This document shows positions 1-64,000 of a stretch of 64,000 nt of DNA, piece after piece; position 1 is the stretch's first letter; the number at the start of each line of letters is the position of its first letter. The notes beneath the pieces are model-generated. The model ran no database searches and was not told where the DNA came from. It worked only from the letters and a program-made list of their open reading frames with translations. The stretch is from the IMG/VR virus record IMGVR_UViG_3300020084_000003, positions 62,001-126,000 of that record; one strand, written 5' to 3'. The translations under genes were made by a program, and so were the position numbers. The DNA is from a virus.

Positions 1-2
1 AA

Positions 3-1778
3 TCTAGTATCAAGACATTTTTGAAAAATCAATCTCAATTCAAAGATTACGACTTTGAAGGCTCAAACATGTCTGTCTTGATAGACATTTTGGCATATAA
101 CACTTTCCACAATGCGTTTTACAATAACATGGCGCTATCTGAGATGTTTCTTGATAGCGCACAGCTACGTTCTGCGATAACCTCTCATGCTAAATCTTTG
201 AACTATCTCCCAAGATCAAAAAGATCAGCAACCGGTTCTCTTAAAGTCTCAATAGAAGTCGAAGATGGCGCACCATTCGTCACAATTCCTGCTAGAACTG
301 TTTTCAATTCACCAAATTCAAATGGTAGAAGCTTCAAATTTTATACAATGGAAGCGCATACCATAACCCCTCATAACGGGATATACACTTCGGATGAGAT
401 ACCCGTTTTTGAAGGTAATATGAAAACAGAGAAATTTTTCATATCAGACGATTTGAATAAAAAGTATCCTGTCGGTGCGGTCGATGTTGACACCACATCG
501 TTGAAGGTATTCATCACAAATAACGATGGCATAGAAGAAGAATATATACTGGCAGAGAGCATTTATCAAATAACAGATAAAAGTAAGGTGTATTACTTGC
601 AATTATCAAATGATACATACGAGATTTATTTTGGCATGAATGTCTTTGGACGTGCGCCAGACGTAAACTCAGTAATGCGTATAGAATATATTGTAACAAA
701 TGGTGAAGACGCCAACGGTGTTTGTGAATTTTATTCTCAATCAAGAATAGACGGATATAAAGTTTCTCAGGTAACTCCGATCAATGTGGCGCACGGTGGA
801 TCAAATGCAGAAAGCAATGAATCTATTAAAAAGAGCGCACCTAGATCATACCAGATGCAAGACAGGGCAATCTCTGAAAGCGATTATGTTAATATATTGA
901 AAGATAAATTTCCAGAAGTCCAATCTATATCAGTCATTGGTGGTGAGCAACTAAGCCCGCCTGTATATGGAAGAGTTTTCATTTATGTTGATGCCAAAGG
1001 TATCGACGGCATTTCTAGTAACTTGAAAGATAAGATAAGAAACTTTATAACACCAAGAATGCCGGTGGGAATATCCGTTGACATAGAAAATCCAAACTTC
1101 TTCTTCCTTGAAGTTGTTTCTGAGGCTATATATGACGGCAAGGTAACAAACAAGTCAAAAGCAAATATCACCAAAGCTGTTTATGACAATATTAAATCCT
1201 ATGTGAATGAGAATGTAAGTGAATTTGGAATTACTTTTTATCATTCAAAAATGGAAAATGCTGTCAATAACTCAGACGGTGCTATTTTGTCTAACATGAC
1301 AAGCGTTCGCATATACAGTGAGCATGAGCTTCTAGTTGGGATCAGAAACGATTTCATCATTAATTTCGGAATGGAATTGACTCCGATAAGCGATTATGCT
1401 TATAGAGCATTTGCATCTGAAAATCCAAATATGACAAATCTTCCAGATTTGAATAGAAACTCAAATAGCAGACCTCCCACAGTTTCTTCTAGCCCATTTA
1501 CATATGGTGGTCTAGTTGCATATATTAGAGATAATGGTTCAGGAACATTACAAGTTGTTAGAAGCGTAGGTAATAGAGAAATAGTTATCAATAAAAATAT
1601 TGGAACAGTTGATTATAAAACCGGAAGAGTTAGAATAAATAAGCTTATAACTCAGGGATATAATGGCTCTGGCGTTAAATTTTACGCAGTTCCTAAGAGT
1701 AGAGATTTCTCAATACCTAAAAATACATTACTTTCAATAAGAAATGAGGATTTGAGAGTAACCGCAAAAACTAATTAA
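3..1778 (+). CDS. gp6: Baseplate wedge protein gp6 (5' end cut by window)
   Basis: T4 gp6 is the wedge subunit that forms the continuous ring of the baseplate. The reading frame is open to the left edge, so the first possible start in the window (TTG at 21) is not the real start. The visible N-terminal stretch, KDYDFEGSNMSVLIDILAYN followed by a segment rich in Asn/Tyr/Phe, is the hallmark of T4-like gp6. About 591 residues are visible against roughly 660 in T4, so probably only a few tens of N-terminal residues are missing. It lies 13 bp upstream of the next wedge-region gene on the same strand. The family assignment comes from recognised motif and gene order; domain boundaries are not resolved here. 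Confidence 0.93.
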   Translation, partial: SSIKTFLKNQSQFKDYDFEGSNMSVLIDILAYNTFHNAFYNNMALSEMFLDSAQLRSAITSHAKSLNYLPRSKRSATGSLKVSIEVEDGAPFVTIPARTVFNSPNSNGRSFKFYTMEAHTITPHNGIYTSDEIPVFEGNMKTEKFFISDDLNKKYPVGAVDVDTTSLKVFITNNDGIEEEYILAESIYQITDKSKVYYLQLSNDTYEIYFGMNVFGRAPDVNSVMRIEYIVTNGEDANGVCEFYSQSRIDGYKVSQVTPINVAHGGSNAESNESIKKSAPRSYQMQDRAISESDYVNILKDKFPEVQSISVIGGEQLSPPVYGRVFIYVDAKGIDGISSNLKDKIRNFITPRMPVGISVDIENPNFFFLEVVSEAIYDGKVTNKSKANITKAVYDNIKSYVNENVSEFGITFYHSKMENAVNNSDGAILSNMTSVRIYSEHELLVGIRNDFIINFGMELTPISDYAYRAFASENPNMTNLPDLNRNSNSRPPTVSSSPFTYGGLVAYIRDNGSGTLQVVRSVGNREIVINKNIGTVDYKTGRVRINKLITQGYNGSGVKFYAVPKSRDFSIPKNTLLSIRNEDLRVTAKTN

Positions 1779-1791
1779 TGGATAATGAAAT

Positions 1792-4700
1792 ATGAACAAA
1801 CATGATGTGTCTCAATATATAAGACAGCAATTCCCCACTGCTTATGAGGAAGGTGGAGAAGGTTTTATAGCATTCGTTGAAGCTTATTACGAATATTTGG
1901 ATCAGAATCATTTCAAAAATAGAACTATGATTGAAAGTATTGATCTAGACACAACACTAGATGAGTTCGTAGTTCATTTCAAAGAAACATATCTAAAGGA
2001 TTTTCCGTTTGTCGCCGCGACAGATAGAAAGTTCATGATTAAGCATATCTTGGATTTTTATAAATCAAAGGGTAGCTCATTATCTACAGAATTGCTAATT
2101 CGTATGCTATACGGAGAAGATTCATCTGTTAACCTTCCATCAAAAGATATTTTAAGAGCATCCAGTTCTGATTGGACCGAGCCTGAATATATCGAAGTAT
2201 CCAGAAGCGATAGAACTATAAGTTTCTTGGATAAAGAAGTTGTAGGTTCAAAATCAAAAGCTAAGGCTACCGTAGAGGGCATTGTTACCAAAAGGGTTAA
2301 CGGAAAATATATTGACGTTGTTTATATTGATAATGTCAAAGGAAACTTTATCAAAGACGAATTCATAACTGATGATGGTAATTTGAGAAATGCTCCTATC
2401 ATTGTTGGTTCTTTGACCGCAGTCAACATCTCAAATGGTGGTAGAAATAACAAGGTCGGTGACATATTTAATGTTATTGGCGCTAACGGTGAAAGAGGAA
2501 AGGTCCGCGTTTCTGAAATAGTCGGTGCTACCGGTAGGGTAGACTTTTCTATTGTTGACGGTGGTTTCGGTTATACCTCCAACGCTGATACTGATGTTTA
2601 TATATCAGACGCAATTCTTCAAGTTAAAAATGAAGACATGCTATTTGAAAAGTTTGATGAAGTCAGACAGCACAGCGAAACTCTTGACCTAATATCTTTT
2701 GAACAAACAGCCAATGTGATAACCATAGGTGATACTATGGTCGGAGTAACATCATCTGGTTCAGTTATAGCTAATGGCGTCGTTACTTCTATTACAGACG
2801 GCGGCGACGGGACCGGAAAAGTAAAACTTTTGGTCAAAGAAGGCACTTTCGACACTCAAAGAAGACTTACAGTTAATGGTGGAAATACCGCCAGCTTCAC
2901 CGTGGGCGACATTGTGACCGAGGAATCTTTTGCAACAATAGAAGTTTCAAGCAACACAATTCCTCTTGTGGTCGGTCAGAGATTAGAGCAATCCAGAGAA
3001 ATACAATTGCAGGCAAAGACAGGCACACTTGTTCTTACTACTGCTGTTGCTAACACATTTTCAGCCGGTGAAGTCGTCACATGCGCGGATGATTCTGGAA
3101 ATACTATAATAAGCGGTAAAGTGGTTGTAGCGTCTTCACCAACCACTTTAAAGCTAAATTCAATTGTTACATATCGCGCACCCAATACATTTGTAACAGG
3201 AAGAACAGTTTTGGGCGTGACTTCTAATGTTACAGCTACCGTAAGCAGCTACACATCAAATCCAATTCCTCCTGTATATTCTGACAAATCTTACGGAATA
3301 ATCACAAATATTGCAGGCAACCAAGTCTCTCTAGCTGGAATGTGGGGAGAATTTGATAGCTCCACAAGCGCATTTATATTTGCAAACAGCACGTCAACAT
3401 CTGTTGCCGGTGGTTGCTACATCAATACTGTAACTTATACCGAAAGAGGCGCAATAGGTAAAATAGCATCTAAGACTGCCACAACTTTGAACCTACAAGG
3501 GGTCAGAGGGGATTTCAATGTTGGAAACAAGGTAAAGTCTAAAAAATCAATAGACGTAAGAAATATAACCGCTGTGAGCGACGTTGGAGCGGCTGACGTT
3601 AGATTGAACGGAAACGTCAGTTTAACATCCGTTATTTCATTAGTTGCAAATACTTCCGCAACAGGTAAAGTAATAGGCCAAAATACATCTTCCGTTGGCG
3701 TATGGGGTAATACAAATCCGTTTATGTCCTCTGGTGATATTAGCGTTCCAAACACATCCAGAGTTATAGATGCTCTTACAACATCTGATACAAACTTGGT
3801 GACTATCCGTGTAACATCACCACACGGCTATTCTCAGAACGATTCTGTTATCATAAACATTGATTTGCAGCAAAATAGTGAAGTCAAGAAAATATACGGC
3901 CTTTATACCGTAGTTTCCATTGTAAACTCTACCACATTCAGAGTTCAAATGGATGAACAATATGGTAATATAATAAGAATGGGTAACTTCCAGTTCTTTA
4001 CTTCAACTGTTAACAAAACAGTCGTCATACCAATATATGTTGAAAGAAAAAGCGGCGAGAATTTCAACAAAGAAGTTTATGGTGTTTCAAGTGGTTCTGA
4101 TGCCAATTTTAACGTAGGATCATTGGAAGGCGAGGAAACAGTCTTCATCAATACTGACTTTGTGGGCGATGAAAACATTGTCGGCGTGGATTATCTTGAC
4201 ATTAGACTAGACGGTTCTCAATCTGGTATCGGATTCGTCGGTGCAATAAACGTGGTTGACGGTGGCACACAATACGCAAACGGGGCGCAGCTTACTTTCA
4301 CAGGCGGCGGTTACGGAAGCGGCGAACCAGAAATAGTTGCAATTGGTAGTGTAATGACAAACTCCAATGGCGCTATAATAGATGTTAATATTTCAAACAT
4401 GGGTCAGGGTTATTATTCAGCGCCAACTATAACATTGCCTGCAACCTCTGGAACACCCGCTACCTTGGTTCCATTAATGGAATTTGGATATGGTTTCCCT
4501 AAACTACCCACTGGTGGTCACGAAAACATGCTTGAAGACCTGTTTACTTCAAAAGAAATGACAATTGGTAAAATTTCTACCTTGAGCAACATCAACCCCG
4601 GTATTAACTACAACGCAAACCCATACGTATTAGTATATAATTCATATATTGCTGGTTTCCAAAGAACAGATAGAATTGTTGTTTCATCCGAAGGTGAGAC

Positions 4701-7341
4701 AATGTTCATTGTTGGAGAAATAGTATCACAACAAATACCCGGAAGCGGCGGCGCGATAATTTCACCTAAAGGTTACGTGTCATCTATCCAAGGCACAACG
4801 GTATATATTAAAAGAATGTCATTTAACACCAGCTTTGCAGCGGGAATACCGTTGGTTGGACAAACATCTTCTGCTATAAGATATGTTCAAACTGTAGAAG
4901 AATTATCCGGTGGCATGGTGTTGGGTGACAACGCTATCATAAATGCTACAACAATTGCGGCAGATGGTATTGCAACAGAGCTTGAAGTTATAGATTCTGG
5001 TTTTGGATATGAGCATATGCAAAACGTTTCAATATTCAATTCAAGTAGTCCGTTCATCATGACCGGGACCGCTGTAGTTTCACGTCACGGTAAATCAGAG
5101 GGTTCATGGAAATCTCAGGTTTCTCAGTTGGATGGAAATTCCAGAATACATGACAACAATTACTACCAAGAGTTTTCTTATGAAGTAATTGCTGGCCGTT
5201 CTATGGACACCTATAAAGACGTGTTGAAAAAGATCACACACGTCGCTGGAACCAAGATGTTTGGTAAAGTTGAAAAGAACTCATTCTTGGATACAAGAAT
5301 TAAAAATACTCAAGCAAACATTAGCAGAGGCGTGGACAACTATTCAACCGTTTCCAACAAGCTTATAACTGAGATATTCAATAACAACGAAAGAGGCGTA
5401 GTTCTCTGGCCGTCATATGAAAATTGGTTCTCAGATGTTACAGGCACCGAGAAAATAGTTAAATCAAACGAAAAAATTGTTTCATGGAGAAGCGCAAGAA
5501 AAGAAAACACAACCAAGAGGAAAAACCTGTTGGTGTGGACAAATGATTATGACATGAGCGCATGGGTCAAGTCTGGTGTTACAATGACTAAAGTCGCTGA
5601 CGGCACCGAGTTTAGATTGACAAGCACTAACGTTCAGCATTCATTGTCTTCTTCATTCAAAACAAGAGCTAATGAAAAATATACGTTCTCAGGTTTTGTC
5701 AAAGTTTCAAACCATAGCAGAATAACAGTAATGATTCGTGGTTCTATTACTAGCGGTTACATAACCTTCAACGTTTCAACTGGCGCTATTGTTGCCAGAA
5801 GTGGCGGTTATGAAGGTGCAATAGAAGTTGTTTCCAATGGTTTCTATAAAATAAGCTTGTTGGGAACAAGAGCCATTGCCAGCGAAGGAACAGCTTTTGT
5901 AGATATAATACTAAATAGCAACTCTGGCATCGGAGCAGAAACATTTAATGGTTCAACTATGCCAACCTCAGTTGTGACCATCAAAAACGTTCAGGTAGAA
6001 AATGGTCTTATTGTTTCTCCATATCAAAACGTGAGACACGGTGAAGAATGGGATGGTATCAGATATTATCAAAATAAAGGACAAGATTTCGCACCGATTT
6101 CTTCCAGAATGCCAATTTCTGGTATTAAAAACTATCTTCCAAACAGTGACAATTTTGAAACCAGTGAATGGATTTTGAATAAAATAAACTTGTCAGATGG
6201 CTCTAGAATTCTAGGAAAAGAGGGCTATTTAATCACATGTGGTCGTGATCTTCGTCCAGAAAAACATTCTTTGAAAAGATTTGTATCTACTCCATTAAGA
6301 ACTATTGGTGCAGTTGTCAGAGCTAACACAACCATGAGATATGTATCTCTTTCACTAATCGGAAGAGAAGCCGTTTTTGATCTTTACACAAAAACAATTA
6401 TCAGAAACAATTTCCAAGTCGCAGAGATAGTCGAAGAAGATAACTACATCATTATTGCGGTAAATGATTCTAATATTGAAACTGAAATCAAGCAAAACGA
6501 CAGCGTGTTTGAGTTGACCTTGATGAACGGCCCAGACAATTCAAACAAAGAATTTGTAGGAAACCGTGACGTTAGTTTTGAGATTTTGAGAGTATTCGGA
6601 TCAGTAGGCGTTATTAACGATATATTCGACGGATACACTCAAGAAAATACAAACATGTTTGATGTAAGCGATATAAACGAGAGAAGCATATTGTATGCGT
6701 CATTTGCGGATCAAAAGCAAAGATTGATATCTCCTGCATATGAAAACTTTAATGGTGATATCGTAGTTGGCGGCATAAATGGAACTTGGTTCAAGCCATA
6801 TCTGAGAAACGCTAACTCATTCAACACTGTCACACCGCTTTCATATGAAATAATTAAAGCTATGGGCGGAATTATAGGAATGGTATTGATTGACAGAAAT
6901 CTAACTGTAGAAGAGCAAAACAAGATAGTTGATTATCTAAAGTTGGGCGGTTCTAAGGGTAGATATTTTGAAGAAATTGCTCCTACTGTTTCAGGTATGT
7001 CATTGGGCGTAGCTACTAATGCGACAATATCAGCTAACACCATAACCAAAATATCTGATAGTGAAGCTATTGTTAGATTTAACGTTCCGAACGGGTTGTA
7101 TAGAATTAGTTTTGATTATCAGACTTTGGTGGATAATATTTCTTCATTTGAATTGGTAGAAGTTGTCGGTAACGGTATCATCCGATCAGTCTCAGATATA
7201 CCTAAATCTGTTGATGTTGGGACATTTGATGACTTCGTTCATATCGAGAATGGCAATTTTGGATTTTTAATTAAGTGTGCTGATAACGTAAGTTTGGTTA
7301 ACATATCAAACTTGGCTGCTTATTTCTATAATGTTGCTTAA
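1792..7341 (+). CDS. Giant baseplate wedge-region structural protein (gp7 position) with lectin-like C-terminal modules
   Basis: This 1849-aa protein sits where T4 has gp7, between gp6 and gp8. Its N-terminus (YIRQQFPTAYEEGG..FVEAYYEYLDQ) resembles the conserved start of large virion proteins found next to gp6 in cyanophage- and pelagiphage-type T4-like phages. The middle (residues about 200-1150) is Gly/Thr/Val-rich beta sequence with recurring G-D-x-V/I turns. From about residue 1243 there is a NLLVWTNDYDMSAWVKSG motif followed by a jelly-roll-like stretch, and a second weaker copy (YLPNSDNFETSEW) from about residue 1446. These are typical openings of carbohydrate-binding-like domains in phage fibre proteins. 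A further motif, LTVEEQNKIVDYLK, near residue 1705 is common in such modules. Structural role is likely; the gp7 equivalence is inferred from position only. Confidence 0.7.
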   Translation: MNKHDVSQYIRQQFPTAYEEGGEGFIAFVEAYYEYLDQNHFKNRTMIESIDLDTTLDEFVVHFKETYLKDFPFVAATDRKFMIKHILDFYKSKGSSLSTELLIRMLYGEDSSVNLPSKDILRASSSDWTEPEYIEVSRSDRTISFLDKEVVGSKSKAKATVEGIVTKRVNGKYIDVVYIDNVKGNFIKDEFITDDGNLRNAPIIVGSLTAVNISNGGRNNKVGDIFNVIGANGERGKVRVSEIVGATGRVDFSIVDGGFGYTSNADTDVYISDAILQVKNEDMLFEKFDEVRQHSETLDLISFEQTANVITIGDTMVGVTSSGSVIANGVVTSITDGGDGTGKVKLLVKEGTFDTQRRLTVNGGNTASFTVGDIVTEESFATIEVSSNTIPLVVGQRLEQSREIQLQAKTGTLVLTTAVANTFSAGEVVTCADDSGNTIISGKVVVASSPTTLKLNSIVTYRAPNTFVTGRTVLGVTSNVTATVSSYTSNPIPPVYSDKSYGIITNIAGNQVSLAGMWGEFDSSTSAFIFANSTSTSVAGGCYINTVTYTERGAIGKIASKTATTLNLQGVRGDFNVGNKVKSKKSIDVRNITAVSDVGAADVRLNGNVSLTSVISLVANTSATGKVIGQNTSSVGVWGNTNPFMSSGDISVPNTSRVIDALTTSDTNLVTIRVTSPHGYSQNDSVIINIDLQQNSEVKKIYGLYTVVSIVNSTTFRVQMDEQYGNIIRMGNFQFFTSTVNKTVVIPIYVERKSGENFNKEVYGVSSGSDANFNVGSLEGEETVFINTDFVGDENIVGVDYLDIRLDGSQSGIGFVGAINVVDGGTQYANGAQLTFTGGGYGSGEPEIVAIGSVMTNSNGAIIDVNISNMGQGYYSAPTITLPATSGTPATLVPLMEFGYGFPKLPTGGHENMLEDLFTSKEMTIGKISTLSNINPGINYNANPYVLVYNSYIAGFQRTDRIVVSSEGETMFIVGEIVSQQIPGSGGAIISPKGYVSSIQGTTVYIKRMSFNTSFAAGIPLVGQTSSAIRYVQTVEELSGGMVLGDNAIINATTIAADGIATELEVIDSGFGYEHMQNVSIFNSSSPFIMTGTAVVSRHGKSEGSWKSQVSQLDGNSRIHDNNYYQEFSYEVIAGRSMDTYKDVLKKITHVAGTKMFGKVEKNSFLDTRIKNTQANISRGVDNYSTVSNKLITEIFNNNERGVVLWPSYENWFSDVTGTEKIVKSNEKIVSWRSARKENTTKRKNLLVWTNDYDMSAWVKSGVTMTKVADGTEFRLTSTNVQHSLSSSFKTRANEKYTFSGFVKVSNHSRITVMIRGSITSGYITFNVSTGAIVARSGGYEGAIEVVSNGFYKISLLGTRAIASEGTAFVDIILNSNSGIGAETFNGSTMPTSVVTIKNVQVENGLIVSPYQNVRHGEEWDGIRYYQNKGQDFAPISSRMPISGIKNYLPNSDNFETSEWILNKINLSDGSRILGKEGYLITCGRDLRPEKHSLKRFVSTPLRTIGAVVRANTTMRYVSLSLIGREAVFDLYTKTIIRNNFQVAEIVEEDNYIIIAVNDSNIETEIKQNDSVFELTLMNGPDNSNKEFVGNRDVSFEILRVFGSVGVINDIFDGYTQENTNMFDVSDINERSILYASFADQKQRLISPAYENFNGDIVVGGINGTWFKPYLRNANSFNTVTPLSYEIIKAMGGIIGMVLIDRNLTVEEQNKIVDYLKLGGSKGRYFEEIAPTVSGMSLGVATNATISANTITKISDSEAIVRFNVPNGLYRISFDYQTLVDNISSFELVEVVGNGIIRSVSDIPKSVDVGTFDDFVHIENGNFGFLIKCADNVSLVNISNLAAYFYNVA

Positions 7342-7349
7342 AAATACTT

Positions 7350-7389
7350 GGTTGGCTTATAAATAATCTTGAACATTTAGAAGCCAACC
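7350..7389 (+). promoter_or_regulatory. T4-type late promoter next to the left arm of an inverted repeat
   Basis: A TATAAATA box lies at 7358-7365, 38 bp before the gp8 start. A perfect 9-bp inverted repeat, GGTTGGCTT (7350-7358) and AAGCCAACC (7381-7389), brackets it, so nearly the whole box is in the 22-nt loop. There is no downstream T-run, so the hairpin looks more like a 5' leader or processing element than a terminator. Confidence 0.75.
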
Positions 7390-7402
7390 TATAGGATTAT
7401 TA

Positions 7403-9553
7403 ATGACAAGTATTGTAACTAAAGATATGCACGTGCATATGGCAGAACAATTTTACGAATCTTTGACAGAAGAGGCTAACACAATATACTATGTGGTAGC
7501 CTCAAAATCAACTGAATTTGATTCCGATCTAGAACCGCCCACTCCATCAAATTCAACCTATGGCACTCTATATCAAATATATGACGAGATGATTTTTGGA
7601 AAACATGTTTCCCAAAATGATGTTTCGCATATGGTGAGATATGTTCCTTGGGAAAGCGGCGTAACATATGATATGTATGACGACAAGGACGAATTTCTTT
7701 TTGAAAAAGATTTCTTTGTGGTATCAATAGAGCCATCCGGCGATCACTCTATATTCAAGTGCATATATAATGGCAAAAAAGTTAAGGGCGATGTTGAAGT
7801 AGTCCCGAAGACGTTTGACCAACCATTGTCAACAGAAACACATGCAGGCGATAATTATTACAGAACTGCGGATGGTTATGTTTGGAAATTGATGTGCGTC
7901 ATCAATAGAAACGAGTTTGAAAAATTCGCTACCAAAGAATTCATGCCGGTTAAAGTCGATCCAGCCATAAGCGGTGCCGCAATAGACGGTGCCATCGAAC
8001 ACATTCTTGTAGAAAATTCTGGTTCTTCTTATAACGCATATGCTTTTGGTTCTATAAAACAATCAGCCGTTGCAGGTAATAACATGATATTTGCCTTGCA
8101 AACCGACGAATTAAATGATATACTTACATTTGACGTTCTGATGAGAACCGGAGCTTTTGTTAGCAACCACAACCAAACAGAAAGAAAAAAGTTCTTTTTC
8201 AGATTGAATAACAACACCTTTTGGTCTGTGGACGGCGTTCCTGTCACAGCAGAATATTACCATGTAAACAACACTATAGTTCGCGTTATCATGTCAAACT
8301 CTGTTAAGTATGATTATAACGTTGTGAGCTTGTTCCAAACAAATAACAACTTGCCAACAGGGACAGTTGTAGCAGAAGGTGAAATATCAGCTATCAGAAG
8401 AGACTTGATACCAACTCTTTCAAGTAACTCTGACTTCTATACAAACTCAAGTTTTTATATAAGAAGTGGAACAGGCGCAGGAAATCTAAGATATATTGTT
8501 GATTATATCGTTGTAGGTAATGATAGAAGAGTATTACTTGACAGGCCATTTCCAGTATTGCCAGATTCTACTTCCAGATTTGAAATTGGTCCTAGAGTAT
8601 TGATAAGAGGCGACGGGACTAGCACAGACGGAACCAGAAGTGCATCCGCTATCGCAATTATGGAAGAAAGCTCCAATACCATACATTCAATAGAAATTAT
8701 TGATCCGGGTAAGGCATACACATATGCCAACGTGGAAATACTTTCAAATACTGGCTATGTTGATTCTCAAAATAACAACATAATAGCAAACACTGCTCAA
8801 ACCAGAGTAATCATTTCACCCAAAGGTGGTCATGGTAAATCACCAATCAAAGAATTGGGTGGAAAATACATATGCGTTTCTGCTGAATTTGACAATGCTT
8901 CCAACAGCAAGATACCATCCCAAAACGACTATAGATCAGTTGCAATTTTGAAAGACCCACTATTTAATAGATTAAGCCTTACACTTGACAGCAACTCACT
9001 CTTGTTCAACGATGGAGAAACTGTTGTTCAATTTAGAGGCGGTGCTACTGGCGAAGTATATAATCGTTCTGGAAACACATTGACTTTGAAAAATATCAGA
9101 GGCTTCTTCAATAGCGGTGAAGAAATTACTACTGTAAGAGGCGTCAACGATGTTACCGCAGAGATATTAAATCTTGATAAAAATTATGATGTTGCCGATC
9201 AACGCTCTAGATTTGCTATAAATATGACTAACATGGGTTCACTAGGAACCGGCTTTTTGTTGGATGAATTTGTTAGACAACCGGATACTAATGCTGTAGG
9301 CTATGTTCATGCTATAACTGATACTAGAATAGATTTGGTTCAGGTCAGAGGAACATGGAATACATCTGATGATTCTACTGGATATATTGCAAGCATGGTT
9401 GGTGATGTTTCAGGCGCGTCCGCGAAAATAACCGCAGTTGAACCGGGAGATTTTGTTGACAATTCTGGCGAGTTTTTGTATGTTGAGCATTTTACTCCTA
9501 TACAACGAATGGAAGACCAAAAAGAGCAAATAAAAATAGTAATGGAATTTTAA
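7403..9553 (+). CDS. gp8: Baseplate wedge protein gp8-like
   Basis: A 716-aa homologue of T4 gp8, the wedge subunit that joins gp7/gp10 in the baseplate arms. The family signature VRYVPWESGVTYDMYDD is at about residues 76-92, followed by YYRTADGYVWKLMCVI near residue 152, which is a standard gp8-like segment. T4 gp8 is only 334 aa. The extra C-terminal half here is beta-rich with Gly-Glu turns and resembles the middle of the preceding 1849-aa protein, as in cyanophage versions. Start ATG follows AGGA at a good distance. Its own late promoter is upstream, and the next gene starts 10 bp downstream. Confidence 0.85.
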   Translation: MTSIVTKDMHVHMAEQFYESLTEEANTIYYVVASKSTEFDSDLEPPTPSNSTYGTLYQIYDEMIFGKHVSQNDVSHMVRYVPWESGVTYDMYDDKDEFLFEKDFFVVSIEPSGDHSIFKCIYNGKKVKGDVEVVPKTFDQPLSTETHAGDNYYRTADGYVWKLMCVINRNEFEKFATKEFMPVKVDPAISGAAIDGAIEHILVENSGSSYNAYAFGSIKQSAVAGNNMIFALQTDELNDILTFDVLMRTGAFVSNHNQTERKKFFFRLNNNTFWSVDGVPVTAEYYHVNNTIVRVIMSNSVKYDYNVVSLFQTNNNLPTGTVVAEGEISAIRRDLIPTLSSNSDFYTNSSFYIRSGTGAGNLRYIVDYIVVGNDRRVLLDRPFPVLPDSTSRFEIGPRVLIRGDGTSTDGTRSASAIAIMEESSNTIHSIEIIDPGKAYTYANVEILSNTGYVDSQNNNIIANTAQTRVIISPKGGHGKSPIKELGGKYICVSAEFDNASNSKIPSQNDYRSVAILKDPLFNRLSLTLDSNSLLFNDGETVVQFRGGATGEVYNRSGNTLTLKNIRGFFNSGEEITTVRGVNDVTAEILNLDKNYDVADQRSRFAINMTNMGSLGTGFLLDEFVRQPDTNAVGYVHAITDTRIDLVQVRGTWNTSDDSTGYIASMVGDVSGASAKITAVEPGDFVDNSGEFLYVEHFTPIQRMEDQKEQIKIVMEF

Positions 9554-9563
9554 AGGTAATAAA

Positions 9564-12500
9564 ATGGGATTAAACACTGACTTAAATGCTGCTCCATACT
9601 TCAATGATTATGATGAAGATAAGAACTATCATCACATATTGTTCAAGCCAAATGTTGCTATTCAAGCAAGAGAACTTACACAATTACAATCTATTCTTCA
9701 ACAGCAAGTAGAGCGTTTTGGTGATAATATTCTTCAAAAAGGAACCATCGTAAAAGGTGGCAACTTCTTTGACTTTAAAAATCTTCCATACGTAAAAATT
9801 TCTGATAACTATGTTAATGTCAATGCTGTTAACATGAAGAGCTTTGATGGTGCATCATTAAGGGGTGTTAACTCAGGTGTTACTGCTATTGTTAGAACAT
9901 TCGTTGAAGGAAGTTCAAGCATGGCTCCAAACCTGAATACTCTATATGTCAAATATACCGGAAGCGGTCTAGACGGTAATGGCAGAGATATTAAAAACTT
10001 CATCCCCGGTGAGGTTTTGGAAGTTTCTATTGGAAATATCGTTCAGCCTGACATTTCAGTTTCAGTAGTTTCTTTTGGCGTCGATCCAAACCCAATCGGT
10101 TTTGGTTACGCAGTTTCATGCGGTGACGGTGTTATTTACCAGAAGGGCCACTTTGTAAGATTTGAAAATCAAATTACAGTAATATCAAAATACGACAACA
10201 AACCAGATGGCGTTGTAGTAGGTTTTATTACAGAAGAAGAAATAATAACAGCAGAGGATGACAACTCATTATACAATAACTCCGGTGGTTTTATTAACCA
10301 AAATACACCGGGCGCAGACAGAATGAAGTTGACCCCGAAGCTGATTGTATATCTAAAAGAAGATGCTATAAATGACGAGAATTTCTTGTCAATTCAAGAA
10401 TACCAAGAAGGTCGTCTTGTTAGAAGAAATGTGGAAACACAATTCAACTCCATTTCAAAAGAATTGGAGAAAAGAACATTTGACGAATCAGGTAACTATA
10501 GCGTAACTGGATACAACATAACAATGGGTGATGAGGATGACAAGAGCAAACTAGAATTGCGCGTCAGCCCCGGCATTTCTTATGTTAACGGTAAAAGAGT
10601 GGAAACTGTAGGTCGTTACGATGTTGAAATAGACAAAGCTACAGAATTTAGCTCAGTATACAACCAAGACATTCTTGCCAACTACGGTAATTTCATCTAT
10701 GTTAATAACGTAGTGGGCGCATTCCCTCTAGATGAACTTAAAACCGTAAACCTTAGAAGTGAACCACAAATAGCGAGTTCTATAGTTGGCTTTACACCAG
10801 CAGGAACAGTCATAGGAACCGCCAGAGTTCTATCATATGATATGGAAAGCAACAATCTCTATAGAGTTTATTTGTTTGATATCAAAATGACAGGCACTAA
10901 CGTATTTTCTTCTGTAAGATCAATTCACTCTACAGAAGCAGGATTTGTTGGTTTCGGAAACGTAATTCTTGAATCTTCAAGAGCGGTCCTTAAAGATACC
11001 AATTTCAGAAGTTTGATATTCCCTCTAGGTCATAGTGCCGTCAAAGAAGTTATTACTGACAATACTGATTATGTTTACAGAAAAAGAACAAACATTTCTG
11101 TCGGCACAACTGGTTCATTCACAATAACTGCTTCTGGTGACGAATCATTCCCCTACAGCGCGGGTTCTGCTCTAACATCTGATTCAATCAGAGATATAAT
11201 TGCGACTAACGCGACCACTGGTGTAAGATATAATATAACTTCTGCATCTGTCGATCCTTCTGGCACAGTTCTAACATTGAATATCGGTGCATTGGGTTCA
11301 AGCCAATCAGTCAACGTTGTATACAACATCAAAAAATTGAAAGTTAGACCTACCGGTAAAATACTTAAAACAGTATACCTTAGAATTAACGCAAACAACC
11401 ACGTCACAGGACCATACTCATTGGGATGGCCTGACGTTCATTCCATTGAAGGAATATGGAGAGGCGCTAACTCTACATTTACTGAAAACTCAACCGGCTT
11501 GACAAACGTCACATCAAACTTTACTTTGCATAGAAATGACAATGATATGTATTATGGCATATCCTTCATAAAGAAGAAAAATGCATATACCATAGCAAAT
11601 ACTGACAGATTCCTTGTCAAAGCTAAAGTTTTTGTCAAAGAAACCACCGGTTCATTCTCACAATCTTTCTTCTGTGTCAACAGCTATCCGGTTGATGATA
11701 ACAGTGAAGTATTGCCGAACGACAAGATAAGAACAGAGCATATTCCAAATGATCTAAGAGATGTAATTGATTTCAGACCGTATGCTGCAAATACTGCAAA
11801 CTATGCAGAAAGTGCAACCTCTGGTGTTTCAACGCAAACATCTACCAACTTGATGAATACCTTGAATTTCCAAGGCAATATGTTCATGGCTGCTCCAAAT
11901 AGATCAGTTGAAACTTCTTATAGCTACTACTTGGCTAGAAGAGACAGACTTATTATAAATGACAAAGGTGAATTTTCTGTTATAAAAGGCGAAAACTCTG
12001 TAAATCCGACCTACCCACAAGAGCCAGCAAGATCAATGACTGTTGCAAGAATAACTGTTCCTGCATTCCCTTCATTGTCTCCTTCTGTTGCTTCTAGAAG
12101 TGGATACCCTGAATATGGTGTAAAGGTTGACATGGACAATAACAGACGTTATACCATGAGCGACATTCAAAGAATAGAAGATAGAATTGGAAATATAGAA
12201 TATTATACAATTCTTAACGCTTTGGAAAAAAGCGCAGAAGATATGGTTATCCAAGATAGCGACGGTCTAAACCGCTTTAAGAATGGTATATTCGTAGATA
12301 ACTTTGATAATATGCTAACCTGTGAAGTAAAAGACCCAGATTTCTCCGCATCGGTCGATTCTGGCGAATCTGCACTATACCCAAGATTTAGAGCATATAA
12401 TTTGGAATTTGCAACACCTACTACTTCTGGTGGAACAGTTCTTAACAACAATACCGTTGCGTCAATGCGTTTCAACAATGTCATAATGGAGCAACAAACA

Positions 12501-15134
12501 TTTGCCACAAAATATAGAAGCTGCGTTACTGACTTCTATAGCTTTGAAGGCGTTGGTGTTTGCTATCCAGAATATGATAACGGATATGACGAAACATATG
12601 CACCAGATATTAACATAAACATAGACTTGGCTGGTGCATTCACAGAATTCACATCCGCGCTGAGTGAGTTTGTCCCTCTTACAACCAAGAATGTCAAAAC
12701 TTTGACAAACTCTACAAATTTGGGAACAACCACCACAACAAATACTGTTAATAGCAGAGCAACTAGAACAAGCACTACCACTGTTACTTCTACCACTAAA
12801 ACAGAAGTCACAAATAAAACAACTACAAATACATCTAGCTTGCAACAAAAATCTACAACTAATACAGACAAGGTTGGGGATTTCATCACCAATATGTCCA
12901 TAAGCCCATTCTTGAGAGCTAATGAAATTAGAGTTGCCTTTGCCGGATTAAGACCAAATACTCGCTTCTGGGTATGGTTTGACGGCAAGCCAATAACTGA
13001 TAGATGCGCTATGGCGTCATTTAGAAGCGATGATAGAGATAATGTTGCAAGAATAATTAGAACAGCAAAATGGGGAACAACCATTAAATCAGATGCAAGT
13101 GGTGAACTTGTTTTCATGATTGATTTGCCGGGCGAGACTTTCTATGTCGGTGACAGAGAAATCCTAGTAATGGATGTTGATAGCATTATTTCAAATGATG
13201 CCGCAACATCTACTGGTGTTGTTACTTACAGAGGCTTCAACTTTAGTGTTGAAAAAACTGGCCTAGAAATGTCAACCAGAACTCCAACATTCGATGTTGC
13301 TAAAACTAGAAATGTTTCTGTAAACAAGAAAATTGTAACTACTCAGCAAGTGACTAAAACAACTGCGGCGTTCGATCCTATTGCACAGACATTTGTTGTA
13401 GACGAATCATACACCAATAGCGACTCATTGATGATAACAAAGGTTGACGTTGCGTTCAATAGAAAAAGTGCCGATAAAGGTATAACATTGCAAGTTAGAA
13501 AAACTGTTAATGGATATCCTAGCGATGAGGTATTGCCTTTCGGTAGCGTAAGATTGAACCCATCCAGCGTTAATGTTTCAGCTAATGGGTCTGCATGGAC
13601 TACTTTCACCTTCAAGTCACCGATTACATTGGCGGCAGGCGAGAGCTACTGTATTGTCCTTCTTCCAGATGGCAATTCACCTGATTATCTAATTTATTGT
13701 GCCAAAACAGGTCAAACCGACCTTAGAACTGGAACAAGAATTACATCTGACGTTAATTTGGGAACACTATTTACTTCCACAAATAACATGGCATGGACAC
13801 CATACCAAGATGAAAACTTGACTTTCAGAATCTATAAAGCTCAATATACCGATAATAGTGGCGATTTGTTCTTCAACTTGAAAGATTATGAATTCTTCAA
13901 TATTGGTTCATATACTGGTAAATTCAGAAGAGGCGAGACTGCATTTGTGGTTAAAGCCAACGCTGCTGGAACCATAAGCACAACAAATGGTTCTCCTGTC
14001 GTAACTGGAACCGGCACAAGCTTCACCAGCTTGTTTGCTCTAGGTGATTATATTGCAATTCATAACTCTACTTCTTCAACTTATGACGTTGCTAGAATTT
14101 CTGCTATTGCAAACAACACATCTATGACTTTGGATGAGGTTATGAAGGACAACAGAACAGGTAGAAACTATTTCAGAACTGTTGCGGGTAAAGTTGATTA
14201 TTTCAACACCCAAGCACCTGAAAAATTGTTCTTGAAAGATTCTAATGCCAAAGACGGCACCGTTTTTGCTAACGGAGATACTGTCAGAGGCGAATCAAGC
14301 AACGCTACTGCTGTTATTTCAAATATCTCAAATCTTCCTATCAGTCATTATCAGGCTAATATATACAGAACAAACTTTGATAATACTGAAACAAGATTGT
14401 TCTTGGATACGCAGACAAACGTAAGCGGAACCAGAAGCGTAGTCAACTTGGTAAATGAATTTGGTGAAAATAACAGACTAGGTAATATGCCAACTGTCGT
14501 TAAGAGTAGAAGCAGAGAAATAACCGAAGACAACGGTGCAAGATCATTGAGATTTAGAGTAAATCTTTCAATGAGCGGTTCAGGTCCATACTATGTATCG
14601 CCTATCGTTGACTATGATATTTCCGGTGTTACCTTGTTTGAATATTTAATAAATCCAACAAGCACTGCGGTTGCTGCCAGTGAAAGGTTCTCAGGCGGCG
14701 ATTCCATGACTAAGCATATTTCCAAAAAGGTTACATTGCGAGATGGTTTGGATGCAGAAGACTTGAAAGTTTGGCTAACTGCGTATAGACCACCAGAGAC
14801 AGAAATTTCTGTTTATGTTAAGTTTATATCCGACATTGACCAAACTCCATTGTCAGAAATTCCTTGGACTAGATTGAATATAAGAGACAACCAAAATCTA
14901 AGATCATCTACAACCAATTTGGAAGATTATCGTGAGATTGAATTTAGTCTTGGAAGCACAAACCTTGGAAATAACGGCGGTGCTTTCTTGAACAACGGAG
15001 ATTTCAGATATCTTGGCAGAAGTGGTGAAGTCTACGAGAACTACAAGCATTTCATAATAAAAATAGTTATGAACAGCACAGGACAGCACAGGATACCTAA
15101 AGTCAAAGATATTCGCGCCATCGCACTAACTTAA
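9564..15134 (+). CDS. Giant virion structural protein, DUF4815 family (paralog 1)
   Basis: This 1856-aa protein opens with the DUF4815 signature: TDLNAAPYFNDYDEDKNYHH, then FKPNVAIQARELTQLQSILQ, then QVERFGDNILQKGTIVKGGN. DUF4815 proteins are known from T4-like phage virions and probably form peripheral baseplate or fibre-attachment parts. A Thr/Ser/Asn-rich linker, nearly free of hydrophobics, lies at about residues 1035-1100 (DNA about 12690-12870) and probably acts as a flexible hinge between two large folded halves. The C-terminal half contains the FTSTNNMAWTPYQDENLTF motif shared with paralog 2. It is 60-odd percent similar in layout to the next gene, with the same length and the same hinge. 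A strong terminator and late promoter follow it. Exact role is not known. Confidence 0.85.
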   Translation: MGLNTDLNAAPYFNDYDEDKNYHHILFKPNVAIQARELTQLQSILQQQVERFGDNILQKGTIVKGGNFFDFKNLPYVKISDNYVNVNAVNMKSFDGASLRGVNSGVTAIVRTFVEGSSSMAPNLNTLYVKYTGSGLDGNGRDIKNFIPGEVLEVSIGNIVQPDISVSVVSFGVDPNPIGFGYAVSCGDGVIYQKGHFVRFENQITVISKYDNKPDGVVVGFITEEEIITAEDDNSLYNNSGGFINQNTPGADRMKLTPKLIVYLKEDAINDENFLSIQEYQEGRLVRRNVETQFNSISKELEKRTFDESGNYSVTGYNITMGDEDDKSKLELRVSPGISYVNGKRVETVGRYDVEIDKATEFSSVYNQDILANYGNFIYVNNVVGAFPLDELKTVNLRSEPQIASSIVGFTPAGTVIGTARVLSYDMESNNLYRVYLFDIKMTGTNVFSSVRSIHSTEAGFVGFGNVILESSRAVLKDTNFRSLIFPLGHSAVKEVITDNTDYVYRKRTNISVGTTGSFTITASGDESFPYSAGSALTSDSIRDIIATNATTGVRYNITSASVDPSGTVLTLNIGALGSSQSVNVVYNIKKLKVRPTGKILKTVYLRINANNHVTGPYSLGWPDVHSIEGIWRGANSTFTENSTGLTNVTSNFTLHRNDNDMYYGISFIKKKNAYTIANTDRFLVKAKVFVKETTGSFSQSFFCVNSYPVDDNSEVLPNDKIRTEHIPNDLRDVIDFRPYAANTANYAESATSGVSTQTSTNLMNTLNFQGNMFMAAPNRSVETSYSYYLARRDRLIINDKGEFSVIKGENSVNPTYPQEPARSMTVARITVPAFPSLSPSVASRSGYPEYGVKVDMDNNRRYTMSDIQRIEDRIGNIEYYTILNALEKSAEDMVIQDSDGLNRFKNGIFVDNFDNMLTCEVKDPDFSASVDSGESALYPRFRAYNLEFATPTTSGGTVLNNNTVASMRFNNVIMEQQTFATKYRSCVTDFYSFEGVGVCYPEYDNGYDETYAPDININIDLAGAFTEFTSALSEFVPLTTKNVKTLTNSTNLGTTTTTNTVNSRATRTSTTTVTSTTKTEVTNKTTTNTSSLQQKSTTNTDKVGDFITNMSISPFLRANEIRVAFAGLRPNTRFWVWFDGKPITDRCAMASFRSDDRDNVARIIRTAKWGTTIKSDASGELVFMIDLPGETFYVGDREILVMDVDSIISNDAATSTGVVTYRGFNFSVEKTGLEMSTRTPTFDVAKTRNVSVNKKIVTTQQVTKTTAAFDPIAQTFVVDESYTNSDSLMITKVDVAFNRKSADKGITLQVRKTVNGYPSDEVLPFGSVRLNPSSVNVSANGSAWTTFTFKSPITLAAGESYCIVLLPDGNSPDYLIYCAKTGQTDLRTGTRITSDVNLGTLFTSTNNMAWTPYQDENLTFRIYKAQYTDNSGDLFFNLKDYEFFNIGSYTGKFRRGETAFVVKANAAGTISTTNGSPVVTGTGTSFTSLFALGDYIAIHNSTSSTYDVARISAIANNTSMTLDEVMKDNRTGRNYFRTVAGKVDYFNTQAPEKLFLKDSNAKDGTVFANGDTVRGESSNATAVISNISNLPISHYQANIYRTNFDNTETRLFLDTQTNVSGTRSVVNLVNEFGENNRLGNMPTVVKSRSREITEDNGARSLRFRVNLSMSGSGPYYVSPIVDYDISGVTLFEYLINPTSTAVAASERFSGGDSMTKHISKKVTLRDGLDAEDLKVWLTAYRPPETEISVYVKFISDIDQTPLSEIPWTRLNIRDNQNLRSSTTNLEDYREIEFSLGSTNLGNNGGAFLNNGDFRYLGRSGEVYENYKHFIIKIVMNSTGQHRIPKVKDIRAIALT

Positions 15135-15160
15135 AAAATGGGGGTTCAGCCCCCATTTTT
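15134..15160 (+). terminator. Rho-independent terminator between the two DUF4815 genes
   Basis: An 11-bp stem with left arm AAAAATGGGGG (15134-15144) and right arm CCCCCATTTTT (15150-15160), 5-nt loop, ends in a T-run. It overlaps the stop codon of the upstream gene. Confidence 0.9.
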
Positions 15161-15172
15161 GATTCTGTGGCT

Positions 15173-15180
15173 TATAAATA
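15173..15180 (+). promoter_or_regulatory. T4-type late promoter box
   Basis: TATAAATA follows the terminator by 12 bp and precedes the second DUF4815 gene start by 36 bp. It separates the transcription of the two paralogs. Confidence 0.8.
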
Positions 15181-15216
15181 ATCAGACATGTAATAACAAT
15201 AATTTAGGACTATACT

Positions 15217-18200
15217 ATGCCATTAGAGACTGATCTAAATGTTCAACCATACCTTAATGATTATGACGAAGAAAAGAATTATCACAAAATTCTTTTCAAA
15301 GAATCAAACCAATTACAAAGCAGAGAGTTAAACCAACTACAACAAATCCTTCAAGGTCAAATTGAAAGATTTGGTGAAACTGTATTGGAAAGAGGTTCTA
15401 TCGTTCAAGGTGGTAACTTTTACGATTATAAAAAGTTGGCTTATGTTAAAATATCAGATAACAACACCAATAAACAGCCGATAGTAATTGAAAACTATAA
15501 CGGTGCAACTCTTCGCGGTGAAAATAGCGGAGTTATGGCTATAGTAATTACTAATGTTTCTGGTTACGAATCAAAATCACCAGACCTTAACACACTATAT
15601 GTCAGATATACACAAACAGGTCAGGACGCATTCGGAACAGACATTAAAAGATTTATTCCCGGTGAAACTCTGATAGCATATAAAAACAACGAAAGAGTTC
15701 CTGAACTAGATGTTAACGTTGCAACTTTTGGTGTAGATTCCAATCCACTAGGTGACGGTTATGGCGTTTCTTGTGGAGAAGGTATTTTATTTCAAAAAGG
15801 ATATTTCACTCAGTTTGGGCAGCAAATTGTCATAGTTTCAAAATACAATACTAATCCTCACAGAGTGAGTGTTGGTTTTGTTACAGAAGAAACAATTACC
15901 AACTTTAACGCAGATGTGTCTTTAAGAGACAATGCAATTGGTAGCAGAAACTTCAACGCTCCGGGTGCAGATAGAATAAAATTGACACCAACTCTTGTTG
16001 TTTACAGCAAAGAGCAAGCTGATGAAGATGACAATTTCCTTCCAATTCAAGAATATGAAAACGGTCTTCTGGTTAGCAAGCGCACTGGAACATCTTTTAG
16101 CGAATCATTGACTAAATCCATATCCAACAGAACATACGAAGAATCAGGCAACTATACTATAATCGGGCATGTCCCGCAAATAGTTTCTGCGCCGGGATCG
16201 GACAATACCCCCGCATTGGTAATAAATCCGGGTGTGTCTTATGTTAATGGAAGACGAGTAGAAACAATCGAAAAAATATATATTGATTTGAATGCCGTCA
16301 CAGATAATGATGGAAATCAAATTGGTCAAATAAGCACTGCAATGGGCGGATACGTAAACTGCGGTGTTGTTCTAGGTAATGCCGCATTGGCAGAATCCAA
16401 AGCTTTAGTGAATTTGAGAGATGCAGTTCAGGTCAACGTCAACTCCCCTCTTGGCTCTGTCATAGGGACAGCAAATTATATTCAATACGAAAATGTTGAA
16501 AATGGAAACAAGCGCCTGTATCTAACAAACATAAGAATGAATACTGGAAGAAGTTTTTCAGAAACTAGAAGTCTAGAAACACCCACTTTCTTGGCTAACT
16601 TGATTTTGGAATCTGGAAAAGCTGTATATAAAGAAGCATCCAAGTCATCATTACTATTCAGAGCAAATGCCAGTGATATTAGCAATATTACTCTTCCTGT
16701 TTCATACCAATCTTATATGACAGGATTGTTCACTGCCAGCGGCGCAGGAACAATATCAACTACTTTGCAAGCAGGGTTTTCTTTCCCATATGAAAATGGG
16801 GCAACATTGAGCGATGCTCAGTTGAGAGAAATAACAATAATAGGAGAAACTGCCCCACAAACCGGAACCCCAACCTACGGTTCCGTGTCGAGTGATGGTG
16901 CGACTTTGACATTAAACGTTACTCAAATTTATGATGCTGGTGCAGCGGTCAACGCTCTTATTCCAGTTGTCGTCACTTTGAATAATATAGAAACAAAAAC
17001 ACTGTCAACAGTTTATATGAAAATAAACCCTAATGGTATGGCTAACAACACAGCTTTCTTCTTGGGATGGCCTGACGTTCATTCTATTGAAGGAATATGG
17101 AGAGGCGCTAACACCACATTCACTGAAAACTCAACCGGCTTGACAAATGTCACCGATAAATTTGTTTTGGATAAAAATAAGACTCCAACATATTATGGAA
17201 CATCTTTAATAAGAAAGAAAACTGGATATACCATAACAAACTCTGATAGATTTCTGGTTAAAGCAAAAGTATTCAGAAGAGTTGCGCCTAATTTGAAGAC
17301 ATTCTCTGCGATCACTAGCTATCCTATTAATGATACCATAACAACTTTACCGGCCACTAGCATTAGAAGCAATGAATTGGACGAGGATACCAGAACATCT
17401 TTCGATTTCAGATTGTATGTGTCCAATGCTGCGGCGTATTCCACGACTGCGGGTTCCGCTACTATTGCCACAAGCGCATCACAATTGAATGGAACAACCA
17501 TAGAAAATAGTATGGTTTTGCCTAAAGTAAATTCTACTATCAATCTAGGGTTTGAATATAAATTCCCAAGAATTGATAGCTTGATTATAAATGAAAAAGG
17601 CAATTTCTCAGTAAGAAGAGGCGTTCCATCTGAAAATCCAAAAGCTCCATATGTAGATGGAAAGAACATGGTTATTGCCAATGTTTATATCCCTACCGGC
17701 ACTCTTATGATGCCAAATACAGCTAAAAGATTGGGTATGGATGATAAGATAATAACCATAAATTCAAATATGAATAGACGCTATACGATGAGAGACATTG
17801 ATCGTATCAATGAAAGAGTTAACAATATTGAATACTACGCCATACTTTCAGCACTTGAAATGGAAACTGAAAACATGGTTGTCAAGGGTGCAGATGGTCT
17901 TGATAGATTTAAGAATGGTATATTCGTTGATAATTTCGAGACAATGCTTACTTGCGATGTTAAAAATCCAGATTTTGCTGCATCAGTAGATGCCAGCGAT
18001 GCATTGCTATATCCTGCGTTTAAAGCATATAACTTGGATTTGGAAATTGATAGTTTTAGCAGCAGCATCGAAGTGAATACAAACGGCGCGGCTTCTTTGA
18101 AATACAGAAGCGTCCTTCTGGATCAGCAACCAGTTGCGACAAAGTTCAGAAATTGCGTAACAGATTTTTATAATTTTACTGGAACAGGTTACATACATCC

Positions 18201-20841
18201 TGAATACGATTTTGGTTACGACGAAACTGTAGCTCCAACTATTAATAAAACAATTGACATGGTTGGTGCCTTTACTGAATTTACAGATAGGCTAAATGAG
18301 TTTGTTCCACTTAAAACTTCAACATCCACAACTACAAATAATAGCAAAGTAATTGATGTTAAGAAAAATACAAACACAACTACCAGTGTAAGTAACACTC
18401 GTTCCACTAGCACTACTACTGTGACTAGCACAACCAGAACAACTACAACTACTCAAAATACTGCTAAAACTGTAACAAATACAAAAGAATTGGTTAATAC
18501 CGGAACTAAGACAACCACTCAAAATGTCGGTAGTTTCATAACTGATGTTCAGTTCAGCCCGTATTTGAGAGAACAATTGCTGAGAGTAGTGTTCTTTGGA
18601 TTAAGACCAAATACAAGATTCTGGGCTTGGTTCGATAAACAACCAGTTAATGAATGGTGTGCGCCTGCCATAATGGAAGGTGACGACATTACAAAAGTAA
18701 AAAGAATTGGTGCATTTGGAAGTGCGCTAAGGTCCGATTCAAATGGTGAATTGGCTATAGTATTTTCTATTCCTAAATCAAAATTCTTTGTCGGTGACAG
18801 GGAGTTTATCGTGATCGACGTTGACGCAATGAATTCTGCGGACTCTGCAACTTCTAGATCATTGGTTACATTTAGAGGGTTTAACTACAGCATAGAAAAA
18901 ACTGGTTTGGAAGTATCAACCAGAATACCTACATTTGATGTTGCAAAAGCGAGAAGTGTTTCTACCTCAGTAACAACTTCTAGAAATACTACAGTAAATA
19001 CCACATCCACCAGCACCACAAGAGTTATTCCTGTAGTTGATGAAAGAGCGATATGGGGTGGTGACGGCGAAGGTCAAGACCCAATTTCTCAAACCTTCAC
19101 TGTTCCTTCTACTTTAACAGATTATCAAAATATAATGATAACTCATGTTGAAATACCGTTCAAAAAGAAGAGTAACAACAGAGGCATTACTTTGCAACTA
19201 AGAAAAACTGAAAACGGTTTTCCGGGTTCAGAGGTATTGGCGTTCGGTTCAGTTCGCGTCCCAAGCAGTTCAGTTTCAGTTTCTAATGATGGTTCTGCTT
19301 ACACCACATTTAAATTCAAGTCACCAGTATCTTTGAGTGCAGGCGAAAGCTACTGTATCGTATTGATGCCAGATGCAAACTCTCCTGACTATCAGGTATT
19401 TTGTGCAAAAACTGGTGAAATAGATTTGAGAACCGGAAACCGTGTTACATTCGATATTCACTCTGGAACACTCTTTACTTCAACAAATAACATGGCATGG
19501 ACTCCTTATCAAGATGAGAACATGGCATTCAAGATATACAGAGCCGAATATACTGAAAAGAATGGAACAGTAAATCTTAGAACCAAAAACTATGAATTTT
19601 TCAATTTGACCTCTCATGTTGGTGATTTCAAAAGAGGCGAAACTGCGTTTGTCATAAATACCTTCCTTGAAGGAAGTTTGACAACCACATCTGGTTCTAA
19701 TGTTGTTACTGCAAGCGGTATAGATTTAAGAAATATTTTCAAAGCTGGCGACCATGTTGCAATTTATAACAGAACAAATGATACTCATGATGTGTCAAGA
19801 GTTTCTTCTGTTATTAGTGCAACGTCAATGGCGCTGGATGAATACATGACCTTAGACATGACAGGCAGACAGTTCTTCAAGACTTTAGTTGGCACTGTAG
19901 ATTATTTCAATAAAAAAGAACCTGTAAGATTATTCTTGAAAGATTCTGTTGCAAAATCCAATATGGTATTCCAAGCAGGCCAAGCTATCAAGGGCGAAAG
20001 AAGTAATGCGGCGGCTATAATAGACGAGGTAATATCTCTTCCTCTAAGCTATTATCAGGCAGATATTCCAAAATTGGATTTAGTCAATACTTCAACAAAA
20101 TTGGATTTGATTAGACAGACAAACTCATCTGGCAGCATATCATCTATACAATCTTCACAACTGTTTGGTGACAATAACAGATTGTCTAACATGGACACAG
20201 TTATCAAAAGTAGAAGTCTTGAACTATCTCAAAACAATGGTGCAAGATCATTCGTATTGAGAACAACTCTATCTCTTGACGGCAATTCTCCATATACCGT
20301 TTCTCCTGCAATAGATCATTCTATTTCTGGTATAACAGCTTATGAGTATTTAATAAATGATTATACTGATGAAGTTTCTGAGAGCGAACATGGTGAAGAT
20401 GGATTGTCACAATCTAAATATATTTCGAAGGTAATCAACCTTAGAGAAGGTTTTGATGCCGAAGATTTGAACCTGTGGTTGACTGCATACAAACCAGCGA
20501 ATACTGAAATAAATGTTTATGTCAAATTCATTTCAGAAATTGATAACAGAGCGCCCACCGATATAGCATGGACTAAATTGGTATTGCAAGACAGTAGATC
20601 ATTTAGATCATCATCTACAAATACAAATGACTTCAAAGAATACGCATATAAAATACCTGTAGGCGGAAGTGAAAGTTCAATTGGAGCGTTCATAGATGAG
20701 GCTGGAAACTTCAAATACTACAATGCTGACGGCGGATTGTATGATAATTACAAACAGTTTATTGTAAAAATTATCATAAATTCCAAAGGTCAGAATTTTA
20801 TACCAACAGTGAAAGACGTAAGGGCTATAGCATTAACATGA
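15217..20841 (+). CDS. Giant virion structural protein, DUF4815 family (paralog 2)
   Basis: A 1874-aa tandem paralog of the preceding gene. It has the same N-terminal DUF4815 signature (TDLNVQPYLNDYDEEKNYHK; RELNQLQQILQGQIERFGET), the same Thr/Ser/Asn-rich hinge (DNA about 18310-18530) and the same C-terminal ending (PTVKDVRAIALT versus PKVKDIRAIALT). The proteins are clearly homologous over full length but the DNA has diverged, except for short near-identical islands (for example 17062-17153 versus 11421-11512). Start ATG follows AGGA. Its TGA stop overlaps the start of the small coiled-coil gene as ATGA, so the two are translationally coupled. Likely a peripheral baseplate or fibre-base component. 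Confidence 0.85.
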   Translation: MPLETDLNVQPYLNDYDEEKNYHKILFKESNQLQSRELNQLQQILQGQIERFGETVLERGSIVQGGNFYDYKKLAYVKISDNNTNKQPIVIENYNGATLRGENSGVMAIVITNVSGYESKSPDLNTLYVRYTQTGQDAFGTDIKRFIPGETLIAYKNNERVPELDVNVATFGVDSNPLGDGYGVSCGEGILFQKGYFTQFGQQIVIVSKYNTNPHRVSVGFVTEETITNFNADVSLRDNAIGSRNFNAPGADRIKLTPTLVVYSKEQADEDDNFLPIQEYENGLLVSKRTGTSFSESLTKSISNRTYEESGNYTIIGHVPQIVSAPGSDNTPALVINPGVSYVNGRRVETIEKIYIDLNAVTDNDGNQIGQISTAMGGYVNCGVVLGNAALAESKALVNLRDAVQVNVNSPLGSVIGTANYIQYENVENGNKRLYLTNIRMNTGRSFSETRSLETPTFLANLILESGKAVYKEASKSSLLFRANASDISNITLPVSYQSYMTGLFTASGAGTISTTLQAGFSFPYENGATLSDAQLREITIIGETAPQTGTPTYGSVSSDGATLTLNVTQIYDAGAAVNALIPVVVTLNNIETKTLSTVYMKINPNGMANNTAFFLGWPDVHSIEGIWRGANTTFTENSTGLTNVTDKFVLDKNKTPTYYGTSLIRKKTGYTITNSDRFLVKAKVFRRVAPNLKTFSAITSYPINDTITTLPATSIRSNELDEDTRTSFDFRLYVSNAAAYSTTAGSATIATSASQLNGTTIENSMVLPKVNSTINLGFEYKFPRIDSLIINEKGNFSVRRGVPSENPKAPYVDGKNMVIANVYIPTGTLMMPNTAKRLGMDDKIITINSNMNRRYTMRDIDRINERVNNIEYYAILSALEMETENMVVKGADGLDRFKNGIFVDNFETMLTCDVKNPDFAASVDASDALLYPAFKAYNLDLEIDSFSSSIEVNTNGAASLKYRSVLLDQQPVATKFRNCVTDFYNFTGTGYIHPEYDFGYDETVAPTINKTIDMVGAFTEFTDRLNEFVPLKTSTSTTTNNSKVIDVKKNTNTTTSVSNTRSTSTTTVTSTTRTTTTTQNTAKTVTNTKELVNTGTKTTTQNVGSFITDVQFSPYLREQLLRVVFFGLRPNTRFWAWFDKQPVNEWCAPAIMEGDDITKVKRIGAFGSALRSDSNGELAIVFSIPKSKFFVGDREFIVIDVDAMNSADSATSRSLVTFRGFNYSIEKTGLEVSTRIPTFDVAKARSVSTSVTTSRNTTVNTTSTSTTRVIPVVDERAIWGGDGEGQDPISQTFTVPSTLTDYQNIMITHVEIPFKKKSNNRGITLQLRKTENGFPGSEVLAFGSVRVPSSSVSVSNDGSAYTTFKFKSPVSLSAGESYCIVLMPDANSPDYQVFCAKTGEIDLRTGNRVTFDIHSGTLFTSTNNMAWTPYQDENMAFKIYRAEYTEKNGTVNLRTKNYEFFNLTSHVGDFKRGETAFVINTFLEGSLTTTSGSNVVTASGIDLRNIFKAGDHVAIYNRTNDTHDVSRVSSVISATSMALDEYMTLDMTGRQFFKTLVGTVDYFNKKEPVRLFLKDSVAKSNMVFQAGQAIKGERSNAAAIIDEVISLPLSYYQADIPKLDLVNTSTKLDLIRQTNSSGSISSIQSSQLFGDNNRLSNMDTVIKSRSLELSQNNGARSFVLRTTLSLDGNSPYTVSPAIDHSISGITAYEYLINDYTDEVSESEHGEDGLSQSKYISKVINLREGFDAEDLNLWLTAYKPANTEINVYVKFISEIDNRAPTDIAWTKLVLQDSRSFRSSSTNTNDFKEYAYKIPVGGSESSIGAFIDEAGNFKYYNADGGLYDNYKQFIVKIIINSKGQNFIPTVKDVRAIALT

Positions 20842-21032
20842 ATAATACAAGTTTAATACGAGAACAAGCATCCAAAGCCTTACTTAATACAGATAGTAAG
20901 GCTTTGGAAGAATATAAGTTTAAGAAAAAATTATTACGAGATATAAATACTTTGAAAGAGCAAGTAGATGGTTTGCAGCGAGAGAATGCTGAACTTAAAA
21001 ATAGGCTCGACAGGATAGAGAACAAATTATAA
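20838..21032 (+). CDS. Small coiled-coil protein
   Basis: A 64-aa protein coupled by ATGA overlap to the giant DUF4815 gene upstream and ending 17 bp before the fibre gene. The second half (residues about 27-64, LLRDINTLKEQVDGLQRENA onward) has clean leucine heptads, predicting a parallel coiled coil. I do not recognise a family. Position between the DUF4815 protein and the fibres suggests a connector or trimerisation peptide, but this is inference. Confidence 0.75.
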   Translation: MNNTSLIREQASKALLNTDSKALEEYKFKKKLLRDINTLKEQVDGLQRENAELKNRLDRIENKL

Positions 21033-21049
21033 AATAGGGGCTAATTTAT

Positions 21050-24000
21050 ATGTCAAAACCCATTTATGTTGGTGCTAATGTGTCAACCACTGACACATTT
21101 AGTCAATGGTTGTCCAGAACAAATCAAATTATATTCGATATGGGAACGACTGTAGTAACTACAGCAAACGTCCTACAACCAAATACAACTAACGGTGCGT
21201 TGACTGCCGGTAACGCGCACGTAGCGGGTGTTTTTAGTGCAAACTCATTGGTGGCTACCTCTTCTTTGAGAGGCGGCACAGTAAGCACACCAGCTAACTT
21301 GGTGATAACATCAAATACAATATTTTCTCAGTCAGCATTGATTGCAATTCAAGCTAACACTGCTAACTTCAACGTTCAGGCTAACACCACAACTGTTAAT
21401 GGAAACTTTGCAATGTCCAACACTGCAAAGACATTTACCGTTCATGCAAATAGCACAACTATTTCTCATGGCCCGTTCACCGTGTCTTCAAACTCAGCCT
21501 TTACCGGCGCATTTGTCGATGTTAATGGATCAAATCTTACAGTAACATCAAATACAAGCGTTTCAGCTACCACAATAAACATGGCAGGAAACGTAACCAT
21601 AACTGGTGTGAACACAAATATTTATTCTACAAATATAAATCTTGGTGACGATGCCACAGATACCGTGTTTGCATTTGCTAGATTTGGAAGACACATAATC
21701 CCAACTGGAACAACTGTTGACATAGGAAATACTTCACTTAATTTTGGAAACGTTCACGCTACAAATGGTGTTTATTCAAATGACATGACCGTTGGTCGCG
21801 ATACTACTACACAAAGAAATCTATTTGTTAATGGAACAGAAGCGAGAGTTCAAGGATTTGTTAACGCTAATGCTCTTTACTCTAGATCATCTGTAGAAAG
21901 AGGCATTTTCTATAACAACACTAGCTTGGTAGAAACATCTTCAAACTTCACATATCAAAATGGTAGAGTTTCAATACTAGGAACAAACGCGACATTTGAA
22001 TCTTTCACAACTACAGGTGGTGGTAGCTTTGGTGGAACATTGAATGTTGGAAATACTGCAAACGTTGCGGTGGATGCAAATATAGGCCAAAATGCCAATA
22101 CAAACAATTTGCGCGTAAGATCAATACCAGTGAACAGAATAGCATATACTGATGCAAACAGCGTCATGATATCCACTGCAAACTTGACCTACAACGGCAC
22201 TCTTCTTGCAATAAACACTGCCTCCGATTCAACTACTGCATTTACTGTAAGAGGTTCCGGTTCTGTAACTGGCAACTGGAACGCAAACGGAGCTTTGACA
22301 GTAGGTTCAACTGCAACTATCGGTGCAAATACCACAATAAATGGTGCAGAGGTTAGAGTAACTGGATTTGTAAACGCTAACGCTCTATTCGCCCGTTCTG
22401 CTGTCAACAGAGGTTTGTTCTATTCAAATGCTGGGTCATTGGAGACTTCTGCAAACTTCATCTATAACGGTGGCACACTTAGCGTAAATGGAACAACTGC
22501 TGCGGCACTCGGTTTTACTACAACTGGTTCTGGTAGCTTTGGTGGTAGCGTTGACGTTGCTGCAAATACAAATATTGGTGTTGATGCCAATATTGCAGCT
22601 AATGCCAATACAAACAACTTGCGTGTAAGATCAATTCCGACAAACAGAATACCATACGCAAACGCTACAAACTTCATGGTTTCAAGTGCCAACCTTACAT
22701 ATAATGGAACATTGTTGGCCGTAACTGGCGCAAGCAATGTGACTTCCGTATTTACTGCTACTGGTTCTGCAACTGTCACAGGTGCGTTGACCGTAGGTGG
22801 AGCAACTGGTGTTGGCGGCGAATTGGCTGTTTCTGGGAATACTAACGTTCAAAGTAACATCAATATATCCTCTGGTGCAAATACCGATACTTTAAGAGTA
22901 AGAAGTTTGATTGCAAATAATGGTATTGCTGTAACTGACGGGACCACTGGAAATATTGTTTCAAGCGGAAACTTTACATTCAATAACCAGTCTTTGGTTG
23001 TAAATGGTGCAAATAGCTCTTCGATCACAATACAAACTAACGGCGACTTGATTGCTGGTGGTAGCGGTTCGTTCTTTAGAAATCTAGATGTTAATGGTAA
23101 CACAGTCATTAACGGTGACTTGACTGTTAACGGTAGAACATTTATGGCTGCAAACAGCGCATTCACCATTCCTGCTGATTCTACAGTATCTAAGATAACT
23201 GTAACTCAAGAAATAGAAATGGCTAATACGGCTAGAGTCGCTGGTAATATAATGCCAAGAGTTAATAATCTAAATGATGTGGGTTCAGAGACTAGTATAT
23301 ATCGCTCAGTTTATGCAAACACATTTGTTGGTAATATTTCTTGGAATGGTGTTACTGATAGACCAAGCCCTGTATTGACCTTCGCTGGTGGTGATACTAC
23401 TGGTAACGGAGCTATGACAAGTTTGGGTGGAGTTTCAATAGCATTAACCACTAGAAGTGCAAACAGCACTGCATCTGGTGTAGTTAATACTGCTGCACAA
23501 ACTTTCTCTGGCGTAAAAACTTTTGCAAATACTATAACTGGCAGCATAAACGGAAACGCAAATACTGCAACCCGTTTCCAAACTGCAAGAACAATAAATG
23601 AAACTTCATTTGATGGTTCATCAAACATAACAATTGCTACTAGAGTTGTGACTGCAAATACCAATAGCAACATTTCTGCCCCAATGGCATTTGTCAACTC
23701 AGATATTGCGGCTACTAGCAATGGTTCAATTAGAGATATTGCATATGATTCCAGATTTACCTATCATCTAGAAACTGGCTCATTGAGAGTTATTGATGTT
23801 AACTCATCTTCTGATGCAAGAAAAAAATATAACATAAAAACCATTGAAAATTCTCTAAATAAGGTTAGCAGAATGAGAGGCGTCGAATATGACAGATTTG
23901 ATACCGATCTTCATTATGTTGGTGTTATAGCTCAAGAAATGGAAGAAATTATTCCAGAAGTCGTTAATGAAGATGCCGATGGGTTCAAATATGTTTCATA

Positions 24001-24088
24001 CGGCAACTTGGTTGGCGTTTTGATTGAGGCTATTAAAGACCTTAAAAATAAAGTAGATGTTCTAGAAGAAAAGTTGAAGGATCGCTAA
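21050..24088 (+). CDS. Tail fibre protein with C-terminal S74 intramolecular chaperone
   Basis: A 1012-aa fibre protein. The N-terminus (TTDTFSQWLSRTNQIIFDMG) is the attachment domain common to T4-like cyanophage/pelagiphage fibres. The shaft is Asn/Thr/Ala-rich with beta-helical periodicity and holds a 128-codon direct repeat. Residues from about 920 form a peptidase S74 (endosialidase-type) chaperone: SSDARKKYNIKTIENSLNKV, then YVGVIAQEMEEIIPEVV and a terminal coiled coil. The Ser-Lys dyad spacing (S-x4-K in SDARKK) fits auto-cleavage after trimer folding. RBS is AGGGG before ATG. The next fibre gene starts directly after the stop. Confidence 0.9.
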   Translation: MSKPIYVGANVSTTDTFSQWLSRTNQIIFDMGTTVVTTANVLQPNTTNGALTAGNAHVAGVFSANSLVATSSLRGGTVSTPANLVITSNTIFSQSALIAIQANTANFNVQANTTTVNGNFAMSNTAKTFTVHANSTTISHGPFTVSSNSAFTGAFVDVNGSNLTVTSNTSVSATTINMAGNVTITGVNTNIYSTNINLGDDATDTVFAFARFGRHIIPTGTTVDIGNTSLNFGNVHATNGVYSNDMTVGRDTTTQRNLFVNGTEARVQGFVNANALYSRSSVERGIFYNNTSLVETSSNFTYQNGRVSILGTNATFESFTTTGGGSFGGTLNVGNTANVAVDANIGQNANTNNLRVRSIPVNRIAYTDANSVMISTANLTYNGTLLAINTASDSTTAFTVRGSGSVTGNWNANGALTVGSTATIGANTTINGAEVRVTGFVNANALFARSAVNRGLFYSNAGSLETSANFIYNGGTLSVNGTTAAALGFTTTGSGSFGGSVDVAANTNIGVDANIAANANTNNLRVRSIPTNRIPYANATNFMVSSANLTYNGTLLAVTGASNVTSVFTATGSATVTGALTVGGATGVGGELAVSGNTNVQSNINISSGANTDTLRVRSLIANNGIAVTDGTTGNIVSSGNFTFNNQSLVVNGANSSSITIQTNGDLIAGGSGSFFRNLDVNGNTVINGDLTVNGRTFMAANSAFTIPADSTVSKITVTQEIEMANTARVAGNIMPRVNNLNDVGSETSIYRSVYANTFVGNISWNGVTDRPSPVLTFAGGDTTGNGAMTSLGGVSIALTTRSANSTASGVVNTAAQTFSGVKTFANTITGSINGNANTATRFQTARTINETSFDGSSNITIATRVVTANTNSNISAPMAFVNSDIAATSNGSIRDIAYDSRFTYHLETGSLRVIDVNSSSDARKKYNIKTIENSLNKVSRMRGVEYDRFDTDLHYVGVIAQEMEEIIPEVVNEDADGFKYVSYGNLVGVLIEAIKDLKNKVDVLEEKLKDR
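21830..22213 (+). repeat. Tail-fibre shaft direct repeat, copy 1
   Basis: A 128-codon unit starting NGTEARVQGFVNANALYSRS and ending TYNGTLLAI. Copy 2 begins exactly 510 bp downstream with no net indel over the unit. Nucleotide identity is moderate and protein similarity is high. Confidence 0.85.
22340..22723 (+). repeat. Tail-fibre shaft direct repeat, copy 2
   Basis: Second copy of the 128-codon unit, starting NGAEVRVTGFVNANALFARS and ending TYNGTLLAV. Both copies contain NTNNLRVRSIPxNRI. A third, partial echo (ANTDTLRVRSLIANNGI) follows around 22880-22920. Confidence 0.85.
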
Positions 24089-26605
24089 ATGGCATATGAA
24101 ATTAGAGGCACGGTAATAGTTGACGACAATAGAAATATTGTTGGAGCAAACACATATAACGGCTATGTCCCGGTAAACCCAAATTTGACAATATCTGCTG
24201 GCAACGGTATGAACGGAGGCGGATCACTATCTTCAAACCTATCATTTACAATCAGAGCCGGTAATGGATTGATTGCAAACACTTCCGGTCTACACGTAGC
24301 GCCCGGCAATGGCTTAATTGCAAATAATACCAACTTGACAGTAGATACGGTCTATTTCAATGAGCGTTATACAAATTATGCAAACGTAAACAGCTTTTCA
24401 AATACTCAAACATTTGAACAAGCTATGGGTGCGACTGCGAACGCCCATTTTGCTTTCGCATACGGACATTCTCAGGGTGCATCACCAACCGATGCTCCAA
24501 TTGCACAACAATCCAATGGTCTTTATTTAAAAAATCCTTGGAGATATAGCCAAATCCACTTCACCCCCGGCAACAGAATTTTTACAAGAAGTGACTCAGA
24601 TTGGGCAGAATTGTGGCACTCAGGCAACTTGCCGAACCCTGCTTTAAATTCTACTATTATTGCTACTGGTAATGGTCTTTCTGGCGGTGGAAACTTAACC
24701 GCAAACAGAACATTGGCAGTTGTGGGTGGTGCAGGAATAGTTTCAAACGCATCCGGCGTTCACGTTGCTGCTGGTGATGGTCTAGCAGTAAACTCATCTT
24801 CATTATCTGTAGCAAATACTATTGCAAGAGTTACATATGTAGATAGCACAGCAAATACCATTGCTGGAAGAACTATCGCTACTGGAAACGGTTTGACAGG
24901 TGGTGGAAACTTAACTGCAAACAGAACATTGTCTGTAGTCGCTGGTGCTGGTTTGACTGCAAACTCAACTGGCGTTCACGTGGTTGCTGGCGCTGGTTTG
25001 GTAACAAATTCTACTCATGTTTATATCCAAACCGGAAACGGCATGACTGCAAACTCTACTCATTTGTTTGTAAATGCTGGTGACGGTATAGTTGTATCTT
25101 CTACCGGTGTTGCAGTTGACTCTACTGTAGTTAGAAATAATACAAGCCAAGTAATTAATGGTGATATTTCAGTAAGAGCTAACGAAAACGTTGCAACTAC
25201 TCATATATGGATGCGTAACAATGACAGTTCTATCAGAGGATTGATCTATGCTGGCGCGGCAGATTCATCTATGATTATAAGACCATATAACTCAAATGGT
25301 CTAGGTGGAAGCTATAACTTCATATTTAACTCAAACGGAAGGTTTACAACTGCTTCTATATCCGGTGACGGTTCAGCGTTGACTTCACTTCCAGCCGAAC
25401 AATTGACCGGAACTATAAATGACGCGAGAATTGCATCTACTATTGCAAGATCAGCAATAACAATATCTCCGGGTAATGGTCTTACCGGTGGTGGTAACTT
25501 AACTGCAAACAGAACATTGGCAGTAGGTCAAGGCAACGGTATTAGCGTAAACTCTACTGCGGTTTCTGTAAATGCTGGAAACGGCATGGCCTCAGAGTCA
25601 AGCGGAATTAGAGTAGTTGGTGGAAATGGTTTGGCAGTAAACACCACAGGCGTTCATGTCGTGACTTCTGGTGGCCTTAGCACAAACTCTACTCACGTAT
25701 TTGTAAATACTGGAAACGGATTGACCAACAATACTACACATTTGTCTGTAGTGAGCGGTGATGGTGTTACATTTAATGCCAGCGGTGGAGTATCTGTAGA
25801 TAGCTCTGTAGTCAGAACAGGATTGACAATAACAACTACTAACGGTTTGGCTGGCGGCGGAAACCTATCTTCAAACAGAACATTGTCTGTTGTAGCTGGT
25901 AACGGATTGCTTGCAAACTCTACCGGCGTCCATGTCAACACTGGACCGGGGCTTACTGCCAACGCAACTCATGTTTTTGTTAATACAATTGGTGTTGGTT
26001 TTATCATTGGTGGAACAGGGCTTGCCATAGATTTCGCAAGAGTAGTAGGAACTGGCAGAAACATTATTGCTGGTAATGGTCTTTCTGGCGGTGGCAACTT
26101 AACAAATGATAGAACTATTCATGTAAACCCCGGAACTGGATTGGTCACAAACTCCACCCACGTTTATATTCAAACTGGAAACGGTTTGGGTTCAAACTCT
26201 ACACATTTGTTCGTAAATGCTGGTAACGGTCTTACTTCGGAAGCGGATGGTATCAGACTTGGAAACCCCGGTTCAATTACCGCTACTTCAACAAACTCAG
26301 TTTCATCATCAAGCCATACCCATGCCATAACAGAAGGCACAATTCGTTCGCTGATATCTGATGGGCCAGTTGGCGGTATTGGAACTTATGCAATGCTAAG
26401 ACAAGACGGCGGTGCTACACAGAGAGGCGACACAAGGGCTGGTTCTGGTATGACATATTCAGCGTGTAGCGGTAGAACATCACATGACGGGTTCTTTGGT
26501 AGCTCACGTCCCGGTGGAACATGGATGTGTATGGGTGTGGCATCGGCCTATAGCGGTAACAATGACGGCGGCGGCAACACAACATTGTGGATGCGAGTAT
26601 CATAA
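24089..26605 (+). CDS. Tail fibre protein with GNGLxGGGNL repeats and receptor-binding-type tip
   Basis: An 838-aa second fibre protein that begins on the base after the previous stop. The body is built of repeats of the type GNGLSGGGNLTANRTLAV separated by N-S/T-x-V-H-V blocks, a classic phage beta-shaft repeat. Residues about 100-180 hold a globular insertion (HFAFAYGHSQG..NPWRYSQIHFTPGN, WAELWHSGNLP), the latter a common fibre motif. The C-terminus (PGGTWMCMGVASAYSGNN, then TTLWMRVS) matches the tip ending G-T-W-x-C-M-G...LWxR[IV]S seen on many phage fibres, so it is likely the distal receptor-binding end. It lacks an S74 domain, and the next gene may be its chaperone. Confidence 0.88.
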   Translation: MAYEIRGTVIVDDNRNIVGANTYNGYVPVNPNLTISAGNGMNGGGSLSSNLSFTIRAGNGLIANTSGLHVAPGNGLIANNTNLTVDTVYFNERYTNYANVNSFSNTQTFEQAMGATANAHFAFAYGHSQGASPTDAPIAQQSNGLYLKNPWRYSQIHFTPGNRIFTRSDSDWAELWHSGNLPNPALNSTIIATGNGLSGGGNLTANRTLAVVGGAGIVSNASGVHVAAGDGLAVNSSSLSVANTIARVTYVDSTANTIAGRTIATGNGLTGGGNLTANRTLSVVAGAGLTANSTGVHVVAGAGLVTNSTHVYIQTGNGMTANSTHLFVNAGDGIVVSSTGVAVDSTVVRNNTSQVINGDISVRANENVATTHIWMRNNDSSIRGLIYAGAADSSMIIRPYNSNGLGGSYNFIFNSNGRFTTASISGDGSALTSLPAEQLTGTINDARIASTIARSAITISPGNGLTGGGNLTANRTLAVGQGNGISVNSTAVSVNAGNGMASESSGIRVVGGNGLAVNTTGVHVVTSGGLSTNSTHVFVNTGNGLTNNTTHLSVVSGDGVTFNASGGVSVDSSVVRTGLTITTTNGLAGGGNLSSNRTLSVVAGNGLLANSTGVHVNTGPGLTANATHVFVNTIGVGFIIGGTGLAIDFARVVGTGRNIIAGNGLSGGGNLTNDRTIHVNPGTGLVTNSTHVYIQTGNGLGSNSTHLFVNAGNGLTSEADGIRLGNPGSITATSTNSVSSSSHTHAITEGTIRSLISDGPVGGIGTYAMLRQDGGATQRGDTRAGSGMTYSACSGRTSHDGFFGSSRPGGTWMCMGVASAYSGNNDGGGNTTLWMRVS
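24668..26130 (+). repeat. GNGLxGGGNL shaft repeats in tail fibre gene
   Basis: Five strong copies of the codon block for GNGL[ST]GGGNLTANRTL[AS]V or close variants begin near 24668, 24884, 25472, 25841 and 26071. A degenerate copy lies near 24200. Shorter N-S-T-H-V/L units fill the spaces between. Confidence 0.85.
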
Positions 26606-26619
26606 AAGAGGAATAAATT

Positions 26620-27156
26620 ATGCAAGTAAAAAATATCAAACGTGTAACAGAGACAGAAATAACATGTGAAATTAAACATCCAAAATATGGATGGATTCCT
26701 TATACCGCAATGGCGAATAGCGGCGAAGAAGACATGGAAAAGATATGGCAAAAGTGCAATACTGAGGATTTGGAATATGACACAGAAATTCTTAGAAATA
26801 GATATCGTTCAGACATTATAGCAAAAATGGATTATGGTGTTTTTGCCTTAATATCTCAGTATACAGACAGAGAGCAATCTTTATTCGATACTAAAGTAAT
26901 AGAAGCTGAAAAAGTTTTAGCTGGTGGAAAGTCTACATTATTAGAAACAGAGGCGAATATCAAAAAAATTACTGTTAAAAAATTGGCAGAAAATATTAAA
27001 AGCAAGAGTGACAAATATAGAGAAATGATAGTCAAGGTTGAGGCATCCAAGCCTATCGTTTATGAAGCATTTCAAAATCTAACCTCTTTGGAAGAAATAA
27101 ACGCTACAAGAGATAAATACATGAAGTTAGCATTAGAAATCACTAATGCGGAATAA
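26620..27156 (+). CDS. Probable tail fibre assembly/chaperone protein
   Basis: A 178-aa protein directly downstream of the fibre genes, with RBS GAGGA. The N-terminal 45 residues (VKRVTETEITCEIKHPKYGW, then IPYTAMANSGEEDMEK) resemble the start of fibre-assembly proteins, in which a short beta segment ending in Y-x-P-[FY]-T-A is followed by Asp/Glu-rich residues. The remainder is predicted helical and highly charged, consistent with a chaperone. The neck gene follows after 17 bp. Role is inferred from context and N-terminal likeness; no catalytic motif is seen. Confidence 0.55.
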   Translation: MQVKNIKRVTETEITCEIKHPKYGWIPYTAMANSGEEDMEKIWQKCNTEDLEYDTEILRNRYRSDIIAKMDYGVFALISQYTDREQSLFDTKVIEAEKVLAGGKSTLLETEANIKKITVKKLAENIKSKSDKYREMIVKVEASKPIVYEAFQNLTSLEEINATRDKYMKLALEITNAE

Positions 27157-27173
27157 AACGGAAGGTAAATGAA

Positions 27174-27911
27174 ATGGCACAACCAACTACCAGAGATGAA
27201 TTTAAAGACTACTGTTTAAGAAAATTGGGTGCGCCAGTTATCAATATAGATATGTCTGATGAGCAGATTGAAGATCGTATTGATGAAGCAATTTCTTTTT
27301 GGAGAGATTATCATTATGATGGTAGTGAGTTGACATATTTCAAGCATCAACTTACAGAAGAAGATGTAACTAATGGTTATATTACCGTCCCAAGCGATGC
27401 AATTGGTGTAGTCAGAATATTCAATTTTGGTGGAAAATTTGCTGGATTGGGCGGCGGCATATTCAATGCTCAATACCAATTCATGCTGAACAATATTACA
27501 ACTTTAAACTCTGGTGGTCTTAGTGATTACTATGCCATGAGAACCAACCTTTCATTGATTGAAGAAGTTTTGGTTGGTATGCCTATCATAAGATTCAATC
27601 GCCATTCAAATAAATTACATTTGGATAGTAGTGCCGGTAAATTGGTGGTTGGTCAATATATCATCATTGAAGGTTATGCGACAGTAGAAACCGCAGATGT
27701 TTGGTCAGACAGATGGCTTCAAAATTATGCAGCATGTTTGATTAAAGAAAATTGGGGCGGAAACTTGACCAAATATACAAACATGCAAATGGTTGGTGGC
27801 ATGATGTTCAACGGTGAAAAAATTCTGGATGACGCAAAAGAGGAAAGAAGAAAACTAGAAGAGGAAGTAATTATAGGTTTCTCCCCTCTTATTAGAAGCT
27901 TCTACGGATAA
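27174..27911 (+). CDS. gp13: Neck protein gp13
   Basis: A 245-aa homologue of T4 gp13, one of the two proteins that close the head and form the neck joining it to the tail. The signature is in the first 60 residues: YCLRKLGAPVINIDMSDEQI and DEAISFWRDYHYDGSE. T4 gp13 is 309 aa. RBS GGAAGG precedes ATG. The gp14 gene starts 3 bp after its stop, so the two are probably co-translated. Confidence 0.93.
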   Translation: MAQPTTRDEFKDYCLRKLGAPVINIDMSDEQIEDRIDEAISFWRDYHYDGSELTYFKHQLTEEDVTNGYITVPSDAIGVVRIFNFGGKFAGLGGGIFNAQYQFMLNNITTLNSGGLSDYYAMRTNLSLIEEVLVGMPIIRFNRHSNKLHLDSSAGKLVVGQYIIIEGYATVETADVWSDRWLQNYAACLIKENWGGNLTKYTNMQMVGGMMFNGEKILDDAKEERRKLEEEVIIGFSPLIRSFYG

Positions 27912-27914
27912 TAA

Positions 27915-28592
27915 ATGGCAACAAATCGTTTTTTCAATAACTACCGCTCTGCAAATGAACAAGAGTTAATAAACAATCTTGTAGTAGAATCAATCCAAAT
28001 TTTTGGAATTGATACATATTATGTTGCAAGACGTTTGGACAATGTAGATGATATTCTTAACGAAGCTTCCTTGTCAACATTTGACAGAGCTTTCGAGATG
28101 GAAATGTATCTAAAATCATTTGATTCATTTGAAGGCGACGGTGACATAATGAGCAAATTTGGTCTTGAGATTAAAGACCAATTGGTATTCACTGTTGCAA
28201 TAAAAACTTTCGAAAGACATGTTTGCCAGTTTGATCCTGACATAAAAAGACCGCGCGAGGGAGATTTGGTATATTTCCCCATGAACGATAAATTTTTCAA
28301 GGTTAACTTTGTTGAACATGAATCTGTTCTATACCAAGGCGGCAAACTATTTGTTTATGATTTGAAATGTGAATTGATGGAATTCTCAAATGAAAGATTT
28401 GATACCAAAGTCCCAATGATAGATGAGCATCATGCATTTAGCAGAACTGATAATATCGCAGATATGGAAACTCTTCATGATATTGATCCAATATCTAAAA
28501 ACATATTCTTCGAAGAAGAGTCAGAAGAGTTGATAAACACTAGTGACTTTGATCCATTCAAGGATATCAATATAACATCAATAAGAAAATAA
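27915..28592 (+). CDS. gp14: Neck protein gp14
   Basis: A 225-aa homologue of T4 gp14 (256 aa), the second neck protein. Recognised by FFNNYRSANEQELINNLVVE, then IFGIDTYYVARRLDNVDDIL, and by the later segment about interface residues RPREGDLVYFPMNDKFFKVN. The order 13-14-15-16-17 is exactly that of T4. The C-terminal 30 residues are acidic (EEESEELINTSDFDPFKDIN), as in other gp14 proteins. Confidence 0.93.
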   Translation: MATNRFFNNYRSANEQELINNLVVESIQIFGIDTYYVARRLDNVDDILNEASLSTFDRAFEMEMYLKSFDSFEGDGDIMSKFGLEIKDQLVFTVAIKTFERHVCQFDPDIKRPREGDLVYFPMNDKFFKVNFVEHESVLYQGGKLFVYDLKCELMEFSNERFDTKVPMIDEHHAFSRTDNIADMETLHDIDPISKNIFFEEESEELINTSDFDPFKDINITSIRK

Positions 28593-28601
28593 GGATATAC
28601 T

Positions 28602-29474
28602 ATGGCCTTTGCGAATCATTTTTATAACAAGCTTACAAGAAAATATGTTGCGGTATTTGGTAGCCTTTTTAATAAACTAACAATAAATCGTTACGACACA
28701 AACGGAGAGCCGGTTCAATCTTTGCCGGTTCCGATAAGCTTTGGACCTTGGCAGAAATTCCTTTTGAAGAACACCGCTGATCCTAATCTAGACAGAAAAT
28801 ATCAAATTCTACTTCCTAGAATGTCTTTTGATCTAGAGAACATATCATATGATCCAGAAAGAAGAGTTTCGCAGATTCAAAAATTGAAAGTTTCAGGCCC
28901 AGACGGAAACGATTTCGTATACACTCCAACGCCTTATATATTAAACTTTACTTTGCATGTGACTGCCTTGAACATGGAAGACGGCATTCAAATAATTGAA
29001 CAAATTATTCCATTCTTCCAGCCTAGCTATACACCTTCTGTTTATTTGATAGATGGACTAGAAGAACCAGTTGATATCTCAATAGATTTGGAGCAAGTGA
29101 CATTTACAGACGCATATGACGGCGACTTTCAATCAAGTAGAGTTATGGTTTGGACATTAATGTTTACCATGAAAGGATATTACTTCGGTCCTGTCAGACA
29201 CGGTAAGGTCATTAAATTTGTGGATGTTCAAAATAAGCTATCCAAAACAAGTGCTTTCGATCAAAATTATCTTGGTTCTATTATCACTGTTCAACCGGGA
29301 ATGGATGCGAATGGTGAACCAACTAAGAACATAGATGAAACCGTAAGTTATGTTTCTATAAATATTGATGATGATTGGGATTATTTGAAACAATTGCACA
29401 CCTTTGAAGAGTTACTTGAAAAAGGCTTATCAGACCAAAATCCTGATCCTCACAGAACCAATGGAAAACTATAG
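28602..29474 (+). CDS. gp15: Tail completion and sheath stabiliser gp15
   Basis: A 290-aa homologue of T4 gp15 (272 aa), the hexameric terminator that caps the tail tube and sheath and docks to the neck. The N-terminal HFYNKLTRKYVAVFGSLFNK and the ILLPRMSFDLENISYDPERR segment are characteristic. RBS AAGGA lies 7 bp before ATG. It is followed at 9 bp by the small terminase gene. Confidence 0.93.
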   Translation: MAFANHFYNKLTRKYVAVFGSLFNKLTINRYDTNGEPVQSLPVPISFGPWQKFLLKNTADPNLDRKYQILLPRMSFDLENISYDPERRVSQIQKLKVSGPDGNDFVYTPTPYILNFTLHVTALNMEDGIQIIEQIIPFFQPSYTPSVYLIDGLEEPVDISIDLEQVTFTDAYDGDFQSSRVMVWTLMFTMKGYYFGPVRHGKVIKFVDVQNKLSKTSAFDQNYLGSIITVQPGMDANGEPTKNIDETVSYVSINIDDDWDYLKQLHTFEELLEKGLSDQNPDPHRTNGKL

Positions 29475-29483
29475 GAAAATTAA

Positions 29484-30020
29484 ATGAGCGATGATATCAT
29501 ATCAAAGGCATTGGGCTTGCCTAGTATGCCTGACATGAGAGATGACGTTAACTCTGAGATAGAAGACGCAGAGATAGTTGAAGAAACTATTGCAGAAGAC
29601 GTGACCGAGAATGAAACAACTCAATCAAATGAATTGGTTGATTATGAAGAAACACATGCTGAAATTATTGACAATGATACAAATGATGTTGCTATATTTG
29701 AATCTGAAATAGATAAAGAATATATTGATGATGTTACTAAGGCCAAGAAAAACGTTTCTAAAATGATAGTGGATGGTCATTGGGCGTTTGAGAAATTACT
29801 TCTCGTCGCCACTCAGACAGAAAATCCAACTGCATTTGATTCTGCTTCTAGATTACTCAAAACTCTAGTTGATGCTAACAAAGAAATGGCTAACCTGTCC
29901 AACATGAAGCGTGACGCAAAAACTATGAAAAATAGAGATGCTAACGGTATTACTAACAACACAACAAATAACACTGTCATTTTAACTACAGCAGAAATAT
30001 TAAAAACACTTAAAAAATGA
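29484..30020 (+). CDS. gp16: Small terminase subunit gp16
   Basis: A 178-aa protein in the gp16 position. The first 75 residues are very acidic and probably disordered. The core (residues about 98-140, HWAFEKLLLVATQTENPTAF and SRLLKTLVDANKEMANLSNM) matches the central helical region of T4 gp16, which forms the oligomeric ring that recognises DNA and regulates gp17. The C-terminal Asn-rich segment and TTAEILKTLKK tail are also gp16-like. T4 gp16 is 164 aa. Confidence 0.85.
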   Translation: MSDDIISKALGLPSMPDMRDDVNSEIEDAEIVEETIAEDVTENETTQSNELVDYEETHAEIIDNDTNDVAIFESEIDKEYIDDVTKAKKNVSKMIVDGHWAFEKLLLVATQTENPTAFDSASRLLKTLVDANKEMANLSNMKRDAKTMKNRDANGITNNTTNNTVILTTAEILKTLKK

Positions 30021-30027
30021 GGTTTAT

Positions 30028-30510
30028 ATGGAAGCTTTTAGTGACAGATTTAATTCGTTATTCACAAATAAAACATTAGTAATAGGTAAAAGAGGCGCAG
30101 GAAAAACATCTCTGTTAATAGAACTAGCAGCAGAGCATTTTCTAAAAGGTAATTTTAGAATACTGATAATAGATAAGGACTACAGTAGTTCTCTTTCCAA
30201 AAGAGATGAAATAGTCAATTTGATAATCAGTAAGAGCGGTGATGATAAAATTATCTCAAAAGTAGACAAAAAAGAAATCGCAAGTGAAAAAATAAATTCT
30301 ATAATAGCATTTGGGACTAGTGAAACTCACAAGATGCGCGGGTATTCCCTCGACGTTGTTTTGCTTGACAATATAGATTTATACGATTTTTACGATTGCA
30401 TGGTCAGTATATATCCATGCCTAGCAACAAATTTAAAATCAAAAATAATAGCAACCTCAACATCCGAAGTGGATGATTTGAGGAATTTTAATAAGGTATA
30501 TATGGAATAA
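30028..30510 (+). CDS. Stand-alone terminase-ATPase-like P-loop protein
   Basis: A 160-aa protein inserted between gp16 and gp17. It has a Walker A motif GKRGAGKTS (residues 20-28), a Walker B-like VVLLDN (110-115) and an ATSTS coupling-type motif (142-146). These line up with the ATPase core of the adjacent gp17: distances from P-loop Lys to the MRG/IRG motif are 78 and 79 residues, from that Arg to the Walker B Asp 10 and 10, and from that Asp to TST 29 and 30. Shared residues include S[IV]YP and the F-x-K after TST. There is no nuclease domain, and the catalytic Glu after the Walker B Asp is Asn. Probably a degenerate paralog of the packaging motor that binds ATP. A poxvirus A32/FtsK-like ATPase is the alternative. 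Confidence 0.75.
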   Translation: MEAFSDRFNSLFTNKTLVIGKRGAGKTSLLIELAAEHFLKGNFRILIIDKDYSSSLSKRDEIVNLIISKSGDDKIISKVDKKEIASEKINSIIAFGTSETHKMRGYSLDVVLLDNIDLYDFYDCMVSIYPCLATNLKSKIIATSTSEVDDLRNFNKVYME

Positions 30511-30511
30511 A

Positions 30512-32155
30512 ATGGCAGAAAAGAAAGACAGTGGCGGTTACTTAGGCAACCCGCTATTAAAAAAACATGGAGAGAAAATTGAGTGGACTTATGAAATGCT
30601 TATGGAGTTTCAAAAGTGCGCCAAAGACCCAATTTACTTTGCAGAGAAATATATCTACATCGTAAACATGAATGAAGGTTTGATACCTATTAAACTCTAC
30701 GATTATCAAAAAGAAATTATAACATCAATTACAAATAATAGAAGGGTTGTAGTCAACACTGCTAGACAGTCTGGTAAAACTACATCTGCATCCGCAATTA
30801 TTCTACACTACATTCTATTTAATGAACATAAAACTGTTGCTCTACTTGCTAACAAAGCTGACGCAGCACGTGAAATTATGGACAGAATTCAAATATCATA
30901 TCAAAACCTTCCTAAATTCTTGCAACAAGGTGTTATGGAATGGAATAAAGGTTCTATTGAATTAGAAAATGGATGTAAAGTTCTGGCTGCTGCCTCTAGC
31001 TCATCTGCTATTCGTGGTAAAGCTGTTGCGTTTTTGTATATTGACGAAACAGCATTCTTGGAAAATTGGGACGAATTCTACGCCTCAGTTTATCCTACAA
31101 TTTCATCTGGTAAAGAAAGTAAAGTTCTTTTAACATCAACCCCCAAAGGTATGAATCATTTTTATAAGATATGCACCGAAGCCATGGAAATTTCGCCAGA
31201 AGCGGAAAAGGCAGGCTCTAATGTTGGAAAAAATGGTTTCATTTATATTGAAGTTAAATGGGATCGTGTGCCGGGTAGAGATGAAAAATGGAAACAAGAT
31301 GCTCTTGCCAGCTTAGGTTGGAACTACGATCAGTTCAATCAGGAATTTGATTGCTCATTCATTGGTAGCTCTGACACTTTGATTTCATCTCAAGGTTTGT
31401 CCAATTTGGTTGCAAAAAGACCTCTTCAACATTCAAATAATATATTCCAGTATGAGCAAGTCAAAGCTGACAGACAATATGCTCTTATTTCAGACGTTGG
31501 GCGTGGAAAAGGTTTGGACTATTCTGCATTTTCAATTATTGACGTTACAGAGATGCCTTACAAACAGGTATGTGTTTATAGAAACAATGAAATAGGTCCA
31601 ATTGACTATGCTGCGGTTATTCATAATTTCGCAAAGAAATATAATGAAGCGATGGTTTTGATAGAAGTTAACGATATTGGTGGACAGGTAGCAGACAGTT
31701 TGTGGATGGACTTTGGTTACGAGAATGTTCTTTCTACAGAAACTAATGGGCGTTCAGGTAAAAGAATATCAGGTGGTTTTGGTAGAAACGTAGACAGAGG
31801 TATTAGAACATCTGAAAAGGTAAAGATTATTGGATGCTCCATCTTGAAGCTTCTTATAGAACAAAATCAGTTAATTATTTGTGACGAAAACACTATTGAC
31901 GAATTGAGAAGATTTTCAAAGAAAAATAATAGCTATGCTGCTGAAAAAGGTTCTCACGATGACCTTGTTATGACTCTAGTTTTATTTGCATGGTTGTCCG
32001 ATCAGGGCTATTTTGCTGAAATGACTGATATAAATACATTAAATAAATTAAGAGAAAAGACAGACGACGAATTAGATGATATGGTTATGCCATTTTTCTA
32101 CATTAATGATGGCAATGCCGATGATAATTCATACTGGAAACCCGTCAACCTATAA
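30512..32155 (+). CDS. gp17: Large terminase subunit gp17 (packaging ATPase-nuclease)
   Basis: A 547-aa large terminase that powers DNA packaging into the prohead and cuts concatemers. The ATPase domain has Walker A ARQSGKTT (residues 84-91), Walker B FLYIDET with Asp178/Glu179, and coupling motif LTST (207-210). The RNase H-like nuclease domain has Asp328 in LISDVGRG, Glu385 in LIEVND and Asp483/484 in GSHDDL. T4 gp17 is 610 aa. The start lies 1 bp after the preceding stop (TAA A ATG), so it is likely coupled to the ATPase-like gene. A late promoter overlaps its stop codon. Confidence 0.96.
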   Translation: MAEKKDSGGYLGNPLLKKHGEKIEWTYEMLMEFQKCAKDPIYFAEKYIYIVNMNEGLIPIKLYDYQKEIITSITNNRRVVVNTARQSGKTTSASAIILHYILFNEHKTVALLANKADAAREIMDRIQISYQNLPKFLQQGVMEWNKGSIELENGCKVLAAASSSSAIRGKAVAFLYIDETAFLENWDEFYASVYPTISSGKESKVLLTSTPKGMNHFYKICTEAMEISPEAEKAGSNVGKNGFIYIEVKWDRVPGRDEKWKQDALASLGWNYDQFNQEFDCSFIGSSDTLISSQGLSNLVAKRPLQHSNNIFQYEQVKADRQYALISDVGRGKGLDYSAFSIIDVTEMPYKQVCVYRNNEIGPIDYAAVIHNFAKKYNEAMVLIEVNDIGGQVADSLWMDFGYENVLSTETNGRSGKRISGGFGRNVDRGIRTSEKVKIIGCSILKLLIEQNQLIICDENTIDELRRFSKKNNSYAAEKGSHDDLVMTLVLFAWLSDQGYFAEMTDINTLNKLREKTDDELDDMVMPFFYINDGNADDNSYWKPVNL

Positions 32156-32187
32156 ATAGTAATACAACCAACCCCAAAATATAAATA
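32151..32187 (+). promoter_or_regulatory. Two tandem T4-type late promoter boxes before the tail sheath gene
   Basis: TATAAATA occurs at 32151-32158 (overlapping the gp17 stop codon) and again at 32180-32187. Both are upstream of the sheath start at 32233, consistent with strong late expression. Confidence 0.8.
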
Positions 32188-32232
32188 TATAAGACTTATT
32201 ATTTTATTTTGATATTAAAAAAGGAGAGAAAT

Positions 32233-34059
32233 ATGGCTTTTTCAGTTAGCCCTTCTGTAATCGTGAGGGAGGTTGACGCCACAGGTTCAATACCTGCTGT
32301 TGCTAATGCGCCAGCGGCTATTGCGGGTGTTTTCAATTGGGGTCCAGTAATGGAGCCGGTTCTGATAACATCTGAGAGTAATTTAATTTCACGCTTTGGC
32401 AGACCAAATGACAACAATGGTGAAACATTCTTCGTTGCCGCAGATTATCTAGCATACTCAAATGCTCTTTACGTTACTCGCGTTGCAGAAAATGCTGCAA
32501 AAGCTTCTGCCAATGGTTTCGCGTTTCGTGCGAAATATGTTGGTAGCCTTGGTAACTCATTGGGCGTGTCATTTGTTTCAAGTGCAACAAAATTCGCAGA
32601 AACTTTGATGAACGTTGGTGAAGCCGCTGGTAACATCACTTTCGCATCTAGAACAATCATTTTCAGATCAACCGATGTTTCCATTGGGTCTAAAGTTATT
32701 GTAGGTGATACTCTAAAAGTAGGAAATACCGCTATTGGTTTCCAACAATTCAGAGTTACTACTTTTAATGCAAGTTCACCAGATGGTGTCACAGGCGAAG
32801 TTACTTATACTATTGGTATCAACACCCCTTATTCACTACCTATCACAAACGTTGCGGAGCTTTCTTTCGGAAGAGAGTGGAGATTTGCGCCGTTCGTATC
32901 ATCCGCGCCAAGAGAAGGCAATATTCATGTTGTAGTTTATGACGTTGACGGTAGAATAACCGGCACCGCAGGTTCTATTGTTGAAATATTTGACAACGTT
33001 TCATTGTCTGCAAATGCCAGAACATTTGATGGTGCTTCAAACCATTATGCAACTGTTATTGCAAACCGTTCAGACTACGTTGAAGTTGACACAAGCGTTA
33101 CAATTGGAAACAACACCATAAGCTACAGAACTCTAGAAAACGGTAGCAATGGTGCAAACGAAAACCAAATTTCATTTGGTGCAGTCGCTCTAGGCTACGA
33201 TACCTTCAAGAATGCAGAAGAAATTGATATTTCTTTCATTCTACAAGGTAAAGCTATTGGCGGAACCAACGGAAGCGGTATCGCAAACTACATCCTAAGC
33301 AACATTGTTGAATATAGAAAAGATTGTATGTTGTTCATATCTCCTTCATATGACGCTGTTGTTACACCAGCAAGCGTAGAAGTTAAGTTGAACAATATCA
33401 TTTCTTTCAGAAATACAGTTCAGAATTCATCTTACTGGTTCATGGACAGCGGCTACAAATATCGTTACGACAAATACAATGACAAATATCGTTGGGTTCC
33501 TCTAAACGGCGACATTGCTGGTCTTTCTGCAAGAATTGATCCTTGGGAATCTCCTGCTGGATACAAGCGTGGCACAATCAAGAATGTTATAAAATTGGCT
33601 TACAACCCAAATAAAACACATCGTGATTTGCTATTCGGTTCTGACGTTAACCCTGTAATGAGCCAAGTCGGACAAGGCGTCATGCTATTTGGCGACAAAA
33701 CTGGTCTAGGCACTGAGTCTGCATTCAACAGAATTAACGTTCGTAGATTGTTCATTACTGTCGAAAAAGCAATTGCAACTATGGCTGCATCATTCTTGTT
33801 CGATTTTAACGACACATTCACTCAGAACCAATTCAGAAACACAGTCAATCCTTTCCTTGCAAATATTCAAGGTAAAAGAGGTATTACTGATTTCAGAGTT
33901 GTATCCGACGCAAGCATCAACACACCAGACATTGTTGACGCAAATACTTTCAAAGGCCACATCTTCATTAAGCCTGCCAGAACTATCTCTGTAATTGAAC
34001 TAACATTCGTTGCAACTAGAACTGGTATCGACTTCAACGAGATTATCGGTCAAGTATAA
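32233..34059 (+). CDS. gp18: Tail sheath protein gp18
   Basis: A 608-aa contractile sheath subunit. The N-terminus MAFSVSPSVIVREVDATGSI and the early PAAIAGVFNWGPVMEPVLIT segment are typical of T4-like sheaths, as is the C-terminal region around the NRINVRRLFITVEKAI and NTVNPFLANIQGKRGITDFR motifs, which form the conserved polymerisation domain. The frame extends 8 codons upstream to TTG/ATG-like starts, but AAGGAGAG at 32221 lies 5-6 bp before ATG 32233, which is therefore chosen. T4 gp18 is 659 aa. Two late promoters precede it and a terminator follows. Confidence 0.95.
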   Translation: MAFSVSPSVIVREVDATGSIPAVANAPAAIAGVFNWGPVMEPVLITSESNLISRFGRPNDNNGETFFVAADYLAYSNALYVTRVAENAAKASANGFAFRAKYVGSLGNSLGVSFVSSATKFAETLMNVGEAAGNITFASRTIIFRSTDVSIGSKVIVGDTLKVGNTAIGFQQFRVTTFNASSPDGVTGEVTYTIGINTPYSLPITNVAELSFGREWRFAPFVSSAPREGNIHVVVYDVDGRITGTAGSIVEIFDNVSLSANARTFDGASNHYATVIANRSDYVEVDTSVTIGNNTISYRTLENGSNGANENQISFGAVALGYDTFKNAEEIDISFILQGKAIGGTNGSGIANYILSNIVEYRKDCMLFISPSYDAVVTPASVEVKLNNIISFRNTVQNSSYWFMDSGYKYRYDKYNDKYRWVPLNGDIAGLSARIDPWESPAGYKRGTIKNVIKLAYNPNKTHRDLLFGSDVNPVMSQVGQGVMLFGDKTGLGTESAFNRINVRRLFITVEKAIATMAASFLFDFNDTFTQNQFRNTVNPFLANIQGKRGITDFRVVSDASINTPDIVDANTFKGHIFIKPARTISVIELTFVATRTGIDFNEIIGQV

Positions 34060-34066
34060 TAAACTC

Positions 34067-34088
34067 AGAGGGGGTTTCGGCCCCCTCT
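34067..34088 (+). terminator. Terminator-like hairpin after tail sheath gene
   Basis: An 8-bp perfect stem, AGAGGGGG (34067-34074) with CCCCCTCT (34081-34088), 6-nt loop. The following ATTTCG is only a weak T-run. Confidence 0.75.
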
Positions 34089-34126
34089 ATTTCGCATATT
34101 AAATTGGTCTATGGAGCAATTATTGT

Positions 34127-34134
34127 TATAAATA
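34127..34134 (+). promoter_or_regulatory. T4-type late promoter box before tail tube gene
   Basis: TATAAATA lies 49 bp before the gp19 start and follows the sheath terminator, giving the tube gene its own late promoter. Confidence 0.82.
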
Positions 34135-34182
34135 AACTCGTATATACAACAATAATTTCTTTACGTAAGGAGAGACATAAAA

Positions 34183-34719
34183 ATGAGTTTCGCAATTAAT
34201 GAATTTAAGGCACAGCTAGTGGGCGATGGGGCTAGAGGTTCACTTTTCAAAGTGTTCATCACCAACCCTATTCTTCCTGCCGCTGATTTCAAAATTCCTT
34301 TCATGGTAAAGGCCGCTTCATTGCCAGCATCCACTATTGGTAAAATTGAAGTTCCTTGGATGGGAAGAAAAATTCCATTTGGTGGTGATAGAACATTCGA
34401 AGATTGGACTGTAACAGTCATAAACGACGAAGACTTTGCTGTAAGAAATGCTATGGAAGCATGGTCAAACGCTATCAACTCGCACCAATCAAATACTAGA
34501 ACTCTTGCTCAGACCTACAAATCTAGCGCACAAGTCGTTCAGTATGCGAAAAGTGGAACTGAATTGAGAACATACACCTTCAACGGTATTTTCCCAATTA
34601 ACATCGCTGCAATTGAAACAGCATGGGCGCAGACAGATGAAATCGAAGAATTCCAAGTCACCTTCGCTTATGATGAGTGGGAAATTTCTTCCGGTATCAC
34701 TGGTAGCTCTACTACCTAA
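34183..34719 (+). CDS. gp19: Tail tube protein gp19
   Basis: A 178-aa tube subunit (T4 gp19 is 163 aa). Recognised by SLFKVFITNPILP near residue 20, VKAASLPASTIGKIEVPWMG (about 42-61) and IPFGGDRTFEDWTVTVINDE (about 64-83), which is the classic tube signature. The C-terminal GIFPINIAAIETAWAQTDEI..FQVTFAYDEWE is also conserved. It lies directly after the sheath gene as in T4, with RBS AAGGAGAG, and is followed by a terminator-promoter element. Confidence 0.96.
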   Translation: MSFAINEFKAQLVGDGARGSLFKVFITNPILPAADFKIPFMVKAASLPASTIGKIEVPWMGRKIPFGGDRTFEDWTVTVINDEDFAVRNAMEAWSNAINSHQSNTRTLAQTYKSSAQVVQYAKSGTELRTYTFNGIFPINIAAIETAWAQTDEIEEFQVTFAYDEWEISSGITGSSTT

Positions 34720-34740
34720 TAGTGTTAAAAATCAACAAGA

Positions 34741-34780
34741 AAAATCTCTCGTAGTATAAATAAATACGAGAGATTTTTTT
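34741..34780 (+). terminator. Terminator hairpin carrying a late promoter in its loop
   Basis: A perfect 13-bp stem, AAAATCTCTCGTA (34741-34753) and TACGAGAGATTTT (34765-34777), is followed by more T residues. The 11-nt loop (34754-34764) contains the complete late promoter box TATAAATA (34755-34762), which would drive the portal gene at 34800. Confidence 0.88.
34755..34762 (+). promoter_or_regulatory. T4-type late promoter box inside the terminator loop
   Basis: TATAAATA, 38 bp upstream of the portal gene start. By T4 spacing, transcription would start inside the right arm of the hairpin, so its transcripts would lack the terminator stem. Confidence 0.8.
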
Positions 34781-34799
34781 ATTATTTGAGGTAAATATA

Positions 34800-36590
34800 A
34801 TGGTAAAGTTGTTTGGGTTTGAAATTAAACGCCAAGAAGATGAAGAAGATATTGAGAACGTAAAATCTTTTGCAACTCCTGTAAATGAAGATGGTGCAAT
34901 TAATATTGGAGCCGCATTGGGTGGTTCATATGGTCACATCTTCAATATGGATTCTACGTTTAAATCAGAATCAGACTTAATAACACAATATAGAACAATG
35001 TCACTCCAACCAGAGGTTTCCTTTGCAGTTGAAAACATTGTTAATGAAGCTATTTCCATCGACACAGAAGAAAATATTGTTAAAATAATTCTAGACGATG
35101 TTGAAGTAGGCGAGAAAACAAAAGCTAGAATTTATGAAGAATTTGAAGTAATTCTTAAACTTCTAAATTTCAGCAATAACGCATACGACATATTCCAGAA
35201 GTGGTTTGTAGACGGAAGAATAAACTATAACGTTGTAATTGATGAATCAAATCTAAAGCGCGGCATAGTTGAACTTGTTTACGTTGACCCAAGAAAACTA
35301 AGACTTGTTAAAGAAATCATGGAGATACCAGATAGAGAAGCTGGTATTGCCGTGACCACAAAAAAGATTAAAAACGAATATTTCTTGTATAACGAAAACG
35401 GTTTTGGAAATACAAACAACCCATCTATGACAGGTGCAGCGGGCGGATTATCTACCAACTATTCAACTGGCATGACAAATGATTCTATTAGAATTGCTAA
35501 AGACAGCGTTGTTAGAGTTCCATCTGGTTTGGTTTCAGAAGATAATGCTATGGTATTATCACATTTGCACAAAGCGATCAAGCCTCTAAACTTGCTAAGA
35601 TCACTTGAAGACGCAAACGTTATTTACACTATTACACGTGCGCCAGAAAGAAGAATTTTCTATATCGACGTTGGTAACTTGCCAACCAATAAAGCTGAAC
35701 AATATCTACACAATATGATGGTTAGACATAAGAATAAAGTAACTTATGACAACACCACAGGTCAAATTGCTGACGATAGACGCTTTATGACAATGACACA
35801 AGATTACTGGTTCCCTAGAAGAGAAGGCTCAAGATCAACTGAGATTGAAACCCTTCCGGGTAGTGGATCACTAAGCGATAATGACCAATTGGAATACTTC
35901 AAGAAAAATCTATATCAGGCGTTGTCAATACCTGCATCTAGATTTGATAGTGAAAACAACTACTCTTTGGGTAGAGTTACTGAAATGTCCAGAGAAGAAG
36001 TAAACTTTGGTAAATTCGTTAGAAGACTTAGAGCAAAATTCTCTGTTCTATTTGATAAGCTATTGGAAAGACAGCTTATTTTGAAAGGTGTTATTACACC
36101 GGATGAGTGGCCCACCATTCAAGAAAAAATGCGCTACGACTATATGAAGGATAACTACTTCGAAGAATTGAAGTCTATGGAAATCCTAAGAGAAAAAATT
36201 GCTATGTTCCAATCAATGGAAGAGCTAATAGGCAAACATGTTTCTACTCGTTGGGCTTATAGAAATGTTCTATTCATGTCAGATGATGAGATGGAAGAAA
36301 TGAGAGCAGAAATTGATGAAGAAAAAGAATTGGGTTATTATGAAGATAATAGTGGCGATACCAATATCATCATAGATCAAGATTCTGAAAAATATGTAGA
36401 CGGATTAGCTGGAACTGAGGAAGACGAAGAGGAAGAAGAAAATCCCGAAGAGGAAACCGAAGAAGAAGAATTGGTTGACGACGAGGAAGAAGAGGAAAAG
36501 CTAAATAGTAATGAGAAGAATAGAAAAAGATCAAAAGGTCTAAAGTCTAAATCGAAACCAAAGAAAGAAGAGGATAGCAAAGATGAGTAA
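34800..36590 (+). CDS. gp20: Portal vertex protein gp20
   Basis: A 596-aa portal protein, forming the dodecameric ring through which DNA enters and the tail attaches. Typical T4-like gp20 motifs include the SLQPEVSFAVENIVNEAIS stretch (about 63-82), VYVDPRKLRLVKE, and the region TMTQDYWFPRREGSRSTEIE (about 335-355) followed by the SIPASRFDSEN segment. T4 gp20 is 524 aa. The extra C-terminal tail (residues about 535-596) is an acidic block (EDEEEEENPEEETEEEE) followed by a Lys/Arg/Ser-rich end, so it is likely disordered. The stop overlaps the next start by 8 bp. Confidence 0.95.
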   Translation: MVKLFGFEIKRQEDEEDIENVKSFATPVNEDGAINIGAALGGSYGHIFNMDSTFKSESDLITQYRTMSLQPEVSFAVENIVNEAISIDTEENIVKIILDDVEVGEKTKARIYEEFEVILKLLNFSNNAYDIFQKWFVDGRINYNVVIDESNLKRGIVELVYVDPRKLRLVKEIMEIPDREAGIAVTTKKIKNEYFLYNENGFGNTNNPSMTGAAGGLSTNYSTGMTNDSIRIAKDSVVRVPSGLVSEDNAMVLSHLHKAIKPLNLLRSLEDANVIYTITRAPERRIFYIDVGNLPTNKAEQYLHNMMVRHKNKVTYDNTTGQIADDRRFMTMTQDYWFPRREGSRSTEIETLPGSGSLSDNDQLEYFKKNLYQALSIPASRFDSENNYSLGRVTEMSREEVNFGKFVRRLRAKFSVLFDKLLERQLILKGVITPDEWPTIQEKMRYDYMKDNYFEELKSMEILREKIAMFQSMEELIGKHVSTRWAYRNVLFMSDDEMEEMRAEIDEEKELGYYEDNSGDTNIIIDQDSEKYVDGLAGTEEDEEEEENPEEETEEEELVDDEEEEEKLNSNEKNRKRSKGLKSKSKPKKEEDSKDE

Positions 36591-37002
36591 ATCATTTCGC
36601 CAATTTGTCTCAGAGGTAGCACGTCCTGTAGCTGGCGATGAGATTGATTTCATGAACAAGCACGTCACAATATTGATAGATTACCCTATTGATGTTGAGG
36701 ATCAATTCACTGGCGGCGATATTAAAAAATTCACCAGACTTGCCGATTATAAGAACGGCAAGGATGTTCAAGTTTACGAAGCCAATTTGAACATTCAAGG
36801 TGAAGATGAAATTAATGACGCCGAAGAAGCACGTCACGATGCCCAAGAAGTTTTGAAAAAAATTATTGATGAAGCATGTGGTGACGACGAAGACCTTAAA
36901 GAAGAATATACTGAAATTCTATCACAACTTAGTGAAGAAAACATAAATTATGCTCTTGATAACGATATTGATCTAATTGATTTCGCTAAACGTTTCGTGT
37001 AA
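36583..37002 (+). CDS. Putative prohead core protein (gp67/gp68 position)
   Basis: A 139-aa acidic protein overlapping the end of the portal gene. In T4 this spot holds the small prohead core proteins gp67 and gp68 (141 aa), which are cleaved by gp21. The N-terminus SKSFRQFVSEVARPVAGDEI contains the F-x-x-F-[LV]-x-E pattern common to such proteins; the rest is charged and predicted helical. I do not recognise firm sequence homology to gp68, so the role is inferred from position, size and acidity. A late promoter box follows it. Confidence 0.55.
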   Translation: MSKSFRQFVSEVARPVAGDEIDFMNKHVTILIDYPIDVEDQFTGGDIKKFTRLADYKNGKDVQVYEANLNIQGEDEINDAEEARHDAQEVLKKIIDEACGDDEDLKEEYTEILSQLSEENINYALDNDIDLIDFAKRFV

Positions 37003-37014
37003 TATTCGGAAAAT

Positions 37015-37022
37015 TATAAATA
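37015..37022 (+). promoter_or_regulatory. T4-type late promoter box before prohead protease gene
   Basis: TATAAATA, 32 bp upstream of the gp21 start. Confidence 0.8.
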
Positions 37023-37053
37023 AAAGTAAATACTACATCAAGGGAAATATCAA

Positions 37054-37728
37054 ATGAAGTTAATAAGAGAAGTATACGAAGATAACTGCGTTGCTCTTAC
37101 TGAAAGTGTCGGTGATAAGAAAAACTATTTCATCGAAGGTATTTTCATGCAAGGCAACATTAAAAACAGAAATGGTAGAGTATACCCATCTGACCTTCTA
37201 GAAAAAGAAATGGTTAGATATAATGACTCATTTGTTTCTGCAAAAAGAGCTTTGGGCGAACTAGGTCATCCAGACGGCCCTAAACTAAATGAAGACAGAA
37301 TTTCCCATTTGATCGTTGAAATGGAAAGAAACGGCAATGATTTCTACGGAAAAGCTAAAATTCTTTCAACCCCAATGGGCAACATTGTTAAAACATTCAT
37401 GGAAGAAGGCGTTAAGATCGGCGTTTCCACCAGAGGTTTAGGTCAAGTCCAAAAGAACTACAACGGTATCATGGAAGTAAAAGATTTCCATTTGGTCACA
37501 GTTGATATTGTTACTGATCCTAGCGGTCCAGATTGTTTTGTTAATGGTATAATGGAAAACACCCAATACTATTATGATATAGCTTCTGGTAATTGGGTTG
37601 CTCAAGAAATGATTGAAAATACTATTGCAGAGCTTAAAGCTGAATATACCCCAACTGCAAAAAAATTCAACGAAGAAAGTGTTATTAAGGCATTTTCTAA
37701 CTTTATGAAAGCGATTTCATCTAAATAA
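37054..37728 (+). CDS. gp21: Prohead core protease gp21
   Basis: A 224-aa homologue of T4 gp21 (212 aa), the serine protease that matures the prohead by cutting scaffold, core and capsid proteins. The probable catalytic His is H72 in LGELGHPDGP and the Ser is S125 in KIGVSTRGLG, matching the T4 H/S pair in sequence context. The N-terminal NRNGRVYP motif is also conserved in the family. It lies just upstream of its substrates gp22 and gp23, as in T4. A strong terminator follows the stop. Confidence 0.94.
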   Translation: MKLIREVYEDNCVALTESVGDKKNYFIEGIFMQGNIKNRNGRVYPSDLLEKEMVRYNDSFVSAKRALGELGHPDGPKLNEDRISHLIVEMERNGNDFYGKAKILSTPMGNIVKTFMEEGVKIGVSTRGLGQVQKNYNGIMEVKDFHLVTVDIVTDPSGPDCFVNGIMENTQYYYDIASGNWVAQEMIENTIAELKAEYTPTAKKFNEESVIKAFSNFMKAISSK

Positions 37729-37732
37729 TATT

Positions 37733-37763
37733 ATGCACCAGATGCAACTATCTGGTGCATTTT
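37733..37763 (+). terminator. Rho-independent terminator after prohead protease gene
   Basis: A perfect 11-bp stem, ATGCACCAGAT (37733-37743) and ATCTGGTGCAT (37750-37760), with a 6-nt loop and a short T-run. Confidence 0.85.
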
Positions 37764-37775
37764 AATGCAAAATGT

Positions 37776-37936
37776 TATAAATAATTTCATAGATTTGCGT
37801 TATTATAAATAATAGAAATATCTGAAATTATAAATAAAGTTAACTGTGGCAAACATCCGTCCTCATGATAGTATGTGAAGTCCATGTTTTGGTGACACTT
37901 TACGGTGAAAACTGGAAAAGTATAAATATATAAATA
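37776..37936 (+). promoter_or_regulatory. Cluster of five T4-type late promoter boxes before scaffold/capsid genes
   Basis: TATAAATA occurs at 37776-37783, 37804-37811, 37829-37836, 37921-37928 and 37929-37936, the last two directly abutting. They precede gp22 (37979) and the major capsid gene, the products needed in greatest amount. A more GC-rich, possibly folded segment (37837-37920) separates the first three from the last two. Confidence 0.78.
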
Positions 37937-37978
37937 AAAACAATTTGGAAGAATTGAACTTATTCTAAGGAGAACAAT

Positions 37979-38944
37979 ATGACAGTCGAAAACCTAGCAG
38001 AAGAAGGCAAGATCATGAGCGCCGATGGCGTTTCACACGTGCCGACCCCTGTAGACGGTGAAGGTGGCAAAGTCAAAGATCGCAAAGCTGACTTGAAAAA
38101 GAAAGTTGATCCTAACGCCGAAACCCTACCAGAGCCTCCACTATCCGAAGGCGAAGAAACCGAAGAAGGTAAAGATACCGTAGTTGAAGGCGAGACTGAT
38201 GTTCTTCGCGTATTCGAAGGTGTTGAACTATCTGAGGAAGCTAAACACAAGTTGAAAGTAGTTTTTGAAGCTGCTGTTGCTGCGGAAGCAGAAGCTATTG
38301 TTGAAGCAAAACTAGAAGCTGAAAAAGCTGCTATTGTTGAAGCTCACGATGCCGAAGTTGCTGCTCTAAAAGAAGCACACGAAGCTCAAATTGCTGAACT
38401 TGAAGAAAATCTAAATACATTTATGGAAGATGCTTCCGCTAAATGGCTAGAAGAAAACAGAATTGCAATTCAAGACGCTAGAACTGTAGAAATCGCAGAA
38501 GCTTTTGTTAACAGCATGAAAGACTTGTTCGTAGAGCATGAAATCATGGTTGACGTTGACAATGCAGAAGCTATCGCAGCATTGGAAGAAGAACTTGCAA
38601 CCGCAAATGCTAACACAAATGAAGCTATTCTAGAAGGCATTGCTGCTAGAAAAGAATTGGCAGAATTGAAATCTGAGTTGATTTTCACCGAAGTTTCTGA
38701 GGGACTAACAACCAGCCAGTCTGAAAAACTACGTTCTCTTTCAAAGAAACTAGTTAAAGAAGACGCAGACACCTTCAAACAAGATTTGATTTCTATTAAA
38801 GAATCATTCTTCCAGAGTCAGATTGTTGTTGAGGAAAAAGAAGAAGCGCCTATCGTTAAAGAAGAGCCAACCGCAACTGCTTTGAGTGAAGATGTTCACA
38901 TTAATGCAATTGCTCAAGCAATCAACGCGCGTAATTTCGCATAA
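37979..38944 (+). CDS. gp22: Prohead core scaffolding protein gp22
   Basis: A 321-aa acidic, largely helical protein in the gp22 position (T4 gp22 is 269 aa). Residues about 80-215 are nearly uninterrupted Ala/Glu/Lys helix with heptad character, for example FEAAVAAEAEAIVEAKLEAE, as expected for the scaffold core. The C-terminal part (VSEGLTTSQSEKLRSLSKKL) resembles the conserved gp22 end, and the last residues (INAIAQAINARNF) probably bind the capsid or portal. The first 80 residues are Pro/Glu-rich and disordered-looking. RBS is AAGGAGA. Likely degraded by gp21 during maturation. Confidence 0.88.
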   Translation: MTVENLAEEGKIMSADGVSHVPTPVDGEGGKVKDRKADLKKKVDPNAETLPEPPLSEGEETEEGKDTVVEGETDVLRVFEGVELSEEAKHKLKVVFEAAVAAEAEAIVEAKLEAEKAAIVEAHDAEVAALKEAHEAQIAELEENLNTFMEDASAKWLEENRIAIQDARTVEIAEAFVNSMKDLFVEHEIMVDVDNAEAIAALEEELATANANTNEAILEGIAARKELAELKSELIFTEVSEGLTTSQSEKLRSLSKKLVKEDADTFKQDLISIKESFFQSQIVVEEKEEAPIVKEEPTATALSEDVHINAIAQAINARNFA

Positions 38945-38945
38945 T

Positions 38946-38953
38946 TATAAATA
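38946..38953 (+). promoter_or_regulatory. T4-type late promoter box before major capsid gene
   Basis: TATAAATA, 37 bp upstream of the gp23 start and just after the scaffold stop codon. Confidence 0.82.
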
Positions 38954-38989
38954 ATATTATTAAGTTTTAAACTAAGGAGAGATAAAACG

Positions 38990-40318
38990 ATGACTCTGGA
39001 AAACCGTGAGATATCCAAAAGATGGGCACCGATTCTTGAAAATACAAATTTCGCGCCTATCGAATCAAATGTCAAGAGAGACACAACTGCTGTCGTTCTT
39101 GAAAACACTCTAAAAGCTTTGCAGGAAGATGGTTCTTCTGCAAGTCTTACTAGCTTGCTAGAAACACACACCAACGCCGCAGGCACCGGTGGTTACTCTA
39201 GTGCAGCTAATGCTGGTGGTCCTGTTGCTGGTTACGACCCTGTGTTGATTTCACTTGTTCGTCGTGCAATGCCTAACCTAATTGCTTACGATATTGCTGG
39301 CGTTCAGCCAATGACCGGTCCTACTGGCCTAGTCTTCGCAATGCGTTCACGTTATGTTAGCCAAACTGGCCCAGAAGCATTCTACGGTGAAGCTAACACC
39401 GCATTTTCTGGTGATAGAACAGCTACCGGTGGCACTCCAAACTTCCCACATTCTGGTTCTATTCCGGGTGCTGGTGTATCAAATGGTGTAGCCATGACAA
39501 CTGCTGCTGCCGAAGCTCTAGGTTCCATTCCCGGCACCAATGACTTCGCTGAGATGGCTTTCAGCATCGAAAAAGTTGCTGTTCAAGCTAGATCACGTGC
39601 TTTGAAAGCAGAATACACCACTGAACTAGCACAAGACTTGAAAGCTGTTCATGGTCTAAACGCAGAAGCCGAATTGGCAAACATCCTGTCCTCAGAAATC
39701 ATTGTTGAAATCAACCGTGAGTTGATCCGTAGCATTTGGACTTCTGCTGTCGCCGGTGCTGCTGAGACTGCTGTTGCAGGCACATTCGACCTTGACGTTG
39801 ACGCAAATGGCCGTTGGTCAGTTGAGAAATTCAAGGGCTTGATGTTCCAAATCGACCGTGAAGCTAACGCTATCGCTAAAGCTACACGTAGAGGTAAAGG
39901 TAACATCGTTATTTGTTCCTCAGACGTTGCTTCTGCGCTACAAATGGCTGGTGTTCTAGACTACACCCCTGCTTTGAATTCAAATGCTCTAAACGTAGAC
40001 GATACTGGTAATACCTTCGCTGGTGTTCTAAACGGTCGTTACCGCGTTTATATCGACCCATATGCTGCTGGTCAGTATCTAGTTGTCGGTTATAAAGGTG
40101 CATCTTCATTCGACGCTGGTTTGTTCTACTGCCCATACGTCCCAATGCAAATGGTCCGTGCAATCGGTGAGCATTCATTCCAGCCGAAAATTGGCTTCAA
40201 AACCCGCTACGGCATGGTTGCGAACCCATTCTCCGGTGGTGCTAACCCTTCTGATGGTTCTATCGTTGCTAACTCCAACGTTTACTACCGTAAGATTTAC
40301 ATCGAAAACTTGATGTAA
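38990..40318 (+). CDS. gp23: Major capsid protein gp23
   Basis: A 442-aa HK97-fold major capsid protein of the T4 gp23 family (521 aa in T4). Diagnostic segments are GGPVAGYDPVLISLVRRAMP, NLIAYDIAGVQPMTGPTGLV and FAMRSRYV early on, and the C-terminal EHSFQPKIGFKTRYGMVANP. Possible gp21 cleavage sites of the LxE type are LQE (44-46) and LLE (56-58). Base composition is higher in GC than its neighbours, with many CGT/GGT/GCT codons, which fits very high expression. RBS is AAGGAGAG. A UUCG-loop terminator follows. No gp24-like vertex gene follows it. Confidence 0.96.
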   Translation: MTLENREISKRWAPILENTNFAPIESNVKRDTTAVVLENTLKALQEDGSSASLTSLLETHTNAAGTGGYSSAANAGGPVAGYDPVLISLVRRAMPNLIAYDIAGVQPMTGPTGLVFAMRSRYVSQTGPEAFYGEANTAFSGDRTATGGTPNFPHSGSIPGAGVSNGVAMTTAAAEALGSIPGTNDFAEMAFSIEKVAVQARSRALKAEYTTELAQDLKAVHGLNAEAELANILSSEIIVEINRELIRSIWTSAVAGAAETAVAGTFDLDVDANGRWSVEKFKGLMFQIDREANAIAKATRRGKGNIVICSSDVASALQMAGVLDYTPALNSNALNVDDTGNTFAGVLNGRYRVYIDPYAAGQYLVVGYKGASSFDAGLFYCPYVPMQMVRAIGEHSFQPKIGFKTRYGMVANPFSGGANPSDGSIVANSNVYYRKIYIENLM

Positions 40319-40337
40319 GTTTTACTTAATCTAAAAG

Positions 40338-40363
40338 AAAAGAGGGCTTCGGCCCTCTTTTTT
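40338..40363. terminator. Bidirectional terminator between gp23 and nadE
   Basis: A perfect 10-bp stem, AAAAGAGGGC and GCCCTCTTTT, with a TTCG tetraloop (40348-40351). T-runs on both strands mean it can end both the late + strand unit and the - strand nadE unit. Confidence 0.92.
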
Positions 40364-40373
40364 TATTCGCGTA

Positions 40374-41483
40374 TTAGAACATTGGACTGTCTGGAACAGT
40401 AGTCGCAATCTCAGTATAGTGTAATAGTTCTAGTTTATTCACTACACCATCTGTTACTCTAATTGTTCCGTATCGTTTGAACCATGTTGAATAAATTCTG
40501 TCTAGAAAGATTTTAAGCTTTTCTTTATCTTGTTCAGATGCTTCCATTTCATCTGATACGCCTAGAAGAATTACCTCTTCAACCATTTCATGGTCAAACT
40601 TGATATGCTCAATGCCTGTTTTTGCTTCCATATATTTGTTAGTAATTCCGACTAATGAAAGATATGATATCGTGAGAATATCCCATTCAAGATAAGTCAT
40701 ACCAAGTTGGTCTTCATCTGAATTTGAAATGCCTAATCCGTCCGTAGGGACAACGCGCCAGAACTTTTCGGGCAGACCTAGCTCTTGTGCAATTACAGGA
40801 ATTTCTGTGGATTTGAAGAAGCTTTGTAGAGGGGCAAAGTCTCCCACATCACCGTTCACTGTGAATAAGCCTGCTGAATATTCTGAGAAATTGTCAGTGC
40901 TTACCACAATGCCATTTACAGACTTGGCAGCATCATACAGGTATGTCATACGCAGTCTAGCATATACATTTCCCCTACGTATATTGTAATCACTGGAATT
41001 TTCAGAATCTAATCCAATATCATCTACCATAACACTTGCTGCATAAGTCAAATCTTTGTAGTTGAGTTTAATGCCAAGAAATTCACACACTTCTTTTGCA
41101 AGATCGACTTCTTTTGGTTTTTGATTAATAGGAAGGGTATATGCGTGAATTTTAATGTCTGAGTTTTTTGCTTGTGCTGCTTTAAGAACGGCTAGAACGG
41201 TTGCGGAATCTGCGCCACCTGAAACGCCTACAACAAAGTTTGTAATGCCCGTTGCATCAACATAATCTATAACTGAACTTACAACATAATCCGTAATATC
41301 TTGCTCATGTCCATGATAAAAATATAGTGGTTTACAAACTACGCTTTTTAGCATATGGTGCATCCAAGGGCTTAGTGGTTCTGCTTCATTCTGTCGGGAG
41401 TTGTAAAGAATTCGTTCAAAAATCCCGTTGTCATATTCGATTGCAGCATTGGTAGCATTTTCTAGCATAGATTTTACATCCAT
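40374..41483 (-). CDS. nadE: NAD synthetase (NadE)
   Basis: A 369-aa ATP-dependent NAD synthetase that amidates nicotinic acid adenine dinucleotide to NAD. The PP-loop SGGADS is at residues 88-93. The NIRRGNVYARLRM segment (167-179), STDNFSEYSAGLFTVNGDVG (195-214) with following DFAPL, and VPTDGLG are all diagnostic. There is no N-terminal glutaminase domain, so ammonia is the likely nitrogen donor. It is longer than usual (about 275 aa) through an 80-residue N-terminal extension. The frame runs 5 codons upstream to a TTG, but ATG at 41483 has AAAGGAAG at the right distance and is chosen. The SLOG-like gene lies 11 bp upstream. Confidence 0.93.
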   Translation of the reverse strand: MDVKSMLENATNAAIEYDNGIFERILYNSRQNEAEPLSPWMHHMLKSVVCKPLYFYHGHEQDITDYVVSSVIDYVDATGITNFVVGVSGGADSATVLAVLKAAQAKNSDIKIHAYTLPINQKPKEVDLAKEVCEFLGIKLNYKDLTYAASVMVDDIGLDSENSSDYNIRRGNVYARLRMTYLYDAAKSVNGIVVSTDNFSEYSAGLFTVNGDVGDFAPLQSFFKSTEIPVIAQELGLPEKFWRVVPTDGLGISNSDEDQLGMTYLEWDILTISYLSLVGITNKYMEAKTGIEHIKFDHEMVEEVILLGVSDEMEASEQDKEKLKIFLDRIYSTWFKRYGTIRVTDGVVNKLELLHYTEIATTVPDSPMF

Positions 41484-41494
41484 GTGTCTTCCTT

Positions 41495-41995
41495 TCAAAT
41501 AAAATTTTCTAAGTAGTATTTAATCTCTGGTATCTGAGTCGCAAAATTAAATACTGGAATGTTATACAACTTGGCGATGCGAATCGCTTGGGCTGTCCCA
41601 CCTGTCATCTCACCATTTGGCGTCCAGCACAATATGAAAGATGCAGGCGTTTTAAGATCATCTCCTAACACCTGATTTGCATTTCTTGACATATATAACT
41701 GACCGTCTTCGTTGAGCCTGTTTGGTTTCGGATGCAGCTTTTTGGTGTAGTAGTCGTTAAAGGGTGGAATGATATAATCCTTACCGTTGACGAATTTTTT
41801 CTGAAACCCATCGAACGGAAGGTATATCCGTCTACCCTCTGGTGGTGCGCCTTCTTCAAAGAAAGAATCTGCACCAGCCGCACCGCCAGACCTTAGTATA
41901 TAACCTTTCTCATAAAGAAAAGTTGCAGTGTTTGCCATGATAGATTTGAACTTAGTAGGAGTCGCGCGACTTCCTATTCCTGCATAATACTTCAT
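41495..41995 (-). CDS. SLOG/DprA-like Rossmann-fold nucleotide-binding protein
   Basis: A 166-aa protein with the opening YAGIGSRATP and RSGGAAGADSFFEEGA (about residues 35-50), the paired motifs of the SLOG (SMF/DprA-LOG) superfamily. The later SFILCWTPNGEMTGGTAQAI motif (about 119-138) completes the nucleotide-binding site. SLOG proteins bind nucleotides or NAD-derived molecules such as ADP-ribose, and some are nucleotide hydrolases. Placement immediately upstream of nadE, in the same transcript, suggests a link to NAD metabolites; this is inference. Its start overlaps the stop of the PTH2-like gene (ATGA). Confidence 0.8.
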   Translation of the reverse strand: MKYYAGIGSRATPTKFKSIMANTATFLYEKGYILRSGGAAGADSFFEEGAPPEGRRIYLPFDGFQKKFVNGKDYIIPPFNDYYTKKLHPKPNRLNEDGQLYMSRNANQVLGDDLKTPASFILCWTPNGEMTGGTAQAIRIAKLYNIPVFNFATQIPEIKYYLENFI

Positions 41996-42390
41996 GGGTG
42001 AAGAGACATATCACTCAGAACAAATTTCACTTGATCCATTACATTCTCATCTGCGTATACATACGCACACGTGGCAATGTTTAGATAATGAATTGCAGTG
42101 CCATCAATGAGTGGATAGGTTGGATCGACAACCAAATCTGCGAGAATATTACCCATAGACCAAAGCATTGAGATTTTCTTTTCAATGTTAGAAATAGAAC
42201 CTCCGTCCAGAACATACACTGTTCCAAAACCTTGATTAGTTTCTTGGGTCCAAGAAGAAATATCTTTGCCAACTTTGGCGGCATTATTTACAAACGCATT
42301 AGAGGCATGGCTTGCTTGAGCCATCATTTTTCCTGCATTGGCCGAATTCATGTCTGTTCTCATTATGATGTATAGAACTGATTTTGTCAT
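41992..42390 (-). CDS. PTH2-like peptidyl-tRNA hydrolase family protein
   Basis: A 132-aa protein whose N-terminus (VLYIIMRTDMNSANAGKMMA, then QASHASNAFV) matches the PTH2 family motif in which a [VI]-x-R-x-D-[LM] strand is followed by GK-x-x-AQ-x-x-HA. PTH2 enzymes release peptides from stalled peptidyl-tRNA. The C-terminal half is less typical and the usual DAG-T loop is not obvious, so activity is uncertain. It is in a tight operon between the YqeY-like gene (4 bp) and the SLOG gene (4-bp overlap). Confidence 0.75.
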   Translation of the reverse strand: MTKSVLYIIMRTDMNSANAGKMMAQASHASNAFVNNAAKVGKDISSWTQETNQGFGTVYVLDGGSISNIEKKISMLWSMGNILADLVVDPTYPLIDGTAIHYLNIATCAYVYADENVMDQVKFVLSDMSLHP

Positions 42391-42394
42391 TTAT

Positions 42395-42820
42395 TTAATC
42401 CGATAGTTTTTCGTCAATTATCTTGCCTGCAAGCTTCATGTCTACTGATTGCCCATACTTAGCCTTGACCTCTTTCATATACAGACCTTTGTTGGGGTTG
42501 TCAAGTGAAATAGAGTTGATGAAGGCACGAAGATCATCTTCGCTGACCATCTGCGGAAGATACAATTCTAAAATCTCATTTTGAAATGATAGGCTTGCAT
42601 TCGTCGCTTCTGATTTAGATACTTCCAGAATTTCATTATTTTTCTGAATAATCTTCTTGATAGCTGCAATGGCTTCATCATCCGTAGTCTCACGGTTGCC
42701 AGCATTTTTACCAATAGCCTCTAGAGAGCCAATCACAAAGCTTAGAAATGATGCCACATCTTTTTGTTTATTTTTAAGTGCCGAAACTCTGGCAGCTTTA
42801 ATATCTGATATTACTGACAT
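42395..42820 (-). CDS. GatB/YqeY domain protein
   Basis: A 141-aa YqeY-like protein (usual length about 147 aa). The family pattern is clear: an initial helix ending VSALKNKQKD, then ETTDDEAIAAIKKIIQKNNE, FQNEILELYLPQMVSEDDLR, and GLYMKEVKAKYGQSVDMKLA near the C-terminus. The domain is related to the tRNA-binding tail of GatB amidotransferase; its biological role is not settled. The start overlaps the preceding gene's end by 10 bp (ATGTCAGTAA), indicating coupling. Confidence 0.88.
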   Translation of the reverse strand: MSVISDIKAARVSALKNKQKDVASFLSFVIGSLEAIGKNAGNRETTDDEAIAAIKKIIQKNNEILEVSKSEATNASLSFQNEILELYLPQMVSEDDLRAFINSISLDNPNKGLYMKEVKAKYGQSVDMKLAGKIIDEKLSD

Positions 42821-43089
42821 TTTACTTTCCTTTTAAATTTATTAAAATACTTACTATCGACTTTGTTAATTGATACCCTACCAGATTTTAAATCGTCCCT
42901 GATTTGTTGGAATTCGTTTTCAATCCAAAGATCAACATGACCATTTTCATCCACAATATCATAAATTGAATATTTGTGTAGAAAGCCATTATGTCCCGGT
43001 AGATTGGTTTCAATTACAATGCCGCTGATGCAACCTTCATTGTCATTCCAGTGAAAATCCCACCAAATATCCCAAGGACGATTTTGCAT
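42811..43089 (-). CDS. Hypothetical protein
   Basis: A 92-aa protein of unknown family. It is rich in aromatics at the N-terminus (RPWDIWWDFHWND) and ends in a Lys-rich segment (FNKFKRKVKCQ). The gene has a good RBS (GGAG, 7 bp before ATG) and is packed between the GapR-like and YqeY-like genes, so it is probably real and part of the same transcript. Confidence 0.7.
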   Translation of the reverse strand: MQNRPWDIWWDFHWNDNEGCISGIVIETNLPGHNGFLHKYSIYDIVDENGHVDLWIENEFQQIRDDLKSGRVSINKVDSKYFNKFKRKVKCQ

Positions 43090-43093
43090 TTAT

Positions 43094-43354
43094 TTACTCC
43101 ATACCAACGGCAGATTTATATGTTTCTAGAAGAGCTTGCTCTTCCTCAACTGCTGCACGATCACGGGCGCGAAGCTTTACAACCATACCCATAATTTTTG
43201 TATCATACCCTCGCGCCTTGCACTCAGCTTTATGCTCCTTCATGCGGGTAGATACTTCCTTTTTATCGGCATCAATTCCTTCCCAAATTTCAATCATTTG
43301 AAGAAGTTCGCCACTAGCATTTGCGTAGTCGATATCATCGTTTTCATCACTCAT
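43094..43354 (-). CDS. GapR-like DUF2312 nucleoid protein
   Basis: An 86-aa protein that follows the DUF2312/GapR pattern over its whole length: a helix with ELLQMIEIWEGIDADKKEVS, then HKAECKARGYDTKIMGMVVK, LRARDRAAVEEEQALLETYK and a final A-V-G-M. GapR is an alphaproteobacterial protein that clamps overtwisted DNA ahead of replication forks and RNA polymerase. A phage copy could organise phage DNA or interfere with host GapR. This is one of the best host indicators in the window. RBS is AAGGA. Confidence 0.85.
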   Translation of the reverse strand: MSDENDDIDYANASGELLQMIEIWEGIDADKKEVSTRMKEHKAECKARGYDTKIMGMVVKLRARDRAAVEEEQALLETYKSAVGME

Positions 43355-43368
43355 ATTATATTCCTTTA

Positions 43369-43911
43369 TTAACGTAGTTTAAGATGTTCTTCTGTTCCAG
43401 TTTCAAACATATTGCGGACACGCTCAGTAGAAACGGCACGGTAATTTTCGAGATTAATTTTGGGATATCCCATCATGTTGAGAAAAAACCCAGATGGCAT
43501 ATTGCCAAGTTTAATTTTATAATCCCTGACTGCATCAATCATGCGAGTTTGTTCACGTTGAAAGTCTTTGCGTCCACTTTCCATAAGCTGCTGTAGCTTG
43601 ACGTAAACAGTAGAGTCGATGTTAGGATTATCTTCTGCAATTGCTTGAAAGACTGCTTGCGATCCGTTTTCACCATAACGACCTTCAAGGGCGGCAGTAA
43701 TAACTTCACGCAAGTCATCACGTTGCATCTCTGGAACCTGTGCTGCCTCAAAAATGAGGTTTTGATACTGAGATGCAATGTTTACAGCATTATCTTGAAT
43801 TGCAACGATATTTTGTTCAAAGCGATTGCCCATGTTGTTGTATGATACAACAGTCAAGAAAATTGCACCAATGATGACGATAATAGCACCAATACCAATA
43901 AGACTTTTCAT
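43369..43911 (-). CDS. LemA family membrane-anchored protein
   Basis: A 180-aa protein with one N-terminal membrane segment (about residues 4-24, SLIGIGAIIVIIGAIFLTVV) followed by the LemA helical domain: NMGNRFEQNIVAIQDNAVNI, LQQLMESGRKDFQREQTRMI and DYKIKLGNMPSGFFLNMMGY, with the conserved final YP. LemA proteins are anchored in the cytoplasmic membrane; their function is not settled. It is in line with two further membrane-protein genes, a group reminiscent of bacterial lemA loci. Confidence 0.85.
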   Translation of the reverse strand: MKSLIGIGAIIVIIGAIFLTVVSYNNMGNRFEQNIVAIQDNAVNIASQYQNLIFEAAQVPEMQRDDLREVITAALEGRYGENGSQAVFQAIAEDNPNIDSTVYVKLQQLMESGRKDFQREQTRMIDAVRDYKIKLGNMPSGFFLNMMGYPKINLENYRAVSTERVRNMFETGTEEHLKLR

Positions 43912-43923
43912 TTACAATCCCTT

Positions 43924-45030
43924 TCAAAAAATTTCATTACGACAGAAGAAATAAGTCACAGCCGGGGTGACGATTAGAGTTATAACCCACAAAAGAATGT
44001 AGCTGAACCACGATAGTTTAACATCATATTTAAGATAGTCAAACTTTGCTGGATCAGGCTCAACATAGTTGGAATTTATAATCGACCCAACTGTTTGCAA
44101 ATCCTCATAGAGTGAGTTTATATTTTTGTTGACAAAATGATCCTTAATCAGCACTTCAACAGAGCTAGATTCGGACCAACTGAACACTCTCACATATTGA
44201 TACATGTTGTCTGGTTTGTCAAGCCCCAATACGACCACAACATCATTTAGCCTAAAACCATCCCATTTTACCTGCAAAGACGTGGCAAAATCCTCTGGAT
44301 ACTCAGTTACATAAACAATTAGGTTCGCATTGTTGGACATGGCAGAGTTGATTTCGGATAGACGCCTGTTGTGTTCTTTTAAAAATTCTGGCGATACGTC
44401 ATGAGTGAAGACAACCCTATCAATATTATAGTAGTCATAGATGGCAGGCATTTTAACTTTGAGTTCGGGATAGGCATCATCTGAGTGACGAAACAGAGTA
44501 TCCGACGCCGCTTTTACATAATTTGTATAAGATTTCGTGGAGGTTACAGGATCATTCCTTTTTGCATTTTTGTAGAACGGAGGTTCATATACGCCCTGTT
44601 GGTCAACTCGTTCGATCTTGTAATCACCGAGCGTTGTTTTCACATAATACTTTCTCTCCCAAGGATACTTAGGATAGTATTGTGTTTCAAAGTATGTTTC
44701 AGTTTTCATATTACCATCTGCATCGCGGGCGAGGCGAGTTTTAGTAACTGTTCTGGTATAATGAACTTCACACCATGAGTCCTTACTAGTAGACCACGTT
44801 TGCATACACGATCTTTGAACCATTTGTTTGTCAGATACAACACCGTTGACGTGCATGGTATCTGTGACCTGTGAGTAATTATCAATCAAAATGACGCCTG
44901 AAACTACAACAAGTGTCGCTACAAGCTGAACCAGTAGCTCTTTCACACTATATTTACAACTTAAAACATAGTGTGAAACTACCATCACTAGTAGAGCCGG
45001 AATGAAAAACAAAAAGAAATTTAAAAGCAT
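43924..45030 (-). CDS. Membrane protein with TPM-like central domain
   Basis: A 368-aa protein with two N-terminal membrane segments (about 1-25 and 33-51), a large soluble domain and a C-terminal membrane segment (about 337-360). The soluble part includes NLIVYVTEYPEDFATSLQVK followed by NDVVVVLGLDKP, which resembles the TPM domain (variable-length strand, then helix, then V-V-[VL]-hydrophobic strand). TPM-domain proteins often occur beside LemA in bacteria, which supports the reading; I am not certain of it. ATG at 45030 is preferred over the TTG two codons upstream because AAGGA lies 7 bp before it. Confidence 0.6.
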   Translation of the reverse strand: MLLNFFLFFIPALLVMVVSHYVLSCKYSVKELLVQLVATLVVVSGVILIDNYSQVTDTMHVNGVVSDKQMVQRSCMQTWSTSKDSWCEVHYTRTVTKTRLARDADGNMKTETYFETQYYPKYPWERKYYVKTTLGDYKIERVDQQGVYEPPFYKNAKRNDPVTSTKSYTNYVKAASDTLFRHSDDAYPELKVKMPAIYDYYNIDRVVFTHDVSPEFLKEHNRRLSEINSAMSNNANLIVYVTEYPEDFATSLQVKWDGFRLNDVVVVLGLDKPDNMYQYVRVFSWSESSSVEVLIKDHFVNKNINSLYEDLQTVGSIINSNYVEPDPAKFDYLKYDVKLSWFSYILLWVITLIVTPAVTYFFCRNEIF

Positions 45031-45032
45031 TA

Positions 45033-45533
45033 TCAAGTCCTTTTTGATTTATGATGCACTGCAACTACCGTGCGTTGAAATTTGCGAAACATCCTCTCTT
45101 GAACATTCATGTATTCAATCGAAGTCATGAATGCAATCAAAGCAAACGCACAGAATGTCAGAAAGATAGGAACTAGCGTAGGGAAGTATGCAATACACAG
45201 ACCCACGATAGAAAAAATTGAAATCCATCGAAACACGTTGAAAAATATGATGGTGTTGTCATCATACTCCATAAGGGTCAGTTTGCCTTCTTTAATTTTC
45301 TTGGCATATACTTCAACTGTCTTACGGATAATAGTTTCATTTTCTAGAAATTCTTTATCATCTAGTTTAAGAAGAGGGGCGTGATGCATTGTCACTAGGT
45401 AGAAACTGAGGCTCTTAAATAAGTTAAGACCCATAGAAAAAATAAGAAAATAGGTTAGGGCAGTAAATGCCCCAAAATACAGAAACGATCCTACGATTAT
45501 AGGGAACCCAAATAGTGTAAGAAAAATTTTCAT
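45033..45533 (-). CDS. Hypothetical membrane protein
   Basis: A 166-aa protein with N-terminal hydrophobic segments (residues about 3-22 and 24-48) and a second pair (about 100-120 and 122-142), so four probable membrane helices with a basic cytoplasmic tail (RKFQRTVVAVHHKSKRT). It lies 2 bp from the TPM-like gene and has RBS AAGGGG. Family not recognised. Context suggests it works with the LemA and TPM-like proteins at the host membrane. Confidence 0.7.
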   Translation of the reverse strand: MKIFLTLFGFPIIVGSFLYFGAFTALTYFLIFSMGLNLFKSLSFYLVTMHHAPLLKLDDKEFLENETIIRKTVEVYAKKIKEGKLTLMEYDDNTIIFFNVFRWISIFSIVGLCIAYFPTLVPIFLTFCAFALIAFMTSIEYMNVQERMFRKFQRTVVAVHHKSKRT

Positions 45534-45553
45534 TTTATATCCCCTTAAATAAG

Positions 45554-45575
45554 GAAGGTTGCTTACGCAACCTTC
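45554..45575 (-). terminator. Terminator-like hairpin at the end of the DUF932 gene
   Basis: A 9-bp perfect stem, GAAGGTTGC and GCAACCTTC, with a 4-nt loop that contains the DUF932 stop codon. The T-rich tract that follows on the - strand is interrupted (CTTATTT), so efficiency is uncertain. Confidence 0.6.
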
Positions 45576-46531
45576 GCCATGTCAAGTGCAAGAGTAAGGG
45601 CTTGCTGTTTCACATTGGAGTTTTTACCAAACCAAGCCGATTCAAGACGAGTATCGTTTTCACGACCAAGAACGTGATCGGTTGCGTAAGTAACAGCGTT
45701 GAACGCCTGCCAGAAGGTTCCAGCTTGATACTCAGCGCCCGGTTGATTTTCGATCAGGTCCATGACAATCTGACCATTCCGAGAAAGGTCTTTGCCTTCC
45801 ATTTCAGATTTACCAAAAAGAGTGCCATAGTATTCGGTCAGAGCTTCTTTGGTGAATTTCTTCGAACCAAGGAATTCAGCAGCTTCCTTGAAGTTATTCA
45901 GTTTGTCGGAAGAAACACCAAGGATGGATTTGACGCGATCAGCATCAAAGACCGAGCGGTGGTTGATTTTCACAGCATTTTTTCCGCGTTCTGCCAGAGC
46001 CATAGTCAGGGTGTTATTGCAAACAACACGCTCGGCGCAGAAACGGATATCAATCGACTTACCGTAAAGGTGCGGGTTGCTGAAAAGCAGGTAGCCTTTC
46101 ACTTCATCGCCGTTGAAGAGGGTGAAGCCATCCTTGATCGAAGCAAGCGCCCAGACAATGCGGCCATCTTTCAGCGCACCAGCGGTATCCATAACCATGT
46201 CGCCTTTTTCAACAAAATCGTGGAAGAAGTTGAATGCTTCGCTGTTTTGAACTTCTTTCCAGTTTTCACCAACAATAGTCATGATCTTGCCGTCGCTATC
46301 GCGAACAAGAGCATCTTTTCCGGTTTTGACCCGTTGCAGGCCAGCGCCAAAATCACCTTCAATGAACATCTCATGTTTGCTCACGGTCCAATCAAGGTTG
46401 GCAGCTTTCATGATTTCTGCGGGAGTCATATCATCACCGACAGGAACACCAAGGCCATGCCAAGGTTTGCCATTGCTGGCGCGATAAGCCATAGAAGCGG
46501 TGCCGTTGCTCAGGATTTCAAGTTCATGCAT
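45563..46531 (-). CDS. DUF932 phage/plasmid protein
   Basis: A 322-aa DUF932 protein. The family signature runs from the start: a short lead then PWHGLGVPVGDDMTPAEIMK, LDWTVSKHEMFI, then a central RFCAERVVCNNTLTMALAER and the final WQAFNAVTYATDHVLGRENDTR region. The function of DUF932 is not established; it is common on plasmids and phages. An upstream in-frame start exists, but ATG 46531 has AGGAG 8 bp away and is chosen. A near-consensus sigma70 promoter is immediately upstream. Base composition is about 50 percent GC against 35-38 percent for neighbours, which may mean recent acquisition or expression-driven codon bias. Confidence 0.9.
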   Translation of the reverse strand: MHELEILSNGTASMAYRASNGKPWHGLGVPVGDDMTPAEIMKAANLDWTVSKHEMFIEGDFGAGLQRVKTGKDALVRDSDGKIMTIVGENWKEVQNSEAFNFFHDFVEKGDMVMDTAGALKDGRIVWALASIKDGFTLFNGDEVKGYLLFSNPHLYGKSIDIRFCAERVVCNNTLTMALAERGKNAVKINHRSVFDADRVKSILGVSSDKLNNFKEAAEFLGSKKFTKEALTEYYGTLFGKSEMEGKDLSRNGQIVMDLIENQPGAEYQAGTFWQAFNAVTYATDHVLGRENDTRLESAWFGKNSNVKQQALTLALDMAKVA

Positions 46532-46571
46532 TATAAATACTCCTATAAGGTTTGTGTCTTTCGATACAGAA

Positions 46572-46600
46572 CTTATAACCGATTCGGATGTAACTGTCAA
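46572..46600 (-). promoter_or_regulatory. Sigma70-type early promoter for DUF932
   Basis: On the - strand TTGACA (46595-46600) is followed after 17 bp by TATAAG (46572-46577). Consensus -35 and ideal spacing; the start codon is about 40 bp downstream. Confidence 0.8.
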
Positions 46601-46625
46601 CCACTCATTTTAAGATCGTGTCGTT

Positions 46626-46970
46626 TTAGTGCATGGCCGTAGAAATCATGGGAACGCTATGGATCATGTTTCCGGCCCACTCATTGTAGCCACTCTTTAG
46701 AATCTCTTGATATGATGCGAACTTATTTGATTCGTTTTCAACTTTTAGTTCGAATATTTTGCACTTTTCAATCTCCTTTGGTCGCAAGACTTCTTTTAGA
46801 AACTCGCTGGCAACCTCTTCGGATGAAAATTTAGTAGTTTGTTTAATGATAAACGGATGCTCTTCGTCCTGTTCATCTAGTGTGAAAAGAAGTTGTGTAT
46901 TGTATCCATTAAGACTTTCGCCAAGAGCGGCAAAAATTCCTCTTTCTTTATGTATGATAATATATGACAA
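46626..46970 (-). CDS. Hypothetical protein with TTG start
   Basis: A 114-aa protein of unknown family starting at TTG (46970). The start is supported by a strong Shine-Dalgarno GGAGG six bases upstream, which is embedded in the last codons of the DUF2786 gene, so the two are coupled. Sequence begins SYIIIHKERGIFAALGESLN, an open alpha/beta pattern, and shows no motif I recognise. Probably early, in the same transcript as the DUF2786 gene. Confidence 0.7.
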   Translation of the reverse strand: MSYIIIHKERGIFAALGESLNGYNTQLLFTLDEQDEEHPFIIKQTTKFSSEEVASEFLKEVLRPKEIEKCKIFELKVENESNKFASYQEILKSGYNEWAGNMIHSVPMISTAMH

Positions 46971-46972
46971 TT

Positions 46973-47707
46973 TTATCCTCCAATTTTCAATACTTTTTTA
47001 TCTTCAAATTTACGGTGAAGCTCAACTCGCTCACCAGCTTCAACTCCCTTTTCAAAGGAATCATCTTTATTGTATTTAACCACTGAGGTTGACTTTTCAC
47101 TAAAGCTTGCGGTGGCCTCTTCATACAGTTTCGCAACCAAAGCATTTTTAACTACAATAAGTTCCGTAGAGCTAGAATTTTGTTTTTCAGCTTCCATCAG
47201 TTCATTGATTTTGTTGCAAATTGAAGCGGACATACCGATAGAAAAATTCTTCATACGATTGCCGTGAATTTTTTCTTCACTGGATGCAACATATTTTGCC
47301 CATTCAATTTTCAGGGCGCTTTTTGCAATATTAAGAATGTAGATAGCCAATTCAACATCGACTTTGTGACCAAAGAACATAAGTTGCTTTGCTTCACGTT
47401 CATATTTTTCTTTATTGTGCTTACGTTTGGTGATAACAACTGCTTTAGTGTTAGTATAATCTGCAATTTTTTTGGCAATGGTCCGTTCAAAAGAACCCAA
47501 TTTGACGGTTGGAACAGGATCGTTGGACCCCCAAACATAATCGCCAAGATTGACTTTGCGCTGCTTGATATCATCCATAGTCAGACCATGTTTAGCCATG
47601 AGTTTTTTAGCTAATGCAATAGCTTGCATGGCTTCTGCTTCGGATGCCCCATTTTCAATGGTCTTGTTGAAAAGACTGCGAATCTGTTCGATTTTCATAT
47701 CAGACAT
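46973..47707 (-). CDS. DUF2786 domain protein
   Basis: A 244-aa protein. The DUF2786 motif fills the first 50 residues: IRSLFNKTIENGASEAEAMQ, AIALAKKLMAKHGLTMDDI. The middle (SFERTIAKKIADYTNTKAVV, then LMFFGHKVDVELAIYILNIA) corresponds to the associated second domain found in many phage and bacterial relatives. Function is not known. RBS TAGGAGAG is well placed. A sigma70-like promoter overlaps the end of the PAAR gene just upstream. Confidence 0.85.
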   Translation of the reverse strand: MSDMKIEQIRSLFNKTIENGASEAEAMQAIALAKKLMAKHGLTMDDIKQRKVNLGDYVWGSNDPVPTVKLGSFERTIAKKIADYTNTKAVVITKRKHNKEKYEREAKQLMFFGHKVDVELAIYILNIAKSALKIEWAKYVASSEEKIHGNRMKNFSIGMSASICNKINELMEAEKQNSSSTELIVVKNALVAKLYEEATASFSEKSTSVVKYNKDDSFEKGVEAGERVELHRKFEDKKVLKIGG

Positions 47708-47746
47708 AGAAAACTCTCCTATCAGGATGGAATTACAATATGTCTC

Positions 47747-47775
47747 TGTCTAGCATGTCTGATTCTGGTTGTCAA
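47747..47775 (-). promoter_or_regulatory. Sigma70-type promoter (extended -10) for the DUF2786 unit
   Basis: On the - strand TTGACA (47770-47775) is followed after 17 bp by TAGACA (47747-47752), preceded by TGC as an extended -10. The -10 hexamer itself is a weak match. Confidence 0.55.
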
Positions 47776-48092
47776 CCACAATCTATCTTGGCTACACCTG
47801 TTTTGATTTCGTTCTCTGCATACATGTCACCCACACGTGCAACCCCTCGACCTTCTACCTTGACCTTTGAAGAGAATGTTGTCAAGAGGCTTCTATCTAA
47901 ATTGGTTGGATTACACCCTGCTCTTAGATGCGGAGTAATCATATCGCCTTCGCGGACGACGCCATGCCCATTTACTTTAACTTTTTCTGAACATTCATTT
48001 GTGGATGTAATCAATGGGAAGGCGCAGTTGTTTCTTGCGCCATCCGGTGATTCTACCTCACATGTTTCATTTCCTGTTACTAATAGTGGCAT
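47772..48092 (-). CDS. PAAR-motif tail spike tip protein
   Basis: A 106-aa PAAR protein, expected to form the sharpened tip bound to the central spike, like T4 gp5.4 (97 aa). The PAAR pattern is seen as KVKVNGHGVVREGDMITPHL followed by a conserved C-x-P segment, then KVKVEGRGVARVGDMYAENE. Cys/His residues that could bind the tip metal are present (for example C11, C23, H54-like and the C-terminal Cys). RBS AAGGAAGGA precedes ATG. It is encoded apart from the baseplate genes, between PhoH and the DUF2786 gene on the - strand. Confidence 0.85.
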   Translation of the reverse strand: MPLLVTGNETCEVESPDGARNNCAFPLITSTNECSEKVKVNGHGVVREGDMITPHLRAGCNPTNLDRSLLTTFSSKVKVEGRGVARVGDMYAENEIKTGVAKIDCG

Positions 48093-48104
48093 GGCGTCCT
48101 TCCT

Positions 48105-48839
48105 TTATGCTGCCATTACGTCTTCTTCTGCAAGAATAAACGCTTTAACCAGACCTGATCTTACAACGTCTTCGACATTGAATTTAACAGTTCTGAATTC
48201 AGGAATAGTTGACAATACTTGCAAGAAGTCACCAAGTCCTGATTTATCGTTTCTATTCTTACCGGCTTTTAGATCGTCCTGCTTTGTGTCACCGCAGAAA
48301 ATGATCTTTGAGTTATTACCTACGCGAGTAATAATTGATCTTAATTCGTCATAGTTAGCATTTTGGCATTCATCAAAAATGATAATAGCATTGTCAAAGG
48401 TTAGACCTCTTACGAATGATGAACTCATAAATGTGATAACGCCCTTGTCTTTCAATTGCTTGTAAGCATCTTTTTTACCAAACAATTCGTTGACGATATC
48501 GCAGTATGGACCTTCATAGTAAGACATTTTTTCGTCCAATGTTCCCGGCATAAAACCTTGATCCCTGCTTTGAACGGCTGTTCTGATAATAATTAGTCTT
48601 TCGTAATTCTTTTCATTTATAATATCATCTAGAGCCAAATACAATGCACACATTGTTTTTCCGGTGCCAGCGGTGCCTATTGCAGCCATACTATAATTGT
48701 CATCATAGAAATCAAACATTGTCTCCTGAGTTTTAGTAATGGGATACAACTCTTTCAAAGATAGTCTTGACTGACTAACATACTCGTTATGAGTTGCTAC
48801 ACGGGTATTGCGCTGTTTTCTAGTTAGTTTTTTTGACAT
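48105..48839 (-). CDS. phoH: PhoH-like ATPase
   Basis: A 244-aa PhoH-family P-loop ATPase. Walker A GTAGTGKT is at residues 55-62, preceded by a PhoH-type ITKTQETMFDFYDD segment. Later come the R-x-A-V motif (RTAVQSRDQGFMPGTLDEKM), Walker B IIIFDECQNAN and GDTKQDDL with following SGL..F. PhoH-like proteins are very common in phages; a nuclease/helicase role is suspected in those fused to PIN domains, but no PIN domain is present here. RBS AGGAG. An operator-like inverted repeat is 70 bp upstream. Confidence 0.93.
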   Translation of the reverse strand: MSKKLTRKQRNTRVATHNEYVSQSRLSLKELYPITKTQETMFDFYDDNYSMAAIGTAGTGKTMCALYLALDDIINEKNYERLIIIRTAVQSRDQGFMPGTLDEKMSYYEGPYCDIVNELFGKKDAYKQLKDKGVITFMSSSFVRGLTFDNAIIIFDECQNANYDELRSIITRVGNNSKIIFCGDTKQDDLKAGKNRNDKSGLGDFLQVLSTIPEFRTVKFNVEDVVRSGLVKAFILAEEDVMAA

Positions 48840-48910
48840 AAATGCTCTCCTATTTGACGATAGTGCGCCAATTGCTAATTTGTCGTTATGACCCAGACAT
48901 GTTTAAGGGT

Positions 48911-48924
48911 CGTGAAAATTCACG
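48911..48924. promoter_or_regulatory. Operator-like inverted repeat upstream of phoH
   Basis: CGTGAA and TTCACG arms separated by two bases, in the 143-bp gap between phoH and the next gene. It could bind a repressor; no clear -35/-10 pair was identified around it. Confidence 0.3.
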
Positions 48925-48982
48925 TTATTCATAATATAAAACAAAGGTAAAAGTGCGTATATGATACCCACCACTACCAATC

Positions 48983-49219
48983 TTATTTTACATCTACTGT
49001 TGAGTATTTGTGATTTTCTTTTACTTTACTAAGAACTTCTTTGAAGCCAGCATCATGCTTACGGACGCCAAGCTTTACAGGGTCAATGAATGCAGGAAAT
49101 TTATTAAAAATTTGCTTCATGTGCTTGTTCTCTTCAAGATATTCTTCTCGTTCTTTCATGGAAAGGGAGATTTCGAATTCTTCACCTGTTTCGGTGTTTC
49201 TCATAGAATATAAGGGCAT
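48983..49219 (-). CDS. Conserved T4-like phage protein, FmdB-like fold without zinc ligands
   Basis: A 78-aa protein that starts MPLYSMRNTETGEEFEISLS, the opening pattern of phage proteins resembling the FmdB zinc ribbon (M-P-x-Y-x-x-x-N-x-x-T-G-E-x-F-E), followed by EYLEENKHMKQIFNKFPAFI. The Cys pairs of true FmdB proteins are absent. ATG at 49219 is chosen over one ten codons upstream because AGAGGA lies before it. A late promoter box is just upstream. Function unknown. Confidence 0.75.
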   Translation of the reverse strand: MPLYSMRNTETGEEFEISLSMKEREEYLEENKHMKQIFNKFPAFIDPVKLGVRKHDAGFKEVLSKVKENHKYSTVDVK

Positions 49220-49250
49220 TTGTTTCCTCTCACTATTTTCTTTATACATT

Positions 49251-49258
49251 TATTTATA
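49251..49258 (-). promoter_or_regulatory. T4-type late promoter box (- strand)
   Basis: TATAAATA on the - strand, 32 bp upstream of the 78-aa protein start. Confidence 0.75.
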
Positions 49259-49291
49259 CGACGAGGCATCTTCATAATCTAAAATCAGTCA

Positions 49292-49322
49292 TAAAAAAAG
49301 CGAGTATTAAAACCCGCCTTTT
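49292..49322 (-). terminator. Rho-independent terminator of the HAD nucleotidase unit
   Basis: On the - strand GCGGGT pairs with ACTCGC (one G-T pair) and is followed by seven T residues. The HAD gene's stop codon lies in the hairpin. Confidence 0.78.
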
Positions 49323-49924
49323 TCTAGTTCCTTGATTCTATTATATATTTCTCTCCATGAATCTACACGTTTCATTGGCGGTTCAACTTTGTAGTGCTTA
49401 TTATAGGGAGATGTGTATAAAATTGACTCATATCCTAATTCTTCACCAAGTTCAACATTTGATATATTATCGTCTACCCATATGTGACCCTTATCTCTAT
49501 TGAGGATAAGAACCTCTCTTTTGGCAGCGGATGATGGAGTGCAATATAGGCTGTGAATGTTTTCTTCACCTAGAATAGAAGAAACGTTTTTAAAACGGTT
49601 GTCATAGATAGCTTGACCTTGCTGTGATTCTCCACATGCACTGATTAAACAGAATTTATATCCAAAATCTTCTGCTATTTTCCTTGCATATATAATGCTA
49701 TCATCAATGGGATGGAGGTTCGCAAAATTCTCAGAAGAATTAAAGTCTAGATAGAGTTCTTCAACTATATCCTCTGGTATATCAAAGTGGTGATGTAGAA
49801 AATAAAGAGTTGGGTCTATTACTTTGTAACCCAACGCCTTAGCTTTTTCTGAAAAGGCTGGTAGCCATTTTACTACCACTTCATCAACATCAGAGTATAT
49901 AATTTTTTCATTCTTCGTCATCAT
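49307..49924 (-). CDS. HAD-superfamily 5'-nucleotidase-like phosphatase
   Basis: A 205-aa HAD hydrolase. Motif I is YSDVDEVVVKW (DxDxV, residues about 10-20), motif II-like is CLISACGES, and motif IV is WVDDN near residue 150. The layout resembles phage 5'(3')-deoxyribonucleotidase-like proteins. The likely substrate is a nucleotide monophosphate, but this is not shown by sequence. Its ATG overlaps the end of the out-of-frame part of the small basic gene upstream (ATGATGACG), so it is in the same polycistron as DUF6433 and RNase H. Confidence 0.8.
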   Translation of the reverse strand: MMTKNEKIIYSDVDEVVVKWLPAFSEKAKALGYKVIDPTLYFLHHHFDIPEDIVEELYLDFNSSENFANLHPIDDSIIYARKIAEDFGYKFCLISACGESQQGQAIYDNRFKNVSSILGEENIHSLYCTPSSAAKREVLILNRDKGHIWVDDNISNVELGEELGYESILYTSPYNKHYKVEPPMKRVDSWREIYNRIKELEKGGF

Positions 49925-50058
49925 CTATCCTATCAAATCTGTCATGATCTTTTAGTTTATCACGCTGTTGTTTTTTTACGATTTCTCAGCTTTTCATTCT
50001 TTTGCTCAAAATCGTCATCATCATAATCATCTTTACTTCTTTTAAAAGTTTTTCCCAT
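49922..50058 (-). pseudogene. Small basic/acidic protein interrupted by a frameshift at an A7 run
   Basis: From ATG at 50058, sharing a base with the stop of the DUF6433 gene (TGATG), the frame reads MGKTFKRSKDDYDDDDFEQK, NEKLRNRKK and then stops at TGA after 32 residues. Shifting by one base at the run of seven A residues (49972-49978 on the + numbering) continues KQQRDKLKDHDRFDRIDDDE and ends on the HAD start. A roughly 49-aa product of this composition, between DUF6433 and downstream genes, resembles a small conserved T4-like protein. It may be a true mutation, transcriptional slippage on A7, or a sequencing indel. Confidence 0.55.
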
Positions 50059-50483
50059 CAGAATTTTTCTTCGTATAGATTAGGGAAAGCGGCTAGAACA
50101 ACGTCTTCATCCATTCCCATAATTGGTTTTTTTTCAATCATATTAGCTACAATTTCGGAGTCTTTATCATCAATTCCCTCAAGCAATTCAATGAAAAGTC
50201 TTTCTATCTGGATTTGATTTAGCTTTCCATCATACTTGCCTCCCTTTAGGAAAATGGGCAAGCGGCGGGTTTCTGAAAATAGACGACCCTCTACGTTTAC
50301 AAGACCATTTTTATTCCAAGGTGGCCTTACGTCTGGAACTAGAAATTCTACATTTTTATCGTATGTAAACTTCAAAATCATCCTTAGTGTTACTGAATTG
50401 TTCTTCTGTAAAAACGCAACTTTTTCTTCTTTTGTCTCTAGAGATATAGTCTTTGCAACTATCTCAGCTATAGAAAGTCTCAT
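50058..50483 (-). CDS. DUF6433 family conserved T4-like phage protein
   Basis: A 141-aa protein with the family pattern: RLSIAEIVAKTISLETKEEK at the start, VTLRMILKFTYDKNVEFLVP, FSETRRLPIFLKGGKYDGKL, and RLFIELLEGIDDKDSEIVAN. It has no known activity. It starts one base from the RNase H stop, and its own stop overlaps the next start, forming a tight polycistron typical of T4-like phages, where it is linked to rnh. Confidence 0.8.
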   Translation of the reverse strand: MRLSIAEIVAKTISLETKEEKVAFLQKNNSVTLRMILKFTYDKNVEFLVPDVRPPWNKNGLVNVEGRLFSETRRLPIFLKGGKYDGKLNQIQIERLFIELLEGIDDKDSEIVANMIEKKPIMGMDEDVVLAAFPNLYEEKF

Positions 50484-51343
50484 TAAAAATCTCCTATGTC
50501 ACTTAAAAGGTTTGAAAGACCCTTTTTGAAAAAGTAGTCCATAAGTTTTCCTCTTTTGTTATTGCACGGTATATTATACTGTTCGATTATTTGTTTTTTA
50601 AATTTGTTCGGAACACAATACAAGTCGATAAGAACTTTATTACGTTTCCAATTTTGCTGTTCCTGTTCATTTAGAGTTCCAGCCAAGAAAGCTTCCTTTC
50701 TTTTCTGTGTCATAACCCCTTGCCTTTTACCTATGGCAAAAACATTATCTTCTGACAAAATGTTAGGAATATCGTCGCCAGAATCTCCGCAGATAACCAT
50801 TTCATCTAGAAATGCCTCTGGGTCTTCCACAACCATAAATTTATGGTCAAAAGGATCATACTGTTTAACGTTTCTGAATTTAAGAAGTTGCTTATAGTCT
50901 TTGTCTCTAGACAAAATCAAGAAATCTTCTCCGGTAGAAAGAAACTCATCGCCATAAGTATGACAAATTACTCCGATAATGTCATCAGCTTCACATTTTT
51001 CTACTTCAATGACTTTATATGGAAAGTTTTGCTTCAACTCTTCTTTCAGGGTTTGCATGACTTGATACAGCTTTCCCCAATCAATGTCACTTTCCTTTTT
51101 GTTTCTATTTCTTCGTATCTTGTAATAAGGGAAGAAATCTTTTCTCCAAGTATTTTTAGAGTCGCAGCAAATGACCAATTCACCAAACTGACCGGCAAAT
51201 TTTTTCCTGTTTGATCGTAAATGATTTAATAGTATATGGCGAACGTTATTTTCATCCACCACATCAGATGCGCTAAGTCCAGATTTCATGCTGTTGAAAA
51301 TTGCAGACAAGCAATATTGGTTATAGTCTATAAGTATCGGCAT
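50483..51343 (-). CDS. rnh: T4-like RNase H / 5'-3' exonuclease
   Basis: A 286-aa flap-endonuclease-like RNase H (T4 Rnh is 305 aa) that removes RNA primers and 5' flaps during lagging-strand synthesis. Metal-binding acidic motifs are visible: LIDYNQ (D6), CDSKNTWRKDFFPYYKIRRN (about 59-78), CEADDIIG (about 113), SRDKDYKQLL and CGDSGDDIPN (about 185-194). Gene order with DUF6433 downstream is as in other T4-like phages. Start ATG is preceded by a weak GGAG-like site. Confidence 0.93.
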   Translation of the reverse strand: MPILIDYNQYCLSAIFNSMKSGLSASDVVDENNVRHILLNHLRSNRKKFAGQFGELVICCDSKNTWRKDFFPYYKIRRNRNKKESDIDWGKLYQVMQTLKEELKQNFPYKVIEVEKCEADDIIGVICHTYGDEFLSTGEDFLILSRDKDYKQLLKFRNVKQYDPFDHKFMVVEDPEAFLDEMVICGDSGDDIPNILSEDNVFAIGKRQGVMTQKRKEAFLAGTLNEQEQQNWKRNKVLIDLYCVPNKFKKQIIEQYNIPCNNKRGKLMDYFFKKGLSNLLSDIGDF

Positions 51344-51367
51344 TATAAAAAAGTCACTCCTTGTTTC

Positions 51368-51721
51368 TTATTCCTCTGTTATAGCACTTTCTTCTTCATT
51401 TGTCAAGTCCTCAGATTCGTCTTCATCTGATTCGTCAAAAGATTGTCTGACTATTTCTTGTATAGGGTGAGCATAACCCATCTTTTTCATCATTAGTGAT
51501 TTTATAGAATCTCTGACAAAGAAAATGTCTGCCATATCAGTATCTTCAAGATGAAACCCTGCACGATCCATTTCCATAATCATAATATTGGAAATGAAGT
51601 CAGAAACATCATCAATATAACCCATTCTAAATTCGGTTATATTCTCTTGCATTTTCTCGCTTGTTGCTGGTTTGGTTTTTTCTTTTGAAAATCTATCTGG
51701 AAATTTAATTACGTTATCCAT
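51368..51721 (-). CDS. Hypothetical acidic protein (NVIKFP family)
   Basis: A 117-aa protein beginning MDNVIKFPDRF, a short motif common at the N-terminus of conserved phage proteins, and ending with an acidic tail (DESDEDESEDLTNEEE). The middle is helical (YIDDVSDFISNIMIMEMDRA; FFVRDSIKSLMMKKMG). Similar proteins occur near replication genes in T4-like phages, but no function is known. The start overlaps the glycosyltransferase stop by 8 bp, with RBS AGGAG. Confidence 0.7.
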   Translation of the reverse strand: MDNVIKFPDRFSKEKTKPATSEKMQENITEFRMGYIDDVSDFISNIMIMEMDRAGFHLEDTDMADIFFVRDSIKSLMMKKMGYAHPIQEIVRQSFDESDEDESEDLTNEEESAITEE

Positions 51722-52661
51722 TTTTTATCTCCTGTAAAACGTTCTCCCACTGCCTTTTGAATTCTAACAAAGAATAGGGAATGAACCTGCTGGATTTTAT
51801 TTGCATGTCTTCTGTCACGCTGGAATAGTTATCCAATATATATTTAGATAAACTGTAAGTTCTATTCGCAACATCATTATAACTTTCAGACATTGGAAAC
51901 ATATAAGTCATGTTCTGCGCCGTTTCAGGTAATGCTCCAAAATCAGGATGAATGCAAATGCAACCATTCTGAATAGCCTCCATCAATGCAAGACAACTTG
52001 TTTCGTGCCAGATACAAGGATAAATAAACATGTCACTTTTCTTTAAATAATCCAAGACTACTGAATTTGGTTGTGATCCGTGATACGTTATATTATCTGT
52101 GTTATTTATTTTATCAAATAAGCTTTGGTAGTTAACATCATTTTCTTCCCATCCATATATTTTGAAAGATGAGAATACATCCAAAGTTACATCATATTCT
52201 TTCACCAATTCGTTGAATACTGGAAGCAATAGCTCCAATCCTCGATGTGGTGTAGTGTGATATATTATTTTGACCGGACCATCATTTTCTTTTTTGCTAT
52301 TTGGATTGAAATAGTCTCCAATGGCATTCTTTATGACTACGCATTTAGAGTATGGAAGGTCGAAGTGTTGGATGAACAAATCTCTTTGATGATATGAAAC
52401 GAATACGAATTTTGCATATGAATTCAGTATATTTTTATCTTTTAGTTTTTCATATCTTATGTCAAATGGAAGATCGTGTAGATACAATATGTTCTTCATT
52501 TTTGGTTCTATATCATACACTCTGCTGAAATGAATGCAAACGCCTTTAAGCAAATCATTATCTACTAGCTGTAGCAATCTATTTCGCATTATTTCTGTTC
52601 CGCCCATTGCGGCTGGACTTGTCAGCTTATTAAGTATTTTACCATTATTAATTTGGCTCAT
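51714..52661 (-). CDS. Glycosyltransferase, GT4-like
   Basis: A 315-aa GT-B fold glycosyltransferase. The donor-binding C-terminal half shows IIYHTTPHRGLELLLPVFNE (about 135-155) and YPCIWHETSCLALMEAIQNG (about 220-240), which holds the E-x7-E-type motif of GT4 enzymes. It could glucosylate modified phage DNA, as T4 enzymes do, or a virion or host surface component; the acceptor cannot be told. The frame's first ATG lies in the upstream terminator T-run; ATG 52661 has AAAGG six bases before it and is chosen. Confidence 0.85.
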   Translation of the reverse strand: MSQINNGKILNKLTSPAAMGGTEIMRNRLLQLVDNDLLKGVCIHFSRVYDIEPKMKNILYLHDLPFDIRYEKLKDKNILNSYAKFVFVSYHQRDLFIQHFDLPYSKCVVIKNAIGDYFNPNSKKENDGPVKIIYHTTPHRGLELLLPVFNELVKEYDVTLDVFSSFKIYGWEENDVNYQSLFDKINNTDNITYHGSQPNSVVLDYLKKSDMFIYPCIWHETSCLALMEAIQNGCICIHPDFGALPETAQNMTYMFPMSESYNDVANRTYSLSKYILDNYSSVTEDMQIKSSRFIPYSLLEFKRQWENVLQEIKNG

Positions 52662-52681
52662 ATTAAACCTTTGCATAAAAA

Positions 52682-52703
52682 AGTGGGGCTGTTACACCCC
52701 ACT
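52682..52703 (-). terminator. Rho-independent terminator before the glycosyltransferase gene
   Basis: A 7-bp stem, AGTGGGG and CCCCACT, 8-nt loop, with a run of six or more T on the - strand. It ends transcription of the small basic gene upstream. Confidence 0.85.
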
Positions 52704-52723
52704 CGTATAAATTTGAAAAAGTA

Positions 52724-52993
52724 TTAAAGGGGGAAGACTTTTTTCATAACGTCTTTATAAGACCCGCCTTTATAAGTGTTCATTTTGACACGAATAAATA
52801 GCCTATTAGTTTCGTTCTTGTTTGGATTTCGAATAGTGATCCAAGGGTTTCCACCGGCAAGCCATGATTTTTGTGCAGCAATATGACGGTCTGACGCAGG
52901 ACGTGCAGCCTTCATGGCGCGACGAGTAGCGGCAGAAACGTTACGGCCTGTGCCTTTGGAAGTGTAAGATGTTTTGTTACCTTGTTTAGCCAT
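52724..52993 (-). CDS. Hypothetical small basic protein
   Basis: An 89-aa basic protein. ATG 52993 has AGAAGGA upstream and is preferred to one 14 codons earlier that would overlap the next gene. It begins AKQGNKTSYTSKGTGRNVSA and is rich in Arg/Lys (ATRRAMKAARPASDRH), with the pattern of a nucleic-acid-binding or ribosomal-like protein. No family is recognised. Base composition is slightly higher in GC than its neighbours. A terminator follows directly. Confidence 0.7.
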   Translation of the reverse strand: MAKQGNKTSYTSKGTGRNVSAATRRAMKAARPASDRHIAAQKSWLAGGNPWITIRNPNKNETNRLFIRVKMNTYKGGSYKDVMKKVFPL

Positions 52994-53021
52994 AATATAT
53001 ATTCCTTCTTCATATTTAATT

Positions 53022-53237
53022 TTATATCGAATCAAGTTCTTTCAGTATGCGAAACGATATGTCTGTTATATCACACTCTGGTTCCGAGCGCAAGACAAAA
53101 ATCAATCTGTCCATAAATAACAATTCCATATTGGTGTCCGACGCTACAGATAATGCTTCAAAAACAGTTTCTATATCGTAAGGATTTTCGCAAAAAACTT
53201 GTCTTTCTTTATTCTTCTTTTGAGTTTTTTCGCTCAT
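53022..53237 (-). CDS. Hypothetical protein
   Basis: A 71-aa protein with no family I recognise. The Lys/Arg/Gln-rich start (SEKTQKKNKERQVF) is followed by an alpha/beta pattern (YDIETVFEALSVASDTNMEL; RLIFVLRSEPECDITDISFR). RBS AAGGA lies 8 bp before ATG. It overlaps the end of the kinase gene by 29 bp in another frame. Confidence 0.65.
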   Translation of the reverse strand: MSEKTQKKNKERQVFCENPYDIETVFEALSVASDTNMELLFMDRLIFVLRSEPECDITDISFRILKELDSI

Positions 53238-53856
53238 TATGTGTCCTTATAATCTCTGTAATAATAGAGTATAGGTCTTCTAAGCTACCGTTATTGTGGA
53301 CAACATATCCGCTCAATGGAACTGTTTCTTCAAAAAATTGATCTTCTAGTTTTTCAACATCAGTTTTGTGATTTATTACAATCTCTTCAAGTATATTTTC
53401 AAACTTAATATATTTTCTCGAATCATTTCGGTAGTCCAAACCATCCCTATACAACCTTACGATGATGACTTCTTCATCACCAAATTTATTTATAATATGG
53501 GAAAGCTCTTCGACAAAACCACCATCACTTATACAGTAATTCTTACCGTGTTCCATCTTTTCAGAAGCTTTAAGACCATAATATGAGTTGCCATATAAGG
53601 GTTTTATTATGTTTTCTGACGTATGGATAAGTGCTTCTCTTCTAGAGAAATTTTTAAGTTTTTCTTCCTTCACATCTTTGTGTTTGGAGTTGTAATTTGA
53701 GAAAAACCAATCTCGGTCTACTCTAAAAAGAGCAATCGTATCTGCAAAAAGCTGTTCTTTGAACTCGACATGAGTAAAATCTTTTTCATTTTTTAAAAAT
53801 TCACATGAGGCATCTTTCCCTGACGAGGGTGGCCCATTAAATATTATCACAGTCAT
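53209..53856 (-). CDS. Deoxynucleoside monophosphate kinase-like protein
   Basis: A 215-aa P-loop kinase. Walker A FNGPPSSGKD is at residues 6-15, a form typical of phage dNMP kinases of the T4 gp1 type. A helical lid-like Lys/Arg-rich segment (NSKHKDVKEEKLKNFSRREA) and the SDGGFVEEL segment follow. It would supply dNDPs for phage DNA synthesis. T4 gp1 is 241 aa. Sequence similarity beyond the P-loop is low, so the exact substrate is uncertain. Confidence 0.7.
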   Translation of the reverse strand: MTVIIFNGPPSSGKDASCEFLKNEKDFTHVEFKEQLFADTIALFRVDRDWFFSNYNSKHKDVKEEKLKNFSRREALIHTSENIIKPLYGNSYYGLKASEKMEHGKNYCISDGGFVEELSHIINKFGDEEVIIVRLYRDGLDYRNDSRKYIKFENILEEIVINHKTDVEKLEDQFFEETVPLSGYVVHNNGSLEDLYSIITEIIRTHNERKNSKEE

Positions 53857-53865
53857 TTATATAAA

Positions 53866-54603
53866 TTATTCTCCATGTTGAAAAATTCCCTCATATACCC
53901 ATCCCATAATGGATTTTTTTCTTTGATTAGGACTTATACAATCCCCAACTCTTCCGCGCTTACATTTTAAAAAAGATTGTATTTCTTTTCTAGTCATGTA
54001 AACAGAACCTTTTTCTGGATGGGTCCATATATATTTGGTAAAATCTTCACCACTTCTAAAGTTAGGTTCAAATTCATTTCCAACTTCGCCTGCAAAATAC
54101 CACCCTCTAACAGACTTACAGTGTTTCCTCTTAATTACACAAGAGTTGACATTACATTTATAACCGCCTAAAAACAAAGTCATGCCATATTGGGATTTAT
54201 AAATCTTTTCTTTAGTCTTTTTGTTAATCCACACATATATTTTATCATCGTAACGTGGGTGACTTTCTGCATTTCCTAATCCGATACCTCCCGGTATCTT
54301 ATTCATACATAATTTATCTTTAAACCACAAATCACCAATTATTATATTTTCATTCAATAAATTGCTACTATGGCTATCGTTCATCATTATTATTTCTTTT
54401 ACAAACTCAGGATTATTAGTAAAATGTCTTCTTCTAGCTACAGGAGGTTTATGCTTAAAACCATTTATAACCATCGCAAGGTTCCTTATCCAATCACCAC
54501 TACCAAAATAATCATGGTCTTCGGGATTCTCGAAACAGGAACTTCTACCTATATAATATTCGCCAGTATTTGTATTAGTTATTTTATATAGGTAAAAATT
54601 CAT
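53866..54603 (-). CDS. Free-standing GIY-YIG-like homing endonuclease
   Basis: A 245-aa protein whose first 45 residues (YLYKITNTNTGEYYIGRSSC; DHDYFGSGDWIRN) form a GIY-YIG-type nuclease start with YK-I and YIG positions. Two later segments (KIYVWINKKTKEKIYKSQYG and IWTHPEKGSVYMTRKEIQSF, ending in GW) resemble NUMOD-type DNA-binding repeats. Such genes are mobile in T4-like phages (Seg/Mob enzymes) and insert between essential genes. No intron is seen around it, so it is free-standing. RBS AAAGGA. Confidence 0.75.
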   Translation of the reverse strand: MNFYLYKITNTNTGEYYIGRSSCFENPEDHDYFGSGDWIRNLAMVINGFKHKPPVARRRHFTNNPEFVKEIIMMNDSHSSNLLNENIIIGDLWFKDKLCMNKIPGGIGLGNAESHPRYDDKIYVWINKKTKEKIYKSQYGMTLFLGGYKCNVNSCVIKRKHCKSVRGWYFAGEVGNEFEPNFRSGEDFTKYIWTHPEKGSVYMTRKEIQSFLKCKRGRVGDCISPNQRKKSIMGWVYEGIFQHGE

Positions 54604-54604
54604 A

Positions 54605-54811
54605 TCATTCCTTTACGTCTGTAAATGCCTCTTTCCACTCATCTTGAGTGATCCCAGATATTATAAATTCAACATCTTCGTCATTAAGATATGGCATGGC
54701 ATCATGTATACTCATATAACCCAAGTTATATGTTATCCAATCATCAGGATTTACGGGAATGTCTCTAATTCTTTCAATTCCTGTTATTACACTTGTTCTC
54801 TTGATTCTCAT
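54605..54811 (-). CDS. Hypothetical conserved phage protein
   Basis: A 68-aa protein starting at ATG 54811, with AAGGTGG six bases upstream (a GTG three codons earlier is less likely). The pattern RIKRTSVITGIERIRDIPVN, then HDAMPYLNDEDVEFIISGIT and EWKEAF, matches a widespread short phage protein of unknown function that ends in a helix with F-I-x-x-G. It is the first gene after the divergent promoters at 54851-54923. Confidence 0.7.
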   Translation of the reverse strand: MRIKRTSVITGIERIRDIPVNPDDWITYNLGYMSIHDAMPYLNDEDVEFIISGITQDEWKEAFTDVKE

Positions 54812-54850
54812 TTTAACCACCTTATTATGACAAATTTATAATCATGGTAT

Positions 54851-54881
54851 TATTTATACCACAACATATGCTGCTTGTCAA
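54851..54881 (-). promoter_or_regulatory. Overlapping sigma70 and T4-type late promoter (- strand)
   Basis: On the - strand TTGACA (54876-54881) is followed after 17 bp by TATAAA (54853-54858), and the same bases are the start of a TATAAATA late box (54851-54858). The site could serve both early and late transcription of the leftward unit. Confidence 0.7.
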
Positions 54882-54915
54882 GCAAAAAATCACCGCATAT
54901 ATAATAGGTTAATGG

Positions 54916-54923
54916 TATAAATA
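54916..54923 (+). promoter_or_regulatory. T4-type late promoter box for the RuvC-like gene
   Basis: TATAAATA, 30 bp upstream of the + strand resolvase gene, divergent from the - strand promoter at 54851. Confidence 0.8.
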
Positions 54924-54953
54924 AAGTTACATGTGAACAAATAAGGAATCGTT

Positions 54954-55487
54954 ATGAGAATTGCAGCCATTGACTACAGTATGACCTCTCCCGCGATATG
55001 CGTAGCAAATACAGAAAAACCTCTATCTTTTGAAAATTGTTTTTTCTACAACATTTCAAATATTAAAAATAAGCCATATAGAGAAAATATTCATTACACT
55101 GAAATGAAATACATCACTGACGATGAAGAAAGATTTGACTATCTTTCAAATTGGGCAGTTGAAGCACTCCAAGTCAACAATGTTGAAAAGGTTATCATGG
55201 AAGGTTATTCCTTCGGAAGCAAATCTAGCCGACTATTTCAAATTGGAGAAAATGGCGGTGTCCTGAAACACAAGATTTTCAGAATGAATATACCTTTGAT
55301 AAAGCTTGCTCCGACAGAAGTCAAGAAGGTTTTTCATGGAAAAGGTAACGCTTCTAAAGAAGATATGATTGAAGCACTTTTCACCAAAGAAGGTATTAGG
55401 TTGGGAGATAATGCAAAGTCGCCCATAGGAGATATAGTCGATTCTTATGCTATATTATATTCTGCTGTAACCAGAGGATTAATATAA
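54954..55487 (+). CDS. RuvC-like Holliday junction resolvase
   Basis: A 177-aa RuvC-fold endonuclease. Catalytic acidic residues are apparent: D7 in IAAIDYSMTSPAI, E83 in VIMEGYSFG, and the C-terminal pair D160/D163 in PIGDIVDSYAI. The KKVFHGKGNASKEDMIEALF region is typical of viral RuvC-like resolvases. It would resolve branched DNA before packaging, the job of gp49 in T4. It is the only + strand gene in this stretch, with its own late promoter and a bidirectional terminator after it. RBS AAGGA. Confidence 0.85.
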   Translation: MRIAAIDYSMTSPAICVANTEKPLSFENCFFYNISNIKNKPYRENIHYTEMKYITDDEERFDYLSNWAVEALQVNNVEKVIMEGYSFGSKSSRLFQIGENGGVLKHKIFRMNIPLIKLAPTEVKKVFHGKGNASKEDMIEALFTKEGIRLGDNAKSPIGDIVDSYAILYSAVTRGLI

Positions 55488-55518
55488 AAGAGGCAGTGTT
55501 TCATCACTGCCTCTTTTT
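55486..55518. terminator. Bidirectional terminator between resolvase and glutaredoxin genes
   Basis: A perfect 13-bp stem, AAAAGAGGCAGTG and CACTGCCTCTTTT, 6-nt loop, with T-runs on both strands. It ends both convergent units. Confidence 0.92.
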
Positions 55519-55777
55519 ATTTCAAGTTTCCTAGACCTTGCATATTTTCGGAAACATAAATTTCGTATTCAGTGAAGCCTCCAATATGTTTACCATTAAC
55601 AAAAATTTGTGGGACTGTTTTTGCATTTGGAACCAAGGCAAGTAATTCTTGTTTTGTGTCGCCTTCGGAAACGTCTTTCCACTCATACTTAATTTGGTTT
55701 ACGTTATTCAACTTCTTAGCTTCATCGCAATAAAAGCATCCGGGTCTTCCGAAAACTATAACATTTGCACTCATCAT
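55517..55777 (-). CDS. Glutaredoxin
   Basis: An 86-aa glutaredoxin. The active site CFYC is at residues 14-17 in VIVFGRPGCFYCDEAKKL, and the cis-Pro/glutathione motifs KTVPQIFVNGKHIGGFTE are present. It would supply electrons to ribonucleotide reductase, as T4 NrdC does. Two in-frame ATGs (55777 and 55774) are possible; the second has better spacing to AGGAG. Both overlap the upstream stop codon. Confidence 0.92.
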   Translation of the reverse strand: MMSANVIVFGRPGCFYCDEAKKLNNVNQIKYEWKDVSEGDTKQELLALVPNAKTVPQIFVNGKHIGGFTEYEIYVSENMQGLGNLK

Positions 55778-56007
55778 TTACTCCTATAATATTCTATAAT
55801 ATGATTTATTATCATTTGCACTTCTTCTTTGGGTATCTTACCCTGTGAATATACATCAGGATTTAGCCTGCATATTCCACAATCTTCCATATAAGCATCG
55901 ACGTAAATGTAAGACTTGCTCTCTTCGTCATATATGGTTATTACTAACGTTTTCTCTGGTGTGTTGGTTCTACTCGGTAGTATCTTTGAAATAATCTTGT
56001 TTATCAT
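55774..56007 (-). CDS. Hypothetical protein
   Basis: A 77-aa protein of unknown family, coupled at both ends: its start lies within the winged-helix-like gene and its stop overlaps the glutaredoxin start. Sequence shows a beta hairpin-like LVITIYDEESKSYIYVDAYM and a C-terminal helix (EEVQMIINHIIEYYRS). Cys pair CGIC (residues about 43-46) could be redox-active or metal-binding, but there is no further support. Confidence 0.6.
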   Translation of the reverse strand: MINKIISKILPSRTNTPEKTLVITIYDEESKSYIYVDAYMEDCGICRLNPDVYSQGKIPKEEVQMIINHIIEYYRSK

Positions 56008-56167
56008 TTAGATACTTTTCACCTTCCGCTGTCACGACCCATTCCCCATTATCATGAAAAATATAACCGTTACCTTTAAGACGGTTGATGTATGGAGTAT
56101 GTTTGTTTGACACCATTATATTTTTGTCTTTTAATTTTTGCAACAACTCTAAGCTCTTGTTATCCAT
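55970..56167 (-). CDS. Small winged-helix-like protein
   Basis: A 65-aa protein. The layout ELLQKLKDKNIMVSNKHTPY, INRLKGNGYIFHDNGEWVVT and AEGEKYLND follows a winged-helix: helices, recognition helix, then a wing of G-Y-I...W-x-[LV]-T and T-x-x-G-x-x-Y-L. It could be a small DNA-binding regulator. The start overlaps the stop of the gene upstream. Assignment is by pattern only. Confidence 0.6.
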   Translation of the reverse strand: MDNKSLELLQKLKDKNIMVSNKHTPYINRLKGNGYIFHDNGEWVVTAEGEKYLNDKQDYFKDTTE

Positions 56168-56513
56168 CTAAAGATATTCCTTCAACGTTGTAAGACATGA
56201 TATCATCATAATCAAATATTCTGTGATTTATACCATTCACTTCTACATCCAAGAGCAGATGGCTTATAATTATGACGTTTTCAAACATGAAAATATCTTT
56301 CAATTCTTGGTATTCTTTGGCTTTAACTACTACCAAACAATCTTTCAGAACGCAGCTTTTAAATTGTATCTTCTTATCTTTGATGTTTCCGAAGTCGAGT
56401 ATTCCATCCATATTTCTATTTTTAATTACGAAATCATTATTAAATTTATTAGTATGTATTAAATATCTATCTGTGCAAAAAACATCTCTTGTTATAAAAA
56501 TGTTATCTTCCAT
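56160..56513 (-). CDS. Cys-motif family protein, - strand relative of the right-end array
   Basis: A 117-aa protein. ATG 56513 overlaps the methyltransferase stop by 11 bp and is preferred to a start 23 codons upstream inside that gene. Its segment NDFVIKNRNMDGILDF followed by KKIQFKSCVLKDC matches the array member at 62367 (KEVVIKNRNLVSGVIF, then MIYQDCIYY) and the one at 59812 (KKIVIENRY, then VEYKDCV). It thus seems to belong to the same unrecognised family, displaced to the other strand, with an added C-terminal part. Function unknown. Confidence 0.6.
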   Translation of the reverse strand: MEDNIFITRDVFCTDRYLIHTNKFNNDFVIKNRNMDGILDFGNIKDKKIQFKSCVLKDCLVVVKAKEYQELKDIFMFENVIIISHLLLDVEVNGINHRIFDYDDIMSYNVEGISLDG

Positions 56514-57048
56514 AAAATTGTATATTGTCCTCTTCACTTTTATTTGGAACAAACAAATACCAGCATACATCGTCTTTGCCACTCATGGTTGTTCCTTCAA
56601 TCCATTTCATTCTTCCTACAGTTACAATTTTTGTGCAGTATTTTTGTAAATATGGGGCAGCTTTCATGGTGAACATCCAGTTCGCATCAAACAAAAACCA
56701 TGTGGGTTTCATTGAAGCAAAATGTTCTATTGAGTGATGTAGCAAATCTCTTGACCAAGGTGGGTTCGAAATGATAAACTCCGATTCGGAAAGATCAGCC
56801 TCAGTAACGTTTATATATGATTTTTCGATGAATGTCAAGTCTGTAATGTTATGTTCGTAATCTGGCTCTATATCAGATGCGTATACACATTTTCCTTCAA
56901 GTTGATTGATTAAATCGCCTCTTCCGCAAAAGGGTTCTGCATATGTATAGGTTTCTGGTAAAAATGGCTTTATAGCCTTTCCCGCTTTAGGATCAAATGT
57001 TCTGTAATAATCCTTAGCAATTCTGTCAAAATCTGACCGCTTACCCAT
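56503..57048 (-). CDS. Adenine-type DNA methyltransferase (NPPW)
   Basis: A 181-aa SAM-dependent methyltransferase. Motif I is AEPFCGRGDLI (residues 37-47), an acidic residue ends the next strand (ASDIEPD, about 58-64), and motif IV NPPW is at 95-98 in FIISNPPWSRDLL. NPPW/NPPY motifs indicate amino-methylation of adenine (or N4-cytosine). It is small and lacks a clear target-recognition domain, so specificity cannot be read. It is the first gene leftwards of the GANTC-rich regulatory region, with both a sigma70 and a late promoter upstream. Confidence 0.85.
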   Translation of the reverse strand: MGKRSDFDRIAKDYYRTFDPKAGKAIKPFLPETYTYAEPFCGRGDLINQLEGKCVYASDIEPDYEHNITDLTFIEKSYINVTEADLSESEFIISNPPWSRDLLHHSIEHFASMKPTWFLFDANWMFTMKAAPYLQKYCTKIVTVGRMKWIEGTTMSGKDDVCWYLFVPNKSEEDNIQFYGR

Positions 57049-57080
57049 TATAAATCTCCATAATAATTTTATATATGGAT

Positions 57081-57088
57081 TATTTATA
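57081..57088 (-). promoter_or_regulatory. T4-type late promoter box for the methyltransferase gene
   Basis: TATAAATA on the - strand, 32 bp upstream of the methyltransferase start. Confidence 0.75.
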
Positions 57089-57108
57089 ACAGAATCTAGT
57101 AAATTATG

Positions 57109-57141
57109 ATTGGGCGAAGCCCAATTTTGCGAAGCAAAATT
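57109..57141. repeat. Two overlapping GCGAAGC mini-hairpins
   Basis: Stem 1 is ATTGGGC/GCCCAAT (57109-57115 and 57119-57125) and stem 2 is AATTTTGC/GCAAAATT (57123-57130 and 57134-57141). Both have a GAA loop closed by C-G, the very stable GCGAAGC form, and share three bases, so both full stems cannot form together. Confidence 0.8.
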
Positions 57142-57142
57142 T

Positions 57143-57208
57143 CATGATTCTTCTTACTTGACAGGACTCATGAAACCCTATAGAGTCTTATAAGAATCAT
57201 GAGTCCTA
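57143..57208. repeat. Nested, competing inverted repeats
   Basis: CATGATTCTT (57143-57152) pairs with AAGAATCATG (57192-57201), and AGGACTCATGA (57163-57173) pairs with TCATGAGTCCT (57198-57208). The right arms overlap, so the two stems are mutually exclusive. Confidence 0.8.
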
Positions 57209-57234
57209 TAATTTAATCACGAATCACAAGATTC

Positions 57235-57262
57235 ATTATATCACAGGTTGTATTTTTGTCAA
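57235..57262 (-). promoter_or_regulatory. Sigma70 promoter, leftward (methyltransferase unit)
   Basis: On the - strand TTGACA (57257-57262), 16-bp spacer, TATAAT (57235-57240). Both hexamers are perfect consensus. Confidence 0.82.
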
Positions 57263-57277
57263 GTCCCTAAATAAACC

Positions 57278-57305
57278 TTGACATATTGTCGCAGTGTGAT
57301 AATAT
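57278..57305 (+). promoter_or_regulatory. Sigma70 promoter, rightward (pnuC-nadR unit)
   Basis: TTGACA (57278-57283), 16-bp spacer, TAATAT (57300-57305). The -35 faces the leftward -35 as an inverted repeat (TGTCAAG...CTTGACA), giving a compact divergent promoter. GANTC sites follow directly. Confidence 0.75.
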
Positions 57306-57341
57306 GGACTCAATCGAATCACTATAACAAGGAGTTTTGTT

Positions 57342-57995
57342 ATGACTATAAAGAAAGACGATTTTCAATTAAATATTATGCTAATTTGCGTAGGTTTTAT
57401 TCTTACGGTTTTAACTCATTATATTTGTGTCATGTTGGGAGTTCAACTACCAGACATTAATATGCTTGAGTTTGTTGCTGTTGCTACTAGCTATACATGC
57501 ACTATCATGTTCGCTATGCAGAAGAGAGCAGCATACTTTTACGGAATTATCAGCACGTTTTTTCTGTGCTGGTTCTTTGCAACACAAGGAATTTTCGCGT
57601 TAGCAATTTTTAACGGTGTTCTAGTTATCAGTTTAATTTACGGATACTGGCGTTGGGGTCCAGATGGACGACCGATTCCAGTTACAAATATCAAAGGTTT
57701 CAAATCATTTGCCGGTTACGGAATGTTTACAGTTATTATCGCAGGTTTATTCCTTCTGCTTGTGGGCGCTTCTTCCAAGATCGACATTTTTCTGGCATCG
57801 GCTTCCGCAACCGCGCAGCTTATGCTAGACAATAAAAAGCTGGAAAACTGGCTTGTATGGATGGTCATTAACGTGTTCTCTATCGTTTTCTTCATTCAAA
57901 GCGGCTTCTGGCTATTGGCAATTCAATTTATGCTATTCTTGCTGAACGCTATTTTCGCGTATTTCTCTTGGAGAAAGGGTCTAGTAAATGTCTAA
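57342..57995 (+). CDS. pnuC: Nicotinamide riboside transporter PnuC
   Basis: A 217-aa polytopic membrane protein with seven likely membrane segments. PnuC motifs include the QKRAAYFYGIISTFFLCWFF region, an IYGYWRWGPDG segment, and SASATAQLMLDNKKLENWLV, which carries the substrate-site pattern with W-x-x-W. PnuC imports nicotinamide riboside by facilitated diffusion, trapped by phosphorylation through NadR, encoded next. The gene has a strong RBS (AAGGAG) and overlaps nadR by 8 bp. Known in phages such as KVP40 with NAD-salvage genes. Confidence 0.92.
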   Translation: MTIKKDDFQLNIMLICVGFILTVLTHYICVMLGVQLPDINMLEFVAVATSYTCTIMFAMQKRAAYFYGIISTFFLCWFFATQGIFALAIFNGVLVISLIYGYWRWGPDGRPIPVTNIKGFKSFAGYGMFTVIIAGLFLLLVGASSKIDIFLASASATAQLMLDNKKLENWLVWMVINVFSIVFFIQSGFWLLAIQFMLFLLNAIFAYFSWRKGLVNV

Positions 57996-59049
57996 AGATG
58001 AAAAAATTCATGGCCTAATTCTCGGAACGTTCATGCCCTTTCATAAGGGGCATGAACTACTAATCAACTTCGGCAAAGAATATACTGAACAATTTGGGCG
58101 TGGTCGCCTTCTGGTAATTCTTTCATCTCGCAGCAATGAACCCATTTCAGGTAATATGCGTCTGGATGCAATCAGAAAGACTTTTGGAAACGATGTGTCG
58201 ATTTTTCATCATATTGACGATGATGCTCCACAAAATCCAAAAGACAAAGATGACGTTAAATTCTGGGAATACTGGAAGAAAGTTATCACCAAAGCTGCCA
58301 TTCAAAGTAATTTAAATCCATACGCAATAAAGTATGTATTTTCATCTGAAAACTATGGTGACAAAGTAGCAGAAATTATTGATGCAACTCATGTCAAATT
58401 TGACCAAGCTAGAACGGCTGTCCACGTAAGCGGAACGCAAATCAGAAACAACCCTTTGTCAAATTACCAACACATGAACGCGCACATGATTACAAATCTT
58501 CGTCGCAGGTATGTTTTGTTTGGAGCCGAATCGGTTGGCAAGACTACTTCTCTAAAATATCTAGGCAATAGTCACTACGGGTCACATACCCTACCTGAAT
58601 ATGCCAGACCGTTTTTAGAAGAATTGGAAGACAAGTCTCCGTCCGAAAAGAACATGTGCAGTATCTTCATGGCGCAGCATTCTATGGAAATTGCCGCAAT
58701 GAAACAAGTCGGCGGTTCTCTACTGACGTTTATGGATACTGATATCATGTCCACTTTTGGATATGCAAGGCTGGTAAAGATGAAAACAAATCAGTTTGAA
58801 CATTTGGTTCCAATTGATTTTAGAAGAACGTATTTCGTTCTGTCACAAGATGAGGTTCCTTTTGAAAAGGACATTCTCAGATATGGTGGCGATGTAAGAG
58901 AAACCAAGGATAGTTTTTGGATCAATCTGCTAGAAGAATTTAATCTAAGATACTTTGTTGTCAAAGGCGATTTCAGTAGCAGGATGGACCAAATTAACGC
59001 TATAATAGCAAAAGATTTCAAGAAGGACTTTCACTTTAACAGAGAGTAG
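57988..59049 (+). CDS. nadR: NadR-like bifunctional NMN adenylyltransferase / nicotinamide riboside kinase
   Basis: A 353-aa protein. The N-terminal nucleotidyltransferase has GTFMPFHKGH (residues 13-22) and the SGTQIR motif (148-153), as in NMN adenylyltransferases. The C-terminal kinase has P-loop GAESVGKTT (179-187) and EYARPFLEE (204-212), diagnostic of the NadR riboside-kinase domain. There is no N-terminal DNA-binding helix-turn-helix as in enteric NadR, so it is purely enzymatic. With PnuC it converts imported nicotinamide riboside to NMN and then NAD. Confidence 0.93.
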   Translation: MSKDEKIHGLILGTFMPFHKGHELLINFGKEYTEQFGRGRLLVILSSRSNEPISGNMRLDAIRKTFGNDVSIFHHIDDDAPQNPKDKDDVKFWEYWKKVITKAAIQSNLNPYAIKYVFSSENYGDKVAEIIDATHVKFDQARTAVHVSGTQIRNNPLSNYQHMNAHMITNLRRRYVLFGAESVGKTTSLKYLGNSHYGSHTLPEYARPFLEELEDKSPSEKNMCSIFMAQHSMEIAAMKQVGGSLLTFMDTDIMSTFGYARLVKMKTNQFEHLVPIDFRRTYFVLSQDEVPFEKDILRYGGDVRETKDSFWINLLEEFNLRYFVVKGDFSSRMDQINAIIAKDFKKDFHFNRE

Positions 59050-59058
59050 GAAAATCTT

Positions 59059-59409
59059 ATGAAACAAGATTTCTTGATACACAAACTAGATATCACTATA
59101 AAAGTGGTCACTGATAATATGCTGGAAGTATCGTGGTATGGTTTCAACACCCGCCACGATATTGACGGTATGGTATTGGTTCAGACAGATGATGACCACA
59201 ATGATATATTCATGACAATAGAACATGATATGCATCCAATGGAAATTGGAGACAATACATCTGTCAACGTTTATCTGAAAAATCCAAATAAACGCAAAAG
59301 CGTATCCAAAGATGCGTGTCCTATGCTTAAAAAACTAGTAAACGAAATACAATTCAGGACACGCAAGCTTCATTTTTCAGGACTCGTCACGTCCGAAGTA
59401 GATATGTAG
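59059..59409 (+). CDS. Hypothetical protein
   Basis: A 116-aa protein with no recognised family, 9 bp after nadR and in the same unit (RBS TAGGAAA). Beta-rich N-terminal part (FLIHKLDITIKVVTDNMLEV; DDHNDIFMTIEHDMHPMEIG), basic C-terminal part. Its 3' end overlaps the end of the convergent membrane-protein gene by 33 bp, with no room for a terminator between them. Confidence 0.7.
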   Translation: MKQDFLIHKLDITIKVVTDNMLEVSWYGFNTRHDIDGMVLVQTDDDHNDIFMTIEHDMHPMEIGDNTSVNVYLKNPNKRKSVSKDACPMLKKLVNEIQFRTRKLHFSGLVTSEVDM

Positions 59410-59760
59410 TAGTGTAATCACAACACCCAATAGCAGCAATGCTACGTGGAAATATGATACAGTATAAAGGGCAGCACCATACATAACGGTGAATATGTCC
59501 TCAAGACAGTCTACCTTATTACCACCATTAATATAGTCAATAAATTCTTTGACGCCGTATAACGCAAATGTTACCATCAGCATAGTTGCATATGTCATCG
59601 GAAAGATGTATATGGACACATGGGCTAGAATCCACATGAACGCACCGCCTAGCGCACCGTGCCAAACGCCTTCTGCCCCGCGTCTATAAGACTGTTCCGC
59701 TGGACCAAACTTGTTTGATGGTGTGAATAGTTCTTTGAAAAATTTAGCGATTGTCTTCAT
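59377..59760 (-). CDS. Hypothetical membrane protein
   Basis: A 127-aa protein with three hydrophobic segments (about residues 34-55, 57-72 and 90-120) after a basic start (MKTIAKFFKELF). The loop SYRRGAEGVWHGALGGAFMW has the R-x-x-E-G-x-x-H-G pattern seen in small phage membrane proteins. Lone - strand gene between + strand units, RBS CAGGAG. It could be a holin-like or other envelope protein, but nothing in the sequence settles this. Confidence 0.7.
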   Translation of the reverse strand: MKTIAKFFKELFTPSNKFGPAEQSYRRGAEGVWHGALGGAFMWILAHVSIYIFPMTYATMLMVTFALYGVKEFIDYINGGNKVDCLEDIFTVMYGAALYTVSYFHVALLLLGVVITLLHIYFGRDES

Positions 59761-59811
59761 TTTCTTCTCCTGTTAATGTGTAGACTAAGGTATTTATTGG
59801 AAGGAGTTTTT

Positions 59812-60132
59812 ATGTCTAGGGTAATCAAACCAGAAATACACGCTATAGATTATCTGGAAGAAATTGTATCATACACAAAATATTTTTTAAATGCCGATTG
59901 CGCTGAAACTAAAAGCGATAGCTTTATCTATATAATGCATAGATGGGAAAATGCTGTAAGTGTTTTTTCAAAAAATCAAAAAATTGTAAATTATGATGTG
60001 AAAAAAATTGTAATAGAAAACAGGTATATAGGATTCCGAATAAATCATATCGCAGTTAATCATGAGAAAACGCATAACATACAAGTAGAATATAAAGATT
60101 GTGTGAATTTAATAACAGGAGAGATATTGTGA
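59812..60132 (+). CDS. Cys-motif array protein 1
   Basis: A 106-aa protein, first in the right-end array. ATG 59812 has AAGGAG and is preferred to a start 12 codons upstream. Segment KKIVIENRYIGFRINH, then IQVEYKDCVNL near the C-terminus, defines the family pattern: a hydrophobic strand ending in N-R, then about 20-30 residues later [YF]-x-[DNG]-C-[VI]. Function unknown. Its stop overlaps the GTG start of the next gene. Confidence 0.7.
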   Translation: MSRVIKPEIHAIDYLEEIVSYTKYFLNADCAETKSDSFIYIMHRWENAVSVFSKNQKIVNYDVKKIVIENRYIGFRINHIAVNHEKTHNIQVEYKDCVNLITGEIL

Positions 60133-60497
60133 GTATTATTTTGGCTTTATTTCTTTTTAGCGGCATTGAGTCAAATGCAGATTTAAAAGAATACACCTAT
60201 GATCTAGATGGTGGTATCTGCACTCATGATGTGTCTGCCAGTTTTAACCCTCAAACAATTGAAATAAATGGGGGAGGAATTTATATGGGTAATGGCGGTA
60301 ATGTTAGATTTAGCGTCACCTTGGGTAATGGATTGATTATATACGGTGTGAGTCAATTTGGTTCAAATCCTAACTATGTCTACTATTATACCCTGAACCC
60401 AGAGACAGGAGATATTGGGGCATTTCAAACAAATAACCCAGAGGAACTTAAAGAAGAAGGAGCGGTTGATACGATGCAGTTGAAACCATGTAGATAA
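60129..60497 (+). CDS. Small exported protein (signal peptide), GTG start
   Basis: A 122-aa protein. GTG at 60129 overlaps the previous stop (GTGA) and follows AGGAGA, so it is chosen over a start 10 codons upstream. The start SIILALFLFSGIESNADLKE looks like a short signal peptide with possible cleavage after SNA. The mature part is Gly/Asn-rich and beta-like (INGGGIYMGNGGNVRFSVTL), with Cys near each end (GICTHD and KPCR) that could form a disulphide. No family recognised. It would act in the periplasm. Confidence 0.65.
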   Translation: MSIILALFLFSGIESNADLKEYTYDLDGGICTHDVSASFNPQTIEINGGGIYMGNGGNVRFSVTLGNGLIIYGVSQFGSNPNYVYYYTLNPETGDIGAFQTNNPEELKEEGAVDTMQLKPCR

Positions 60498-60498
60498 T

Positions 60499-60861
60499 AT
60501 GAAACTTGAATACCAAAAAAACTTCGATGAGAAAATATTTAATAACTATGTAAAACAATCAATATTTGGAAATAATGAATTTTCCGAATTACATTTTAAT
60601 GATTGTAAGATAACTGTTTTGAATAGGTTATCATACGAAAAAACTATACGTTATGTAAACAAAAAAAATCTTGAGAATACACCTGTATTGACCCTTAGAA
60701 ATGTAGATGTATCAAGTGGGCCTGTAATATATGTGAGATATTATGATAGCAGTGAAAGTTATATAAAATCATCATATCCTTGTTACTATCACTCTATAAT
60801 AAAACCAGTAACCAGAAGGCACTCAGCAATAGCCTGTATAATGGAAGGAAATGCAACATGA
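60499..60861 (+). CDS. Cys-motif array protein 2
   Basis: A 120-aa protein starting one base after the previous stop. It has SELHFNDCKITVLN at residues about 28-41 (F-x-[DN]-C form) and later LTLRNVDVSSGPVIYVRYYD, which echoes the N-R...G-V-I-F block of other members, followed by SSYPCYYHS. Order of the blocks differs from the other members, so membership is probable, not sure. Stop overlaps the next start as ATGA. Confidence 0.55.
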   Translation: MKLEYQKNFDEKIFNNYVKQSIFGNNEFSELHFNDCKITVLNRLSYEKTIRYVNKKNLENTPVLTLRNVDVSSGPVIYVRYYDSSESYIKSSYPCYYHSIIKPVTRRHSAIACIMEGNAT

Positions 60862-61088
60862 CTAAACAACCAAGAGTATATAGAGGAATTGGATTTTTTG
60901 GAGTTCTGACAATCGTATTGATTGTTTTGAAATTGGCCGAAGTCATCAGCATTTCATGGTGGTGGATTGTGGCTACATTTTTTGCACCTTGGATCATCGG
61001 ATTTAGCATAATCGCATTCGGATTTATGGCTGTAGGACTTATATTTCTCGGTGCTTTGATTTTGGATTTGATTACAGGTAAACGGTGA
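60858..61088 (+). CDS. Small transmembrane protein
   Basis: A 76-aa protein with two or three membrane segments: GFFGVLTIVLIVLKLAEVI (about 13-31), SWWWIVATFFAPWIIGFSII (about 33-52) and FMAVGLIFLGALILDLI. The sWWW-containing short two-helix form is common in phages (sometimes called fragile-X-F-like transmembrane proteins). ATG 60858 overlaps the previous stop (ATGA) and has GGAAGG upstream. Function unknown. Confidence 0.7.
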   Translation: MTKQPRVYRGIGFFGVLTIVLIVLKLAEVISISWWWIVATFFAPWIIGFSIIAFGFMAVGLIFLGALILDLITGKR

Positions 61089-61089
61089 C

Positions 61090-61578
61090 ATGATACTGGA
61101 TAGATCAGAACTAGGGAAGCAGATATTAGAAATGAGCTATACTGGTGAATGCTCATTTAGAAATAACATTGGCTTTTATAAAACCGATAATGGTAGTCTA
61201 GATTTTTATGAAGCTTATGGATTGTCTGATAGTATGCTAGATGATTTGGGTTTTGGGTGTGAAGATTATTTAAATTTCAAAAGCGATGAGTTTGTCCCAA
61301 GAGAAAAAGCAGAAAATTCATATGAAAGTAAAGCGCCTCTGTATAGATATGTAAACATACGTTTCAAGAAGCCATTCTATATTAGAGTGAAAAGAAGTAG
61401 ATTCACACATACATCAACAAACGGAAATATAAGCAGCTTCAATTTGCTAGATAAGTTTGAATTGTTTATCAGAGTTAGATTTGAGGGATGCCAATTTGAT
61501 GAATTGCCTGAAAAATACACGTTCTGTAGCTATAAAAATTGTTATGCGGATGATAAACTGATAGGAGATTTACAATGA
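61090..61578 (+). CDS. Cys-motif array protein 3
   Basis: A 162-aa protein one base after the previous stop. The C-terminal third has RYVNIRFKKPFYIRVKRS, then LFIRVRFEGCQFDELPEKYT and FCSYKNCYADDK: the two F/Y-x-[GN]-C motifs about 18 residues apart that define the family. The N-terminal 100 residues are acidic and unlike other members. Its stop overlaps the next start (ATGA-type). Confidence 0.65.
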   Translation: MILDRSELGKQILEMSYTGECSFRNNIGFYKTDNGSLDFYEAYGLSDSMLDDLGFGCEDYLNFKSDEFVPREKAENSYESKAPLYRYVNIRFKKPFYIRVKRSRFTHTSTNGNISSFNLLDKFELFIRVRFEGCQFDELPEKYTFCSYKNCYADDKLIGDLQ

Positions 61579-61793
61579 ATATTTTATACCTGACAGATAG
61601 AGAGGCTACTAGTTACGGTCAACCTTCCGTTGGCAGTATCGCCTATATCAGCATTGATCTAATAAAGATGGCAATCAAGGAACATGCTGACTGGATTTTG
61701 GACTATGACGAAGACATTCATACAAAGGAGGAATTTCATTTTCATTCCAGTGCATTCGTTGCGCTGACGAACCTTTTGAAAGAAGTCAAGTAA
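61575..61793 (+). CDS. Hypothetical protein within the array
   Basis: A 72-aa protein with no Cys motif and no family I recognise. It begins NILYLTDREATSYGQPSVGS and has a His/Phe-rich segment (KEEFHFHSSAF). RBS TAGGAGA is well placed and both ends overlap neighbours, so it is expressed with the array. Not an obvious member of the family. Confidence 0.65.
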   Translation: MNILYLTDREATSYGQPSVGSIAYISIDLIKMAIKEHADWILDYDEDIHTKEEFHFHSSAFVALTNLLKEVK

Positions 61794-62248
61794 TGTCAGG
61801 CAAAGAAATCTATAGTTATTTCATAAGCAAGTTTAAAGTGCCATATGGCACTGTAACTGAAAAACACACATACGAAGATATTGGACAAGTTACAACAAAA
61901 GTATCAATTAATGATGTAATTAAAATTATGGCAGTCGATATAGATGTTCGTGTGAAAGACGTTAACGAAAGTATTAATATACCGTTTCCTAATGGGTTGC
62001 GTAAGATTAAACTGGTTCCTAGAAAAAGTATCAGTATTGACAATATGTTAATTTCTTCAACTTTCCCTATAAACTTTTTCAATATGTATATTGAATATAC
62101 ACCATTTTTTATAGTGAACTTGATTGATGCTGAAAGAAGTATTATTAAAAGTCATTATATAAGATGCTACTTTTCTAATTGCGTAGTGCAGGGGAAAAAT
62201 TTGGAGATGCTGGAATATGACAACTGCGAAATCATCACTGCCACTTGA
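61793..62248 (+). CDS. Cys-motif array protein 4
   Basis: A 151-aa member with all family blocks. The helix-like start (GKEIYSYFISKF) is followed by IDVRVKDVNESINIPFPNGL (a strand then I-x-I-P-x-P-x-G), a middle strand pair, and the ending HYIRCYFSNCVVQGKNLEML then EYDNCEIITAT. The two Cys motifs are 17 residues apart. Its 3' end overlaps the 44-codon start of the split member by 32 bp. Function unknown. Confidence 0.7.
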   Translation: MSGKEIYSYFISKFKVPYGTVTEKHTYEDIGQVTTKVSINDVIKIMAVDIDVRVKDVNESINIPFPNGLRKIKLVPRKSISIDNMLISSTFPINFFNMYIEYTPFFIVNLIDAERSIIKSHYIRCYFSNCVVQGKNLEMLEYDNCEIITAT

Positions 62249-62717
62249 CATTACCCCTCTGTATGATAAAGTGTCATCAGGCATGGACCCATACCAAATT
62301 GGTGAAGGCTACAGAGAAACCATCTTTCACAAAAAAGGTGGTTTGTTTTAACTTGAAAAAGAAATAGTGTTGTCTTGTGTAAGATGGCACATTGGAAAAA
62401 TGTTTATAATAAGCATCGAAATAAATGGGTTTGTAAAAGAAAAGAACATATCTATACCTATGCCAGATGGCATGGAGCCTATTGTATTTGAGAACAAAGA
62501 TTACAAAAATATCTATACACCTGAAAACTTTGTGTATGACAAGGAAGTGGTCATTAAAAATAGAAACCTTGTGAGTGGAGTGATTTTTCGATTCTCTAGA
62601 AACTCCGGTTCTGAAATAATAACTGCGCCAATGATATATCAAGATTGCATTTATTATACAAGTCACAAATATATACCTTTAACAATTAATAGTATACAGG
62701 AAAACGACAATGGATAG
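62217..62717 (+). pseudogene. Cys-motif array member 5, split by an in-frame TAA
   Basis: From ATG 62217 a 44-codon frame (TAKSSLPLDITPLYDKVSSG then MDPYQIGEGYRETIF) ends at TAA 62349-62351. The same frame then stays open to 62717 and encodes the family blocks: IISIEINGFVKEKNISIPMP-DG, KEVVIKNRNLVSGVIF and MIYQDCIYY. The 44-aa part resembles the start of member 8 (LVDIYTRQMQGLDTSPYRI). The two halves therefore look like one roughly 165-aa gene broken by a single stop. The second half may restart at GTG 62367 or ATG 62400. Confidence 0.6.
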
Positions 62718-63129
62718 TATTGAAGAAGCTATTAAAGAAATATATAAAACGACCTCTTTGAAGTTTGAATATAATGGCATCCATTGTGCAATTCACAAGA
62801 AGCTGTTTAATGCGGAACTTTATGTGAATTTGGATCAGGCCGAAGATACAGAAAAGAGAATAGGCAAATATATTGGCTTTGATTTTGAATACGATATAAA
62901 CAAGCATTTTCTTCCCAATACGAACATACAAATTCAAAAGAAACCAAATTTTGGCCTTGTTTTTGTCAACGAAGTAAAGCCCATTGAAATAAACCTTACG
63001 CTTGTGAGAAAGGAAGTAGAATATAAAACGAACACGTTATATAAAGGATGTGTTTTCAAAAGATCACAATGTTTAAATCCTGCGCGGTCTATTTTTGATA
63101 ACTGTGAAGGGGTAGATGGTTTAGAATAA
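62710..63129 (+). CDS. Cys-motif array protein 6
   Basis: A 139-aa member. Helical start (SIEEAIKEIYKTTSLKFEYN), strand NAELYVNLDQAE, then YIGFDFEYDINKHFLPNTNI and the endings EVEYKTNTLYKGCVFKRSQC and SIFDNCEGVDGLE: both Cys motifs, about 18 residues apart. The start overlaps the end of the split gene and has AGGAAAA upstream. Function unknown. Confidence 0.7.
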   Translation: MDSIEEAIKEIYKTTSLKFEYNGIHCAIHKKLFNAELYVNLDQAEDTEKRIGKYIGFDFEYDINKHFLPNTNIQIQKKPNFGLVFVNEVKPIEINLTLVRKEVEYKTNTLYKGCVFKRSQCLNPARSIFDNCEGVDGLE

Positions 63130-63149
63130 CAACTCAATAGGATATAGAT

Positions 63150-63587
63150 ATGGAAAACGAGGTTTCAAAACTTATAGGTCGTTTCTTGGAAATTTCAAAA
63201 AAGAAGAACGATGATTATGAAGAATATTCTACCAGTGTCAAATCAGACGTTGAACCCCAGATGGACATTGCTTTAGAATTTTGGTATGATTTTTGCGAAA
63301 TTGTCGTAACGATATATTGTCATGCGTCAGTTTATGATGCTGAAAAATTCATAGTAGAATTGCCTAGTGGTGAAACGCTGTATTACAACCATTACTCTAC
63401 AAATACGGTCAACATTAGAAACATTGACACGAACGGATATGATATTCTCTTCTTTGTTGTATTTGAAAAAGAATACGAAGAAAAACAAGCAAAAGAAAGG
63501 TTAAATATCAAATATAAAAACTGCGTTGTAAACAATTATATGCTCTCTGATAATTCAGTAGAAGGATGTGAATTTTATGAAAGGTGA
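63150..63587 (+). CDS. Cys-motif array protein 7
   Basis: A 145-aa member. Acidic helical start, then the strand FCEIVVTIYCHASVYDAEKF and IVELPSG (the I-x-[IL]-P-x-G block), a middle TVNIRNIDTNGYDILFFVVF, and the ending RLNIKYKNCVVNNYMLSDNS, VEGCEFYER with both Cys motifs. RBS AGGA lies 9 bp before ATG. Overlaps the next gene by 11 bp. Confidence 0.7.
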   Translation: MENEVSKLIGRFLEISKKKNDDYEEYSTSVKSDVEPQMDIALEFWYDFCEIVVTIYCHASVYDAEKFIVELPSGETLYYNHYSTNTVNIRNIDTNGYDILFFVVFEKEYEEKQAKERLNIKYKNCVVNNYMLSDNSVEGCEFYER

Positions 63588-63978
63588 TAGTAAAAAACTG
63601 GTGGATATTTACACTAGGCAAATGCAAGGGCTTGATACATCTCCATATAGGATATTGGTTAATCAATCGAAATATTTGGACGTTTATTCTATGGGGGTCG
63701 AAGATATCACTATGGAAGAGTTTGGAATTTCCAATATAGACCATGAACAGTTTAATCTGAAAACCATAAAAGACTCATTTCAAAAACCTGAATTTCATAG
63801 CTTTGAAGTTGATAACTTGATTCTCATATACCCATTAAGATTGACATTTTTTGTGGGAACTATAGAATACCATTTGAATGTAAAACATAATAACTGCATA
63901 TTCAAATTAGGCCAGAAGAAATACTATGAAACTATTAACGAGCATAATTGTGTATGGTGTTTAGATGATGTTGGGTAA
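63577..63978 (+). CDS. Cys-motif array protein 8
   Basis: A 133-aa member. ATG 63577 follows GAAGGA and is preferred to GTG three codons upstream. The start KGDSKKLVDIYTRQMQGLDT is helical; strands DNLILIYPLRLTFFVG and TIEYHLNVKHNNCIFKLG lead to the first Cys motif, and NEHNCVWCLDDVG ends the protein with the second. Function unknown. Confidence 0.7.
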   Translation: MKGDSKKLVDIYTRQMQGLDTSPYRILVNQSKYLDVYSMGVEDITMEEFGISNIDHEQFNLKTIKDSFQKPEFHSFEVDNLILIYPLRLTFFVGTIEYHLNVKHNNCIFKLGQKKYYETINEHNCVWCLDDVG

Positions 63979-64000
63979 AACTGAAAACAAGCTACTTGAA
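63968..64000 (+). CDS. Start of next array gene (cut by window)
   Basis: ATG at 63968 (or 63965, same frame) overlaps the preceding stop codon and opens MLGKTENKLLE before the window ends. The Lys/Leu-rich start resembles members 7 and 8, so the array probably continues to the right. Confidence 0.5.
   Translation, partial: MLGKTENKLLE

Follow-up and report, generated by a model that had tools for sequence, protein, structure and literature searches.

A dense GANTC cluster between divergent promoters of a T4-like phage as a candidate control region linked to GcrA-type early promoters

Ten GANTC sites lie between two divergent predicted promoters, one directed toward a DNA methyltransferase gene and the other toward genes for a PnuC-like transporter and a NadR-like enzyme (Table 1). 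The locus belongs to a 284,776-bp IMG/VR virus genome; the window is the whole 64,000-nt stretch that was analysed, i.e., bases 62,001-126,000 of that record, and positions are window positions unless marked as genome positions. The genome carries the features of T4-like membership, namely gp23, gp17, gp39, an RNA ligase and late promoters (TATAAATA). Its capsid protein, large terminase and topoisomerase are T4-like; the terminase is nearest to those of Sinorhizobium phages, and the relatives of the phage point to a host that is probably alphaproteobacterial. Outside the window, 32 tRNA genes were found, most of them clustered together at the record's right end. An NAD synthetase-like ORF, recognized by eye at 40374-41498, suggests together with PnuC and NadR a phage NAD-salvage set. 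Such sets also occur in other large T4-like phages.

Table 1. Features in and around the GANTC cluster, in window positions
Feature	Position	Strand	Remarks
DNA methyltransferase, 181 aa	56503..57048	-	NPPW; phrog_799
T4-type late promoter	57081..57088	-	TATAAATA; before the methyltransferase gene
GANTC cluster, ten sites	57092..57320	none	Site count and shuffle test; starts at 57092, 57146, 57165, 57183, 57194, 57201, 57221, 57230, 57307, 57316
Paired GCGAAGC stem-loops	57109..57139	+	Cores 57114-57120 and 57129-57135
Five GANTC in P_left leader	57146..57205	-	57146, 57165, 57183, 57194, 57201
TGATTCG, exact GcrA-type motif	57220..57226	-	GANTC at +4..+8 of P_left; motif from PMC7987155
GANTC overlapping -6..-2 of P_left	57230..57234	-	
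P_left, TTGACA-16-TATAAT, extended -10	57235..57262	-	12/12 consensus match; toward the methyltransferase gene; predicted +1 ~57228
P_right, TTGACA-16-TAATAT	57278..57305	+	10/12 consensus match; toward pnuC-nadR; predicted +1 ~57312
Two GANTC, -5..-1 and +5..+9 of P_right	57307..57321	+	Second is CGAATCA (reverse of TGATTCG)
PnuC-like nicotinamide mononucleotide transporter	57342..57995	+	First gene of P_right
NadR-like nicotinamide-nucleotide adenylyltransferase/kinase	57988..59049	+	

The original prediction, made from the sequence alone, was of ten GANTC within 229 bp, and all ten are in place, far above shuffle expectation. Dinucleotide shuffles of the 229 bp (n = 5,000) gave a mean of 1.37 sites and a maximum of 6, none of the 5,000 reaching ten, and the densest 229-bp window in whole-genome shuffles (n = 30) held 5-7. 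The two divergent sigma70 promoters that it placed amid the sites were likewise recovered. It had also cautioned that repeat arms duplicate some sites; inverted repeats are indeed present, but the site sequences and the central base (A/T in six, G/C in four) still vary. Four of the ten sites have the context YGAKTCK, and only two are exact TGATTCG, one at each promoter. The offset of the TGATTCG at P_left is of the same class as at the other early promoters of the phage.

In a profile search, the 181-aa protein matches phrog_799 (E = 4.7e-27), and phiLM21_p027 hits this family too, across the corresponding region (E = 3e-61). The latter methylates GANTC, as shown by HinfI protection, and the 179-aa GANTC-specific enzymes of Paracoccus prophages carry NPPW/F/Y (PMC5537653). 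By alignment, the window methylase has the catalytic NPPW and the SAM-binding EPFCGRG; because it is 24% identical to phiLM21_p027, its GANTC specificity is a prediction. Its homologues in the phage collection belong, with few exceptions, to alphaproteobacterial phages. The late promoter (TATAAATA) that also precedes the gene suggests that it may be expressed both early and late. A phmmer search of the methylase against PDB returned no match, and a single-sequence fold gave a poor model (pLDDT 44), which was discarded.

Throughout the genome, GANTC is mildly rare (861 sites, 0.78 of the dinucleotide expectation). A count of GANTC in intergenic regions had been proposed as a check on the cluster, and with a simple greedy gene call the sites are 2.5-fold denser between genes than within them (6.5/kb vs. 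2.6/kb). This bias mirrors that of CcrM-bearing Alphaproteobacteria, in which GANTC is rare overall and over-represented between genes (PMC3973325). No match to the Pfam-type CcrM domain (N6_N4_Mtase, PF01555), to GcrA or to ParB_N was detectable in the phage genome. The motif CCNGG is strongly avoided genome-wide, at 0.46-0.47 of expectation under every model tried.

Promoters of the form TTGAC-N15-18-GATATTCT number 43 in the genome, nearly all at 127-163 kb, a stretch of many short genes. They are considered early on account of their sigma70 form and of the absence of the late motif. In 42 of the 43, GANTC lies just downstream of the -10 element, within about 37 nt, and every other palindromic xyNzw pentamer is confined to at most 10 of the 43 promoter windows. 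Start sites were predicted, not mapped, and all offsets count from the predicted +1: forward TGATTCG starts at +3 to +6 or, most often, at +15, and reverse sites lie mostly at +7/+8. The sequences between the -10 element and GANTC are dissimilar among promoters (mean identity 0.27-0.46), which suggests that the position of GANTC has been selected and that the promoters are not recent copies. The cluster follows the same rule, with exact TGATTCG or CGAATCA at +4..+8 of P_left and +5..+9 of P_right. A GANTC between -40 and +40 of the predicted sigma70 start is found at 42 of the 43 promoters and at both promoters of the cluster. In a second, leftward promoter class, GANTC is fused to the -35 element (TTGACGAATC), and about 10 of these 15 have another GANTC at the -10 element, some 25 bp farther on. 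A generic sigma70 scan gave 43 GANTC/kb in the ten nucleotides from the start, 16/kb in the next ten and 0-12/kb in other bins; the reversed-genome control, with only six hits, had none in the start-site bin. T4-type late promoters are not enriched for GANTC (5/32 have one within 40 nt).

The early region has further peculiarities. Its G+C content at 127-163 kb is 0.40-0.46, vs. about 0.37, and it has recurring stem-loops (GTGTGGCAGAAATGTCACACC) that are probably terminators. KOPS-like GGGNAGGG is 18 times denser at genome 126-164 kb than elsewhere (14 vs. 5). Ten perfect bacterial parS sites (TGTTTCACGTGAAACA) lie within 13 kb at genome 128266-140799, with a further one, carrying a single mismatch, at genome 147891. 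This sequence is bound by an alphaproteobacterial ParB (PMC6650430), and recruitment or titration of host ParB is possible. The possibility that the early region is chimeric was also weighed; phage families (HNH, g100-like, T4 RNA ligase) lie inside it and T4-like genes flank it.

The sequence around the promoter GANTC sites corresponds to a known regulatory motif. In Caulobacter crescentus, GcrA activates promoters with methylated GANTC in the context TGATTCG, or more broadly YGAKTCK (PMC7987155; also PMC8725594). TGATTCG was derived from the phage promoters before the comparison with the GcrA literature. YGAKTCK, on either strand, is present at 37 of the 42 early promoters vs. 37% of coding GANTC (P ~1e-11), and exact TGATTCG at 22 of the 42 vs. 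10% (P ~1e-11). GcrA works through sigma70, and its regulon has been defined by sites within 40 bp of starts (PMC7987155), as would suit early promoters transcribed by the polymerase of the host. The GcrA of Brevundimonas has almost no extended motif, and even Brevundimonas and Caulobacter thus do not share this context (PMC7987155).

At least nine GANTC per 229 bp are reached at three places only, ~9.7 kb (C1), the present cluster at 119.1 kb (C2) and ~156.2-156.5 kb (C3, partly inside coding sequence). A similar density elsewhere in the genome would originally have counted against a special role for the cluster; it does occur, at 9.7 kb and 156.5 kb, but with the same architecture, which speaks for a repeated element and against chance. 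All three arrays hold two GCGAAGC cores close together, an arrangement unique to them in this genome. C1 and C2 are alignable across the element, and the stem-loop pair of C1 (genome 9755-9792) keeps its base pairing with stem bases different from those of C2. C3 is a weaker copy, whose stem-loops fold no better than shuffles. To the right of every array, a near-consensus leftward promoter can be read from the sequence (C1, TTGACT-17-TATAAC; C3, TTGACA-16-TATAAT), so that transcripts would traverse the array and its stem-loops into a minus-strand gene. The genes after the other arrays are topoisomerase gp39-like and a small ORF. The arrays are AT-rich (about 70%), and successive GANTC spacings are phased at ~10.3 bp (R = 0.72; 0.05% of random spacings). 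The middle base is G or C in 4/10 and 6/17 array sites, a freedom to be expected of a reader that recognizes GANTC itself. YGAKTCK is not enriched among array sites (8/17, 4/10), and the purpose of the arrays may thus differ from that of the promoter sites; they may sense methylation, let the methylase regulate itself or time an origin.

On the leftward strand, each stem-loop pair starts with ATGAAA (genome 9755-9792, window 57104-57142 and genome 156470-156512). Candidate short leader ORFs begin there in C1 (MKNASRFRASPVIII) and C2 (MKFCFAKLGFAQS), and that of C3 continues into a 124-aa ORF. The element could be a leader peptide, an attenuator or a DNA hairpin; a clear U-tract as in a canonical terminator is absent from the stem-loops on this strand.

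Related phages had been named as a place to look for conservation, and the system is absent there, among fairly distant relatives only. phiM12 lacks GANTC arrays, parS sites and promoters of this type, the syntenic region of Atu_ph07 has no GANTC cluster, and 20 IMG/VR relatives by capsid or topoisomerase yielded one isolated promoter match and no parS. Contig L018, the only close relative to turn up, matches over 9.8 kb with 100% identity and thus says nothing about conservation. Scans for the promoter-GANTC pattern gave one match per stretch, with none repeated in IMG/VR and among the matches listed for GTDB; such single matches are read as chance. A phased-array scan returned mostly tandem repeats and unrelated sequences.

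From the observed sites, their positions, the motif match and the methylase gene with its family, we infer that GANTC is methylated and bound by GcrA, that the outcome is activation and not repression, and what the arrays are for. With moderate confidence, we propose that GANTC methylation, read by host GcrA with sigma70, gates early promoters throughout the genome. The cluster would be one element of this system and would control both the putative phage GANTC methyltransferase gene and, in the opposite direction, the pnuC-nadR operon. GANTC near +1, at fixed and helically phased positions, would offer YGAKTCK to host GcrA. The sites would be N6-methylated by host CcrM or by phage methylase made in the previous cell, and at a methylated site GcrA bound to sigma70 would help host polymerase to open the early promoter. 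In the extra phased arrays, methylation state or occupancy by methylase or GcrA may tune local transcription. The methylation-sensed switch first suggested for the cluster is hence the best-supported reading, given the early-promoter enrichment, the GcrA motif and the methylase family, with methylation itself presumed.

A more elaborate, rather doubtful proposal is that of an epigenetic early-to-late timer in a genome that the host reads as an origin-proximal chromosome segment. Virion DNA would carry GANTC methylation from the previous host, laid down by late-expressed phage methylase, and GcrA-sigma70 would fire the early promoters without delay. Replication would then outpace methylation, so that newly copied genomes would lack the mark and their early promoters would be silent; the methylase would put the mark back in time for packaging. 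The ten host-type parS, with no ParB, would lead the host to read the genome as origin-proximal.

The chief rival of methylation gating is that GANTC/TGATTCG is the operator of a repressor, from the phage or the host, by which early genes are turned off, with methylation irrelevant and the cluster acting as a multi-operator silencer. The stoperators of mycobacteriophage L5 are a model for such a silencer. The promoter sites overlap the start and the initial transcribed region at variable offsets and several spacings and in both orientations, an arrangement that would suit a repressor as well, and helical phasing fits cooperative binding. However, the arrays do not fix the central base (G/C in 4/10 and 6/17), as expected of a reader of GANTC, the surrounding sequence coincides with the GcrA motif already described, the gene next to the cluster is a member of a GANTC-methylase family, and ten sampled early ORFs gave no recognized DNA-binding regulator. 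We consider the repressor unlikely.

That the cluster might be a replication origin was the other possibility raised at the outset, and it can be extended to all three arrays with their paired stem-loops, GANTC timing initiation by hemimethylation as Dam/GATC does at E. coli oriC. Origin-like features are the phased GANTC of the arrays, their AT-richness (about 70%), their dispersal over three places, each time downstream of a leftward promoter, and the paired GCGAAGC stem-loops, which fold strongly in two of three copies. Against this, DnaA and CtrA sites, examined along with KOPS-like motifs for a common origin signature, are not enriched in the early region (the KOPS-like GGGNAGGG is), no cumulative-skew extremum falls at the cluster (119 kb), the stem-loops of the third copy fold poorly, and the GANTC seen at about 42 early promoters would have no explanation. 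T4-type origins require neither DnaA boxes nor a skew extremum. We think this role improbable.

Some restriction-modification methylases repress themselves, and the cluster could be a matter of local autoregulation only, the methylase binding or methylating its own leader array. Seven of the ten sites do lie within the transcribed methylase leader, but equivalent arrays precede unrelated genes (topoisomerase gp39-like and a small ORF) and GANTC marks most early promoters, which makes this very unlikely. Chance, compositional clustering or a tandem-repeat artefact can be dismissed almost entirely: many other GANTC arrays in IMG/VR are simple tandem repeats, but the shuffles rule out chance density, the cluster sites are not tandem copies, and C1 recurs identically in another contig.

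Parallels to methylation gating were sought among known systems. The GATC clusters of E. coli oriC and dnaA (Dam/SeqA) hold about ten methylation sites in 230-250 bp, a similar number per length. The present sites, phased near one helical turn, differ in being GANTC rather than GATC, in the lack of SeqA or DnaA-box evidence and in the adjacent promoters. Caulobacter GcrA/CcrM sigma70 promoters (PMC3667746, PMC7987155) share GANTC within 40 bp of the start, YGAKTCK/TGATTCG and intergenic enrichment; here, in contrast, almost all promoters of one early class in a lytic-type phage bear the site, at a few fixed phased positions, with presumed binding and methylation. Phage CcrM mimics (phiLM21_p027 and Paracoccus prophage enzymes, PMC5537653; PhiOC_p213, PMC7139368) are similarly small, carry NPP(W/F) and come from alphaproteobacterial phages, whereas the window gene, of predicted specificity, stands behind a dense array of presumed targets and is preceded by promoters of both kinds, early and late. 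CtrA-controlled phages (PMC9437464) are comparable as alphaproteobacterial phages obeying a host cell-cycle regulator. The scan of alphaproteobacterial phages in that study revealed no positional asymmetry of GcrA sites, whereas GcrA-type sites here are strongly concentrated at early promoters, and the present genome thus stands out. phiCbK-like phages carry a GcrA homologue (PMC3556154), which is likewise phage involvement with the GcrA system, but there it is the protein and here the sites, without detectable GcrA protein.

Phage CcrM mimics, CtrA sites in phages and methylation-controlled promoters are each already known singly; their combination into a whole-genome early-promoter code with GcrA-type sites was not found in the literature searched. 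Alphaproteobacterial phages have long been known to carry GANTC methylases, the purpose of which, according to PMC7139368, remains to be elucidated, and this genome suggests a concrete one, with a methylase of the family and with early promoters whose design centres on the GcrA motif in its presumably methylated form. If this is true, phage genes would be timed, through methylation state, by both the cell cycle of the host and the previous host, and dozens of natural promoters would be available for learning the position rules of GcrA. A site that the host methylates in timing its cell cycle is built into nearly all recognizable early promoters of one class and stands at tenfold density before the phage's methylase gene, which suggests that the phage uses the methylation code of its host for its early genes.

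What the first reader, a model, noticed from the sequence alone, without database searches (positions are those of the whole stretch)
59812..64000. Tandem array of diverged paralogs with a paired Cys motif, family not recognised
At least six, probably eight, small genes here share one plan: helical start, a strand ending in a P-x-[PS]-x-G-like turn, an N-R-containing strand, then [YF]-x-[DNG]-C-[VI] and, about 15-18 residues on, a second [FY/E]-x-[DNG]-[NG]-C. Overall sequence identity is very low, so repeats are not visible at DNA level. The genes overlap by a few bases, are interspersed with an exported and a membrane protein, and run off the window. Low identity, fixed fold and clustering suggest fast diversification, as in anti-host or anti-defence factor sets.
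Basis: partly seen in the sequence, partly recalled or inferred. Interest (0 to 1): 0.85.

Follow-up and report, generated by a model that had tools for sequence, protein, structure and literature searches.

The report
Phage array of diverged cysteine-motif paralogs
A large T4-like phage carries a run of about ten small, very different-looking genes that end in the same paired-cysteine signature, so they probably descend from repeated duplication of one gene; what they do is unknown, and anti-host action is plausible but untested.

Summary
The window is part of a 284,776-b virus record (T4-like myovirus, jumbo size). Ten same-strand genes between 59812 and 65226 end in a C-terminal signature: [YFH]-x-[NDGS]-C about 20-28 residues from the end and, in eight, a second [NDG]-C 4-12 residues from the end. 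That paired signature is in 8 of 14 operon genes, 0 of 373 other predicted proteins of the phage, and at most 2 of 14 in 20,000 composition shuffles. Three members lie (almost) wholly outside the window; all three carry it, and a profile of the seven in-window genes ranks two of them first and second in the proteome. Two (63968, 64390) are unmistakable paralogs (6e-17). The rest are joined mainly by the Cys block: masking it drops most to noise, and both AlphaFold models failed (mean pLDDT 49 and 36), so one shared fold is likely but unproven. No relative was found in Pfam, PHROGs, NCBIfam, PADLOC, PDB, phage records or IMG/VR. The array has no late (TATAAATA) promoter and members show no signal peptide, which fits non-virion accessory proteins. 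Anti-defence is possible but has no direct evidence. One member (62217/62367) is split by an in-frame stop.

The parts
59812..60132 (+). array member 1 (106 aa), EYKDCV near C-terminus, no second Cys
60129..60497 (+). interspersed exported-looking protein (short hydrophobic start), not a member
60499..60861 (+). possible degenerate member (120 aa): N-containing strand LTLRNVDV..PVIYV but no Cys motif in register
   Evidence: read from sequence; not detected by profile
60858..61088 (+). interspersed small membrane protein, PHROG 1374 (2.3e-12), not a member
61090..61578 (+). array member (162 aa), RFEGCQF and YKNCY
61575..61793 (+). interspersed 72-aa ORF without Cys, not a member
61793..62248 (+). 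array member (151 aa), YFSNCVV and YDNCEI
62217..62351 (+). 44-aa ORF, probably the N-terminal part of the next member, ended by in-frame TAA at 62349
   Evidence: same frame as 62367
62367..62717 (+). array member (116 aa or less), IYQDCI; probably the C-terminal part of a split gene
62710..63129 (+). array member (139 aa), YKGCVF and FDNCEG
63150..63587 (+). array member (145 aa), YKNCVV and VEGCEF
63577..63978 (+). array member (133 aa), HNNCIF and EHNCVW
63968..64000 (+). start of array member 63968-64393 (141 aa; YTNCVF, KDCIW); two further members follow outside the window at 64390-64794 (YTSCIF, TDCIY) and 64807-65226 (MINCVC, FKNCEI)
56160..56513 (-). weak outlying candidate (117 aa): VIKNRN then QFKSCVLKDC in mid-protein
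57278..57305 (+). sigma70-like promoter TTGACA-N16-TAATAT upstream of pnuC; the nearest strong + strand promoter candidate before the array

Best explanation
The region is an operon-like run of about ten tandem paralogs that arose by repeated duplication and extreme divergence of one small cytosolic protein gene in the accessory region of a T4-like phage. Shown: same strand, end-to-end packing, a conserved C-terminal paired-Cys block in fixed register with the C-terminus, two undoubted paralogs, and one member split by a stop. Inferred: each protein has an N-terminal helix followed by beta strands, the Cys residues pack in the core of two adjacent C-terminal strands, and the rest of the surface has diverged so that each copy binds a different partner, most likely host proteins during takeover or defence evasion.
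For: Paired-Cys signature 8/14 against 0/373, shuffle maximum 2. In leave-one-out profiles of the last 60 residues, each of the nine members tested ranks first among the phage's remaining proteins. A profile of seven in-window members ranks out-of-window 64390 and 63968 first and second in the proteome. 63968 and 64390 match at 6e-17 with 32% identity. Motif search on all operon genes scores 74, against a maximum of 57.5 in 1151 length-matched sets of the phage's own proteins; with one of the close pair dropped it scores 57 against a maximum of 51. A profile finds only these members in the whole record. T4-type late promoters (TATAAATA, 23 against 6.5 expected) precede virion genes but none lies on the + strand between 54,924 and 64,000, and an early-type promoter tract begins 49 b after the last member; in T4-like phages many novel ORFs go with early promoters (PMC1524935).
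Against: With the Cys block masked, only 63968, 64390 and 62710 give support beyond noise, apart from one rank 1 at E 1.4 for 61793. Profile-profile comparison of two subgroups is not significant, although it aligns the Cys in register. Composition-preserving shuffles explain much of the unsupervised motif score once the close pair is reduced. Both AlphaFold models are of low confidence. No evidence bears on binding partners. No promoter was identified directly at the array.
Confidence: 0.45

Rival explanations
1. Paralogous subunits of one hetero-oligomeric assembly: the duplicated genes stay together because their products form one complex, and the Cys strands form the shared interface.
For: Overlapping genes in one operon-like run and a fixed C-terminal block fit a conserved assembly interface with variable outer parts.
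Against: One copy is split by a stop, copies differ in Cys number and length, and related T4-like records show no counterpart.
Confidence: 0.15
2. The cysteines bind a metal ion (zinc-ribbon-like), making the proteins small nucleic-acid or protein-binding regulators.
For: Most members have three or more Cys in the last 30 residues.
Against: The third and fourth Cys are not in a common position, two members have one C-terminal Cys only, and no Pfam zinc family was hit.
Confidence: 0.12
3. Only a sub-cluster (63968, 64390, perhaps 62710 and 63577) is one family; the others are unrelated AT-rich ORFans that share a common beta-strand ending by convergence and composition.
For: Masked and shuffled controls weaken the wider family and hhalign links are not significant.
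Against: The paired-Cys register is absent from all 373 other proteins and nearly so from shuffles with the same composition; unseen neighbours carry it.
Confidence: 0.2
4. The array is decaying, mostly non-functional sequence after gene amplification.
For: In-frame stop in 62217 and a possible Cys-less copy at 60499.
Against: Nine other copies keep long open frames that score far better than the other five frames.
Confidence: 0.06

Closest known systems
Novel-ORF (ORFan) tracts of T4-like phages, coordinately regulated with early genes (PMC1524935)
   Same: Small genes without database relatives, away from the virion genes and without late promoters, in a T4-like genome
   Different: Here about ten genes of one run share one signature, so they look like one expanded family rather than a mixture
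Paralogue families a-c of Bacillus phage 0305phi8-36 (PMC2147016)
   Same: Repeated paralogous domains without outside relatives in a large myovirus
   Different: Those domains are in virion proteins; the present genes have no late promoter and are far from the virion genes
Parallel beta-helix / pentapeptide-repeat proteins
   Same: The pattern hydrophobic-x-hydrophobic-x-N-hydrophobic or N-C-x-F recurs within a member, as in beta-helix turns
   Different: Only two or three irregular occurrences, no Pfam hit, and profile comparison of the two blocks is not significant

Membership tests
Single paralogous family (this array) | Paired Cys in fixed register with the C-terminus | tested here: met
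   8/14 operon genes, 0/373 others, shuffle maximum 2
Single paralogous family (this array) | Significant sequence similarity outside the motif | tested here: inconclusive
   Clear for 63968/64390 (6e-17), 62710 supported with the motif masked; the rest near noise
Single paralogous family (this array) | Common fold | tested here: inconclusive
   AlphaFold mean pLDDT 49.1 and 36.1; models too poor to compare
Anti-defence / anti-host factors | Similarity to a known anti-defence or defence family | tested here: not met
   No Pfam, PHROG, NCBIfam or PADLOC family at a meaningful level
Anti-defence / anti-host factors | Early expression | tested here: inconclusive
   No late promoter in the array; early-type promoters upstream at 57278 and downstream from 65275, none directly at the array
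Anti-defence / anti-host factors | Inhibits a host protein or defence system | not testable with these tools
   Needs expression and plaque assays
Parallel beta-helix / pentapeptide repeat | Regular repeat of short strand turns | tested here: inconclusive
   Pattern seen by eye; block-to-block hhalign P 0.11; no Pfam hit

The most novel reading that the evidence does not exclude
A previously undescribed protein family that a T4-like phage has amplified into a ten-gene tandem set, each copy diverged to bind a different host target: a one-scaffold, many-targets host-takeover or counter-defence kit.
Probability: 0.25. Interest if true: 0.75.

Novelty: new member of a known kind. Interest (0 to 1): 0.4.

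Why it matters
If the genes are one family, they are a natural set of variants on one scaffold in a single genome, a good entry point for finding new host-takeover or anti-defence functions. They also show that family relationships among phage ORFans can be hidden below the reach of ordinary profile searches.

Tried and rejected
Relatives by tblastn in 50,697 phage records, by pattern scans of IMG/VR and of GTDB species genomes: none. Searching 18 related T4-like IMG/VR records and six named phages with the family profile: none; this is weak evidence, because within-array divergence is already at the limit of the profile. Synteny from nadR and the gene at 59377: no informative locus. PHROG 29895 and 33616 as possible bridging families: weak single hits only, and both also ring in control genomes. 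PDB sequence search: nothing meaningful. AlphaFold: low confidence, so no fold search was made. Unsupervised motif test: significant against the phage's other proteins but mostly not against composition-preserving shuffles when the close pair is reduced, so the claim rests on the registered Cys pair rather than on that score. Internal-repeat (beta-helix) reading: not significant.

Full report
What the sequence is. The window is bases 62001-126000 of a 284,776-base virus record. Its major capsid protein is about 60-75% identical to those of T4-like phages and IMG/VR contigs, and the nadR gene before the array most resembles that of rhizobial and agrobacterial large phages, at 34-37% identity. 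No record near it at DNA level exists in the phage collection.

Checking the observation. The genes are present at the stated positions and score best in their own frame by codon usage. The array does not stop at the window end: three more genes follow at 63968-64393, 64390-64794 and 64807-65226, after which a different, less AT-rich tract begins. The C-terminal signature is [YFH]-x-[NDGS]-C, 20-28 residues before the end in most members, and a second [NDG]-C 4-12 residues before the end. The pair of [NDGS]-C in those positions is in 61090, 61793, 62710, 63150, 63577, 63968, 64390 and 64807, in none of 373 other predicted proteins, and in at most 2 of 14 shuffled operon proteins in 20,000 trials. 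A profile of the last 60 residues of the seven in-window members puts 64390 first and 63968 second among all other proteins of the phage; 64807 is not recovered that way and is placed by the Cys pair and by its similarity in plan to 63150.

How strong is the family? 63968 and 64390 are certain paralogs (6e-17; 32% identity). In leave-one-out tests on the last 60 residues each of nine members ranks first. With the motif masked most drop to noise. Curated N-strand blocks without the Cys give moderate support, with most left-out members hitting the expected place but only three ranked first. Unsupervised motif search finds the Cys block when given every gene of the operon, above all 1151 random sets of the phage's other proteins, but composition-preserving shuffles remove most of that margin when the close pair is reduced to one. 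Profile-profile comparison of two disjoint subgroups is not significant, though its only aligned stretch is the Cys block in register. I put the probability that at least eight of the genes are homologous at about 0.75 (judgement, not a computed value).

The split member. The ORF at 62217-62351 and the ORF at 62367-62717 are in one frame, separated by TAA at 62349. The second ORF has IPMPDG followed by VVIKNRN and IYQDC, which matches the plan of 61793 (IPFPNG ... SIDNM ... YFSNC), while the first would supply the missing N-terminal part. This looks like an interrupted copy, but two separate small genes cannot be excluded.

Function. No library recognises any member and no relative was found elsewhere. 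The members have no evident signal peptide or membrane segment (read from sequence), so they are probably cytosolic; a structural disulfide is then less likely than core packing of the Cys. Late T4-type promoters are abundant before virion genes but absent from the + strand of the array. The nearest strong + strand promoter candidate is at 57278, before pnuC, and no terminator-like site separates the nadR genes from the array start, though one lies at the split member, 62317-62344. From 65275 onward there is a tract of about 45 near-identical promoter-like elements. In T4-like phages many novel ORFs are under early promoters (PMC1524935). Together these favour a non-virion, early or middle accessory role; the step to host-protein binding is inference, and the step to anti-defence is speculation.

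Verdict. The interpretation as a diversified family is likely for most members; anti-host function remains a hypothesis.

Noticed in passing
outside the window, G000:127275-163103 (window coordinates 65275-101103): About 45 near-identical promoter-like elements TTGAC(A)-N13-19-(TG)ATATTCT, roughly one every 0.8 kb on both strands (mostly +), starting 49 b after the last array gene; they look like a tandem early-promoter tract with short ORFs between.
   Followed up: partly
window 7000-39000: T4-type late promoter TATAAATA occurs 23 times in the window against 6.5 expected, mostly before virion genes.
   Followed up: yes
window 57235-57305: Divergent strong sigma70-like promoters between a methylase-like gene and pnuC; the minus-strand one matches 12 of 12 consensus bases with an extended -10.
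   Followed up: no
window 57342-59049: pnuC-nadR NAD salvage pair, as in several large alphaproteobacterial phages.
   Followed up: partly
window 53866-54603 and six other genes of the record: Seven-member paralog group that includes a GIY-YIG-like ORF, probably homing endonucleases; a second group of five HNH-like ORFs lies elsewhere in the record (family names read from sequence only; groups).
   Followed up: no
window 62317-62344: Terminator-like hairpin (11 pairs) just before the in-frame TAA that splits the 62217/62367 member.
   Followed up: no
L014:11001-11234 (+) and L014:14841-15071 (-): Two small ORFs sharing DTFNGRGSQHHLKNPK within the promoter tract, a small repeated gene family.
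   Followed up: no
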